From assembly GCA_021811105.1 (NCBI GenBank), contig JAJZPM010000027.1, positions 1 through 47,267 of the forward strand: 47,267 bases of DNA, in the 5' to 3' direction. Made by a program: the position numbers and the translations under genes. This document shows positions 1 to 47,267 of this stretch, piece after piece; the stretch's first letter is position 1; each line of letters opens with the position of its first letter. The notes under the pieces are model-generated. The model was not told where the DNA came from and did not search any database. It saw only the letters and a program-made list of their open reading frames with translations. The stretch comes from Nitrospirota bacterium. Its GTDB lineage: Bacteria > Nitrospirota > Thermodesulfovibrionia > Thermodesulfovibrionales > UBA6898.

Positions 1-89
1 GCCGTCAACGTCGTCTTGCCGTGGTCTACGTGTCCTATCGTCCCTACGTTGCAGTGAGGTTTCGTCCTCTCAAATTTTGCCTTTGCCAT
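1..89 (-). CDS. tuf: Elongation factor Tu, N-terminal fragment
   Basis: Only the first 29 codons are inside the window; the gene runs off the left edge. The translation begins [20 protein letters not shown] and continues into VDHGKTT, the P-loop (G1) of EF-Tu, the GTPase that carries aminoacyl-tRNA to the ribosome. The start is fixed by AGGAGG seven nucleotides from the ATG. It is the last member of a Thr-Tyr-Gly-Thr tRNA cluster followed by tuf, the arrangement known from E. coli thrU-tyrU-glyT-thrT-tufB, so it is probably co-transcribed with those tRNAs. Confidence 0.97.
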
Positions 90-177
90 CTTGCCTCCTA
101 CAATAAATTATCGCAGTTTTTTCCAACAAATTTTCCCATACAATTCCAAACAAAGCTTGTCAAACTCCATCCTTACA

Positions 178-253
178 TGGAGCCCATGACCAGAATCGAA
201 CTGGTGACCTCATCCTTACCAAGGATGTGCTCTGCCGACTGAGCTACATGGGC
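178..253 (-). tRNA. tRNA-Thr (anticodon GGT)
   Basis: A 76-nt cloverleaf with encoded CCA. The acceptor arms GCCCATG and CATGGGC pair fully, and the anticodon loop TTGGTAA sits on the stem CATCC/GGATG. It reads ACC and ACU. It is the tRNA nearest to tuf in the cluster. Confidence 0.97.
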
Positions 254-303
254 GCACATTTTTCATAGGTCCAATATGTCGTATAAGACCTATTAATCTT
301 TTC

Positions 304-378
304 TGGAGCGGGAAACGGGATTCGAACCCGCGACCCTCAGCTTGGAAGGCTGACGCTCTACCACTGAGCTACTCCCGC
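304..378 (-). tRNA. tRNA-Gly (anticodon TCC)
   Basis: A 75-nt cloverleaf with encoded CCA. The acceptor is GCGGGAG paired with TTCCCGC, and the anticodon loop CTTCCAA sits on the stem TCAGC/GCTGA. It reads GGA and GGG. It is the third tRNA in the transcript. Confidence 0.97.
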
Positions 379-396
379 ACTCAACTACAGCGCAAC

Positions 397-500
397 CAGT
401 AAATAGTGAGCAGTGAATAGTAAAAAAGCGAGAAAACTTAATTTTCTCCGCCAACTATTCACTATTTGCTACTCACTGAAAATTTGCCGCGCAAATTTTC
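397..500. repeat. Nested inverted repeats between tRNA-Tyr and tRNA-Gly
   Basis: The outer arms at 397-421 and 454-478 are imperfect inverted copies of each other, built from the words AGTGAGTAG and AGTGAATAGT. An inner stem GAGAAAA/TTTTCTC (430-436, 442-448) sits between them. A separate perfect 10-bp palindrome, GAAAATTTGC and its complement around a 3-nt spacer, occupies 478-500. The transcript would fold into two hairpins between the tRNAs, possibly processing sites or a miniature mobile repeat. Confidence 0.6.
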
Positions 501-501
501 A

Positions 502-586
502 TGGTGGAGAGGGGAGGATTTGAACCTCCGTAGGCTACGCCAACGGGTTTACAGCCCGTCCCCTTTGGCCACTCGGGTACCTCTCC
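502..586 (-). tRNA. tRNA-Tyr (anticodon GTA)
   Basis: An 85-nt class II tRNA with a long variable arm and encoded CCA. The acceptor is GGAGAGG paired with CCTCTCC, and the anticodon loop contains GTA. It reads UAC and UAU. It is the second tRNA in the cluster. Confidence 0.97.
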
Positions 587-591
587 AAACT

Positions 592-676
592 CGTAATGAG
601 TAATCCGTGATAAGTAATGAGAAAAGATATTCATTCCTTGAACCACCCGTCACTCATCAGTCATTACTCCTCACTG
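592..676. repeat. GTAATGAG-type repeat between tRNA-Thr(TGT) and tRNA-Tyr
   Basis: The left part (592-621) is made of tandem words like GTAATGAGTAAT. The right part (about 649-676) carries partly complementary words such as CACTCATCAGTCATTACTC. The sequence differs from the 397-500 repeat but has the same short-word style. It lies inside the tRNA transcript. Confidence 0.4.
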
Positions 677-683
677 TCCTTTA

Positions 684-759
<76 letters not shown>

Positions 760-807
760 CCAACCAAAAAAGACAACAGTAATCCTTCGGATCTTTCGAA
801 ACTTAAT

Positions 808-837
808 AATATAAAGGAATTATTATACTATGGTCAA
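808..837 (-). promoter_or_regulatory. Sigma-70 type promoter for the tRNA-tuf transcript
   Basis: On the minus strand, TTGACC (832-837) is followed after 18 nt by TATATT (808-813). This lies about 50 nt ahead of tRNA-Thr(TGT), in the gap after rlmB. An overlapping TATAAT at 822-827 could serve a second start. Confidence 0.55.
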
Positions 838-888
838 GAGAAAAAAAACAAGAACAAACCCGGGCAGAACAATTTCCCCTCGCAAAAC

Positions 889-1701
889 CTATTTTTTCCT
901 TATTCTTTGATGAATTACCTCGTAAATCATAATTCCCGCCGCGACAGAAACATTCAGCGAACCGACCTTCCCCCTCATCGGAAGACTCGCCAGGGTGTCG
1001 CAGTCCTCCCTCACAGTCTTTCTCAACCCTTTCCCCTCGGAGCCGATCACCAGGGCCAGGGGGACAACGAGATCAAGGTCCCAGATCGTGCGGTCCATCC
1101 CCGCCTCAGCTCCCACAATCAGCAAGCCCATCTCTCTCATGCTCTTCATCGCATGCTTGATGTTTGATACCATCGCAACAGGGATATGTTCGGCAGCGCC
1201 CGCCGAAGCCTTGATAGCCTCGGGCACGAGCGTCGCCGACCGGTGAGACTGGATAACCACTCCGTGCACCCCTCCGGCATCGGCGGCCCTGAGGACCGCG
1301 CCGAAGTTCCTCGGGTCCTCCACGCAGTCGAGGACGAGGAAAAAAGGGAGCTCGTTTTTTGTCGAAGGGATGTCGAGCATCTCATCGAAGTCCGCATATT
1401 CCCTCTGTGCAACGACCGCGGCGATGCCCTGATGACCCTTGGGGAACCTGCTGTCGAAAAAGAACTGGTCGGCCTTTTTCAACTCAATGCCCCTGGACAG
1501 CACCTCCCTCTCTATGCCGGCAACCCCTTCTCTGCGGGATGAGGAGAGGAACACGGACTTGACCTGTCTGCCCGACTTTATGGCTTCGAGTACAGGATTA
1601 AGCCCGTAGACCCATTCTTCACGCGTCCGCCGGCTGTCAGGACGGCGGGCGGAATTTCCGGCTACTTCATGACCAGGCTTATTACCATACTTATGTTTCA
1701 T
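889..1701 (-). CDS. rlmB: 23S rRNA (guanosine-2'-O)-methyltransferase, SpoU/TrmH family
   Basis: A SAM-dependent methyltransferase that 2'-O-methylates a guanosine in 23S rRNA, cytoplasmic. Counting from a TTG two codons upstream, an N-terminal substrate-binding domain (about 30-100, WVYGLNPVLEAI) precedes the knotted SPOUT domain. All three SpoU motifs are visible: DPRNFGAVLRAAD near 131-143, LVIGSEGKGL near 219-228 and SLNVSVAAGI near 250-259. About 270 residues is usual for RlmB/YacO. I start at the ATG at 1701. The 30-residue basic N-terminal extension is poorly conserved in such proteins. The gene precedes the tRNA-tuf cluster, matching the cysS-rlmB neighbourhood of many bacteria, which supports RlmB over other TrmH paralogues. 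Confidence 0.92.
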   Translation of the reverse strand: MKHKYGNKPGHEVAGNSARRPDSRRTREEWVYGLNPVLEAIKSGRQVKSVFLSSSRREGVAGIEREVLSRGIELKKADQFFFDSRFPKGHQGIAAVVAQREYADFDEMLDIPSTKNELPFFLVLDCVEDPRNFGAVLRAADAGGVHGVVIQSHRSATLVPEAIKASAGAAEHIPVAMVSNIKHAMKSMREMGLLIVGAEAGMDRTIWDLDLVVPLALVIGSEGKGLRKTVREDCDTLASLPMRGKVGSLNVSVAAGIMIYEVIHQRIRKK

Positions 1702-1791
1702 GATCAATTTTCTATCTTACCGCCGGGAAGCAATAATTATCAATAAAATCGGGGTATTCGCTTCTGGGGCAGCTCCCCAAAATGACAGGCT

Positions 1792-1820
1792 GTCATTGCC
1801 CGACTTGATCGGGCAATCCA
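1792..1820. repeat. Dispersed GTCATT...AATCCA palindromic repeat, copy 1 (half element)
   Basis: 29 nt identical to 38116-38144. It begins GTCATTGCCCGA and contains the hairpin TTGCCCGA/TCGGGCAA. Only the left half of the element seen at 38116-38183 is present. It lies in the gene-poor stretch after rlmB. Confidence 0.75.
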
Positions 1821-1932
1821 ACGTCTCGAAGTACCACAGTCAAGACGGAGTATGAGGAAAAATTGAAGGACTGCCGAATCGACTTCCATACACGCCGGCC
1901 TCCGGCTCAAGCGCTTGCCTCATTCAGGAGCT

Positions 1933-2100
1933 TCATGGCAGGTCCTTCTCTAAATCGGCACGTGCATGAAGGTTATAGAGCGTCTGGAGGCTCTGATAGG
2001 GAGGATAACCGCGCTTCTCGCTGATGCCGAGCGACTGTAAGAGCCGGTCCGCGGTAAAATTAGAGGCCCCGATGACTCTCACCTTCCCTGTGTTACGAGC
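1933..2100 (-). pseudogene. Aldo/keto reductase remnant
   Basis: The minus strand translates without interruption as GKVRVIGASNFTADRLLQSL followed by GISEKRGYPPYQSLQTLYNL and a short tail, ending at a stop at 1933-1935. This matches the part of aldo/keto reductases where the conserved G-x-SN strand is followed by the PxxxQ-x-YNL segment. The catalytic Tyr/Lys/His region upstream and the C-terminal third are absent, and no start or ribosome binding site is seen, so this is a decayed fragment of about 55 codons. The rest of 1708-2208 holds repeat copy 1 and otherwise nothing I can identify. Confidence 0.6.
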
Positions 2101-2208
2101 AGAGAGTAGGCATCCAGGGGCGATTGTTCAATGCAGCGCATTTTGATGAATCCATTATTCTTGTTACTGCATTCCAATATTCGAGGGAAATCTGCAACGA
2201 ATTGTCAG

Positions 2209-5200
2209 CTACCTCGTTACCCCGATGGCCGCAATGATTGAAGGGTCGAAAATTGCGTACGGCAAAGAAAATTCGAACTCCTGCCTAAAACCGACAGGCA
2301 GAGCAGTGTCCGCAATATTTATAAGGCCGATAATTCTCTTATCGAAACCCCATGAATTAGAACTGGTATCCCATCTTTCTACGATATATGTGTATACCAT
2401 GTTCTTGTCGTTGATTTGAGTGGATAATCCTGTAATAAGTTGTCCGCTGGTGTTTGTGGTCTCCGTTGAAACTGCATCTGTTGTATAAGTAATGTCGCCC
2501 GAAGGATCGTCCCAATTGATTATCAACGTATTCCAGCTTGATTGGAAAGAATTTTGTATCGTTATGGCTGGCTCCAGTTCGATTTTATTCAAAATGTCTC
2601 CTATTTTGTAGGCAAGAGCATAGTGGGTTTTTAGGGTCCTGTCACGTTTTGTGTAAGTGGCAGGACAACCTTCCAGGCAAAAAGCCTGAACTACCCATAT
2701 CCATAAGTCTTCTTCATTATTGATAAAATGACCGTCTGTTTCCGTGCCGTAGAACCCAAATTCCGAGAGACCTGTCGAATTGTCGTTAATATTCTTCTCC
2801 TCATATTCATAAAAAACAATATAGTTTTTATCTCCTTCCGTGTGATCATAGTCAATTATTTTCTTCAGAGTCCGGCCTGTCGATTCTGATGAGTATTTAT
2901 TGGCAAATGATTTATATGGCACACCGTCCGATGTAATGGTAACGGTATCTCCAGATAATGTTATTTCTCTTATCTTAGATTCAACACCCTGGGATCCCTC
3001 ATAAAGGTAACACGCCGGATTTGTGTCCGAAATCGTTTCACGCAAGGCCTTGCCGCCAAAATAGACGATCCAGCTCCAATATTGTTCTTTTTTGCTGCTG
3101 AAGTCATCGATAACCGTGCCGCCGATAGCTAATTTTGTTTCATTGCTGTCTATATACCCGCTCATAATGTCCTTATAGGTAGATGATTTTTCCGTACGCA
3201 CCTCATAAGAGCGGCCGCACCAATTATTATAATATTTGTATTTTGTGTTAACTATGTCATCGAATGACCCTTCCGTCCCTGCCACGTATTGCGATATAGC
3301 AGAAGTATTGCGATCAAGGTGAATAGTCTTATCGGCGCCGATAGTGGCAATATAATCCGGAGAATTTGGCGTCTGTGACTGTGAGACGATGTCTGCAGCC
3401 ATTGTAACCGTGGTAATCCAGCCGCCCGGAATGTCTTGCGTAGTGCTTGTAAAAGTCGGCCTCACGCTCTTGGAAATATGAGTCCCGCCGCTATCCGGCA
3501 AGGAGCCCCCTTTAACCCAGCTGCCGGACTGATCTCTATATCTGAAATAATAATCATATTGCCCCGGTTGCCTGGATTCTTTCCAAACGCTGATGTCAGC
3601 TGCCTGGAGCTTGCCATCGGCAATTATAAATGGTCTTCGTCCCGATGCGACGGGAATCGGATTGCCGACTGCATACAGGCCGCTGTCGGTCAGGGTATAA
3701 GGGCTGTCGTTTGAAAAATCTCCCGGCCGATAATAATAGGGAGAGCCGAAATATGTATAGCCAATGTTAACGCCGTAAGAAGCGATATAACCGGAATAAC
3801 CGGCCGACGGCAGCACTACATAGTGTTCGGTCTTTTCGGGATTGGACTGCACTGTAAGATTTTTGGATGCGATAGAGGCATATTTAAGGTTTACCTCCTT
3901 TTTAGCGGGCGTTAATTGATATTCGTTGCCGGAGACGCTGATCCTAAAGGATTGAACTTGAGGCCACGCACTTGCTAGAAATACATAGTCGCTTCCAAAT
4001 TCCACCTGTTTTCCTGCAACCGCATTTTCTTCGCCTCCCATCTTTCCCCTGAAGACGAGCATAAATTTATCGGGCTCTTTTGCATCTGCCGGAGAGGTGA
4101 AGGCTATGTTTGTGCTTTTGTTATTGCCGGAGGTCTTCTTCCCTATGCTCAGAGAGCCGCTCCATGCCATATTCCGCTCATCCATTTTGTTGTCGTACCA
4201 GAGTTCAAAAGTGCCGTTCATATCTTCATCGGCATTGTTGCTTATCACGTAGCCTGAACCTTTAGCATCATCGGGGACCATATCTATGTCTCCCCTGAAG
4301 AAATAATTTATCAGTCCCGCAGAGTAGCCGACTGCGCGCGGGACTAATTTTGCGGCGTAGTCAGAATGAGTAAGAGAATCGAGCTTCAACGTTTTTCTCT
4401 GAAGATCCCAAGTTGGCAGATATTTGAATAAGGGACCGATTGCTAAAAAATGATCAATGGGTTCTCCGGGACACAGCTTTCTCCAATATGTTCTTTTTTT
4501 ATTTGTGCCATATGGGAGATCGAATTGCTCGAAGCACTGATTTAGGCCGATGTATCCAGGATATGGAAAGTAATGGCCATCGGTACTGCTGAAGTTTTCG
4601 GTGAATATCGTATCAGTGCTGACAAAGTTAGAATTGGTATATTCGGATAGCCCCCAGGCCAAACTACTACTGGGACTGACATTGAAATCGTATTGCTCAG
4701 AGTCAATAAATTGCGATGTCGGAGCAAAACCGTTGTGACCAACGCTTAAATCGACGGAAGGAAATGCCGGTGACAATGCAAAAGCATTTATCAGTACAAA
4801 ATATCTTTTCGCCCATGACTCAAAGTAATAATCGCCTGTCAGCGGGCTGCTGCCCAGGACGGAATCTTCCGGATGTGCGTCATTCCTCGTATGAGCGGGG
4901 ACAGACATATCTTGTATGAGGTGTATTTGATGGCCGAGCCCTTTGAACGCCTGAGCAAAATATGCCTGCCTTTCGGTATCGCTCTTTGCGGTCAGTGCCG
5001 AATAGAAAGAATCCCTTGTCTTTTTCCACGATCAGTCTCCTTCGATATAACCTGCCTGCCACGACCCATATTGAGACCACAAAATCGTAGAGTTGCCCGT
5101 ATATCCCAAGTCGTTTAAGCCGGCCCTGCCCCACGGCTTCAGGGGATTATGAAAATGGTTGTTGTATCTGGCAAGGCCCAGGAAACCTTGTAAATTGCTT

Positions 5201-5466
5201 CCGGCGTCTTCGCTATATGCGCCTTCTTGAAGCCATAGGAGTGCCGACTGTATCTTATTATTCCATAAAAACTTTGCCGTCAATCCCGCACTGCAACCAA
5301 GATTTTTTAGGTAATTTTCCTTGGAAAGCCCCACAACGGAATTCTCTGCTGCGTATTGTGAAAGATCCCTATGGGTCACGTTATTATCCCATGCGAATAG
5401 TTCGTTAGCATAAGCAGTCGAAAGAAACACAAGGATAACAAAGAATGCAAATCTGTGGCCAGTCAT
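2209..5466 (-). pseudogene. Secreted zinc-dependent phospholipase C-like protein, interrupted by an in-frame TGA
   Basis: One frame of 1085 codons with a single TGA at codon 145 (5032-5034); the frame is otherwise open on both sides. The N-terminus has a signal peptide ending near NELFA|WDNN; the Trp right after it and the helical region with THRDL, NHFHNP and GLGHQIHLIQDMSVPAHTRN are typical of the zinc-dependent phospholipase C / S1-P1 nuclease fold, in which the N-terminal Trp and several His/Asp residues bind zinc. The helical domain ends near residue 380, and about 700 residues of unrecognised, probably beta-rich sequence follow. The start (ATG at 5466) overlaps the upstream lipoprotein stop as TAATG, so translation is coupled. 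After the TGA, a new start at 4908 (MSVPAHT) would lose the zinc site. A nonsense mutation or sequencing error is most likely. Confidence 0.6.
5032..5034 (-). other. In-frame TGA inside the phospholipase-like gene
   Basis: The codon run is GYIEGD, TGA, SWKKTRDSFYSALTAK, with no frame change. A TGG-to-TGA change would explain it. The protein sequence on both sides reads as one domain. Confidence 0.8.
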
Positions 5467-6026
5467 TAGAAACCCTCCTCTGGGTAAAGTGGAATACCAA
5501 GTTCTCTATATTCTTTGTTTAATTCTTTTATCAGTAGTCGCTGTTTGTTATCTGGAATTAGCTCTTTGTCTGCATGCCTTATTTTTCTCTCCTCCATCGT
5601 CAACTTCTTTAAAGGTATAACTGCCCTATCTCCCTCCCAAGCCACTTTCTTCATGAGAAGACCTCCGTCAAGGCTCAGAGACTCCCATGGCCCCAGCCCT
5701 ATGTATGCATATCCCGATTTAAATATCAGAACGTTCATGGGTGCCACGTTGCTTAATATTTTCAGGCCCACCCCTTGTATTTCGAATTCGCCATTCCTGT
5801 CGGTCACTGTTTCCCGTGCATCGTAATACGAGCTGACCCCTCCGGCGGGAGTGGCGGCGACCTTAAACCAAACTCCGAGAACCACAACCCCTTCGATGGG
5901 CTGTCCAGTTTCGGCGTCAACAACTTTTCCTTTATACGGTCCGTCATGACGGAGGGGATAGCAGCAGCCAGATGTCAAAACTATGAAGAATACCAGGAAC
6001 AAGATAAACCTAAAAAAATTCGTCAT
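5466..6026 (-). CDS. Lipoprotein with carboxypeptidase-regulatory-like domain
   Basis: 186 residues. A hydrophobic signal (MTNFFRFILFLVFFIVL) ends in a lipobox, TSGC, so the protein should be lipidated and anchored in the envelope. Next comes a beta-sandwich of the CarboxypepD_reg-like type (GKVVDAETGQPIEGVVVLG and VTDRNGEFEIQGVG), which in other proteins is a structural or binding module. The C-terminus is charged and helical. I chose the ATG at 6026 because GGAGGAATAAA precedes it and the upstream gene stops two bases before. It is the third gene of a four-gene operon and overlaps the phospholipase-like gene by one base. Specific function unknown. Confidence 0.72.
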   Translation of the reverse strand: MTNFFRFILFLVFFIVLTSGCCYPLRHDGPYKGKVVDAETGQPIEGVVVLGVWFKVAATPAGGVSSYYDARETVTDRNGEFEIQGVGLKILSNVAPMNVLIFKSGYAYIGLGPWESLSLDGGLLMKKVAWEGDRAVIPLKKLTMEERKIRHADKELIPDNKQRLLIKELNKEYRELGIPLYPEEGF

Positions 6027-6027
6027 T

Positions 6028-6888
6028 TTATTCCTCCCGAGAAAAGCCATTTTCTCTTTTGTTAGACCTGGAAACTTTCTCAAAAAAATGAGTTCTCAAA
6101 TATTTTCCGTAAAGTGCGCCCACAGCCACTAATGCAATAGAGAGCGGCACGCCACCAAAAAGCAGCGGACCTATTGCCATTGCGCCTTCGCCTTGGACAG
6201 TAAGAATCAACCATGCAACAATTCCCAGGCCGAAGAGAGCCTGCCCCGAACCTGCAAGCACTATAGCTTTGTCCTGGACAATAATTCCGATTAGAATGCC
6301 AATAAAAATCAGCGGTCCTCCGAAAATCAATAAGTCGGCAACTAAGAAAGAGGCGACTTCACAAAGGGCTATTGCAACAAAGAGCACAGCACCTATATTA
6401 AGAAGAAATTTTGATGGTTGAGATACTATGTCCATTTTTGACTTCAAAAAAGCGTGCAAAAGAGCTCCGCACATTCCTCCTATCAAGGCCCAAACGGCGG
6501 CAGGAACCACTTCTTCTGTGGAGACTATCAGCAATACATTTCGAAGATCTTTGATCAATTCATCTATGGCGAGGCCCGAAAAAATGCTGCCGATTATCAT
6601 AAGCGCCGGTATAAAAAGGCAAAGGACTAACGTGCTCCCTGCGAGGTAGGAGATAATCATCGGCAAATATCGCCACCCCAGGACAGTGCCTGAAATGATG
6701 CTGCCAAGAAAAACGATAGTCTGTACCAGCAAGAAGAGTCCACCGAATTCCGGGCTTTCAACAAATAAAGGGTAAGCAAGTGAGCGTGAGGTAAATAAAT
6801 AAAACAGCAGAAGCTGTAACCCGATTGCAAGAATTACAATCACGCCTTGTTGATACTTAGTCATTTGTTTGCTATCTGATTGTGCCAC
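6028..6888 (-). CDS. Polytopic inner-membrane protein, unknown family
   Basis: About 286 residues with roughly eight hydrophobic segments, for example GVIVILAIGLQLLLFYLF near the N-terminus, so an integral membrane protein. No transporter or enzyme motif is recognised. I prefer the GTG at 6888 because AGGAAAG lies just upstream and it follows the preceding stop by 13 nt; an ATG at 6864 and a TTG at 6945 are alternatives. It is the second gene of the exported four-gene operon and may anchor the module or help place its partners, which is inference only. Confidence 0.65.
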   Translation of the reverse strand: MAQSDSKQMTKYQQGVIVILAIGLQLLLFYLFTSRSLAYPLFVESPEFGGLFLLVQTIVFLGSIISGTVLGWRYLPMIISYLAGSTLVLCLFIPALMIIGSIFSGLAIDELIKDLRNVLLIVSTEEVVPAAVWALIGGMCGALLHAFLKSKMDIVSQPSKFLLNIGAVLFVAIALCEVASFLVADLLIFGGPLIFIGILIGIIVQDKAIVLAGSGQALFGLGIVAWLILTVQGEGAMAIGPLLFGGVPLSIALVAVGALYGKYLRTHFFEKVSRSNKRENGFSREE

Positions 6889-6901
6889 TGGCTTTCCTGT
6901 A

Positions 6902-9277
6902 TTAAAAGTCCCTGAACTTCCATATGCCGTTTCTGTCCCTGACAAGTAATCCGGGGTACGAATACAAAACGCTATTTTCGTTCGCTACGACTTCATACTC
7001 GGCGAGATTCTCATAAACCTCGATAATATTGAATTCCACGAACGTAGCCATAATCGCAGGCAGCCGGTCTTTAAGGGCCTCAAAGATGCTCCGATATCTT
7101 TCTTTTGAGCTGTCGACAAAATAACCCAGTGCCTTTTCAGTTTCCTTGGCGTTCAGCGCGCTTTTCATCGCCTCCCATTTGCCTTTGAGAAGCGCACCGA
7201 GTTCAGCTTTGCTTAAAACGACTATCGCGACTGTGTCCGAATAAACGTTTCCCTGATTGTCTGTTATTGTCAGTGTCGGATAGAAGATTCCCTCCGATCC
7301 ATATGTCCAGGTCATATTCTCGAAGGCGGGACCTGTGTAATCCACAATGCCATCGCCCTCGAAATCCATTTGATATGAAACAGGCGGGAATGAAGACGTG
7401 GCTGAGAAAACAATCTCTGTCGGTGCTACCCCGCTTGTTATGTTTGCCGAAAGTCTAACGTTCCGGATGGTATCCATTGTATTCACGGTAATCGATGCGC
7501 CTGCTTTGTTGCCTGAAATGTCGCTGATCGTAGCCGTTATCGAATTTGTCCCGACCGTCAGCGGCGCTCCATTGGCAACCCATTCCCTTCCGCTTATCTC
7601 AGCCGGGATGCCGTTTACCAAAATGCCGACATCATTTGTGTCCGACTTGAAAGTCCCCTTGACGACTGTCGTTGCCTTGTTGACCGTGCTGCTATTTGGC
7701 GGCGATGTTATGGTTATTTCCAACGTAGGTTTAACCGTAAAGGCAAGGGGCGCGCTGCTACCCCCTCCGGGAGGAAGGTTGAAAGCGCCTATATTCAAAT
7801 ATCCGGCGGCTGAAAGGTCTGCCGCACTGAGATCCAGTTTCACATCTGTCGGACTCAACAAAGTGACGCCTCTCGGTACGCCATTAACGGTAAAAACCGT
7901 ATCATTGAAGAACCCCGTGCCCAGAACCGAAATTGTCAGGCTGGTTGTACCGGCAGCTGTCTCTGCCGGATCGAGACCCGTTATCTGTGGAATAGGATTG
8001 TCGATGTCGAAATAAAGAAGATTCGACGTTCCTCCGTCGGGAACCGGATTGATGGCCTTTATTTCTATATCGCCTGCGGTTTGCAGGTAATCCCCCGGCA
8101 TGCCGACTTGCATGCTGCCGCAACCTTTAAGTGATGAAACTCTTTTTATGCCGTTGATATCTATTTCAGTATTTTCGAGGAGTCCCTGCCCATTTATCGT
8201 AAGGTCAATCCCTTGGCTTCCCCGCAAGGCATTCTCCGGTGTTATGGACACGAGCACAGGCACAGGATTGGGCAGGTCTATCATATTCAGCCCTTCTTCT
8301 CCCGCAAGGAACACCCTGTTCATCAAAGGGTGCACTTTCACGTCTTCGATTTTGTCGCCGACTGCTGCCGTTGTCCTGGCTGTTCCGGCGTCGGTGTCCA
8401 CTACCTGCATCCAGGAATTGTCGCCTCCTCCGACTGCGACCAAAGCATTTGTGCATTCATTATAGGACAGGGCAAGCGGATGCCTTCCGGATGGGATGGT
8501 CTTTTTCACTGAGAGAGAATTAAGGTCTATGACTGTTATGTTATCGCTCTTTGAATTGGCAACTGCCACTTCATGAGTTGAGGGGTTGAGGGCAGCCTGT
8601 ATTGGCTCTTTTCCAGCTTGAAGGGTTTTTACTATCGACAGCGTTGTGAGATCCACTATCGTAATATTGTCTCTGCCGCCTGATGCAGCCGCGTTTTTCA
8701 GTGTTTGGCCGACGCCCCATGTCTGATGAGCTATAACCGCAAGATTAAGGTTCTGGTCTATGACTGACGATGCCGGTTTGTCTGATATGATGATCTTTTT
8801 GAGAACAAGGCATGTATTCACGTCTATTGCAATAGCATTATTGTCATCAGTAGTTACAAGCATTATGCCTAGGGCCGAATCGAAGGAAATGGATGTAGGC
8901 TCTTCTTTTAAAGATAGAGTCTTTAGAGTATTGAGAGCATCGGCTGAAAGGACGTAGATAAAATTATGGTCATCGGCTGCGGCAAGAAGTCTTCTTTGTT
9001 CGTCGATTGCAACGGCTTTTATATCAATTCCGCCAAGAACAGTAGCGAGGATATCCCCAGTCTTTGCATCAATGACATCTACTCCCTGCTTGTCATCCAT
9101 CACCGCAAAGACCTTGTCGTATTGCCGGTCGATTGCCAGAGACTGGTAGTTCTTTTCGGCTTCTTTGCCTATTTGACCATATGTCTTTGAGATGAAACGG
9201 TCCCGAAAAGAAAGCCCCAAAAATCCGGCAATAAGCAAAAATACGACTACACATCTAAGCGCTTTTTTATTGTTCAT
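6902..9277 (-). CDS. Large exported beta-propeller protein with IPT/TIG, Ig/PKD and NTF2-like domains
   Basis: 791 residues. An N-terminal hydrophobic helix (CVVVFLLIAGFLGLSF) exports or anchors it. Residues about 45-350 form a YVTN-type beta-propeller with repeated units such as NITVIDLNSLSVKKTI and DNITIVDLTTLSIVKTL. Two IPT/TIG-like beta domains follow (VSITPENALRGSQGIDLTI; ITGLDPAETAAGTTSLTISV), then an Ig-like segment (ITSPPNSSTVNKATTVVKG), then a PKD-like domain (MDFEGDGIVDYTGPAF). The last 100 residues resemble an NTF2-like fold ending RDRNGIWKFRDF. The start is the ATG at 9277 with TGGAGGGATC ahead of it. Such architecture suits a surface or periplasmic binding or scaffold role. First gene of the envelope operon. 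Confidence 0.78.
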   Translation of the reverse strand: MNNKKALRCVVVFLLIAGFLGLSFRDRFISKTYGQIGKEAEKNYQSLAIDRQYDKVFAVMDDKQGVDVIDAKTGDILATVLGGIDIKAVAIDEQRRLLAAADDHNFIYVLSADALNTLKTLSLKEEPTSISFDSALGIMLVTTDDNNAIAIDVNTCLVLKKIIISDKPASSVIDQNLNLAVIAHQTWGVGQTLKNAAASGGRDNITIVDLTTLSIVKTLQAGKEPIQAALNPSTHEVAVANSKSDNITVIDLNSLSVKKTIPSGRHPLALSYNECTNALVAVGGGDNSWMQVVDTDAGTARTTAAVGDKIEDVKVHPLMNRVFLAGEEGLNMIDLPNPVPVLVSITPENALRGSQGIDLTINGQGLLENTEIDINGIKRVSSLKGCGSMQVGMPGDYLQTAGDIEIKAINPVPDGGTSNLLYFDIDNPIPQITGLDPAETAAGTTSLTISVLGTGFFNDTVFTVNGVPRGVTLLSPTDVKLDLSAADLSAAGYLNIGAFNLPPGGGSSAPLAFTVKPTLEITITSPPNSSTVNKATTVVKGTFKSDTNDVGILVNGIPAEISGREWVANGAPLTVGTNSITATISDISGNKAGASITVNTMDTIRNVRLSANITSGVAPTEIVFSATSSFPPVSYQMDFEGDGIVDYTGPAFENMTWTYGSEGIFYPTLTITDNQGNVYSDTVAIVVLSKAELGALLKGKWEAMKSALNAKETEKALGYFVDSSKERYRSIFEALKDRLPAIMATFVEFNIIEVYENLAEYEVVANENSVLYSYPGLLVRDRNGIWKFRDF

Positions 9278-9407
9278 GATCCCTCCAGTAGATGACCACG
9301 CCTGTCGCACAGGGCAGTCTCATATGTTCATGAATGCCTGTGGGTAGGTGTTTGAAGAAATCCCCTGCCCGATCCCTAATTTACTGGCAAATATCCGGTC
9401 GAATACA

Positions 9408-9436
9408 CGCTATCAAAAGTTCTATTGTTCTGTCAA
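9408..9436 (-). promoter_or_regulatory. Candidate promoter of the four-gene envelope operon
   Basis: A perfect -35 TTGACA (9431-9436, minus strand) is followed after 17 nt by ATAGCG, a poor -10. The site is about 130 nt ahead of the propeller gene. Confidence 0.35.
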
Positions 9437-9503
9437 GAGAAATTTTGTGGGGTAAGTATCCCTTCAGTTACGGGTATAAAGTCAGTGCTTGAATAAGGAG
9501 TGG

Positions 9504-9690
9504 GTGAATGCGGCAGGGCGCCTGTTCTTTACGGCGCGTTTGAGGGAAAGAGAAGCGGAAACGGCTCGATCTATTTTTTGTTTCTTGAGAGAGTGTAGGA
9601 CTGTCATCAAAACGCTTCTGGTATAAGCGCCTGAGTCGGACAGAGAGCCGAAGCCAACCTTCCACTTTCGAAGAGCATGTCGTACGGTAG
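9504..9690 (+). pseudogene. Possible remnant of a REP-associated (RAYT/Y1-type) transposase
   Basis: In the 9278-9713 gap, one plus-strand frame reads AAGRLFFTARLREREAE then a segment ending FLRECRTV before a stop, resembling the N-terminal GGTYFFTVNLRDR...LLRE of REP-associated transposases. A second frame reads KRFWYKRLSRTES then TFEEHVVR, resembling their WQRRFWEHxIRDExDFxxHV segment. The catalytic HxH and Tyr regions are missing and the frame shifts, so if real it is dead and deleted. The likeness is by eye and weak. The rest of the gap shows only the promoter candidate. Confidence 0.35.
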
Positions 9691-9713
9691 ACTTTAGTGT
9701 CGCGCAATTGTGG

Positions 9714-11837
9714 CTACACCCTCACCTTCCATCCCGTCCCGTCTTTCCTGTCCTCAAGCAGGATCCCCTTTTCTTCCAGTTCCTTCCGTATCCGGTCAGC
9801 CTCAGCCCAGTCTTTTCTCTCACGCGCAGCCTTGCGTTCGCCGATACGGGCGAGTATGTCGTCTTCTGTAAGCCCGATCTCCTTGACCGCCATCAGTGCC
9901 CTGTACCACTCTTCAGGCGTCCGGTGAAAGAGATTTAGCACATTTCCGGTCTCCCTGAGCATTTCGTCAGCCTTCTTTATCAACTCCACCGCCTTCTTAC
10001 CCGAAGGCCTGCCATCCATATATTTGTTCAGCATGCGCACCAGTTCATAGATGATCCCTATCGCAAGGGCGGTATTAAAATCATCGTCCATCGCTTCCTT
10101 GAATCTATCGAGGAACTTCGCGAGCATTTCATCCAGCGCCTTCTCATCGGGACCCGCCTTTTCCTTCTCGCTCTCCTGTGAAAGAAAATCACGTATCCGA
10201 AGGAGGGTAGTGTAATACCTGTCGATCGAGACCTCCGCCTCCCGCAGCTGTTCATCCGAAAACTCGATCGGACTCCTGTAGTGGGTCGAGAGGAGAAAAA
10301 AACGCACAGCCTCGGCGTCGAACTTGTTCAAAATCTCCTGTATCGTGAAGAAATTGCCGAGGGACTTGGACATCTTCTCCTTGTCGACGGTGATAAACCC
10401 GTTGTGGACCCAGTATTTCACGAAGGGTTTTCCGGTATATGCCTCGGACTGGGCGATCTCGTTTTCGTGGTGCGGGAAGATGAGGTCAGCGCCTCCGCCG
10501 TGGATATCGAAGGTCTCGCCCAGATGTTTTATAGACATGGCAGTGCACTCTATGTGCCAGCCCGGCCTTCCCGGTCCCCAGGGGCTGTCCCATGAGGGCT
10601 CTCCCTCCTTCGACGCCTTCCAGAGGGCGAAGTCCATCGGGTTTCTCTTCCTTTCGTCCACCTCGACGCGCGCGCCCGCCACCATGTCTTCAAGGTCGCG
10701 TTTGGATAGCTTGCCGTACCCGGGAAACTTCCCGACCTCGAAATAAACGCTCCGGTCGACTTCATAGGCATAGCCTTTGTCCACGAGACCCTTCACGATC
10801 CCGATGATCTCCGAGATATGATCCGTCGCCTTCGGCTCCACGTCGGCCCTTCCGACACCGAGGCGGTCCATGTCCTGGTAATACTCGTCCGTATATTTTT
10901 TCGCGACCGCGTTCCAGGAAATACCTTCCTGCTTCGCCCGGTTGATGATCTTGTCGTCGATGTCGGTGAAATTCCGAATATATTTGAACAGATATCCCTT
11001 ATGGATCATGTATCGCCGCATTACGTCGAAGACCACCGCGCTTCTGGCATGCCCGATATGACAGTGGTCGTAGACCGTAACGCCGCAGGCGTACATGCCG
11101 ACCTTCCCCTCCGCAACCGGAATAAATTCTTCCTTTTTGCCGGTAAGGGTATTGTAGATCCTCATCCGTCCTCCTCTTTCTCTTGTCCTTTCGACCGCAT
11201 CGAGACGCTTCGTCAGCTCATCGATCCTCGACTCCAGTTCCTTCTGCTTCTCGACAACCGGATCAGGGAAGTAGTCCATCACCTCGACCATCCCGTCTTC
11301 GGTCGTCATCCTGAGGATCTTCTTCCTCGTGATTCTCCCCGGAACACCGACGCAGATCGAGTTGTCAGGGACCGGTTTTAGGATGACCGAATTGGCACCT
11401 ATAATAACATTATTCCCTATCGTTATCGCGCCGAGTATCTTGGCGCCGGAGCCGACGACCACATTGTTCTTCAGCGTCGGATGGCGTTTCCCCTTCTCCT
11501 TGCCGGTACCGCCGAGGGTGACCCCCTGGTAGAGAAGACAGTTCTCGCCGACCTCGGCCGTCTCGCCGATCACCACGCCCATGCCGTGGTCGATCACCAA
11601 TCCCGGGGCTATCTTCGCGGCGGGGTGGATTTCGATGCCCGTCAGAAAACGCGCAAAGTGCGAGAGAAGCCGCGGAAGGACAGGGATACCGAAGTCCCAG
11701 AGCCTGTGGTTGATCCTGTGCCAGAATATTGCGTGAAAGCCGGGATAGGCGAGGACCACCTCGAGTCCGTTTCTTGCCGCCGGGTCTCTTTCGAATACAG
11801 CCCTGTAATCGCACCTTATGTCGGCCCAAAATCCCAT
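9714..11837 (-). CDS. cysE-cysS: Serine O-acetyltransferase / cysteinyl-tRNA synthetase in one reading frame
   Basis: 707 codons without a stop. Residues 1-180 are a short-form (EpsC-like) serine acetyltransferase with left-handed beta-helix hexapeptides and the catalytic DHGMGVVIGET; it makes O-acetylserine for cysteine synthesis. Residues about 195-224 are a charged coiled coil, where a separate CysE would end. From Met225 (MRIYNTLTGKKEEF) a complete class I CysRS follows: zinc Cys in MYACGVTVYD, HIGH variant CHIGHA, zinc segment [18 protein letters not shown], and a C-terminal helical domain. Met225 (11165) is preceded by AGAGGAGGACGG, a very strong Shine-Dalgarno, so free CysRS is probably also, or mainly, made. 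The pair normally sits as adjacent genes, so this is a lost stop, a real bifunctional fusion, or both. Confidence 0.9.
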   Translation of the reverse strand: MGFWADIRCDYRAVFERDPAARNGLEVVLAYPGFHAIFWHRINHRLWDFGIPVLPRLLSHFARFLTGIEIHPAAKIAPGLVIDHGMGVVIGETAEVGENCLLYQGVTLGGTGKEKGKRHPTLKNNVVVGSGAKILGAITIGNNVIIGANSVILKPVPDNSICVGVPGRITRKKILRMTTEDGMVEVMDYFPDPVVEKQKELESRIDELTKRLDAVERTRERGGRMRIYNTLTGKKEEFIPVAEGKVGMYACGVTVYDHCHIGHARSAVVFDVMRRYMIHKGYLFKYIRNFTDIDDKIINRAKQEGISWNAVAKKYTDEYYQDMDRLGVGRADVEPKATDHISEIIGIVKGLVDKGYAYEVDRSVYFEVGKFPGYGKLSKRDLEDMVAGARVEVDERKRNPMDFALWKASKEGEPSWDSPWGPGRPGWHIECTAMSIKHLGETFDIHGGGADLIFPHHENEIAQSEAYTGKPFVKYWVHNGFITVDKEKMSKSLGNFFTIQEILNKFDAEAVRFFLLSTHYRSPIEFSDEQLREAEVSIDRYYTTLLRIRDFLSQESEKEKAGPDEKALDEMLAKFLDRFKEAMDDDFNTALAIGIIYELVRMLNKYMDGRPSGKKAVELIKKADEMLRETGNVLNLFHRTPEEWYRALMAVKEIGLTEDDILARIGERKAARERKDWAEADRIRKELEEKGILLEDRKDGTGWKVRV
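11163..11177 (-). promoter_or_regulatory. Internal Shine-Dalgarno and ATG for CysRS
   Basis: AGAGGAGGACGG directly followed by ATG (11163-11165) inside the fused frame. The same bases encode RGGR in the fusion protein, yet keep ideal ribosome-binding spacing. Confidence 0.75.
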
Positions 11838-11943
11838 ATAATTATGGGTATTATACTATAAAAAGAACGGTCGGGCCCGGCAGACTGGAGTGAGCGCGAC
11901 TATAACTTGTCCTTTGCGGGGCGCTTTGCGTTATAGTAAGATC

Positions 11944-12351
11944 GTGGACAACCCTTATGACAGAGACACCGGCCTCAGGCCGATGATCGCCGACTACATG
12001 GAAAATGGCTTCCTCGAAAACATCATCGACATGTTCAGGTACGACAGCAGCCTTTACGGACTCGTCGGAGAACTGATACAAGATGAGCGGGTAAGGGTGC
12101 GGATCGGCGTCACCGCTATGATGGAGGAACTCAGGACCCTTGATAGCCGCAACCTTAGTGCCTCTGTGCCGGTCTTGCTCCCCCTTCTCGACCATCACAA
12201 GCCGGTAGTGCGCGGCGACGTGACGAACATCCTCGGCTTGATCGGCGACAGGAGCCTGTTGCCTGTCCTCGAAAAGATGCTCGGCGATGAGGACTCCAAT
12301 GTGCGGATCATCGCCGGGGAGGCGATCGGCGAGATCATGGAGCGCCGTTAA
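11944..12351 (+). CDS. Small HEAT-repeat protein
   Basis: About 135 residues, almost all helical. The second half has HEAT-like pairs: ELIQDERVRVRIGVTAMMEE, LLPLLDHHKPVVRGDVTNIL and LEKMLGDEDSNVRIIAGEAI, with the conserved D-x-x-VR pattern. Such short HEAT proteins are usually protein-binding adaptors; the partner is not evident. I start at the GTG at 11944 (VDNPYDRDTG); a GTG at 11890 in frame is possible. It points against the main strand, and its 3' end overlaps the DUF2784 gene by 17 nt. Confidence 0.7.
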   Translation: MDNPYDRDTGLRPMIADYMENGFLENIIDMFRYDSSLYGLVGELIQDERVRVRIGVTAMMEELRTLDSRNLSASVPVLLPLLDHHKPVVRGDVTNILGLIGDRSLLPVLEKMLGDEDSNVRIIAGEAIGEIMERR

Positions 12352-12727
12352 TATCTTTCCTTCTCCTGCCTTTCTTCCCCCTTGTGAAATAAAGCCATCC
12401 GTTGAAAAGACACAACAGGATCGTCAAAAATAATATGATCCCTCCGGGGACCTGCACGTAAATGATTTTTTCGAGGTAATGGATGATGAAGGACCCTCCG
12501 TATGCTGCCCCGGCAGACTGCCTCGACCTCAGCCAGACCTCCAGATCGGTCAAGGGACAGTACCATCCGGTTACCTGTATCACCGCGGCAAAAATGAGAC
12601 CGGCAACGTGGGCTGTCTTCACCATGCGGATTTTAATGCCGATGAGACCTCCAAAGATGAGAAAGAGTATCCAGAGGAAATGGACAAGGACAACGATATC
12701 GGCCAAGATCCCATAAAGCATACTCAT
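12335..12727 (-). CDS. DUF2784-family membrane protein
   Basis: About 130 residues with four hydrophobic helices: GILADIVVLVHFLWILFLIF, a second around VAGLIFAAVIQVTGWYCPLT, and others near 80-120. The order VHFLWILF, then GWYCPLTDLE, then YLEKIIY, matches what I know of DUF2784, an uncharacterised family of small inner-membrane proteins. The start is unsure: ATG at 12727 (MSMLYGIL) lacks a clear ribosome site, and an in-frame GTG lies at 12787. Divergent from the SDR gene and convergent with the HEAT gene. Confidence 0.7.
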   Translation of the reverse strand: MSMLYGILADIVVLVHFLWILFLIFGGLIGIKIRMVKTAHVAGLIFAAVIQVTGWYCPLTDLEVWLRSRQSAGAAYGGSFIIHYLEKIIYVQVPGGIILFLTILLCLFNGWLYFTRGKKGRRRKDINGAP

Positions 12728-12825
12728 AGTGTACGACATATCCGCGGGGCCTACACCGATTCCCAGCGTCGCCTTTTGCTGATACACTGTGAATATTACC
12801 GGTGTGATGACAGGAGGTCTGCAAA

Positions 12826-13584
12826 ATGGATCTCAAGGGAAAAGTCGCAGTAATCACAGGGGGAGCTCAAGGGATAGGCAAATCCATCGCCAGGAGGCTT
12901 CTCAAGGAAGGGATGAAGGTGGCGATAGCCGATAGCAACGAAGAAGCATTGCGGGAGGTCGTCGAGGAGTTCGGGTGCCCTGCGGAGGTGATCTGCCTCC
13001 GCACGGACGTATCGAACGAGGAGGACGTCAGGAGGGCTGCGCGGGAGACGAGGAGAAATTTCGAGCGCATCCATCTTCTGGTAAACAACGCCGGCGTCTT
13101 CGTCCGTAGGCCGGTCGCCGAGTTATCTCTCGACGAATGGAACAGGGTCATAGGAGTTAATCTCACAGGCCCCTTCCTCTGCGCGAAACATTTTGCGACC
13201 TACCTGAGGGAGTCCGGCGGCTCGATCATCAATATCGCCTCGACGAGGGCCTTCATGTCTGAACGCGACACGGAGGCGTACTCGGCCTCGAAGGGCGGCA
13301 TCTTTGCCCTGTCGCACGCCCTCGCCGTGAGTCTGGGGCCGTCTGTGAGGGTAAATTGCATCAGCCCCGGATGGATCGATACGTCGGAATGGAAAACGAA
13401 AAGCGAACGGCATGAATCGAAACTCACCGAAGCAGACCATAAACAGCACCCTGCAGGCCGGGTCGGAAGGCCTGAAGACATCGCATCACTCGTCGCCCAC
13501 CTCGCCTCGGATGAGGCGTCATTCATTACAGGTGCAAATTTCATCGTCGACGGAGGAATGACGAGAAAGATGATTTACGTCTGA
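12826..13584 (+). CDS. Short-chain dehydrogenase/reductase (glucose-1-dehydrogenase or FabG-like)
   Basis: 252 residues, classical SDR length. TGGAQGIG (11-18) is the dinucleotide-binding loop; D34 in AIAD after strand two suggests NAD(H) preference. NNAG is at 87-90, catalytic Ser139, Tyr152 and Lys156 (YSASK) are present, and the C-terminus ends in the usual FIVDGGM. The substrate cannot be read from the sequence. The start has ACAGGAGG at good spacing. It stands alone on the plus strand within a minus-strand region, flanked by unrelated genes. Confidence 0.88.
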   Translation: MDLKGKVAVITGGAQGIGKSIARRLLKEGMKVAIADSNEEALREVVEEFGCPAEVICLRTDVSNEEDVRRAARETRRNFERIHLLVNNAGVFVRRPVAELSLDEWNRVIGVNLTGPFLCAKHFATYLRESGGSIINIASTRAFMSERDTEAYSASKGGIFALSHALAVSLGPSVRVNCISPGWIDTSEWKTKSERHESKLTEADHKQHPAGRVGRPEDIASLVAHLASDEASFITGANFIVDGGMTRKMIYV

Positions 13585-13704
13585 AATACTGTTCTACCTT
13601 ATCGTTGCATACCGACAGGCACAGAGTCAGAAAAAACTTTATAATGGCGACAGGACGATGACTTGTCGCACCGACAGGCCATGGAGCCTGGCTGCAATGC
13701 TTCA

Positions 13705-14157
13705 TTAGCGGTCATACAACAGATATTTACACGATTCTTCGGATAAAAGTGCCACACTCGAGCCGGGCGTTATATGCACCCATGAAGCCTGTCCCGTTTT
13801 GAGGTAATCGAGATCAGTCCCCTTTATTGCTTTCTCCGAAGAATTATATGTCGAGGCGCTTATGATCCTGAATGAATTTGTATAGCATTTAACCTCGTAG
13901 GTATACAGCGTGTAGCTGATTGTCTCGGAGACATCTATAAAGGGAAATGCTTCCCTGACGTCTTTAACTCCCTGAGATGAGTAATCATTTTTTACCAACA
14001 CTCTCACTACATTTTCTGAAAGCTGTTTAATACCATATTTGTCATAATAAACAGTCCCTAAATTACTTCTCCCCAAGTAATTCCAGTTAGCTCCTTCCGC
14101 GCTGCCACAGATAACAAATAGCATACCTAAGAGCAGCGTTAAAAATATCTTATTCAT
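13705..14157 (-). CDS. Exported surface-adhesin-E-like small protein
   Basis: 150 residues. A signal peptide (MNKIFLTLLLGMLFVICGS, cleavage near AEGA) is followed by NWNYLGRSNLGTVYYDKYGI and a strand-rich body with RVLVKNDYSSQGV and YEVKCYTNSFRI, then PGSSVALLSEESCKYL. This pattern occurs in the surface-adhesin protein E-like family of periplasmic or surface proteins; its role outside pathogens is unknown. I chose the ATG at 14157, with GAGGA ahead, because the signal peptide begins there; the longer frame upstream runs through a hairpin. Confidence 0.7.
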   Translation of the reverse strand: MNKIFLTLLLGMLFVICGSAEGANWNYLGRSNLGTVYYDKYGIKQLSENVVRVLVKNDYSSQGVKDVREAFPFIDVSETISYTLYTYEVKCYTNSFRIISASTYNSSEKAIKGTDLDYLKTGQASWVHITPGSSVALLSEESCKYLLYDR

Positions 14158-14247
14158 GAATCCAAAGTCCTCAGAGACCAACTCCCCGATGATGAATGTG
14201 ACGTATCTTGTTGCGGCCATTGCTGCCTCCCTCGTTAAATAATCCTT

Positions 14248-14298
14248 TTTGTTGCTTGAATAAGCACAACAAAGGAGGCGGATGTGGTGATCCGCCTC
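14248..14298 (-). terminator. Double hairpin downstream of the Spy-like gene
   Basis: A 9-bp perfect stem GAGGCGGAT/ATCCGCCTC (14275-14283, 14290-14298) is followed on the minus strand by CTTTGTTG. That runs into a second stem TTTGTTG/CAACAAA (14248-14254, 14267-14273). Position and order suit a terminator for the Spy-like gene, though the T-tract is weak. Confidence 0.45.
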
Positions 14299-14366
14299 TA
14301 CGTCATACAACATTAGGGTATCACTCATGAGAACGTTTTCACAACCGGCATTGCCGGACGGAAAGG

Positions 14367-14855
14367 CTACGGGTTACTCTGGGGCGTCGGGTTCAGCTTT
14401 GCCTGAAGTTTTGTGATACTCCGCTGCAATCGCTGGCCGGTTTTCGCGATCCTGCCTTTCACCACGGCTTGTTGATCGGTGGTCAAAACCGACATCACCT
14501 GGTTGAACATCCCGGCCCGCTGTACTGTCATCTGCTCCTGCGCTGCAGCCACGGTACGGTAAGCCGCCTGTACCGCATTTGCGTCAAAGGCGCCACTCGT
14601 TGTCACCGTCAACAGATTCTGCCGGGCCTGAAGGACCGCCACCTTTTCTGCCAGCAGGTCGTTGCTGTGGCTCTGCACGATCCCTTTGATCTCCTGTTTT
14701 TGCTGAGCGGACAGATCAAGCCCTTTCAGCAAGTGCCGCATCATGGAACCGCTGTCCCTTACGTGATACATGTGTGCCTCGGCAAGTATGCCGCTAAACA
14801 GCATCGCCAGGGTTATTGCGACAGATAACACCGAATACCGATTAAATCCTCTCAT
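14367..14855 (-). CDS. Periplasmic Spy/CpxP-like heavy-metal or stress chaperone
   Basis: About 162 residues. A signal peptide (RYSVLSVAITLAMLFSGILA, cleavage near AEAH) precedes an all-helical body: LLKGLDLSAQQKQEIKGIVQ resembles the LTxEQ motif of the Spy/CpxP/CnrX group, and a second such motif, VLTTDQQAVVKGRI, lies near the C-terminus. The family comprises ATP-independent periplasmic chaperones or metal sensors. The start has AGAGGAG eight bases ahead. No two-component or RND genes are next to it. Confidence 0.72.
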   Translation of the reverse strand: MRGFNRYSVLSVAITLAMLFSGILAEAHMYHVRDSGSMMRHLLKGLDLSAQQKQEIKGIVQSHSNDLLAEKVAVLQARQNLLTVTTSGAFDANAVQAAYRTVAAAQEQMTVQRAGMFNQVMSVLTTDQQAVVKGRIAKTGQRLQRSITKLQAKLNPTPQSNP

Positions 14856-15022
14856 CGCATTTTCTCCTCTCAAGTATGATTTGATGATTTAAGTGTAGAG
14901 AAATTTTCGTTAAATTTGGGGTAAGATTGCAGCAAGAATTGAAAAGTTGTGTAAATTTTCTTTAACACTCAGTTACAAAAAAAGAGACAATGCAGTGCCC
15001 AAAAAAATCTACTATTCCGTTT

Positions 15023-15766
15023 TTAACGTGCAGGCCCGGGGCTTCCTGCCCGGGTGGCGGCAGGCCTCTCCATCTCCGTATAGACCCTGACGATCACCAC
15101 TGATGCGTAGCCGCCGAAGAGACCCATGAGCGCAAGTCCGATCAGCTGCCCGAGCACCGGGATGACCCCGAGGACCATGTTGGCGATAGCAAAGACCGCC
15201 CCGACCGCGATCATGGCGATAAAGAATACCACTGAATCGTTCATATTCGCCCTGACCGTTGCATAACTCTTTTTCATCGCCTCGACCGCGCCGGCATTGT
15301 CCACAATGACCGAGACGAACGTAAACATGAGAAAAAAGGAAGCGACGAGACCAGGGACGAAGAGGAGCATGAATCCGATGAATACGATTACCCCGACAAG
15401 TAACGATGCGACGAAAAGCTGTCCCAGGCGGCTGACGACAATCGAAAAGCCGCTGGTGAGAGACGTGGTCCCGGTTTCAAGGGCCTCTTTCGCCATTCCG
15501 ACCGTCATCCCGTGGGCCACAAGGCCGAGTATCATCCCGACGAACCCCACGACGAACAACCCACCTGCCATAGCCCCCAGGAGAGACATGAACGCACCGG
15601 GTGACTGCATGCCGCTTCCCATAAGACCTGTAGAAACGGCGCCTGCGCCGACAATAATCAGCGCCAGCACCGCCATCACAACGGCAACGGCGGCAGTCGG
15701 AAGAAAAATGATGTAATTCTTTTTCGATACCTCGATGCACTCCTTAAAAATTGCGACGATATCCAT
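15023..15766 (-). CDS. Glycine/alanine-rich six-helix membrane protein (GDPD-membrane-domain/DUF7847-like)
   Basis: 247 residues with about six membrane helices. The opening DIVAIFKECIEVSKKNYIIF and the loop DNAGAVEAMKKSYATVRANM are typical of the uncharacterised membrane family related to the membrane part of glycerophosphodiester phosphodiesterases and to DUF975-like proteins. No catalytic site is visible. The start has GAGGAGGGATGC upstream. It follows ispF on the same strand after about 80 nt, so it may share that transcript. Confidence 0.65.
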   Translation of the reverse strand: MDIVAIFKECIEVSKKNYIIFLPTAAVAVVMAVLALIIVGAGAVSTGLMGSGMQSPGAFMSLLGAMAGGLFVVGFVGMILGLVAHGMTVGMAKEALETGTTSLTSGFSIVVSRLGQLFVASLLVGVIVFIGFMLLFVPGLVASFFLMFTFVSVIVDNAGAVEAMKKSYATVRANMNDSVVFFIAMIAVGAVFAIANMVLGVIPVLGQLIGLALMGLFGGYASVVIVRVYTEMERPAATRAGSPGPAR

Positions 15767-15844
15767 GCATCCCTCCTCGCATACCTGTTATTTCAAGACG
15801 TGATTTGTGTCAGCCCGCTACACATTACGGGGCATAATATCTTT

Positions 15845-16315
15845 CTAAATCTTGCCCAACAAACAAACGGCATACGCTGCGATCCCTTCGCCGCGGCCTA
15901 TAAAACCCATCCCCTCGTTCGTCTTTGCCTTGATATTGACGACACCCGGATGAATTCCCGTCCGGGCGAGCGAATCTTTCATCTGCTGGACATAGGGTGA
16001 CATCCGGGGCTGTTCCGCTATGATCGTCGTGTCGATCCATACAACCTTGAATCCGTTCATCCGCGCCAGTTCGATTATGTACTTGAGCAGCTCGATGCTC
16101 ACCGCGTCCTTCCACTTCGGGTCTGTATCGGGGAAGTGGGTGCCGATGTCGCCTATGCCGAGCGCGCCGATGATCGCATCGGAGATCGCGTGGCAGAGCA
16201 CGTCGGCATCGGAATGTCCTCCCAAGCCCTTCCGGAAGGGGATCTCGACCCCGCCGATGATGAGCTTTCTGCCGTCGACCAGCCTGTGAGAGTCGTATCC
16301 AAATCCGACCCTCAC
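15845..16315 (-). CDS. ispF: 2-C-methyl-D-erythritol 2,4-cyclodiphosphate synthase
   Basis: 156 residues, full length. It converts CDP-methylerythritol 2-phosphate to the cyclic diphosphate in the MEP isoprenoid pathway. Asp8, His10 (GYDSHRL) and His42 bind zinc; GGHSDADVL and the C-terminal KAKTNEGMGFIGRGEG are family signatures. It starts with GTG, overlapping the ispD stop as GTGA, so the two are translationally coupled. Confidence 0.97.
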   Translation of the reverse strand: MRVGFGYDSHRLVDGRKLIIGGVEIPFRKGLGGHSDADVLCHAISDAIIGALGIGDIGTHFPDTDPKWKDAVSIELLKYIIELARMNGFKVVWIDTTIIAEQPRMSPYVQQMKDSLARTGIHPGVVNIKAKTNEGMGFIGRGEGIAAYAVCLLGKI

Positions 16316-17010
16316 GATATTTTTTCTCTCATCGCGAGAAACATCTCGGCCACCTTCAGGTCTTCCGGAGTCGTGATTTTGACATTCGTGTAAGAGCCCG
16401 TCACCATCCTGATCGTTCCCCCGTACCGCTCGACAAGGGAGGAATCGTCCGTAGCGTAAAAAGACTCTTTCGCCGCCTTCTCGTAAGCGGAATAAAGCGT
16501 CTCATAGCGGAATACCTGCGGGGTTTGCACGGCCCACAGGGTGTCACGATTCAGCGTACGCTTGACCTCCCCGCCGGAAACCTCCTTGATCGTGTCTTTC
16601 ACCGGGACCCCCACCACAACGCCGTCGCAATCCTTGAGCTGCCGGATCGCCTGCGAGACTACCGGCGGCTCTATCAGCGGCCTGACGCCGTCGTGCACCA
16701 GCACGATACACTTCCTGTCGTCGATCAGTTTAAGTCCGTGGAAGACAGAGTCCTGTCTCTCCTTGCCGCCGGGCGCGATGCGCCTCGTCTTCCTGATGCC
16801 ATAGGATTCGAGAAGCTCAGCGCCCGCTTCCATGTCCCCGTCCTTCAGCACCGGTATGATCTCGGCGATCTCGGGCAGCGCATCGAGGACCTCGAGCGCC
16901 CAGATCAGAAGCGGCTTGCCGCAGAGCTTCACAAAGGGCTTGTTTGCGTCCTTTCCAAACCTCTTGCCGAGTCCCGCAGCAGGAAGGATAACCGTCACTT
17001 TCTCTTTCAA
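16312..17010 (-). CDS. ispD: 2-C-methyl-D-erythritol 4-phosphate cytidylyltransferase
   Basis: About 232 residues. It transfers CMP to methylerythritol 4-phosphate. The nucleotide-binding loop LPAAGLGKRFGKDANKPF opens the protein; the motifs VLVHDGVRP, VPVKDTIKEV, LWAVQTPQVF and TDDSSLVE, and the C-terminal VKITTPEDL, are all present. The start is uncertain: TTG at 17010 (LKEKVTVIL) fits family length, and a GTG at 17061 would add 17 residues. It follows the PIN-TRAM gene closely and overlaps ispF. Confidence 0.95.
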   Translation of the reverse strand: MKEKVTVILPAAGLGKRFGKDANKPFVKLCGKPLLIWALEVLDALPEIAEIIPVLKDGDMEAGAELLESYGIRKTRRIAPGGKERQDSVFHGLKLIDDRKCIVLVHDGVRPLIEPPVVSQAIRQLKDCDGVVVGVPVKDTIKEVSGGEVKRTLNRDTLWAVQTPQVFRYETLYSAYEKAAKESFYATDDSSLVERYGGTIRMVTGSYTNVKITTPEDLKVAEMFLAMREKIS

Positions 17011-17070
17011 TCCTGGACGCCCTTTCCGGCTCTCTTGTCCGCATCGCCGCAAACCGTGCACACCCCGGGG

Positions 17071-18075
17071 TTACCGCGCCGCCTTCGCCTCTTCCTTCTC
17101 ATACTCTTCTTTCGCCCTCGAAAAGATCATCCGTCCGGCAGTCGTCTGCAGGACGCTTGTCACCACCACCTCGATATTTTTGCTCATGAACCTTCTGCCG
17201 TTTTCGACCACGACCATCGTACCGTCGTCGAGGTACGCCACGCCCTGGTTGTATTCCTTCCCCTCCTTCAGCACAAATACCCGCATCGTCTCGCCCGGAA
17301 GGACGACGGGTTTCAGGGAATTGGCGAGCTCGTTGATATTGAGGACCGACACCCCCTGGAGCTGGGCGACCTTGTTAAGGTTGAAATCGTTCGTGATGAT
17401 CTTCGCGTTCATCATCTTGCCGAGCGCGACGAGCTTCGCATCCACCTCTTTTATCTTCGGGAAGTCTTCGTCGATGATCTGCACGGTGATGTTCGACATC
17501 TTCTGGATCTTGTGCAACACGTCGAGACCCCGTCTGCCGCGCGCCCGTTTGGTCGAGTCCTGCGAGTCAGCGATGTACTGGAGTTCCTGGAGGATGAACT
17601 GGGGGACGATAAACGTGCCTTCGAGAAAGCCCGCTTCGCAGACGTCGGAGATCCGGCCGTCGATGATCACGCTGGTATCGAGGATCTTGAGGTTCTCTTC
17701 ATATCCCTGCCCTCTCAAAAGTCTGAAAATCTCGGGCATGGTCATCCCCTTTCCCCTGCTGAGCCCTATCACAAGGCCGCCATAGCCGAAGATCGCCTTA
17801 AGGGCAAATGAGACGACCGTAGCATATTCGTGCACCAGCAACCGGAGGGGGACGAGAAAGAGTTCCGCAAAAAGCACACCCGCCGCAAGGCCTACAATCC
17901 CGCCTATGATCGTGCCGACATTCACCTTTTTGAGGATCCGGTCCGAAAAAACGGTGATCGCGCCGAAGATTACGCCTAAAATAATGCCATAATACTCCAG
18001 ACCGTACCTGGCACCGAAGAAATACCCGGAGACCGCGAACAGCAGAAGCACACCTGCCCTGAAGATCGAGATCAT
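17071..18075 (-). CDS. PIN/TRAM-domain membrane-anchored protein (YacL-like)
   Basis: 334 residues. Three or four membrane helices fill residues 1-110. A PIN-type nuclease domain follows with the acidic residues in KILDTSVIIDGR, the FILQELQYIADS segment and TNDFNLN. A TRAM-like beta domain with VFVLKEGKEYNQGVAYLDDG precedes a charged tail. YacL-type proteins are conserved next to ispD in Gram-positives and are thought to be membrane-linked nucleases; the substrate is not settled. The start has GGGGGGTGAG ahead, and a TATAAT-like element is at 18110-18115 on this strand. Confidence 0.88.
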   Translation of the reverse strand: MISIFRAGVLLLFAVSGYFFGARYGLEYYGIILGVIFGAITVFSDRILKKVNVGTIIGGIVGLAAGVLFAELFLVPLRLLVHEYATVVSFALKAIFGYGGLVIGLSRGKGMTMPEIFRLLRGQGYEENLKILDTSVIIDGRISDVCEAGFLEGTFIVPQFILQELQYIADSQDSTKRARGRRGLDVLHKIQKMSNITVQIIDEDFPKIKEVDAKLVALGKMMNAKIITNDFNLNKVAQLQGVSVLNINELANSLKPVVLPGETMRVFVLKEGKEYNQGVAYLDDGTMVVVENGRRFMSKNIEVVVTSVLQTTAGRMIFSRAKEEYEKEEAKAAR

Positions 18076-18207
18076 CTTCTCACCCCCCTTCCAATTTAAA
18101 TTATAGGAGAAAATCTCGCAGTTGCATACTCATTCAGATAAAAGAGTGGCGAATGTGCTGAAAAAGATCCATAAGCGCCACTTTGCTGCCCCGATCGTCT
18201 TGAGACT

Positions 18208-19677
18208 TCAGGAGGTCCGTAGCGTCACGTAGAATCTCTTGCCTCCCCGGTTCATGAACAGAAGGGCCGTCTCGCCCTGCCTTATTCCGGCGACAATTTT
18301 TTCATAGTCGGCCAGCGTCTCCACCTTTCTCCTGTCTATCTCCTGGATCACATCGCCTTTCCTGACGCCGGCGTCCTCCGCGTTGCTCCCCGGCTCCACC
18401 CGCACGACCACAACCCCCCGTTCTTCCTTGCGCAGACCGAGTTGCCTCGCCCCTTCCTTCGTAAGTTCCATTACACTCAGCCCGGCGAGCCCCTCATTCG
18501 AGGAATCTTCCGGGGCGTTCCCCGGAATAACGTCGGAACCGTCTCTCGGGAGTTCCGCGATTACGACCTGGAAGGAATACTCCTTTTTGCCCCTCAGAAT
18601 CGAGATCTTCACTGCAGACCCCACCTTGCTCTGCGCCACCATGTTCCTGAGATTGCCGACATCCTTCACCTTTTTCCCGTTATACTCGGAGATGATATCG
18701 CCCCTCTTAACTCCGGCCTTGTCCGCCGGACTCCCCTTTGCAACGTCTCCGACAAGTGCACCCTCCCCGTTTTCCAGGCCGAACTCCTGGGACAGCTCCG
18801 GGGTCAATTCCTGGATCGTCACGCCGAGCCATCCTCGCGTCACCTTCCCCTTCTGCTCGAGCTGGTCCATGACGAGGCGGACCATATTCGCGGGCACGGC
18901 AAACCCTATCCCCTGATATCCCCCCGACTTGGAAAAGATGGCGGTGTTGATGCCGATGAGTTCGCCCCTTATATTGACGAGAGGACCGCCGGAATTCCCC
19001 GGATTGATCGCTGCGTCCGTCTGGATAAAGTCCTCATAGTCTGCAATCCCGACGTTGGCCCTGCCGACCGCGCTTATGATCCCCATGGTTACGGTATGGC
19101 TCAGCCCGAAAGGGTTCCCGATCGCAAGGACGAATTCGCCCACCTGAAGCCTGTCCGAATCGCCCCACCTGATCGTGGGGAGGTCCCTCGCATCGATCTT
19201 CACGACCGCGACGTCGGTCTTCGGGTCCGCGCCGATCACCTTCGCCTTGAAAGACCGCTTGTCGAGAAGCGTCACACGAACTTCATCGGCCTGCTCAACG
19301 ACATGATTGTTGGTAATAATATACCCGTCGGGAGAGACGATCACTCCGGAGCCGAGACTCTGCTCCTTCCATTTTCTCGGTGTCCTGAACTCTCTGAAGG
19401 GGCTGAAAAAATCGAAGAAAGGATCGTCCAAAAGAGGATTCACTTCACGCCGGACGACCTTCGTTGTCGAGATATTGACGACCGCGGGAGAGACCGAACC
19501 CGCGATCTCGGTAAATGCCTTGCTCGTCTCGATTACCTGTTTCGGGACATTGGGGATGACGGCGGGAACGTATCCCCTCTGTTTTCCGGTGTATTGACCT
19601 AGGAGATAGAAGGCGACACCCCCGAGGAGAATGCCGATCAGCAACGTAGCGACGCCAATAACTATTTTATTTTTCAT
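18208..19677 (-). CDS. degP: Periplasmic serine protease of the DegP/HtrA family with two PDZ domains
   Basis: 489 residues. An N-terminal membrane helix (VIGVATLLIGILLGGVAFYL) anchors or exports it. The trypsin-like domain has His125 (TNNHVVE), Asp155 (DPKTDVAVV) and Ser229 (GNSGGP). PDZ1 starts near GWLGVTIQEL and PDZ2 near GLSVMEL, giving the DegP/DegQ layout that degrades or refolds damaged envelope proteins as an oligomer. The start codon lies about 10 nt from a well-formed -10 box, so the message may be nearly leaderless. A long-loop inverted repeat AGTGGCG/CGCCACT near 18145-18185 downstream could end the transcript. Confidence 0.95.
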   Translation of the reverse strand: MKNKIVIGVATLLIGILLGGVAFYLLGQYTGKQRGYVPAVIPNVPKQVIETSKAFTEIAGSVSPAVVNISTTKVVRREVNPLLDDPFFDFFSPFREFRTPRKWKEQSLGSGVIVSPDGYIITNNHVVEQADEVRVTLLDKRSFKAKVIGADPKTDVAVVKIDARDLPTIRWGDSDRLQVGEFVLAIGNPFGLSHTVTMGIISAVGRANVGIADYEDFIQTDAAINPGNSGGPLVNIRGELIGINTAIFSKSGGYQGIGFAVPANMVRLVMDQLEQKGKVTRGWLGVTIQELTPELSQEFGLENGEGALVGDVAKGSPADKAGVKRGDIISEYNGKKVKDVGNLRNMVAQSKVGSAVKISILRGKKEYSFQVVIAELPRDGSDVIPGNAPEDSSNEGLAGLSVMELTKEGARQLGLRKEERGVVVVRVEPGSNAEDAGVRKGDVIQEIDRRKVETLADYEKIVAGIRQGETALLFMNRGGKRFYVTLRTS

Positions 19678-19686
19678 GGTTATTTC

Positions 19687-19716
19687 ATTATAATAATCAG
19701 ACTGAGATGTTGTAAA
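19687..19716 (-). promoter_or_regulatory. Promoter of the HtrA gene
   Basis: TTTACA (19711-19716) then 18 nt then TATAAT (19687-19692) on the minus strand. The expected start of transcription falls near 19680, three bases before the annotated ATG. Confidence 0.55.
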
Positions 19717-19726
19717 GTATCTGTCC

Positions 19727-19756
19727 TTGACAAAGAAGTCACGCTAATGCTAATTT
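19727..19756 (+). promoter_or_regulatory. Promoter of the aminotransferase-serA operon
   Basis: TTGACA (19727-19732) then 18 nt then TAATTT (19751-19756). It is divergent from the HtrA promoter, the two being about 10 nt apart. Confidence 0.45.
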
Positions 19757-19787
19757 TCAAAGTTTTAGAGAGCTTCGTGATCCGGCG

Positions 19788-19842
19788 TTAGGGATTAGAG
19801 TTCGGCTCTCAGAAGTTATCAGTCCCAAAAAGTAATCCCTAA
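19788..19842 (+). repeat. Inverted repeat in the leader of the serine operon
   Basis: TTAGGGATTA (19788-19797) and TAATCCCTAA (19833-19842) are perfect 10-bp complements, with a small AGAG/CTCT hairpin between them. The structure ends about 10 nt before the ribosome binding site AAGGAGG. It could control translation, or be one of the local GTAAT-type repeats. Confidence 0.5.
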
Positions 19843-19860
19843 TTTGCTAAGGAGGTTCAG

Positions 19861-21000
19861 ATGTTGAAACGTTATCTCTTGGCCCCGGGGCCGACCCCTG
19901 TTCCACCCGAGGCGTTGCTCGCCATGGCAATGCCTATCATCCATCACCGGTCGCCTGATTTCCTCCCGGTACTCGACTCGGCCAAGAAAGGGCTCCAGTG
20001 GTTGTACCAGACAAAGAACGACGTGCTCGTCCTCTGCGCTACCGGCACGGGCGGCATGGTCGGCGCCGTAAACAACTTTTTCAGCCCTGGCGACAAGGCC
20101 CTCGTGATCAATGCCGGGAACTTCGGCGAACGATGGACCAAGATATGCAAGTCCTACAACCTCTCTGTAGAGGAGATCAAGATAGACTGGGGGTACACCG
20201 TCAAACCCGAAGAAGTCGAAAAGGCGCTGAAAAAAGACCCCTCCATCAAGGGCGTATTTGTCCAGGCCTCCGAGACATCGACCGGGGTATACCATGACAT
20301 CAGGGCGCTCGCCGGGATAGTCAGGAAATACGACAACACGATCTTCGTCGTCGATGCCATCTCTGCGCTGGTCGCCCACGACCTCAGGATGGATGAATGG
20401 GGGATCGACGTACTGATCGGCGGCTCGCAGAAGGGGCTTATGCTTCCGCCCGGGCTCGCATTTGTCGGGGTCAGCGAAAAGGCATGGAAGTTCGCTGAAA
20501 AGGCAACCTCCCCAAAATTCTATTTCAACTTCAAGAAGGAGCGGGAGTCGCTTGCAAAGAACCAGACGAGCTTCACGTCGCCCGTGACACTCATCATCGG
20601 GTTGAACGAAAGCCTGAAGCTGCTCCGCGCCGAGGGACTCGAAAACGCCTTTGCGCGGCATGAGAGACTTTCCCGCGCCACCCGCGAAGCGGTAAAGGCG
20701 CTCGGCCTCGATATGTTCACGAAGGAGTCCCCGAGCTTCGCGGTCACCGCCGTCAACGCGCCCGCGGGCATCGACGGACAGGAGATATACAAGAACCTTC
20801 GGGTGAAATACGGGATCACGGCTGCGGGAGGACAGGGGCACGTAAAGGGCAAGATATTCAGGATCGCCCACCTCGGCTACGCCGGCGCCTTTGACGTGAT
20901 CACGGCAATCGCGGGAGTCGAGATGGTGCTGAAAGGCATGGGACATCCCCTGAAGCTCGGGACGGGTGTCGCCGTTGCCCAGGAACTATTAATGGTGTAG
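19861..21000 (+). CDS. Class V aminotransferase (serine-pyruvate / alanine-glyoxylate / phosphoserine type)
   Basis: 379 residues, PLP-dependent. LLAPGPTPVPPE opens the protein as in the AGXT/SgaA group; the phosphate-binding ATGTGGM lies near 60-66, Asp165 (VVDAIS) pairs with the PLP ring nitrogen, and Lys191 in GGSQKGLM forms the Schiff base. It is followed by serA after 11 nt. In lineages lacking classic SerC, such an enzyme next to serA is thought to supply phosphoserine transamination, so a serine-synthesis role is the best inference. The start has AAGGAGG. Confidence 0.9.
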   Translation: MLKRYLLAPGPTPVPPEALLAMAMPIIHHRSPDFLPVLDSAKKGLQWLYQTKNDVLVLCATGTGGMVGAVNNFFSPGDKALVINAGNFGERWTKICKSYNLSVEEIKIDWGYTVKPEEVEKALKKDPSIKGVFVQASETSTGVYHDIRALAGIVRKYDNTIFVVDAISALVAHDLRMDEWGIDVLIGGSQKGLMLPPGLAFVGVSEKAWKFAEKATSPKFYFNFKKERESLAKNQTSFTSPVTLIIGLNESLKLLRAEGLENAFARHERLSRATREAVKALGLDMFTKESPSFAVTAVNAPAGIDGQEIYKNLRVKYGITAAGGQGHVKGKIFRIAHLGYAGAFDVITAIAGVEMVLKGMGHPLKLGTGVAVAQELLMV

Positions 21001-21011
21001 GAGGACGAAAG

Positions 21012-22592
21012 TTGAAAAAGGTTCTTGTCAGCGACAACATTTCTCCCAGGGGAGTCGAGATATTAAAGAAGGCCGGCCTTGAAGTAGATATCAAAACAGG
21101 CATGAAGCCGTCGGAACTGAAGGCCTGCATCGGTGAATACGACGGCCTCGTGATCCGGTCGGCGACAAAGGTGACGGCCGAAATCATCGAAGCCGCCTCG
21201 AAGCTCAAGGTGATCGGCAGGGCGGGATCGGGTCTCGACAACGTCGACAAGGCCGCTGCGTCAAAAAAAGGAATCGTCGTCATGAACACTCCTGGCGGCA
21301 ACACAATCACCACCGCCGAGCATTCAATGGCGATGCTCTTTTCCGTCGCCCGCCTTATCCCGCAGGCCACCGCCTCGATGAAGGCAGGCAAATGGGAGAA
21401 AAAGAAGTTCATGGGCGTTGAGCTTTATCACAAGACGCTGGGCATCCTCGGCCTCGGCAACATTGGCAGTCAGGTCGCCCGCAGGGCCCAGGGGCTCGAG
21501 ATGCATGTGATCGCCTACGATCCGTTTCTGAGCGAAGACAAGGCGAACGCGACCGGCATCCGGAAGGTGTCGCTCGATCAACTCTTTGCCGAGTCGGATT
21601 TCATAACGGTCCATACGCCGATGACTGCGGAGACGAGGGGCGTGATCAACGCAAAGACCATCGCCACGATGAAAAACGGGGTGAGGGTCATCAACTGCGC
21701 GCGCGGCGGCATCATCAACGAGGCGGACCTCTACGAGGCCCTCAAGTCCGGCAAGGTCGCAGGCGCCGCCCTTGACGTCTTCGAAAAGGAACCTCCCGAA
21801 AACAACCCCCTCCTCACCCTCGACAACGTGATCTGCACCCCCCACCTCGGCGCCTCGACCGAAGAGGCGCAGGAGAACGTCGCAGTGGCGGTTGCGGAGC
21901 AGATCGCGGACTATCTCGTATTCGGTGTTATCAGGAACGCAGTGAATTTCCCGTCCATACCGAACGATCAGGTCCCGCGTCTTCAACCCTACATCAACCT
22001 TGCCGAAAAGCTCGGCGGGTTCTCTTCGCAGATATTCGAAGGCGGCGCCACGGAGATCACAGTCGAGTTCAGGGGCGGTGCGTCCGAGATCAATACGGCC
22101 CCGGTGACCATAGCAGCGGTGAAGGGGTTCCTGTCGCCGATCCTCCTTGAGACGGTCAATTTCGTCAATGCCCCGATCATCGCCAAAGAGCGCGGGATTG
22201 AAGTCAAGGAGATAAAAAGCGACGACGCCGGGGACTACCACAGTATGATCGCCCTCAGGATCAAGGCGAAGGACCGGGAAAGCTATATCGCGGGTACTCT
22301 CTTCAGCAAGAAAGACCCTCGCGTAATCCTGATCGACAGCTTCAAGGTCGAGATTGTGCCGGAGGGGGAACTCCTGCTTATGTACAACAATGACAAACCG
22401 GGGGTAATCGGCAATATCGGCACCCTCCTCGGCAAGAGCAACATCAATATTGCACGCATGCATTTCGGCAGGGAGACCGCCGGGGGAATGGCGATATCGG
22501 TAGTCAGCATCGATGCGACCCCTTCGCAGGAGACGATCGAGGAGATCAGGCGGTTGCCGAACATACTTTCCGTAAAGCACATAAGTCTCTGA
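21012..22592 (+). CDS. serA: D-3-phosphoglycerate dehydrogenase
   Basis: 526 residues, the long form. It oxidises 3-phosphoglycerate, the first step of serine synthesis. The NAD-binding loop LGLGNIGSQVA, the catalytic Arg in NCARGG, the Glu in FEKEPP and the His in TPHLGAST are present. An intervening (ASB-like) domain and a C-terminal ACT domain (LLLMYNNDKPGVIGNIGTLL) follow; the ACT domain usually binds serine for feedback. It uses a TTG start with TAGGAGGACGAAAG ahead. Confidence 0.97.
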   Translation: MKKVLVSDNISPRGVEILKKAGLEVDIKTGMKPSELKACIGEYDGLVIRSATKVTAEIIEAASKLKVIGRAGSGLDNVDKAAASKKGIVVMNTPGGNTITTAEHSMAMLFSVARLIPQATASMKAGKWEKKKFMGVELYHKTLGILGLGNIGSQVARRAQGLEMHVIAYDPFLSEDKANATGIRKVSLDQLFAESDFITVHTPMTAETRGVINAKTIATMKNGVRVINCARGGIINEADLYEALKSGKVAGAALDVFEKEPPENNPLLTLDNVICTPHLGASTEEAQENVAVAVAEQIADYLVFGVIRNAVNFPSIPNDQVPRLQPYINLAEKLGGFSSQIFEGGATEITVEFRGGASEINTAPVTIAAVKGFLSPILLETVNFVNAPIIAKERGIEVKEIKSDDAGDYHSMIALRIKAKDRESYIAGTLFSKKDPRVILIDSFKVEIVPEGELLLMYNNDKPGVIGNIGTLLGKSNINIARMHFGRETAGGMAISVVSIDATPSQETIEEIRRLPNILSVKHISL

Positions 22593-22617
22593 TGCCGGGG
22601 AAAAAATCAACCTATGA

Positions 22618-24409
<1,792 letters not shown>

Positions 24410-24413
<4 letters not shown>

Positions 24414-25102
24414 TCGCCAAGCTCTTACTCCAACTTTTCCCTTCAAAGTGCCCCTCGTGCGGTTCCTCCTCTGACAGCGTTTCCCATGCGCCCTTCTGCA
24501 AGAGTTGCTGGTCAGGCGTAAGGAAATATACCGGTCCTTCCTGCGCGGTATGCGCGACACCCTTTTCATCGGAAGATGCCGTGATCTGTGCCGGCTGCAT
24601 GAAAAAGCGCCCGCTCTTTTCGATGGCGATGAGCTTCGGGATCTACGAGGGCATTCTTGCCGAAGCGATCAATCTCTATAAGTTCCACGGGATAAAGAGG
24701 CTTGCGGGGCCGCTCGCGGAGTTCCTCACGGACTTCGCTTCAGCTGGTATCGATGCCGTTGTCCCCGTTCCGCTGAGTATAACGGGCCTGAGAAACCGCG
24801 GCTTTAACCAGTCCCTTCTCCTTGCGAAGACCTTCTCCGGCAAAAAAGATATTCCCCTTGTCATGAACGGTCTCATGAAGTGCAGAGAAACCGGCGCGCA
24901 GATCGGGCTTTCGGCGAAAGAGCGGGCGAAGAACCTCAAAGACGCGTTCAGCGCTTCGAGACGGTTTGACGGCATGCGCGTCCTGCTCGTGGACGACGTG
25001 ATGACAACTGGCTCCACCGCGAACGAATGCGCAAAACAGCTTCTTAAGGCAGGCGCCGGGGATGTCTCCGTCCTGACGCTCGCAAGGGCCTCGGCGCTGT
25101 AA
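24410..25102 (+). CDS. comF: ComF-family phosphoribosyltransferase-like protein
   Basis: About 230 residues from the TTG at 24410 (an ATG at 24383 is possible). An N-terminal zinc module (CPSCG, CKSCW, CAVC, CAGC) is followed by LYKFHGIKRLAGPLAEFL and a type I phosphoribosyltransferase fold with VVPVPLS, RNRGFNQS and the PRPP loop VLLVDDVMTTGST. ComF proteins are linked to DNA uptake in competent bacteria and are widely conserved elsewhere with an unclear role. Last gene of the run from the aminotransferase. Confidence 0.9.
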
Positions 25103-25108
25103 GGATCG

Positions 25109-25173
25109 GCACGGCCCTGTCACAAGTGCTGCCTCTCTCCTCCGCTGCGGCACGGTGATCTGACAGGCCGTGC
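25109..25173. terminator. Hairpin between convergent comF and yedF
   Basis: GCACGGCCCTGTCA (25109-25122) and TGACAGGCCGTGC (25161-25173) are complementary apart from one extra C. A smaller stem GTGCTGC/GCGGCAC lies inside. No T-tract is present, so this may be a bidirectional structure rather than a classical terminator. Confidence 0.4.
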
Positions 25174-25174
25174 A

Positions 25175-25765
25175 TCAGCCAATCCAGACGGTCTTTAAGA
25201 AATCCTTCATCCCCTCTACAATATAGTTTGTCATTCCTCTGTGGCCGACCTTCAGCTCATCCTCAAGCCCATAATGTTTAAGGCACGTCCCGCATGAGTA
25301 TATTTCAACCCCCATAGCCTCGATCTCCTTCAGTATCGGACAGATGTCGGCATTTGTAGTGGTAAGCTTTACGCCGGCATTCAGAAAAAAGATCGTATGG
25401 GGCATCTGCTTGTACGTCTTCACGGTTTCAAAATAGGCTTTCATGAGGATTTTCCCGAGTTCTTCTTCTTTTCCCATCGTATCCGTGCCCACAACAAGAA
25501 GCAGGTCCTTTTCTGTCGCTTGGGCTTTTTGGGCAGCCGTCGCAGGCGCACATGCATAGCCTTTCACTATCTTCACCCGCCACTCATTACCATCTCTGAC
25601 TGTCTCAGAATAGAAAGCATTACTTTTTGCGAACCATTCAAGATTATCTGCCGAGGCCTCATTGTCAACAATGACCTCAGCAATGCCTTCCTTTATTTTC
25701 GAAAGGGCCTCTTCAGCCATCATGACAGGCTTCGGGCAGCCTTGACCTCTTGCGTCGATAACCAT
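25175..25765 (-). CDS. yedF: Selenium-metabolism protein YedF (TusA domain + DsrE-like domain)
   Basis: 196 residues. The N-terminal TusA-like domain has the reactive-cysteine motif GQGCPKPV (Cys10). The C-terminal half is DsrE-like with LLLVVGTDTMG and a YSCGTC motif. This two-domain layout is the sulfurtransferase-like selenium metabolism protein YedF, found in genomes that use selenium and thought to carry persulfide or selenide; its reaction is not proven. AAGGAGATCGTC precedes the ATG. It lies downstream of the Sec-shaped tRNA on the same strand, and a selenium-type LysR gene follows upstream of that. Confidence 0.9.
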   Translation of the reverse strand: MVIDARGQGCPKPVMMAEEALSKIKEGIAEVIVDNEASADNLEWFAKSNAFYSETVRDGNEWRVKIVKGYACAPATAAQKAQATEKDLLLVVGTDTMGKEEELGKILMKAYFETVKTYKQMPHTIFFLNAGVKLTTTNADICPILKEIEAMGVEIYSCGTCLKHYGLEDELKVGHRGMTNYIVEGMKDFLKTVWIG

Positions 25766-25787
25766 GACGATCTCCTTTTGTTATTCT

Positions 25788-25946
25788 TTAAGTATTGTCC
25801 AGACTAGGGCGGACAGAGTATGAGGAAGCACCAACTTTTTTGCGCAGAGCATCAAGACACCGCTCAAACTGTGGAGTCCTGTATAGAAAAACTCCTTTCC
25901 TGTTATCTCTCCTGATCAATGCTGCTGAACACTCCACACACGTCAT
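25788..25946 (-). CDS. Small hypothetical ORF between the tRNA and yedF
   Basis: 52 codons starting with ATG three bases after the tRNA CCA end and stopping 22 nt before yedF. The product begins MTCVECSAALIRRDNRKGVF; it has a CxxC pair, a third Cys and a basic, helical C-terminal half. I recognise no family. No Shine-Dalgarno is possible because the tRNA ends there, so it may be translated poorly or not at all. It is the only open frame in this gap that is parallel to yedF. Confidence 0.3.
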   Translation of the reverse strand: MTCVECSAALIRRDNRKGVFLYRTPQFERCLDALRKKVGASSYSVRPSLDNT

Positions 25947-25948
25947 TT

Positions 25949-26043
25949 TGGAGAGGGGCAGTGGGAATCGAACCCACTATAGCCTTTTTCCGGCCATACC
26001 TCTGGTTTTGCAGACCAGGAGGGGCACCAACCCCTTGCCCCCC
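25949..26043 (-). tRNA. Sec-shaped cysteine tRNA (anticodon GCA, U73)
   Basis: A 95-nt tRNA with encoded CCA, the length of E. coli selC. The acceptor pairs over 8 bp (26043-26036 with 25953-25960, one G-U), and the T stem GTGGG/CCCAC is 5 bp, giving a 13-bp stack. The D stem can pair 6 bp (26035-26030 with 26025-26020) around a 4-nt loop TGGT. The long variable arm is TATGGCC/GGCTATA. These are tRNA-Sec traits. The anticodon loop CTGCAAA differs by one base from CTTCAAA of tRNA-Sec, giving GCA (26011-26009), and the discriminator is U73, the CysRS identity base, not G73. So it should be charged with Cys and read UGC/UGU. If A26036 and A26035 stay single as positions 8 and 9, the acceptor is 7 bp with an extra U60-like base. 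It lies between a selenium-type LysR gene and yedF. Confidence 0.88.
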
Positions 26044-26149
26044 ATTCAGGTATAGCCTCCATATCTCATGTCGTTATGAACTATCTCTTTAAAATTGTTT
26101 CAAAGGTTCCCATCGTCATTTCAGGGATACCGTAGTGACCACAAAAAAT

Positions 26150-26178
26150 AGCATAAAGTATCTTAGCCTATAGTTCAA
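26150..26178 (-). promoter_or_regulatory. Candidate promoter for the Sec-shaped tRNA
   Basis: TTGAAC (26173-26178), 17 nt, TATGCT (26150-26155) on the minus strand, about 100 nt before the tRNA. The gap 26044-26275 is AT-rich and holds nothing else I recognise. Confidence 0.4.
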
Positions 26179-26275
26179 ATAGATAATAGCTATCAGTGAG
26201 GTTGTACATATAGGTAGAACGGATTGACTCTCTGCCAGTTTTGAAGGAAGTTGTGCCGCGGAATTGGCCTAAACT

Positions 26276-27163
26276 TTACCCGGCGCTGGGAAGAAGATAT
26301 TCAAGAAAGGCTTTGTAAATGTGCGGAAGTGTTCTCTTCCTGTGGGTTACAATAAAGAATTGCCGTTTCATGTCGGCATTTTTTATCTTGATCTCTCTCA
26401 GTATGTTGCACTCAAGCTCGTCTCGCACTGCGCGACGGGAGATAATCGAGATACCCATCCCTTCCTTCACGGCCTGCTTAATTGCATCGGTAGATCCAAA
26501 CAGTCCGACAATACTGAGCTGCTGCAGATCGATACCTTCCTTGACGAGTATCTTTTCAAACTCCCTCCTTGTGCCTGATCCCTGCTCGCGCATTACCATT
26601 GGAAGCGCTGCAATCTCCCCGAGGCCAAGGCTCCTGTTCTTAGTAAAGGAAGGCGCTGCTATTGCTATCAGCTCATCGTCAAGAAACGGGCTGTAATGCA
26701 CCTGACCGTTATCCAGTTTGGCCCCAACCACCCCGACAAGAAGATCGTGGCCCGCGACCTTATCTATTATCCCCCGCGAGTCTGAAACGATTATTTCGAA
26801 AAAAACGCCGGGATTTTGTTTCCTGTAAGAAGCGGTGAGACCCGGAAGGATATAGGTTGCGGGAATCGTGCTTGCGCCGATGTTGAGATGGCCGGAAAGC
26901 TCATTTCTGAACTCCCCCAAAAGTCCCTGAATGCCCTCAACCTTTTCAATGATCTCGCCGGCACGTCCGATAAGAACACCGGCCTCTTTTGTAGGGATAA
27001 TCTTTCTGCTGAGTCTGTCGAAGAGCCTGCAGTTCAGCTCCTCTTCAAGAGCCTTGATATGGTCGCTCACCGTTGGCTGACTCAGGTGCAGCTCCTCGGA
27101 AGCCTTTGAAAAGCTTCTGTGCTTGAAAACAGATGCAAATACCCTGAGATGGTGTATGTCCAC
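26276..27163 (-). CDS. LysR-family regulator of the selenium-metabolism-associated type
   Basis: 295 residues. The N-terminal winged helix-turn-helix is MDIHHLRVFASVFKHRSFSK then ASEELHLSQPTVSDHIKALE. The effector domain has two alpha/beta lobes (LNIGASTIPATYILPGL; MVMREQGSGTRREFE). The sequence resembles the CysB/CysL-like LysR subgroup found with selD and yedF in anaerobes; the exact subgroup call rests on that likeness and on yedF nearby. The start ATG has only a weak ribosome site. It likely controls the downstream tRNA-yedF unit, itself, or both. Confidence 0.82.
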   Translation of the reverse strand: MDIHHLRVFASVFKHRSFSKASEELHLSQPTVSDHIKALEEELNCRLFDRLSRKIIPTKEAGVLIGRAGEIIEKVEGIQGLLGEFRNELSGHLNIGASTIPATYILPGLTASYRKQNPGVFFEIIVSDSRGIIDKVAGHDLLVGVVGAKLDNGQVHYSPFLDDELIAIAAPSFTKNRSLGLGEIAALPMVMREQGSGTRREFEKILVKEGIDLQQLSIVGLFGSTDAIKQAVKEGMGISIISRRAVRDELECNILREIKIKNADMKRQFFIVTHRKRTLPHIYKAFLEYLLPSAG

Positions 27164-27331
27164 AACAACTTATTTTACCATGATCATGAATAATCACTCT
27201 GCGCCAGGCCGCCGAAAATCCTTGGCAGTCTCTTCTTCTGCCACTGGAGTCCGAAAATAGTATTTCGAGTCCGTCAACCCTGCTCAAAGATTTCTCGGCC
27301 TCATAGGCAGACGATCGCGAGATAATCCCGA

Positions 27332-28093
27332 TTAAAGCGCCTTCGCCGTAAGAAGCCCTGTCGCGGGGCTTTCGCGTTTCACTCGGATCCCCGAACTAAG
27401 GCGGTTCAGATCCTGCCAGATTTTTTCGGGGTCTTTGCTGAACACAGTTTCAGGATCGGCCTGCAGTACGTGCCAATCGCCTCCCGAGAGCTCCCGTTCG
27501 AGCTGTCCCGCCGCCCATCCCGCATAGCCGGCATAGAGACGAAACTTCTCCCCTCCCTTTCCGCCCTGGGCCACGCGCTTAAGCAAGCTCATACTCGTGC
27601 TCACGTATATATCTCGAAAAACATGAAGCGATTCCTCCGGCGGTACAGCAGACCGGATCAGTATGAAGCACTGCTCCATTCCCACCGGTCCCCCGATAAA
27701 CGCAGTGTCCAAGCGCTTCTGTAACTCCTTGACCCCGGGAAACAGGGTGGAGAGTTTCACTTCGGTGGGGCGATTGATGATCAAACCCAGGGTGCCGTTT
27801 CTGTCGTAATTGATCAGGAGAATGACGGTCTCCCTGAATCTCGGGTCTGTTATGCTGTTGGTTGCGACAAGAAATTTCCCCTTGGACGGCATTTCGTCAG
27901 CAGACGGACCTCCCCAGAGGATGTGCTCCGGCGTCCCGCGCAGCAGAAAAGGATGCTTAGCGGCAATACTATCCTCATTTACTGACAGATAAAACAGGGC
28001 AAACGACAGGGAACCTAACAATACGCCAACAGTCATGATCGGGAGCGATCTTCTCATTAAGGATATCTTATCTGAAACCTGCCTGTTTGTCAT
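27332..28093 (-). CDS. YqgE/AlgH-family protein with N-terminal membrane helix
   Basis: 253 residues, about 60 longer than standalone YqgE. Residues 13-37 form a membrane helix (LPIMTVGVLLGSLSFALFYL). The YqgE fold follows: GKFLVATNSITDPRFRETVI, LLINYDRNGTLGLIINRPTE, FIGGPVGMEQ, and RLYAGYAGWAAGQLERELS with the conserved GYAGW. Biochemical function is unknown in the family. The start is uncertain (28093 or 28057). The N-terminal coding region lies next to the divergent PHP gene. Confidence 0.85.
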   Translation of the reverse strand: MTNRQVSDKISLMRRSLPIMTVGVLLGSLSFALFYLSVNEDSIAAKHPFLLRGTPEHILWGGPSADEMPSKGKFLVATNSITDPRFRETVILLINYDRNGTLGLIINRPTEVKLSTLFPGVKELQKRLDTAFIGGPVGMEQCFILIRSAVPPEESLHVFRDIYVSTSMSLLKRVAQGGKGGEKFRLYAGYAGWAAGQLERELSGGDWHVLQADPETVFSKDPEKIWQDLNRLSSGIRVKRESPATGLLTAKAL

Positions 28094-28173
28094 TCAGCAG
28101 TCCACTTCTGCACGGACCAATACCTGCCACAGTTCGCTTTACATTTCTCTCCGTATTCTTGTATCTTTTTAAG

Positions 28174-28830
28174 ATGATCGATTTACACACCCACAGCATA
28201 TTCAGCGACGGCGAACTCATCCCTTTCGAACTCATACGGAGGGCCGAGGCGATCGGATATTCAGCTATCGCGATCACGGACCACATGGACTCCTCCAACA
28301 TCGACCTCATCATCCCGAGGATTGTAAAGGCGATAGAGAAGATCCGCAGCGCTGTCTCGATAGAAGTGCTGCCGGGCGCCGAGATCACGCATGTGCCTCC
28401 GGAACTCATCCCGGACCTTGTCAAGGAGGCACGCCGTCTGGGCGCGAAGATCGTCGTCGTCCACGGAGAGACGATCGTCGAGCCCGTCAGGAAAGGTACG
28501 AACCGCGCCGCCATCGAGGCGGGAGCAGATATCATCTCCCACCCTGGTCTCATCTCGACAGAGGACGTTCTTTCCGCGAAGGAGAAGAATGTGCTTCTTG
28601 AAATAACCTCGCGGAAGGGACATTGCCTGTCGAACGGGTATGTGGCAAAAGAGGCGATGCGGTTCGGCGCCCCTCTGTGCCTCAACACCGACAGCCACAG
28701 CCCTTCCGACCTTATCACCAAAGACACTGCTCGCCGCGTGTTGCTGGCGGCGGGGATCGAAGAGAGCAGGATAGATTCCGTATTTGAAAATTCGAGACAT
28801 CTGATAGAGAGAGTATTAAGGAGGATTTGA
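28174..28830 (+). CDS. PHP-domain phosphoesterase
   Basis: 218 residues. The metal-binding PHP motifs are present: MIDLHTHSIFSDGEL, AITDHMD, GAEITHV, VVVHGETI, ISHPGLIS and LNTDSHSPSD. They form the trinuclear site of histidinol-phosphatase-like and YcdX-like enzymes; the substrate is unknown. The start at 28174 begins exactly at the first motif with little ribosome site (TTTTTAAG). The stop overlaps the ATG of the TPR gene. Confidence 0.87.
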   Translation: MIDLHTHSIFSDGELIPFELIRRAEAIGYSAIAITDHMDSSNIDLIIPRIVKAIEKIRSAVSIEVLPGAEITHVPPELIPDLVKEARRLGAKIVVVHGETIVEPVRKGTNRAAIEAGADIISHPGLISTEDVLSAKEKNVLLEITSRKGHCLSNGYVAKEAMRFGAPLCLNTDSHSPSDLITKDTARRVLLAAGIEESRIDSVFENSRHLIERVLRRI

Positions 28831-29528
28831 TGCCAAGGGCGATTAAGAAAAAGAGCGGCAAGAAAAATATCGGCGCCGAGACCGAGGTCGTGGATAAGCT
28901 TGCCGACATAAGGGACCAGCTAAAAGCAAAACAGAAGACGGTGCTCACCTACGGCATAATCGCCGCAGTCGTGGTCGTTGCGGTCGCCGGCATGTTGTTT
29001 TACCGGTACAGCGAAGGGGAGAAGTCACGACAGCTTGAGTACGAGGCGTACAAGATCTATTACAACGAGTACCAGAAACAGCCCGCTGCCGGCCAGGAAC
29101 ATTTCCAGAAGGCCCTCGACCTGTTCCAGCAGGCATATCGGAAAAAGAAATCCGCGAGGGTCCTTTTTTATATTGCGAGTTCCTACTCCGAACTCGGCAA
29201 ATACGACGAGGCATTGAAGGACCTCAATGAGTTGATAAAGGACTACCCTTCCGACAAGGATATCCTGCCCCTGGCCTATCAAAAGATTGCGGACATTCAA
29301 CTCAGAAAAGGCGACAAGGATGCCGCCCTAAAAACACTCAACACGCTTTACCTGTCTGCCGGCAACATCTATAAAGACCTCGCGCTCGTGGAATCCGCCA
29401 GAATACTCGAAAGCGAAGGCAAGAAGGAAGAAGCGCTCGCCAAATACAAGGAACTCGCAGAGAAGTTCAAGGATTCACCCTACCTCGCCGAAGCAGAGGC
29501 AAAGATCGGAGAGAAGAAAGCCGGCTAA
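28830..29528 (+). CDS. Membrane-anchored TPR protein
   Basis: About 232 residues. A basic N-terminus (PRAIKKKSGKKNIG) and one membrane helix (TYGIIAAVVVVAVAGMLFYR, about 40-60) lead to an extracytoplasmic TPR array: ARVLFYIASSYSELGKYDEA, LAYQKIADIQLRKGDKDAAL and LALVESARILESEGKKEEAL. The layout resembles YfgM/BamD-like helper proteins of the envelope; the specific partner is unknown. The ATG has AAGGAGGATTTG ahead and overlaps the PHP stop. Confidence 0.8.
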   Translation: MPRAIKKKSGKKNIGAETEVVDKLADIRDQLKAKQKTVLTYGIIAAVVVVAVAGMLFYRYSEGEKSRQLEYEAYKIYYNEYQKQPAAGQEHFQKALDLFQQAYRKKKSARVLFYIASSYSELGKYDEALKDLNELIKDYPSDKDILPLAYQKIADIQLRKGDKDAALKTLNTLYLSAGNIYKDLALVESARILESEGKKEEALAKYKELAEKFKDSPYLAEAEAKIGEKKAG

Positions 29529-30907
29529 CGCGCCGCGATTAGCCTGTTTTTAGTGTGTCGGGAGGCCCTCTTTATAGAGGGCCCCTTTTTTGTATGCCTG
29601 TAGGAGCCCTTATTTATCATCCTGCGCTTGTGGGAGGCTTTTTTTATCATCTTGTTGGATCGGTACGAGGCTTTTCTTACCATCGTCCTGTCATCGCGGT
29701 CGGCCGTATAAAGCTCCTTCGGCGGGAGATAGATCTCGCTTCCGGCCTTGAGCGGCATGATCTTTTCCATCGAATTGAGTGAAAGGATGACTTCCGCGGG
29801 GACCCCGGTCCTCTTCGAAATCTTCTTAAAGGTGTCGCCCTTTTTTACCGTATAATGCTCAATGGTGAACCGATCTCCCTCAGGCACAGCCGAGAGCCGC
29901 TGAAGGAACTTTTCCTTCGTCCCCTGAGGGATCTTCAGGATATAATTCGGGACATCGGGGGGGGTACACCATCTTCTGAGTTCCGGATTCAGTTTCTTGA
30001 TCGCGGCCAAGTCAGTCCCCGCGCACTCCGCGGCCACCGCCAAATCGACCGGGGAATCCAGCGCTACCTCGTCATAGCTCAACGGCTCATGATATTCTAT
30101 GTTTTCAAATCCGAAATCTTTCGGGTTAGTGGCGATAAGGCTTGCTGCAATGAAGTTGGGAACGTATTGCTTGGTCTCATCCTTGATATGCCGGGTGCCG
30201 ACGAGGTCCCAGTAACTGTCGACCTTGCTCTGCCTCATCGCCCTGAGGATCTTCCCCTCGCCGGCATTGTAGGCCGCCATCGCCAGGTTCCATGAACCGA
30301 ACATCCCGTACAGGTCCTTAAGATAGTCCGCCGCGGCCTCCGTAGATTTAACGGGGTCTCTCCTTTCGTCCTTCCACCAGTTGATTTCGAGCCCGTATCG
30401 CCGGGCGGTCGAAGCGATGAACTGCCACGGACCGACGGCCCTGGCGATCGAATAGGCATTGGGGTTGAAACCGCTTTCTATAAGGGAGAGAAAAACTATG
30501 TCTTCGGGGACGTCTTTCTTCCTGAGTATCTCTTTCATCATGTCGAGATATTGGCCCGACCTGCTGAGCCAGAGGGAGAACCTCTCCTTGATCCTCGTGC
30601 TGAACAAGCCGATACTTCTTTCCACCGCCTTCGACGCGGTCTCATTCGTTCCATACGAGGTAAACAGGGAAGGTTGGGCGGGAGCTGTATTTTCAGGCTG
30701 CGCTTTCTCGGGAACGGCAATCGCGGTTTCAGGGGCAGCCTGTTTTGGGGCGACTACCGGCATCTCAGGATTCGTTTTCTTTGTTATATCGACCTGGGGT
30801 GTCTCACTGCCTGCAGTCGTCTCTTCGGCGCCGGAAAAAACCGGGAAAAGAATAAGGAACAATATCGGCAAGAGAAGCACAAGAGAAAGTTGTCCTGACC
30901 TTTTCAT
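29525..30907 (-). CDS. MltD-like membrane-bound lytic murein transglycosylase with LysM domain
   Basis: 460 residues. A signal peptide (LVLLLPILFLILFPVFSG) and Pro-rich linker lead to an SLT domain with catalytic Glu144 (LSLIESGFNP), AVGPWQFIASTARRYGL and AAYNAGEG. A LysM domain (EHYTVKKGDTFKKISKRTGV, about 347-392) binds peptidoglycan. The last 60 residues are a very basic repetitive tail with units like RKASYRSNKMIKKASHKRRM. The enzyme cleaves glycan strands to anhydromuropeptides. Its stop overlaps the TPR gene stop, and the TPR terminator lies inside its tail codons. Confidence 0.92.
   Translation of the reverse strand: MKRSGQLSLVLLLPILFLILFPVFSGAEETTAGSETPQVDITKKTNPEMPVVAPKQAAPETAIAVPEKAQPENTAPAQPSLFTSYGTNETASKAVERSIGLFSTRIKERFSLWLSRSGQYLDMMKEILRKKDVPEDIVFLSLIESGFNPNAYSIARAVGPWQFIASTARRYGLEINWWKDERRDPVKSTEAAADYLKDLYGMFGSWNLAMAAYNAGEGKILRAMRQSKVDSYWDLVGTRHIKDETKQYVPNFIAASLIATNPKDFGFENIEYHEPLSYDEVALDSPVDLAVAAECAGTDLAAIKKLNPELRRWCTPPDVPNYILKIPQGTKEKFLQRLSAVPEGDRFTIEHYTVKKGDTFKKISKRTGVPAEVILSLNSMEKIMPLKAGSEIYLPPKELYTADRDDRTMVRKASYRSNKMIKKASHKRRMINKGSYRHTKKGPSIKRASRHTKNRLIAAR
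29561..29591 (+). terminator. Rho-independent terminator of the TPR gene
   Basis: GGCCCTC (29564-29570), loop TTTATA, GAGGGCC (29577-29583), extended by GG/CC, then six Ts (29586-29591). It lies about 35 nt after the TPR stop and inside the opposite-strand transglycosylase gene. Confidence 0.8.
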
Positions 30908-31060
30908 ACGGACTAATTTTCGTCTAAAAAGGCCCTCTCTGTCAAGGGAAAAATCTTTATATTACGACATTTTTTGTCACTCCGGCAGGTCTGATTTTTG
31001 CGTGCCCCCACGCAACTGAAGCGCAGATGCCTTCGGGTCGATTAATGCTATCATTATCAG

Positions 31061-31489
31061 ATGCGTGACAAAATAATCTTCACCCTCGGCACGGACCGCA
31101 GGAGCCGGGAAGATTTCATCGAGATACTTCTCGGGTACGGGATTGAGGCCTTCCTCGACGTCAGGAGTTTCCCATACAGCAAACTCCCGCTCTTTCACAG
31201 AGACAGCCTCGAACCGCTTCTTGTTTCCAACGGGATCGAATATCACTTCCTCGGCAGGGAGCTTGGCGGCCTCAGAAAAGGCGGCTACGTCGCCTACCTG
31301 GAAACGGAAGATTTCCGGAAGGGGATCGATACGGTAGAGGCGATCGCCGGGGAAAGGACCTCGATCATAGTGTGTGCCGAAAAGCTGCCGTGGAAATGCC
31401 ACAGAAAATGGATCGCACGGGAACTCCGCAAAAGAGGATGGACCGTAGACCATATCATCGAAAAGGGGAAGGTATGGGTGCCGAAGTAA
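31061..31489 (+). CDS. DUF488 protein
   Basis: 142 residues. IIFTLGTDRRSREDFIEIL, LDVRSFPYSK, LGRELGG and the signature CAEKLPWKCHRKWIA, with Cys and His near the end, define DUF488. The family is uncharacterised; the conserved Cys/His/Arg suggest a small enzyme or nucleotide-binding role. The ATG has little upstream ribosome site. Confidence 0.88.
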   Translation: MRDKIIFTLGTDRRSREDFIEILLGYGIEAFLDVRSFPYSKLPLFHRDSLEPLLVSNGIEYHFLGRELGGLRKGGYVAYLETEDFRKGIDTVEAIAGERTSIIVCAEKLPWKCHRKWIARELRKRGWTVDHIIEKGKVWVPK

Positions 31490-31507
31490 TATGAAATCAG
31501 TATTTAT

Positions 31508-31543
31508 TTTAATGAAAAAATATGATATCATCTTTTCATTAAA
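31508..31543. promoter_or_regulatory. Long palindrome upstream of the Fic gene (candidate operator)
   Basis: TTTAATGAAAA (31508-31518) and TTTTCATTAAA (31533-31543) are perfect 11-bp complements. Between them lies a second palindrome, ATGATATCAT (31522-31531). The element is AT-rich in a GC-rich setting and ends 38 nt before the Fic start, where an autoregulator could bind. Confidence 0.55.
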
Positions 31544-31581
31544 TTTAGACAATGAACGGATCGTTATCATAAGGGCCAGAT

Positions 31582-32766
31582 TTGAAAACCGTTGACAGGG
31601 CAGGCACATACATAATTGCATCCACTGCCGGTGAAAGCTATAAGGCATTCGTTCCCCGGCCATTGCCGCCTGATCCGCCCTTGCAACTCGACGCCGGGCA
31701 CTACAAACTTATGGAAAAAGCCAATCTCGCCCTGGGACGACTCGACGGCCTGACGGCGCTTCTTCCCGATACAACTTTATTCCTTTATTTCTATGTCCGC
31801 AAGGAAGCGGTCTTGTCCTCTCAGATCGAGGGCACTCCGTCCTCGCTTTCCGATCTTCTTTTATATGAAATCCACGAAGCTCCCGGTGTCCCGCTCGCCG
31901 ACGTGGCTGAGGTCTCTCAGTACGTCGCTGGACTGGATCACGGTCTCAAACGGCTGAGGGGCGGCTTCCCGCTTTCCCTGCGACTTCTCCGGGAAATACA
32001 CGGCGTTTTGCTTTCCGGGGGCAGGGGAAGCACCAAGATGCCAGGCGAATTTCGACGCTCGCAGAACTGGATCGGCGGATCGCGGCCGGGCACAGCCAGG
32101 TTTGTCCCGCCTCCTCCGGAAAAGGTGATGGAATGTATGGGAGCCCTTGAGAAATTCCTTCACGACGAAAGCACGCCGGTGCTCGTTAAGGCGGCTCTCG
32201 CGCACGTGCAGTTCGAAACCATACATCCATTCCTGGATGGCAACGGCAGGGTCGGAAGGCTTTTGATAACCCTTATGCTGTGCGCCGAAAACATTTTGCG
32301 CGAACCAATGCTCTACCTTAGCCTGTATTTCAAAACCAATCGGGAGAAGTATTACGATTTTTTGCATCGCGTGAGAACGGAGGGAGACTGGGAAGGATGG
32401 CTGCGGTTTTTTCTGACAGGCGTTCGTGATACAGCCGATCAGGCGGCAAGCACTTCTCAGTCTGTTGTACGGCTTTTTGAGACAGACAGGCGCAAAATCG
32501 AAAAACTGGGAAGGCCGGCGGTTTCTGCACTTCGAATCCATCAACTGCTCCAGCGCAAACCTATCCTTTCGGCACTCGCCGGGGCCGAGGAAACCGGCCT
32601 TACGCGTCAAACCGTACTGCTTTCTCTGAAGCATCTCCAAAAACTCAAAATTGCGCGGGAGCTCACCGGAAAAGAACGCCACCGTCTCTTCGTGTATGAC
32701 AAATATGTGAATATTCTGAGCGAAGGAACCGAGCCGATAAAGAACGAAGGGATTCATGAGGGGTAA
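31582..32766 (+). CDS. Fic/DOC-family AMPylator-type protein with C-terminal winged helix
   Basis: 394 residues. Fic proteins transfer AMP (or other phosphate groups) to target hydroxyls. The active-site motif HPFLDGNGRVGR is at 215-226. An N-terminal inhibitory helix matches (S/T)xxxE(G/N) at 79-84 (SSQIEG), so it is a class II, self-inhibited Fic. The Fic_N part (GRLDGLTALLPDTTLFLYFY) and a C-terminal wHTH-like part (EETGLTRQTVLLSLKHLQKL) are present, so it could bind the palindrome upstream. It starts with TTG behind AAGGG. No antitoxin partner gene is adjacent. Confidence 0.9.
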   Translation: MKTVDRAGTYIIASTAGESYKAFVPRPLPPDPPLQLDAGHYKLMEKANLALGRLDGLTALLPDTTLFLYFYVRKEAVLSSQIEGTPSSLSDLLLYEIHEAPGVPLADVAEVSQYVAGLDHGLKRLRGGFPLSLRLLREIHGVLLSGGRGSTKMPGEFRRSQNWIGGSRPGTARFVPPPPEKVMECMGALEKFLHDESTPVLVKAALAHVQFETIHPFLDGNGRVGRLLITLMLCAENILREPMLYLSLYFKTNREKYYDFLHRVRTEGDWEGWLRFFLTGVRDTADQAASTSQSVVRLFETDRRKIEKLGRPAVSALRIHQLLQRKPILSALAGAEETGLTRQTVLLSLKHLQKLKIARELTGKERHRLFVYDKYVNILSEGTEPIKNEGIHEG

Positions 32767-32878
32767 AAGAAGAATGAAGAAAGATACGGCCAGCGGTAAC
32801 CAAGAATGATATATTGCGGAATATTGAGGGTGTCTGCAATGATTTAGTTTCAATTATCCGCATGCGTATAGAGAACTT

Positions 32879-34921
32879 ATGACCGAAAATATTCCCGACA
32901 ACATCAAAAAGGAGATCGAGGAACTGGTAAAAGACCTAAACTACCACTCCTACCGGTATTACGTACTGGACTCGCCGGTCATCTCCGACGCGGAATACGA
33001 TAAGCTCTACCGCAAACTCAAGGACCTTGAAGAACAATACGGCTACGTACTGCCCGATTCGCCGACGCAGCGCGTCGGTGCGGCGCCCCTCGACAAATTC
33101 GAGAAGGTGAGGCACACCGAGCCGATGCTCTCATTAGACAACGCCTTCTCCTACGATGAAGTGAGAGAGTTCGACAAAAGGCTGAAGAGACTGCTCGGGG
33201 CCGATAAGGAGATCGAATATACGGTCGAGCCGAAATACGACGGCTTAGCGATGGAACTTACATATCGGAAAGGCCTCCTCTACCGCGCCTCCACACGGGG
33301 AGACGGCTACGAGGGAGAAGACGCCTCACAAAACATCAGGACTATCAGGTCAGTCCCCCTGAAAATAGAAGGGCAGACGGTCCCTGAAGAGATCGACATC
33401 CGCGGAGAGGTATACATGAACCTCGACGAGTTCGAGTTGCTGAACAAGAAGCGGGAGAAGTCGGGAGAGCCCCTTTTTGCGAATCCGCGAAATGCGGCGG
33501 CCGGCTCCGTCAGACAACTGGATCCGTCTATCACCATATCCCGCAAGCTGTATCTCGCCTGCTACGGGCTGGGTGCAGCCAGGGGGATACGCTTCGGGAG
33601 TCAGGCGGAATTCATCGACTGGCTCCGGAAGGGGAGGTTTCCTACTCCGGCAAAAGTCGTGATCGCAAATGGTATAGACAAGGCGATCGATGCGATCAGG
33701 GAGATTGAGGAAAGTCGGGAAGACTTCCCTTTCGAGACCGACGGCGCAGTAGTGAAGGTGAACGATTTTGACCTGCAGCGGAAACTGGGAACAAAGACAA
33801 GGGAGCCTCGGTGGGCGATCGCCTATAAATTCCAGGCGCACCAGGGGACGACGAGGATACTGGACATCCAGGGGAGCGTCGGCCGCACCGGCGTAATCAC
33901 GCCGTTTGCGATCTTCGAGCCGGTAGGGATAGGCGGGGTTACGGTATCCAGGTCCACACTGCACAACTGGGATGAGATGGAAAGAAAGGACATAAGGATC
34001 GGCGACACGGTCGTCGTCGAAAGGGCCGGCGACGTCATCCCCCATGTCGTGGCAGTCGTCAAGGAAAAGAGGACCGGCAGGGAAAGGCACTACCCCGTCC
34101 CGGAGAAATGCCCGGCATGTGGATCGCGGGTGATGCGGGAGGAGGGCGAAGTGGCGGTGCGGTGCGTCTCCCTCCATTGTCCGGCGCAGATACGGGAAAA
34201 GATCATCCACTTCACCTCCAGGAGCGGGATGGACATCGAAGGGCTCGGGGAAAAGAACGTGGAACTTCTGTATTCGAAGGGTCTCATAAAACACTTCGAG
34301 GACATCTACCGGCTTAAGAAGGAAGACCTGCTAGCTCTGCCGAGGTTCGCTGAAAAATCGTCGCAGAACCTCATTGATGCGATCGAACGGTCGAGGCATA
34401 CGACCCTTGCAAGATTTCTTTACGCAATCGGCATCCTGCATGTCGGCGAATATGCCTCAAAACTGCTTGCAAGAAATTTTCGGCGTCTCGAAGACCTTTA
34501 TCATGTGCCGCCTGAGCGGTTTGTCTCGATCAAGCAGCTCGGGGAAAAAATCGCCTCTTCCGTCTCTATGTTCTTCGATGACGCCAAGAACCTCAAGACC
34601 CTGGACACAATGAAAAAGCTTGGACTGGAGATCGGCAACCCCGATTTCGCGGACGATAAGAGAGGGGGGGCTCCGCTTGAGGGCCGGACCTTCGTGATCA
34701 CCGGCACACTCCCCAAATCCCGCAAAGAAATAGAGGACCTCATCGAGTCCCGGGGAGGCCATGTCTCGTCCGCCGTTTCGACGCAGACCGATTACCTCGT
34801 GGTAGGCGAGGACCCCGGCTCGAAGCTCGGGAAGGCGGAGTCTCTCAGCGTCAAGACGATCACCTATGATGACCTGCTCAAGCTCATCGAACGCAGCGCC
34901 AATCCTCGCCTCTTTGACTGA
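32879..34921 (+). CDS. ligA: NAD-dependent DNA ligase
   Basis: 680 residues, full length. It seals nicks using NAD+. The Ia domain (NYHSYRYYVLDSPVISDAEY) is followed by the adenylation domain with nucleophile Lys119 (VEPKYDG), then the OB fold, a four-Cys zinc finger (CPACG with CVSLHC), helix-hairpin-helix repeats (SGMDIEGLGEKNVELL) and a C-terminal BRCT (GRTFVITGTLPKSRKEIEDL). All parts are intact. Confidence 0.98.
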   Translation: MTENIPDNIKKEIEELVKDLNYHSYRYYVLDSPVISDAEYDKLYRKLKDLEEQYGYVLPDSPTQRVGAAPLDKFEKVRHTEPMLSLDNAFSYDEVREFDKRLKRLLGADKEIEYTVEPKYDGLAMELTYRKGLLYRASTRGDGYEGEDASQNIRTIRSVPLKIEGQTVPEEIDIRGEVYMNLDEFELLNKKREKSGEPLFANPRNAAAGSVRQLDPSITISRKLYLACYGLGAARGIRFGSQAEFIDWLRKGRFPTPAKVVIANGIDKAIDAIREIEESREDFPFETDGAVVKVNDFDLQRKLGTKTREPRWAIAYKFQAHQGTTRILDIQGSVGRTGVITPFAIFEPVGIGGVTVSRSTLHNWDEMERKDIRIGDTVVVERAGDVIPHVVAVVKEKRTGRERHYPVPEKCPACGSRVMREEGEVAVRCVSLHCPAQIREKIIHFTSRSGMDIEGLGEKNVELLYSKGLIKHFEDIYRLKKEDLLALPRFAEKSSQNLIDAIERSRHTTLARFLYAIGILHVGEYASKLLARNFRRLEDLYHVPPERFVSIKQLGEKIASSVSMFFDDAKNLKTLDTMKKLGLEIGNPDFADDKRGGAPLEGRTFVITGTLPKSRKEIEDLIESRGGHVSSAVSTQTDYLVVGEDPGSKLGKAESLSVKTITYDDLLKLIERSANPRLFD

Positions 34922-34932
34922 GGGCTCCTTTG

Positions 34933-34961
34933 TTGACAACCCCCTGATATGGCGGTATAAA
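34933..34961 (+). promoter_or_regulatory. Near-consensus sigma-70 promoter
   Basis: TTGACA (34933-34938), exactly 17 nt, TATAAA (34956-34961). It would start transcription near 34968 for the Mth938-like gene. Confidence 0.7.
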
Positions 34962-35027
34962 AAAGGGAGAATCACGAAATGGGAATGAGCGGCGTCGAAT
35001 CGACAAAAAAAGCTAGGATAATCCCCG

Positions 35028-35369
35028 ATGCATATTGACGACTACGCATTCGGCAGGATCGTGATAAATGGGAGTTCTTATACCTCCGATGTGATCGTCT
35101 ACCCGGACAGGGTCGATTCTCCCTGGTGGCGCAAGGAAGGCCACTTGTTGCAGAAGGCCGATCTTAAGGACATCATTGCTGCGGCACCCGAGATCCTCGT
35201 CATCGGCACCGGATTTTCTGGCGTGATGAAGGTGCCGGATCAGACCGTGAATTTCCTGAAATCGAAAGGGATCACGGTATTCATCGAAAAAACCGGCAAG
35301 GCGGTGGAGCTGTTCAACGAAAAGAGGTCCGGGGGAAAGGTAATCGGGGCCTTTCACCTGACATGTTAG
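35028..35369 (+). CDS. Mth938-like (NDUFAF3-family) domain protein
   Basis: 113 residues. YAFGRIVINGSSYTSDVIVY, APEILVIGTGFSG and LKSKGITVFIEKTGKAVELF are the signatures of the MTH938/NDUFAF3 fold. The bacterial members are uncharacterised; the eukaryotic relative helps assemble respiratory complex I. The ATG lies about 60 nt after a strong promoter. It stands alone. Confidence 0.88.
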   Translation: MHIDDYAFGRIVINGSSYTSDVIVYPDRVDSPWWRKEGHLLQKADLKDIIAAAPEILVIGTGFSGVMKVPDQTVNFLKSKGITVFIEKTGKAVELFNEKRSGGKVIGAFHLTC

Positions 35370-35396
35370 GCCCCGTCCGCAGAAAATGGCAGATGA

Positions 35397-36290
35397 CTAT
35401 TCGTTCCGGTAAACGTATTTCTTGATATCGATGCCGGCCTTCCTGGCGATATCGAAAACAGGGTTGTAGTCGGCAACCGTCGTCTCGATGAATTTAATAC
35501 CGCCGAACTTCTGGAGCACCACCTTACCTTCGGGGTCCTTATCTATATTCAGGAGCGCCTCCTTCAATTTCCTCTGGATGTTCTTATCCAGCCCTTTGCG
35601 CACGCAAAGACCGTTCGAAGGCACCTTAGCCGACTCCGCGAGGATAACCAGTTCCTTGTCGACCCGAGGGTCCGCCTTTCTCACCCTGTCGTACATGCTG
35701 TGTTTCGCGGCCCCCACATCAGCTTTCCTGTCAAGCACCGCGTAGATCGCTGCGTCGTGGCTCCCCGCAAAGAAGTGATCGCTGAAAAATTTGTCTACGT
35801 CTTTGACGCCGTGCTCTTTGAAATAGGCTACCGGGAATACATATCCCGCAGTAGTAGCCTTCTCGACAAAGGCCATTTTTTTTCCTTTCATGTCTTTCAC
35901 GCTCCTGATCCCGCTGTCCTTCCTCACGAAGAGATAGCCCCAGTACTGGGTGGAGCGGTCAAGGTTCATCGGTCTCGCCAGCGGAACGACCCCGAGTTTC
36001 TGGATTGCGAGCGCACCCGTAAACGAGCCGAAGAACGCCCCGTCCATCTTTTCCGAGGTGAACCTTTCGATGATGTTTCCGTACCTGCTCAGGATCGTCA
36101 GATTCACCTTGACGCCCGTCTTCTTCGTGAGATACTCGGCAAGCGGTTTAAACCTCTCCCTCTGCTTGAAGACATTCATCTCCGGGATAAGGCCGATAAG
36201 GATCTCCTTTTGCTGCGCCCTTGCAACCGACGAAAAAAGGAACAACGTGAAAACAAGCCCTACAATCAGTAGCCTGGCAAGGTTTTTCAT
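35397..36290 (-). CDS. PhnD-type periplasmic substrate-binding protein (phosphate/phosphonate family)
   Basis: 297 residues. A signal peptide (LLIVGLVFTLFLFSSVARA) precedes a type 2 periplasmic binding fold: ILIGLIPEMNVFKQRERFKP, DGAFFGSFTGALAI, GYLFVRKDSGIRSVKDMKGK and FFAGSHDAAIYAVLDRKADV. This is the PhnD/TAXI-like phosphonate-binding family. No ABC permease or ATPase is adjacent, so it may be an orphan receptor or sensor. GAAGGAGGTCTGTG fixes the ATG at 36290. The downstream side faces the Mth938-like gene. Confidence 0.85.
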   Translation of the reverse strand: MKNLARLLIVGLVFTLFLFSSVARAQQKEILIGLIPEMNVFKQRERFKPLAEYLTKKTGVKVNLTILSRYGNIIERFTSEKMDGAFFGSFTGALAIQKLGVVPLARPMNLDRSTQYWGYLFVRKDSGIRSVKDMKGKKMAFVEKATTAGYVFPVAYFKEHGVKDVDKFFSDHFFAGSHDAAIYAVLDRKADVGAAKHSMYDRVRKADPRVDKELVILAESAKVPSNGLCVRKGLDKNIQRKLKEALLNIDKDPEGKVVLQKFGGIKFIETTVADYNPVFDIARKAGIDIKKYVYRNE

Positions 36291-36372
36291 CACAGACCTC
36301 CTTCGGTTAATCTTGGCAACGGACGGCGATGCCGGCAACGAGTGCATTATACCCGTTCCCACGGTGAAATTT

Positions 36373-36702
36373 CTATCCCGTTTCTTCTTTCAGCCAGCCA
36401 AGATATTCCTCGGACCCTTCGATAATCGGCAGCGCGATGATCTCGGGGACCGTATAGCGATGAAGTTCCTTCACCCTCTTCATAAGGTCGGGGAAGAGGG
36501 TCCTCCTTGACTTTACGACCATCAGGACTTCCTCTTCGTCCTCCGTCTTTCCCCTCCACCGGTAAATGGAGCGGACGCCCCTGACGATGTTTACGCATGC
36601 CGCGAGCTTTTTGCCCACGATGTCCTTTGCGATCTCCGCCGCCTCCTCTTCCTTCTGCGCCGTGATCAACACAATGATAAATTCCGTAAATTCCGTCATC
36701 AT
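36373..36702 (-). CDS. cutA: CutA1 divalent-ion tolerance protein
   Basis: 109 residues. LITAQKEEEAAEIAKDIVGK, KKLAACVNIV, SIYRWRGKTEDEEEVLMVVK and HRYTVPEIIALPI are all conserved CutA1 segments. It forms trimers and was named for copper tolerance; the precise role is unclear. The start has AGGTGAG and overlaps the aminopeptidase stop (ATGATGA). Confidence 0.95.
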   Translation of the reverse strand: MMTEFTEFIIVLITAQKEEEAAEIAKDIVGKKLAACVNIVRGVRSIYRWRGKTEDEEEVLMVVKSRRTLFPDLMKRVKELHRYTVPEIIALPIIEGSEEYLGWLKEETG

Positions 36703-37829
36703 CTCACCTGCAATTTCCCTTTCTTCATAAGGATGTCGACACTCCCATCCCTTCTGACCAGACGGACCGTAGGACGGAAAAATACAAAATCCTGGTGCAG
36801 CGGAGTTTTCACCTTCCCTCCGAAAGTGCTGTTGTCGCCGAGTGCGATATGGATCGTTCCCATGATCTTTTCAGACTCAAGGATATTGTCAGGCCTCTTT
36901 GCACGGCTGTTTGTGCCTATCCCGAATTCGGCTATATTGCGGTTTTCCTCCCTTTCGGAAAGTCTCTTCCTGAGTTCCTCCGCAAACTCTTCCTCCCCTG
37001 CCACCTCCTTCACAAGGCCGTCCCTGATCACAAGCGTCACCGGCGAAACAAGCTCCCTGGTCGGCGCCCACTCAAGCACCAGTCTGCCTTTCGCACTGCC
37101 CTCGACCGGGGCCAGAAAGACCTCGCCCGCAGGGAGATTGCCGAAGGCCCCCTGCTTCGTCAAAATGCCGGTGTCGGCCAGCGCCTTTCTTCCCCTTGTC
37201 GAAAACGATAACTTCGATCCGTTCGGCGTCGAGATTGCGATCTCCTCAGCCTTGTTCACCCTGCCGGCGATCCCCCTGGAAATCTTTGACAGATTCTTCC
37301 AGTCGACGTCCATAGGTCCTTCCAGCATCGAAAACTCGAAGAGCGGCATGCTGGCATATCTTGTGCCGCATATCCTTGTAAGGAGGTCCCTGAACCGCGT
37401 ATGGCTTGTCGAGTAATTCGAGAGAGCGATCACGACATCGAAGGCGTCTTTTTTGAACCTGCCGAGTGTCCTTTCCGCATCCCGTATCTCCTGTTCCGTG
37501 GCGGTCTTCGCCAGGAGCGGACCGAGCACCTTCTTTTCATCCATGGCGTCGACCGCCCTGCTGCCGAAGGCGGCCTCCCAGAGCTCCCGCGGCGGCTCCG
37601 CTCCATGGCTCCCAGTCGCGGAAAACTCCCGGACAACCACTTCCCGCGAAAAAGACTTCCCTATCTCTGACGCCAGGAACGCGACGCATTTGAGCCTGGA
37701 CCTTCTTTCGTATTCAGAGGGGGAAAGCGTTTCCAAAGGAGAGGGGACATCGCTGAAGATGAGACACCGCTCGTTCTTTTTCACGCCGAGGTTCACCCTG
37801 AATATGTCTCTCAAAACAGATGTAGCCAC
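36699..37829 (-). CDS. M29-family (AmpS/thermophilic) metallo-aminopeptidase
   Basis: 376 residues. The C-terminal metal site region is visible: AGEVFLAPVEGSAKG, NIAEFGIGTN, KIMGTIHIALGDNSTFGG and TPLHQDFVF, with Glu, His and Asp ligands as in M29 enzymes, which release N-terminal residues using two metal ions. The N-terminal half is divergent from typical AmpS, so family-level confidence is good but substrate unknown. Translation is coupled to cutA. Confidence 0.88.
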   Translation of the reverse strand: MATSVLRDIFRVNLGVKKNERCLIFSDVPSPLETLSPSEYERRSRLKCVAFLASEIGKSFSREVVVREFSATGSHGAEPPRELWEAAFGSRAVDAMDEKKVLGPLLAKTATEQEIRDAERTLGRFKKDAFDVVIALSNYSTSHTRFRDLLTRICGTRYASMPLFEFSMLEGPMDVDWKNLSKISRGIAGRVNKAEEIAISTPNGSKLSFSTRGRKALADTGILTKQGAFGNLPAGEVFLAPVEGSAKGRLVLEWAPTRELVSPVTLVIRDGLVKEVAGEEEFAEELRKRLSEREENRNIAEFGIGTNSRAKRPDNILESEKIMGTIHIALGDNSTFGGKVKTPLHQDFVFFRPTVRLVRRDGSVDILMKKGKLQVR

Positions 37830-37908
37830 TGTTTTCCCTCCTGGTACTCAGCCTGACCGGAGACTACTGACCGGTGTTACTAAGGAGTTTATAAGTATGA
37901 GATCATCG

Positions 37909-38010
37909 TAAAATCCCTCCTGTCCTCCCTTTGCCAAAGGGAGGAACCATATTCCCTCTTTTGCAAAGAGGCCTGCCCGCCGGTAGGCAGGGGGTGAGGG
38001 GAGATTTTAT
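37909..38010. repeat. MITE-like palindromic element
   Basis: About 100 bp. Its ends GTAAAATCCCTCC and GGGGAGATTTTATAAC are imperfect inverted repeats. Inside are hairpins CCTCCCTTTG/CAAAGGGAGG, CCTCTTTTGCAAAGAGG and GCCTGCCCGCCGGTAGGC. It looks like a common bacterial miniature repeat. The rest of the 37830-38230 gap holds the next repeat and no gene. Confidence 0.65.
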
Positions 38011-38115
38011 AACCTGATGTTCTCTTCCCTATGTACTGATTGTAATTTCCAATACCTCATTCATAATTTATTGAACAAGATACTAAATGAAAGTAACCGC
38101 CACTTACGCACTTAC

Positions 38116-38183
38116 GTCATTGCCCGACTTGATCGGGCAATCCAGGACAGGAATTGGATTCTCCGGTCAAGCCGGAGAATGAC
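38116..38183. repeat. Dispersed GTCATT...AATCCA palindromic repeat, copy 2 (full element)
   Basis: The left half (38116-38144) equals copy 1 at 1792. A spacer of 10 nt follows, and then the right half (38155-38183) from TGGATTCTCC to GAGAATGAC. Each half is a hairpin, and the two halves are imperfect inverted copies. Confidence 0.8.
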
Positions 38184-38230
38184 ACTAAGTCTCAATGTTA
38201 CACGCACAGGACATCATCAGTGCAGTAAGG

Positions 38231-39745
38231 TTACTTAAAAAACAGCTCGAGCTGTTCCAGATGCTCCCCGGGGAAGCTGATCGGGTAGACATTGTCGAAA
38301 CAGGCGGTGCAATAGTTCCCCGAATCAGGCACGATCCCGAGAAGCCCCTCCAGACTCAGGTACGCAAGGGAATCGGCGGTCACGTATTTTCTGATCTCCT
38401 CGACGTCGTGGCTCGATGCGATCAGTTCCTGCCTCGTAGGCGTATCGATCCCGTAAAAACAGGGCATGATGGTAGGCGGCGAACTGATCCTCAGGTGGAC
38501 TTCCGCGGCTCCCCCGTTCTCCCTCAGCATTTTGACGATCTTTTTGCTCGTCGTACCCCTGACGATTGAGTCGTCGATGACCACTATCCTTTTGCCCTCG
38601 ATCAGTTGCCTTACCGGGTTTAGCTTGATCTTCACGCCGAAGTGCCGGATGCTCTGCTTCGGCTCGATGAAGGTCCTGCCGATATAGTGGTTTCTGATAA
38701 GTCCGAAATCAAAGGGGATCCCGCTCTCTTCGGAGAAACCGAGCGCCGCCGGCACGCCCGAGTCCGGGACCGGGATGACAAGATCTGCATCTATATTCGA
38801 CTCCCTCGCGAGCTGCCGGCCGAATTCCTTCCTGATGCCGTTGACGTTCCGGCCTCCGAAAATGTAGCTGTCGGGCCTCGAAAAATATATGAACTCGAAG
38901 ACGCAGAACGCCTTCTTGGGGCTGGGCAGTGCCTTCAGGGACGTGATGCCCTCTTCATTAATGATCACGAGTTCACCGGGCTCTATGTCACGAATATATT
39001 TTGCGCTGATCAGGTCAAGCGCGCAGGTCTCAGAGGCAACGACATATGCGCCGTCGACCTGCCCCAGACAGAGCGGCCTGACGCCGTAGGAGTCCCTGGC
39101 TGCGATCAGTTCCTTTTCCCTGAGGATGAGAAGGCTGAACGCGCCGCTCACCTCCTTCAGCGCCTGCATTACCCTCTCGTGAAAGCTCTCGCCCTTCGAG
39201 TGGGCGATGAGATGCACGATCACCTCGCTGTCTGAGGTTGACTGGAAGATCGCGCCTTCTTCTTCGAGGGTCTTTCTGAGTTCGTTGGCGTTGACGAGGT
39301 TCCCGTTGTGGGCAAGCGCCAGGGTCCCGAGAGAAAAATTGGCGACAATCGGCTGGACGTTTTTCAGGATACTGCTGCCCGCGGTCGAATAACGGTTGTG
39401 GCCAATGGCGATGTAGCCGGGGAGTTTCTTCAGCCTCTTTTCGCTGAAGATATCCGCAACGAGGCCCATAGACTTTTCGATGTACATCTGCTTGCCGTCG
39501 GCGGAGCATATACCCGCGCTCTCCTGTCCCCTGTGCTGGAGCGCGTAGAGACCGAGATACGCGAGATTTGCAGCCTCTGGATGACCGAAGACGCCGAACA
39601 CCCCGCATTCTTCGTGGAGCTTGTCCGCAAAAATACAGTCATGTTCTTCGTCGGGAGGACGGCAGGAAGATCTTTCTTCTGAAAACCGCTGCGGTTCGGC
39701 CCTTCGGGCTTTACTGCACGGCCTGTTATGTATCTCTTTGTCCAA
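38231..39745 (-). CDS. purF: Amidophosphoribosyltransferase
   Basis: 504 codons from a TTG start. It makes phosphoribosylamine from PRPP and glutamine. The N-terminal nucleophile is Cys47 ([12 protein letters not shown]), GHNRYSTAG and the glutamine site ([12 protein letters not shown]) follow, and the PRPP loop [12 protein letters not shown] is in the second domain. The 46 residues before Cys47 are odd (Cys- and Arg-rich, no ATG); PurF proteins usually have 0-15 there. An ATG at 39642-39640 in the next frame reads MTVF and then reaches a run of five Ts (39633-39629); one more T would join it in frame as [14 protein letters not shown]. The upstream start is therefore doubtful. Confidence 0.93.
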
Positions 39746-39843
39746 TCGAGTGATTTCTCTCTTGAGAGGTTACACGGTATTTTAACATAAAACTTTTCCT
39801 GAATTGGCCGAAAATACCGGCAAGGGGAATCAAAGGAAAGGAT

Positions 39844-39872
39844 TTGCAATATATTTTTTCTTGTGATATTCT
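39844..39872 (+). promoter_or_regulatory. Promoter of the barrel-cbiMQO operon
   Basis: TTGCAA (39844-39849), 17 nt, TATTCT (39867-39872). Transcription would start near 39879, six bases before the leader hairpin. Confidence 0.5.
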
Positions 39873-39884
39873 TGAGCAGGAATA

Positions 39885-39950
39885 AGCCACGAAGGCTTGA
39901 AAAAGGACCGCAGGTCCATTTCGAAAAAGCCTTGGTGGCTTTTTTATTTT
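39885..39950 (+). terminator. Terminator-like leader hairpin ahead of the Ni/Co operon
   Basis: AGCCACGAAGGCTT (39885-39898) pairs with AAGCCTTGGTGGCT (39927-39940) with one mismatch, and TTTTTATTTT follows at once. A second hairpin GGACC-GCA-GGTCC (39905-39917) sits in its loop. The ribosome site of the barrel gene (AAAGGAGAG) lies only about 10 nt further. This has the form of a transcription attenuator. I cannot match it to a known riboswitch class, including the NiCo (czcD) and cobalamin types as I remember them. Confidence 0.65.
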
Positions 39951-39964
39951 CAAAGGAGAGCTGG

Positions 39965-40744
39965 ATGAAGGAAAGGATTGTTCGCCTGCATTTGCATATT
40001 TGCGGTTTGGTCGTTCTTGGGTTATTGGCTTCGAGTCCTAGTTTTGCCGCTATTCCGCTCATCACGGATGACACGGGCACACAGGGAAAAGGAAAGTTCC
40101 AGCTTGAACTCGCTACGGAATTCGGACACGACAAGGACGAAACAATTACGAACAAGAACAGTGACTTTTCAGCAACCCTTACGTACGGGATTACCGACAG
40201 CGTGGACGTAGTTCTCTTTGTACCGTATGGCTCATGGCGCTCCGACGATTCGGGGTCGGCGACGCGGGAAAGCGGGTTTTCGGATCTTGCGATCGAGACG
40301 AAGTGGAGGTTTTATGAAAAAGAAGGGGTTAGCCTTGCATTGAAGCCGGGATTCACCGTCCCCACAGGGGATGCAGAAAAAGACCTCGGCAACGGGAGGA
40401 TGACGTACTACCTTTATTTCATCGCTTCGAAGGAGATGAACCCATGGGCATTTCATCTCAACCTCGCCTACATCAGGAACAACAACACGGGGAATGATCG
40501 AAAAGATATATGGCATGCATCTCTTGCCTCGACGGTCGGCGTGATGAAGAACCTGAAGCTCGTGGGAGATATCGGCCTCGAGACCAACCCTGAGAGTGCA
40601 TCAAGCACACCACCGGCATATGTTCTCGGCGGCGCGATTTATTCGGCGAGCGAAAATTTCGATATCGGCCTCGGACTGAAGGCCGGCCTGACCAACCCCG
40701 AAACCGATGTTGCCGTCCGCGGCGGCATCGCATACCGGTTCTAG
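39965..40744 (+). CDS. Outer-membrane beta-barrel protein (MetA-pathway/transporter family)
   Basis: 259 residues. A signal peptide (GLVVLGLLASSPSFAA) is followed by an amphipathic-strand protein: LITDDTGTQGKGKFQLELAT, TLTYGITDSVDVVLFVPYG, ALKPGFTVPTGDAEKDLG, and a C-terminal GGIAYRF ending in Phe, as in outer-membrane barrels. Members are annotated as transporter or phenol-degradation MetA-like. AAAGGAGAGCTGG sets the ATG at 39965. The stop is 13 nt before cbiM, so it likely helps Ni/Co cross the outer membrane. Confidence 0.82.
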   Translation: MKERIVRLHLHICGLVVLGLLASSPSFAAIPLITDDTGTQGKGKFQLELATEFGHDKDETITNKNSDFSATLTYGITDSVDVVLFVPYGSWRSDDSGSATRESGFSDLAIETKWRFYEKEGVSLALKPGFTVPTGDAEKDLGNGRMTYYLYFIASKEMNPWAFHLNLAYIRNNNTGNDRKDIWHASLASTVGVMKNLKLVGDIGLETNPESASSTPPAYVLGGAIYSASENFDIGLGLKAGLTNPETDVAVRGGIAYRF

Positions 40745-40757
40745 GGAGGACACGACC

Positions 40758-41804
40758 ATGCATATGGCTGACGCGTTACTTTCACCGGCAGTAGGCGCAA
40801 CGTTCTGGGCAGGGACATTGGGCACTATCGGCTACTGCGCCAGAAAGCTGAAAGAGAACATGGACGAAAAGATGATCCCCCTCATGGGTGTGCTCGGCGC
40901 CTTTATCTTCGCAGCACAGATGATCAACTTTACCATCCCGGGCACCGGTTCAAGCGGACACCTCGGGGGAGGGATGATACTCGCGATACTCCTCGGTCCC
41001 TATGCGGGGTTTATCGTGATGGCCTCGGTGCTGACGATACAGGCCTTCTTTTTTGCGGACGGTGGTCTCCTCGCACTCGGCTGCAATATCTGGAACCTCG
41101 GCATATACCCCTGTTTTATTGCCTATCCTCTGATATTCAAACCGCTGGCAGGGTCCGGCGCCAGTCCCAAAAAGATCACTATCGCCTCTTTGATAAGCGG
41201 CGTGGTCGCGCTCCAGTTGGGAGCTTTCTCGGTGGTTATCGAGACGCTGCTGTCAGGCCGGAGCGAGCTCCCCTTCAGCACGTTCGTTCTCATGATGCAG
41301 CCGGTCCATCTCGGCATCGGGATAGTCGAGGGATTCGTAACGGCAGGAGTGATCAATTTCGTCAGGGCTTCACGACCCGAGATACTCGAAAGCGCAGCAT
41401 CGGCCCGGCCGCTGTCCGGCGGCATCTCGACCGGAAGAGTCTTTGCCGGTCTGCTGATTGCGGCCGTGCTTACCGGCGGGGCGCTGTCGTGGTTTGCATC
41501 TTCTAACCCGGACGGCCTTGAATGGTCGATAGCAAAAGTCTTCGGAAAACCGGAACTTCCTGAAAAGGAGACCGGCATCGCAACGGCCCTGAAGTCGGTG
41601 CAGGAGAAGACCGCCTTTCTGCCGGACTACAGCTTCAAAAAGCCGGAAGGGGCCAAAGAAAGGGGAGGACCCTCCTGGCCTTCCGTAGACCCCGGCACCT
41701 CGGTCTCCGGCATTGTCGGCTCCGCCCTGGTATTGGCTGCGGTGCTACTCATAGGACTGATCATCAGGGCGCTGCGCAGGAAATCCGCGTGCCGCACGAA
41801 ATGA
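40758..41804 (+). CDS. cbiM: Ni/Co ECF transporter substrate-specific subunit, CbiM-type with PDGLE domain
   Basis: 348 residues. The N-terminal MHMADALLSP holds the Met-His-Met start that coordinates the metal in CbiM/NikM. About seven membrane helices follow (GHLGGGMILAILLGPYAGF). After about 230 come a further helix, NPDGLEWSIAKVFG and a last helix, the PDGLE/CbiN-like part, so both S-component pieces are in one chain. GGGAGGACACGACC precedes the ATG. Nickel or cobalt cannot be told apart from the sequence. Confidence 0.93.
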   Translation: MHMADALLSPAVGATFWAGTLGTIGYCARKLKENMDEKMIPLMGVLGAFIFAAQMINFTIPGTGSSGHLGGGMILAILLGPYAGFIVMASVLTIQAFFFADGGLLALGCNIWNLGIYPCFIAYPLIFKPLAGSGASPKKITIASLISGVVALQLGAFSVVIETLLSGRSELPFSTFVLMMQPVHLGIGIVEGFVTAGVINFVRASRPEILESAASARPLSGGISTGRVFAGLLIAAVLTGGALSWFASSNPDGLEWSIAKVFGKPELPEKETGIATALKSVQEKTAFLPDYSFKKPEGAKERGGPSWPSVDPGTSVSGIVGSALVLAAVLLIGLIIRALRRKSACRTK

Positions 41805-41854
41805 CCCGTCATCGCGCTTTGTGGGAACTTTTCCTTTACTGGTAAGATAATCTC

Positions 41855-42658
41855 ATGTTCGATAACGAATATTTCAACCTCGGATATCTCGATACCCTTT
41901 CCTACAGGGACACCGTTATCCACAGGCTCGACCCAAGGGCCAAGCTGATCGCAACGGTCTTATTCATTGTCACAGTCGTTTCTTTTCCGAAGTACGAAAT
42001 CGCAGGGCTGCTGCCCTTCTTTCTTTTCCCCGTGCTGCTCTTTTCGCTCGCCGACGTCCCAGTGAAGTTCATCCTGAAAAAGGTCCTTCTCGTGTCGTCC
42101 TTTGCCGTCTTCATCGGCATCTTCAACCCCGTGATCGACAGGCGGATCGTTTACTCTCTTTTGGGGGTCCCCGTGTCGGGGGGTTGGATATCGTTTCTTT
42201 CGATAATGCTGAAATTCTTTCTCACGATCACCTCTGCCCTGCTGCTTATCGCCACGACCTCGTTCCCCGGGATATGCCATGCCCTCCAGAAACTCGGCCT
42301 GCCCGAAATATTCGTCTCCCAACTCCTCTTCCTCTATCGATATCTTTTCGTGCTGACAGAGGAGACGATGCGCATTGTGCGCGCAAGGGACATGCGCTCG
42401 TTCGGGGGCAAGGGCAAGGGGATGAAGGCGTTCGTCCACCTCGCCGGGACACTTTTCCTGAGGACTGTCGAGCGGGCGGAACGGATCTATCAGGCGATGC
42501 TTTCCCGCGGATTCGCCGGCAGGCTGCATTCTGTGAGGTCTTACCGCTTCTCCGGAGCCGACGCGGCGTTTGTCGGCGCGACGATCGCTGCCCTTTACCT
42601 TTTCAGGGCGCACGATGTCGTCGGCGCCATCGGAAGATTTTCAATGAGGGTATTCTGA
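41855..42658 (+). CDS. cbiQ: ECF transporter transmembrane coupling protein CbiQ
   Basis: 267 residues with about five membrane helices. RLDPRAKL near the start and the paired coupling motifs RARDMRSFG and QAMLSRGF, which dock on the ATPase, are typical of CbiQ/EcfT. It forms the core between CbiM and CbiO. The 50-nt gap from cbiM holds no promoter that I can see. Confidence 0.93.
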   Translation: MFDNEYFNLGYLDTLSYRDTVIHRLDPRAKLIATVLFIVTVVSFPKYEIAGLLPFFLFPVLLFSLADVPVKFILKKVLLVSSFAVFIGIFNPVIDRRIVYSLLGVPVSGGWISFLSIMLKFFLTITSALLLIATTSFPGICHALQKLGLPEIFVSQLLFLYRYLFVLTEETMRIVRARDMRSFGGKGKGMKAFVHLAGTLFLRTVERAERIYQAMLSRGFAGRLHSVRSYRFSGADAAFVGATIAALYLFRAHDVVGAIGRFSMRVF

Positions 42659-42665
42659 TAAATTC

Positions 42666-43619
42666 ATGAGCCACCATATCGTCGAATTTCAGGATGTCCA
42701 TTTCCATTACCCCGACGGGACTGCGGCGCTGAACGGCCTGTCCCTGCGAATTACCCACGGCGAGTCGGTCGGCATTGTGGGCGCAAACGGCTCGGGCAAG
42801 TCGACCTTGCTGATGCATACAAACGGCTTCCTGCTGCCTCAGTCCGGCAGCATCACGATCGGAGACCGGAAGCTCGATAAAAAGACAAGGCAGGAGGTCA
42901 GGAAGAAAGTAGGCCTTATCTTCCAAAACCCCGACGACCAGCTTTTCATGCCCACGGTCTTCGACGACGTCGCCTTCGGCCCGCTCAATCTCGGGCTGAG
43001 TCCCGATCGTGTCCGGGAGTGTGTCCACGAAGCCCTGGAGACCGTCGGCTGCCTGGGTCTCAGCGAAAAGCCCCCCCATCATCTTTCGGGAGGGCAGAAG
43101 AGCGCGGTCGCCATTGCCGCGGTCATCGCCATGCAGCCCGACATACTGGTCATGGACGAGCCTGCCTCTCACCTCGACCCGAAGTCGAGAAGGGCGCTGA
43201 TCAATCTGCTGATGCACTTCCACCACACAAAGATCATCGCTTCGCACGACCTCGATCTCATTCTGGATGTCTGCAAACGATGCGTCATCATAAAGGAAGG
43301 ACGGGTCATCGCCGATGGACCCTCCGAAGAGATGCTGTCGAACAGGCGGCTGCTTGAGGAAAACAATCTTGAGTTGCCGCTGTCACTTCAAAAAAGAGAC
43401 TTTTCCCCTGGAGGAGATATGGACGAAATAACAAAACTGCACCATCTGCTCGGACACTGGGCAGAGCACAACTCGGAACACGCAAGGACATACCGTGACT
43501 GGGCGAAAAAAGCGGAGTCCCTCGGCAGAAAGGATCTCGCCGAACTCCTGTTGAGGATCGCCGAGGAGACCGTGGCCATGGACAGGCTTTTTCAGGACGC
43601 CATGGATCTCTGCAGATAG
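42666..43619 (+). CDS. cbiO: CbiO ATPase fused to a small C-terminal helical domain
   Basis: 317 residues. Residues 1-245 are the ABC ATPase of the transporter: Walker A GANGSGKST (39-47), LIFQNPDDQLF Q-loop, signature HLSGGQ, Walker B ILVMDEPASHLD, and the switch His in IIASHDLD. The last 66 residues (from Met252, MDEITKLHHLLGHWAEHNSE) form a separate helical domain with several His, which could bind metal. An excellent ribosome site, GGAGGAGAT, lies directly before the Met252 codon (43419), so this part may also be made alone. It is followed by a Nudix gene after 9 nt. Confidence 0.92.
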   Translation: MSHHIVEFQDVHFHYPDGTAALNGLSLRITHGESVGIVGANGSGKSTLLMHTNGFLLPQSGSITIGDRKLDKKTRQEVRKKVGLIFQNPDDQLFMPTVFDDVAFGPLNLGLSPDRVRECVHEALETVGCLGLSEKPPHHLSGGQKSAVAIAAVIAMQPDILVMDEPASHLDPKSRRALINLLMHFHHTKIIASHDLDLILDVCKRCVIIKEGRVIADGPSEEMLSNRRLLEENNLELPLSLQKRDFSPGGDMDEITKLHHLLGHWAEHNSEHARTYRDWAKKAESLGRKDLAELLLRIAEETVAMDRLFQDAMDLCR

Positions 43620-43628
43620 GAAGAAACC

Positions 43629-44180
43629 GTGACGGTCCTGAACAAGAAAACTCTATGGGAAGGAAAGTTCCTCAGAGCCGTGCTGGTAAGATACATAGAC
43701 GGATCCGGAGTGACAGAGAGGGACTGGGAGGCGATCGAGAGGGTCGGATGCGACGGCATCGTCGGGATCGTGCCTTTTACGGATGAAGGCGAAGTCGTGA
43801 TGATACGCCAGTTCCGGCCGCCGATAAACCGACACGTTGTCGAGCTGCCTGCCGGGCTCTGCGACCCCGGGGAAAAACCGGAAGACGCGGCCCGCAGGGA
43901 ACTCATAGAAGAGACCGGCTATTCAGCGGGCGAGTTGAGATTCCTGACCGAAGGGCCGCTTTCTTCGGGTCTGTCAGCCGAATTGCTTACAGTCTATACG
44001 GCAACAGGGCTCACGTTCGTAGGAATTGGCGGGAAAGACGAGACCGAGCACATCGAGGTATTAAAGGTCCCGGTCGAAAGGGTCGCATCGGAGATGGAAT
44101 CCATGCGTGAGGCCGGCGACTACATAGATCTCAAGGTATACGGCCTCGTCGAGCTCGCCCGGCGTTCGCTCGGGAAGTAA
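43629..44180 (+). CDS. Nudix hydrolase (ADP-ribose pyrophosphatase type)
   Basis: 183 residues. The Nudix box spans 76-98 (Gly76, Glu82, then RELIEETGY) with all metal-binding Glu present. RQFRPPINRHVVELPAG before it is typical of ADP-ribose pyrophosphatases, which hydrolyse ADP-ribose and related sugars. It starts with GTG, with AGGAAGAAACC ahead, 9 nt after cbiO; co-transcription with the Ni/Co operon seems likely, but no functional tie is obvious. Confidence 0.9.
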   Translation: MTVLNKKTLWEGKFLRAVLVRYIDGSGVTERDWEAIERVGCDGIVGIVPFTDEGEVVMIRQFRPPINRHVVELPAGLCDPGEKPEDAARRELIEETGYSAGELRFLTEGPLSSGLSAELLTVYTATGLTFVGIGGKDETEHIEVLKVPVERVASEMESMREAGDYIDLKVYGLVELARRSLGK

Positions 44181-44199
44181 CGACCGAATTGACGGCGGG

Positions 44200-44871
44200 T
44201 CAGCTTTTAACCTCTATCTTCTTTACCGCGCTAAGGCCGGTGACTTCCTTGACCACTTCCTTTATCGAAGCGTCTTCTTTCGTCGTCACGGTAAAGATGA
44301 AGGTCTTCTCCTTTTCTCTCGGCGCCATCATATAGTCCATCTTGACGATCTCGAACCCCTTCTTCTCAAAAGGCATCGTCACCACCTCCTCGTCTCCGGA
44401 ATCATCCGTTGTCACCGTGACGTACCGGTACGCTAGACGCGGCATCCTGACCTCGAGTACGCGGAGGCCCCAAAGCGAGAAGAAGGTGATCGCAAAACCC
44501 GAGATGGCGGCAAAATATTGCCCGGCCCCGACCGCAAGCCCGATAGCCGAGACTATCCAGATACATGCCGCGGTGGTGAGCCCCTGTATCGAAAGCCCTG
44601 TCTTGAGGATGACTCCCGCGCCAAGGAATCCGACGCCTGTCATCGCCCCTGCTGCAATCCTCGTGGGGTCGATCCTCATGAACTCAGGGTTGACGGCGCT
44701 CTTCGCATAATAGCTTTCGGAAACGATCATGATCAATACGCAGGCGACGCAGACCAGGAGTTGCGTTCTGAACCCGGCAGCGCGCCCGTGGGTCTGGCGC
44801 TCAAAGCCTATGGTACCCCCGAGGAGGGTGCCCAGCAAAAGTTTAAAAATGATCTCGTAAGACGCTTCCAT
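44200..44871 (-). CDS. MgtC/SapB-family membrane protein
   Basis: 223 residues. Four or five membrane helices contain the family motifs GGTIGFERQTHGRAAGFRT and MTGVGFLGAGVILK. The C-terminal 75 residues form a cytoplasmic ACT-like domain (VTVTTDDSGDEE to VKKIEV). In pathogens MgtC acts on magnesium stress and ATP synthase; environmental members are less understood. Convergent with the Nudix gene with 19 nt between stops. Confidence 0.9.
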   Translation of the reverse strand: MEASYEIIFKLLLGTLLGGTIGFERQTHGRAAGFRTQLLVCVACVLIMIVSESYYAKSAVNPEFMRIDPTRIAAGAMTGVGFLGAGVILKTGLSIQGLTTAACIWIVSAIGLAVGAGQYFAAISGFAITFFSLWGLRVLEVRMPRLAYRYVTVTTDDSGDEEVVTMPFEKKGFEIVKMDYMMAPREKEKTFIFTVTTKEDASIKEVVKEVTGLSAVKKIEVKS

Positions 44872-44913
44872 GCTGCATTATACCAGAGAGTGAAGTGGTG
44901 AGGCTATGGGCGA

Positions 44914-46170
44914 CTAGCGGATGATAACCTTGTAGAACCTTCTCTTGCCGACCCTGATGATGTATTCGCCTTGAGGAAGGTTTGTCTCGGGATCGGTGAC
45001 CTCGGCGTCATTTACTTTTACCCCGCCCTGTTTAATGAGCCGCATCGCCTCGCTCGTACTCTTGGCGAGGCAGGTCTCTTTCATTATATGAGGAAGCCAA
45101 CTGATTCTTCTTTTCCCTTCATCATCCTTCGCATCGGCTAATGAGAGTACTATTTCAGGAATATCGTCAGGCACCTCTTTTGTCTGGAGTTTCTCGTATT
45201 CCCTCTTCGCCTTCTCGGCCTCTTCCGGCCCGTGATACCTCGTCACCAGTTCCATGGCAAGTTCCTTTTTTGCATCGCGGGGGTCCTTGACTTTATCTTT
45301 CAACTGCTTCCTCAGCGAGGTGAATTGTTCTACTGAAATATGGCTCAGAAGCTCATAGTAGCGGGGGATGAGTTCATCCGGCACACTCATCACCTTCTTG
45401 AACATCCCGATCAGTTCGCCGTTCACGAATTCGACGGCCGGTTCGTTGATGCCGATATAGTTGCCCAGGCTCTTCGACATCTTGTTCACACCGTCTAGGC
45501 CTTCGAGGAGCGGCATAAGCACAATCGCCTGCGGGGCCTGTCCGTATTCCTGCTGCAGTGCCCTGCCCATAAGGAGATTGAATTTCTGATCGGTCCCTCC
45601 GGTCTCGACATCCGCCCTGAGCATGACCGAATCATAGCCCTGCAGCAGCGGATACATGAATTCGTGGATCCCTATAGGGGTCTGGGAGGTAAATCTCTTC
45701 TTGAAGTCCTCCCGTTCTAGCATCCTTGCCACGGTCTGCTTCGCAAGGAGCCTGACGATTTCCATTGCGCTGAGAGGCATAAGCCACTCGCTGTTGGCCC
45801 TCAATATTATCTTCTCGGGATCAAGAATCTTAAACGCCTGCTCCTTGTACGTTTCAGCGTTTTTCCGTACATCCTCAACGGACAGCGGCTTTCTCGTTTC
45901 GGACTTTCCTGTCGGATCTCCTATCATGGCAGTGAAGTCGCCTATAAGGAGGATGACTTCGTGCCCCAGCTCCTGGAACTGACGCATCTTTTCGAGGAGC
46001 ACGGTGTGGCCGAGATGGATGTCAGGGGCGGTCGGGTCGAAGCCCGCCTTTATCCTGAGCGGCCTGTTTTCCTTATGTGACCTTTCGATTTTGTCGAGAA
46101 GCTCCTTTTCGCTGATGATCTCGACGGCGCCCCTCTTTATGATTTCTATCTGTCTTTCCGGTGGAAGCAT
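44914..46170 (-). CDS. tyrS: Tyrosyl-tRNA synthetase
   Basis: 418 residues. Class I signatures HLGH (52-55) and KMSKSLGN and the Tyr pocket are present; a C-terminal S4 domain ([14 protein letters not shown]) binds the tRNA. The KMSKS form and HLGH place it in the second TyrRS clade (TyrZ-like), not the E. coli TyrS type. No stop or frameshift is seen. It follows the IF-2-like gene on the same strand. Confidence 0.97.
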
Positions 46171-46267
46171 GGAAAATATGATAATCTGCCGGGCCGACTG
46201 CAGTCAATTTCACGAATTTTCTACCAATGGGCCTTCGTGTTTACGACTCAGCGGAAGTCTCCGCAGG

Positions 46268-46963
46268 TCATTGGGTAATCCTGGTGACTCCGGCCTTCGG
46301 CCTCCAGAGGTTCTTCTTCGGGGCAGCCCGGAAACTCTCGACGAGGTCCCCTATCCTTGTCTTCTTGAAATCCCGTATCCTGATGCCCACCTGCTGACCT
46401 CGCGTCGCTTTCTGGATGGCCCTTTCCTCGATATGCATCGACTCGATCGTGCCCGTATAGACCGGTCCCATCGGGGAGATGATGCGGAACCGCTGCCCAA
46501 CCGCGAGAAATCCGTCCCGGATTTCGCAGCCGATGATAATCCCTTTCCGGGTACCCTTAAAGAGGGCGATAACCGCTCCCGTTCCTATGATCTGTTCTTC
46601 CGCTGGGGAAGGCACCATGCTTTCCGCAATCGCCTTTATGTCTTCCGCGAGTCTGTATATCAGTCCATGAAGCCGCACTTCCACGCCGCTGTCTCTCAGG
46701 AGCTTCTCCAGTCCGGGCATCATAGCGACCTGGAAACCGATTACCAGTCCGCCGGCGGTTCCCGCAAGGAGGATATCGGACTTATTGACCAGGCCCACCC
46801 CGCTCCGGACAATGGATATCTCGATCCCCGGCACGACCGTCTGAGAAAGGACAGTCGTGACCGCCTCCGCGCTCCCGGCAGAATCGCATTTCAGCACAAG
46901 TTCGAGCTTTTGCACCTTCTCGGCTGGAGCCGGCCGGTCCTTTTCGATTATTTTTCTCTTCAT
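46268..46963 (-). CDS. IF-2-like protein lacking the GTPase domain
   Basis: About 231 residues. They match the C-terminal half of IF-2: domain III (KLELVLKCDSAGSAEAVTTV, IVRSGVGLVNKSDILLAG) and domain C2 (AEEQIIGTGAVIALF, GIIIGCEIRDGFLAVGQRFR, GPVYTGTIESMHIEERAIQK). The P-loop, G2-G5 and domain II are absent. The ATG at 46963 lacks a strong ribosome site. Full IF-2 sequence is not present upstream, where only repeat and non-coding DNA follow. It may be a stand-alone paralogue or a fragment that stayed open. The codon use and intact frame favour a working gene. Confidence 0.8.
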   Translation of the reverse strand: MKRKIIEKDRPAPAEKVQKLELVLKCDSAGSAEAVTTVLSQTVVPGIEISIVRSGVGLVNKSDILLAGTAGGLVIGFQVAMMPGLEKLLRDSGVEVRLHGLIYRLAEDIKAIAESMVPSPAEEQIIGTGAVIALFKGTRKGIIIGCEIRDGFLAVGQRFRIISPMGPVYTGTIESMHIEERAIQKATRGQQVGIRIRDFKKTRIGDLVESFRAAPKKNLWRPKAGVTRITQ

Positions 46964-47099
46964 ATGCAAAAGAGCACGCAGTTAAAGAGTTCAGTTACAG
47001 CTTATAACGAAACCGCAGGAGTGACAACCTTCATTAACACCGCGCCTGCGTCTTAAATGTGGGTTTACCCTAACGTTGCATAAAGTGTGTGTATTTAGG

Positions 47100-47179
47100 C
47101 CGTCATTCCCGCAGTCTTTAGGCGGGAATCCATTCTTAAAAAAACATGGATGCCCGACTGAGAACCTCGGGCATGACGG
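47100..47179. repeat. Dispersed GTCATT-type palindromic repeat, copy 3
   Basis: It starts CCGTCATTCCCGC and ends GGGCATGACGG, with hairpins TTCCCGC/GCGGGAA and GCCCGA/TCGGGC and an A-rich centre. The design is the same as at 38116-38183, with a diverged sequence. The 46970-47267 stretch holds this repeat and no gene I can support. Confidence 0.75.
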
Positions 47180-47267
47180 AAAAAGAACTATGATCTGGAG
47201 GTAACATTCGGTGAACTCCAGCATAAGGAGTGTCATCAGGCTCAAGAGCCCGTCAATCAAGCTTTTG

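Follow-up and report, generated by a model that had tools for sequence, protein, structure and literature searches.

The 95-nt gene on the minus strand at positions 25,949–26,043 of the window (the whole stretch of DNA analysed, 47,267 nucleotides) is a real extra cysteine tRNA shaped like a selenocysteine tRNA. Judged from its sequence, it belongs to the published class selC* tRNA-Cys, also called tRNA-ReC, and is thus of a rare, already described kind. It probably acts as the Cys-for-Sec backup of this class, a tRNA that would be charged by CysRS, delivered by SelB and used to place cysteine at UGA codons.

Anatomy and conservation of the tRNA

The gene was identified by ARAGORN as tRNA-Cys(GCA), and the Rfam family assigned to the same positions, the best of its clan, was tRNA-Sec (RF01852; 62.2 bits vs. 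a gathering score of 47). The minimum-energy fold (−47.6 kcal/mol, z = −3.2), which none of 200 shuffles equalled, has an 8-bp acceptor stem (5′ strand 26,036–26,043, pairing with the 3′ strand 25,953–25,960), a 6-bp D stem (5–6 bp, depending on the pairs counted) with the 4-nt loop UGGU, a 5-bp anticodon stem, a long variable arm of 7 bp with a 7-nt loop (25,978–25,998) and a 5-bp T stem. All these elements lie on the minus strand, as do the GCA anticodon (26,009–26,011) in the loop CUGCAAA, which ARAGORN places at position 33, the T arm GUGGGUUCGAUUCCCAC (25,961–25,977), and the discriminator U73 (25,952), a CysRS determinant that can be read directly from the 3′ end CCCCTC-T-CCA with its encoded CCA. 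The anatomy given in the initial annotation was therefore correct in every detail, as were its GCA anticodon and U73, and the covariance-model check that it called for gave the match to RF01852. Its main point, that Cys identity elements sit on a Sec body of a kind known from a 2017 report, is borne out by the match to the selC* class.

In an alignment of 30 relatives of the window tRNA, pairing was found in 94.8% of the alignment cells vs. 85.3% in shuffles, and 19 of the 30 pairs had changed on both sides, a number reached in none of 500 shuffles. When the partner was slid by 1–3 columns, pairing fell to 50–62%. Both strands of the acceptor stem are backed by this covariation as well as by the fold, and in the variable arm all seven pairs covary; these two elements are variable among the relatives, the T stem being near-invariant. 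Acceptor pair 8 is A-U in 27 sequences, with G-C in two others, and essentially all of the Nitrospirota relatives compared have retained U73. The covariation across the 30 relatives thus supports the tRNA structure.

Two local peculiarities were observed. A genome of the same genus (G003) has at L046:5663-5757 the same tRNA with C for U at position 33 (loop CCGCAAA), and C33 is unusual for a decoding tRNA. In the window tRNA the 5′ leader, GGCUAUACC (26,044–26,057), and the 5′ strand of the variable arm share about 9 bp of complementarity, as they do at L039, L043, L046, L047 and L083, with an apparent compensatory change in L047; such pairing could give the precursor an alternative fold. As a feature of the class it was rejected, since it is strong in six loci (the window's family and near relatives) and not in the other 52.

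Class membership and distribution

The class is reportedly the one described by Mukai et al. in 2017 and said to have been studied by Vargas-Rodriguez et al. in 2018 under the name tRNA-ReC. Its members, found in Firmicutes, Thermodesulfobacteria, Nitrospirae and Proteobacteria, have a Sec-like body with U73 and GCA, and the described body is of the 8/4 type with an A51a bulge, which is dispensable for charging by CysRS*; in some Deltaproteobacteria they are accompanied by selB* and cysS* (PMC7609411). The window tRNA has the Sec-like body with 8-bp acceptor, long D stem and long variable arm, as well as U73 and GCA; it comes, like the class, from a group counted among its anaerobic hosts, the Nitrospirae, and coexists with a true tRNA-Sec and SelB. 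It differs in having a plain 5-bp T stem (8/5) without the A51a bulge, which is the rule in nearly all its relatives too; in having lysR_Se and yedF as neighbours and a shared box upstream; and in that neither selB* nor a linked cysS* was found in the window's genome, although selB* adjoins the tRNA only in some lineages and is not required. We read the bulge-less 8/5 body as a structural subtype, membership being given by the function-bearing identity together with the body.

With tRNA-Sec (selC, RF01852) the window tRNA shares the 8/5 body, the long D stem with UGGU loop and an identical T arm, but it has GCA rather than UCA and U73 rather than G73, a shorter acceptor-to-D linker (three model positions deleted) and a different D arm. 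The GCA tRNA-Sec of the Aeromonas salmonicida type, reportedly from work by Mukai in 2016, likewise carries GCA on a Sec body; it serves for Sec at UGC codons, whereas the window tRNA has a Cys-type discriminator. The allo-tRNAs, another unusual Sec-like family found in the same surveys, have a 12-bp branch (9/3 or 8/4) and Ser identity, unlike the 13 bp (8 + 5) and U73/Cys identity seen here.

Covariance model R1, run on 246 Nitrospirota genomes, scored selC* at 70–106 bits and tRNA-Sec at no more than about 64 bits, so that the two were separated. It found the selC*-type tRNA in 41 of the 92 genomes that belong to the window's class and in none of the 154 other Nitrospirota genomes. SelB was over the cut-off in 38 of the 41 carriers; the other three still have tRNA-Sec, and their missing SelB match probably reflects assembly gaps. 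Ancestry confounds the co-occurrence of SelB with the tRNA in the phylum (Fisher p about 1e-13), which is given no weight in the interpretation; because nearly every Thermodesulfovibrionia genome uses Sec, the co-occurrence within that class is largely phylogenetic. In a pattern scan the named relatives were mostly Nitrospirota, several of them labelled Thermodesulfovibrionales, and relatives with U73 and GCA were also seen in Chloroflexota, Thermoleophilia and a few others; SelB was over the cut-off in 45 of 49 genomes with a long-arm GCA tRNA, including Chloroflexota, and a 46th has a split SelB match. Thermodesulfovibrio sp. N1 is a carrier (L135).

Three genomes have two selC*-type tRNAs each: G015 (C1, C20), G207 (C19, C91) and G043 (C62, C142). 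In G032, G172, G191 and G297, SelA, SelB and selC* were found and tRNA-Sec(UCA) was not detected, which could be an assembly gap or a replacement. GCA tRNA-Sec-like genes with G73 and a Sec-type D arm were seen at L075, L086, L087, L089, L092 and other Burkholderiales/Rubrivivax loci; these are probably tRNA-Sec with a Cys anticodon.

Proposed charging, delivery and decoding

The host genome (3.94 Mb; Nitrospirota, Thermodesulfovibrionales-like) encodes a true tRNA-Sec (UCA, G73; 3′ end CTCCC-G-CCA), an ordinary tRNA-Cys, SelA and a single SelB, so that the second standard tRNA-Cys, selC, selA and selB that the initial annotation proposed to look for were all found. Since an ordinary tRNA-Cys coexists, general Cys decoding does not need the selC*-type tRNA. 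Only one full-length CysRS was found in the genome, the presumed charging enzyme; it is encoded behind a serine O-acetyltransferase (CysE) domain at 9714–11,837 on the minus strand.

This CysE-CysRS fusion is one frame of 707 aa. In most relatives the CysRS frame is similarly long (about 700–760 aa) and in a few it is of normal length (485–490 aa). A second CysRS-like protein of 406 aa (L164:893-2113, G000:C87) is without the anticodon-binding part, is encoded next to a radical-SAM-like gene with no tRNA beside it and was present in roughly one third of the 41 relatives searched. The idea that this short gene (G000:C87:896-2122) is linked to the tRNA was rejected, since no tRNA adjoins it and its occurrence in the relatives does not track that of the tRNA.

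The connection to SelB is seen in the T arm, which agrees with that of the genome's tRNA-Sec in 17 of 17 bases and with that of the ordinary tRNA-Cys in 9 of 17. Exactly the same T arm is present in 29 of 30 tRNA-Sec and 34 of 59 selC* genes of the relatives, and absent from their ordinary tRNA-Cys genes. In addition, the gene immediately after the tRNA encodes a SelB in six Nitrospirota loci (L079, L081, L084, L097, L137 (read as L188) and L161) and in a Herpetosiphon bin (L131). All but one of these proteins, a cut copy, have the full length and thus retain the SECIS-binding part. The six from Nitrospirota group together in a tree, as one clade (100/99) separate from the SelBs resident in those genomes. 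The SelB of the window's genome is of the resident type; a dedicated selB* beside the tRNA, present in related Nitrospirota, is absent from this genome. The finding extends the selC*-selB* pairing beyond the Deltaproteobacteria, at least relative to the review (PMC7609411).

Candidate target codons are present: two formate dehydrogenase (Fdh-alpha) genes of the window's genome contain one in-frame TGA each. In the gene examined closely (NNVDHCARL-TGA-HSATV), the stretch GUGGCC-GGUCU-GGCCAC, 12 nt past the TGA codon, would form a SECIS-like hairpin whose loop is GGUCU. On folding of the 45-nt stretch, several close homologues gave this hairpin, whereas the lowest-energy structure in the window's genome was paired differently.

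From these data we propose that CysRS would recognise U73 and GCA and charge the tRNA with cysteine, and that the 13-bp acceptor/T helix and the Sec-type T arm would favour SelB over EF-Tu, as published chemistry and the identity of the T arm with that of tRNA-Sec suggest. The single SelB of the genome would then take the Cys-tRNA to SECIS-marked UGA codons, e.g., those of the formate dehydrogenases, where GCA would mispair with UGA and cysteine would be inserted in place of selenocysteine. GCA makes no proper pair with UGA, and the evidence for the mispairing was published for another species: the selC* member of Desulfotomaculum nigrificans is reported to be delivered by SelB, not to interact with EF-Tu and to let Sec UGA be read as Cys (2018 study summarised in PMC11415595). 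It is because of this member that the Cys-for-Sec backup is the best reading. The same study makes the earlier statement that the role of the class is not known out of date. The outcome would be a selenium-independent fallback for full-length selenoenzymes.

Among the routes suggested in the initial annotation, channelling of Cys to a SelB-like factor has the best support (the D. nigrificans member, the shared T arm and the selB* linkage), and replacement of Sec at UGC codons is not the leading idea because the published member decodes UGA Sec codons with Cys. For the same reason we consider it unlikely that SelB brings the Cys-tRNA to SECIS-marked UGC/UGU codons and so provides particular Cys residues via the Sec machinery, even though GCA matches these codons exactly, selB* is linked to the tRNA in relatives and the Aeromonas Sec tRNA with GCA is reported to read targeted UGC codons (PMC11415595). 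A search for SECIS-like hairpins after the Cys codons of yedF and of the genes for the split-Soret-like, transglutaminase-like, double-cubane reductase and activase proteins, a weak test, gave no consistent signal. Still less probable is that EF-Tu brings the tRNA, as an extra ordinary Cys isoacceptor, to every UGC/UGU codon: the Cys anticodon and U73 would fit, but a search of 41 genomes turned up a normal tRNA-Cys in 40, the T arm is Sec-type and near-invariant, the neighbours belong to selenium metabolism and a 13-bp helix allows only minimal binding to EF-Tu (PMC11231383).

The long variable arm, and the existence of G73 GCA tRNA-Sec-like genes in Burkholderiales, could speak for charging by SerRS, conversion of Ser to Sec by SelA and insertion of Sec at Cys codons, as with the Aeromonas tRNA. 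This is very improbable, as essentially all Nitrospirota relatives compared keep U73, while the Burkholderiales genes have retained G73 together with a D arm of the Sec type, and as the genome retains its own UCA tRNA-Sec. We also give little credence to a non-decoding tRNA that would be a sensor or Cys donor working with YedF or a regulator of the operon. The gene order lysR_Se-tRNA-yedF and the complementarity of leader and variable arm in the window's family agree with it; the full tRNA anatomy with CCA, the intact anticodon loop, the SelB linkage and the restriction of the leader complementarity to so few loci argue against it.

Gene neighbourhood and a possible selenium switch

In the window, lysR_Se, the tRNA and yedF follow one another on the same strand. 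lysR_Se (26,276–27,163, minus strand) encodes a selenium-metabolism-associated LysR regulator (NF040786, 291 bits vs. a cut-off of 250) and yedF (25,175–25,765, minus strand) a TusA/DsrE-type selenium-metabolism protein (TIGR03527, 193 bits vs. a cut-off of 110). At related loci yedF was found nearby in 26 cases and lysR_Se in 16. Both families are tied to selenium use, and HrsM, an archaeal lysR_Se orthologue, represses selenium-free (Cys-containing) hydrogenases when selenium is available (PMC5322559).

Comparison of relatives revealed a conserved box, TAGCTATTATCTATTTGAACTATAGG (26,167–26,192, minus strand), between lysR_Se and the tRNA, a candidate operator/−35 region of the tRNA-yedF unit and the only match in the genome at up to three mismatches. 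The box occurs once each in G003, G046 and G018; G007 has it at the matching place and one weaker site with three mismatches elsewhere. In both G007 and G018 the box is located farther upstream, between lysR_Se and a gene preceding the tRNA. Its core CTATTTGNNNTATNG (up to two mismatches) was found upstream of the tRNA in 21 of 58 relatives vs. a background of 3.3%, in about a dozen of them 39–41 nt before the tRNA (often exactly 40) and overlapping a TTGAC-like −35. At 0–1 mismatch the core was not found in the examined tRNA-Sec, selA-selB and fdhA regions of the window's genome, and a simple sigma-70 scan upstream of the tRNA on its strand found nothing.

Other recurrent neighbours of the tRNA are a split-Soret cytochrome c-like protein (below the family cut-off) and a double-cubane-cluster anaerobic reductase with activase, at L041-L044, L111, L122, L128, L157 and L163 and at L039, L079, L084, L139, L143, L145 and L149.

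The box may switch the tRNA on or off, and expression of the tRNA would probably track selenium status through lysR_Se acting there, together with yedF. The selenium/thiol link suggested in the initial annotation is supported by gene context only, namely the lysR_Se and yedF neighbours and the upstream box; a sensing role with yedF would be a hypothesis. More tentatively, and with some doubt, we suggest that lysR_Se binds CTATTTGNNNTATNG at the tRNA unit's promoter and, when selenium is scarce, switches Cys-for-Sec recoding on; YedF would act as a partner, and one Nitrospirota clade would add a dedicated SelB paralogue. If true, the lysR_Se-box-tRNA locus would be a regulated switch of codon meaning.

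The class and largely its mechanism are known; new is a member of a bulge-less subtype with a plausible selenium switch, as read from its gene context. The 8/5 subtype suggests that the class can do without the A51a bulge. Very few tRNAs have been shown to carry out programmed Cys-for-Sec decoding through codon-anticodon mispairing, and the literature on selC* tRNAs reviewed here does not say when cells resort to it. A concrete, testable control circuit is offered by the conserved lysR_Se-box-tRNA-yedF arrangement. Natural comparisons are available among the Nitrospirota that use selenium, some of which have the tRNA and others not, and likewise for selB*.
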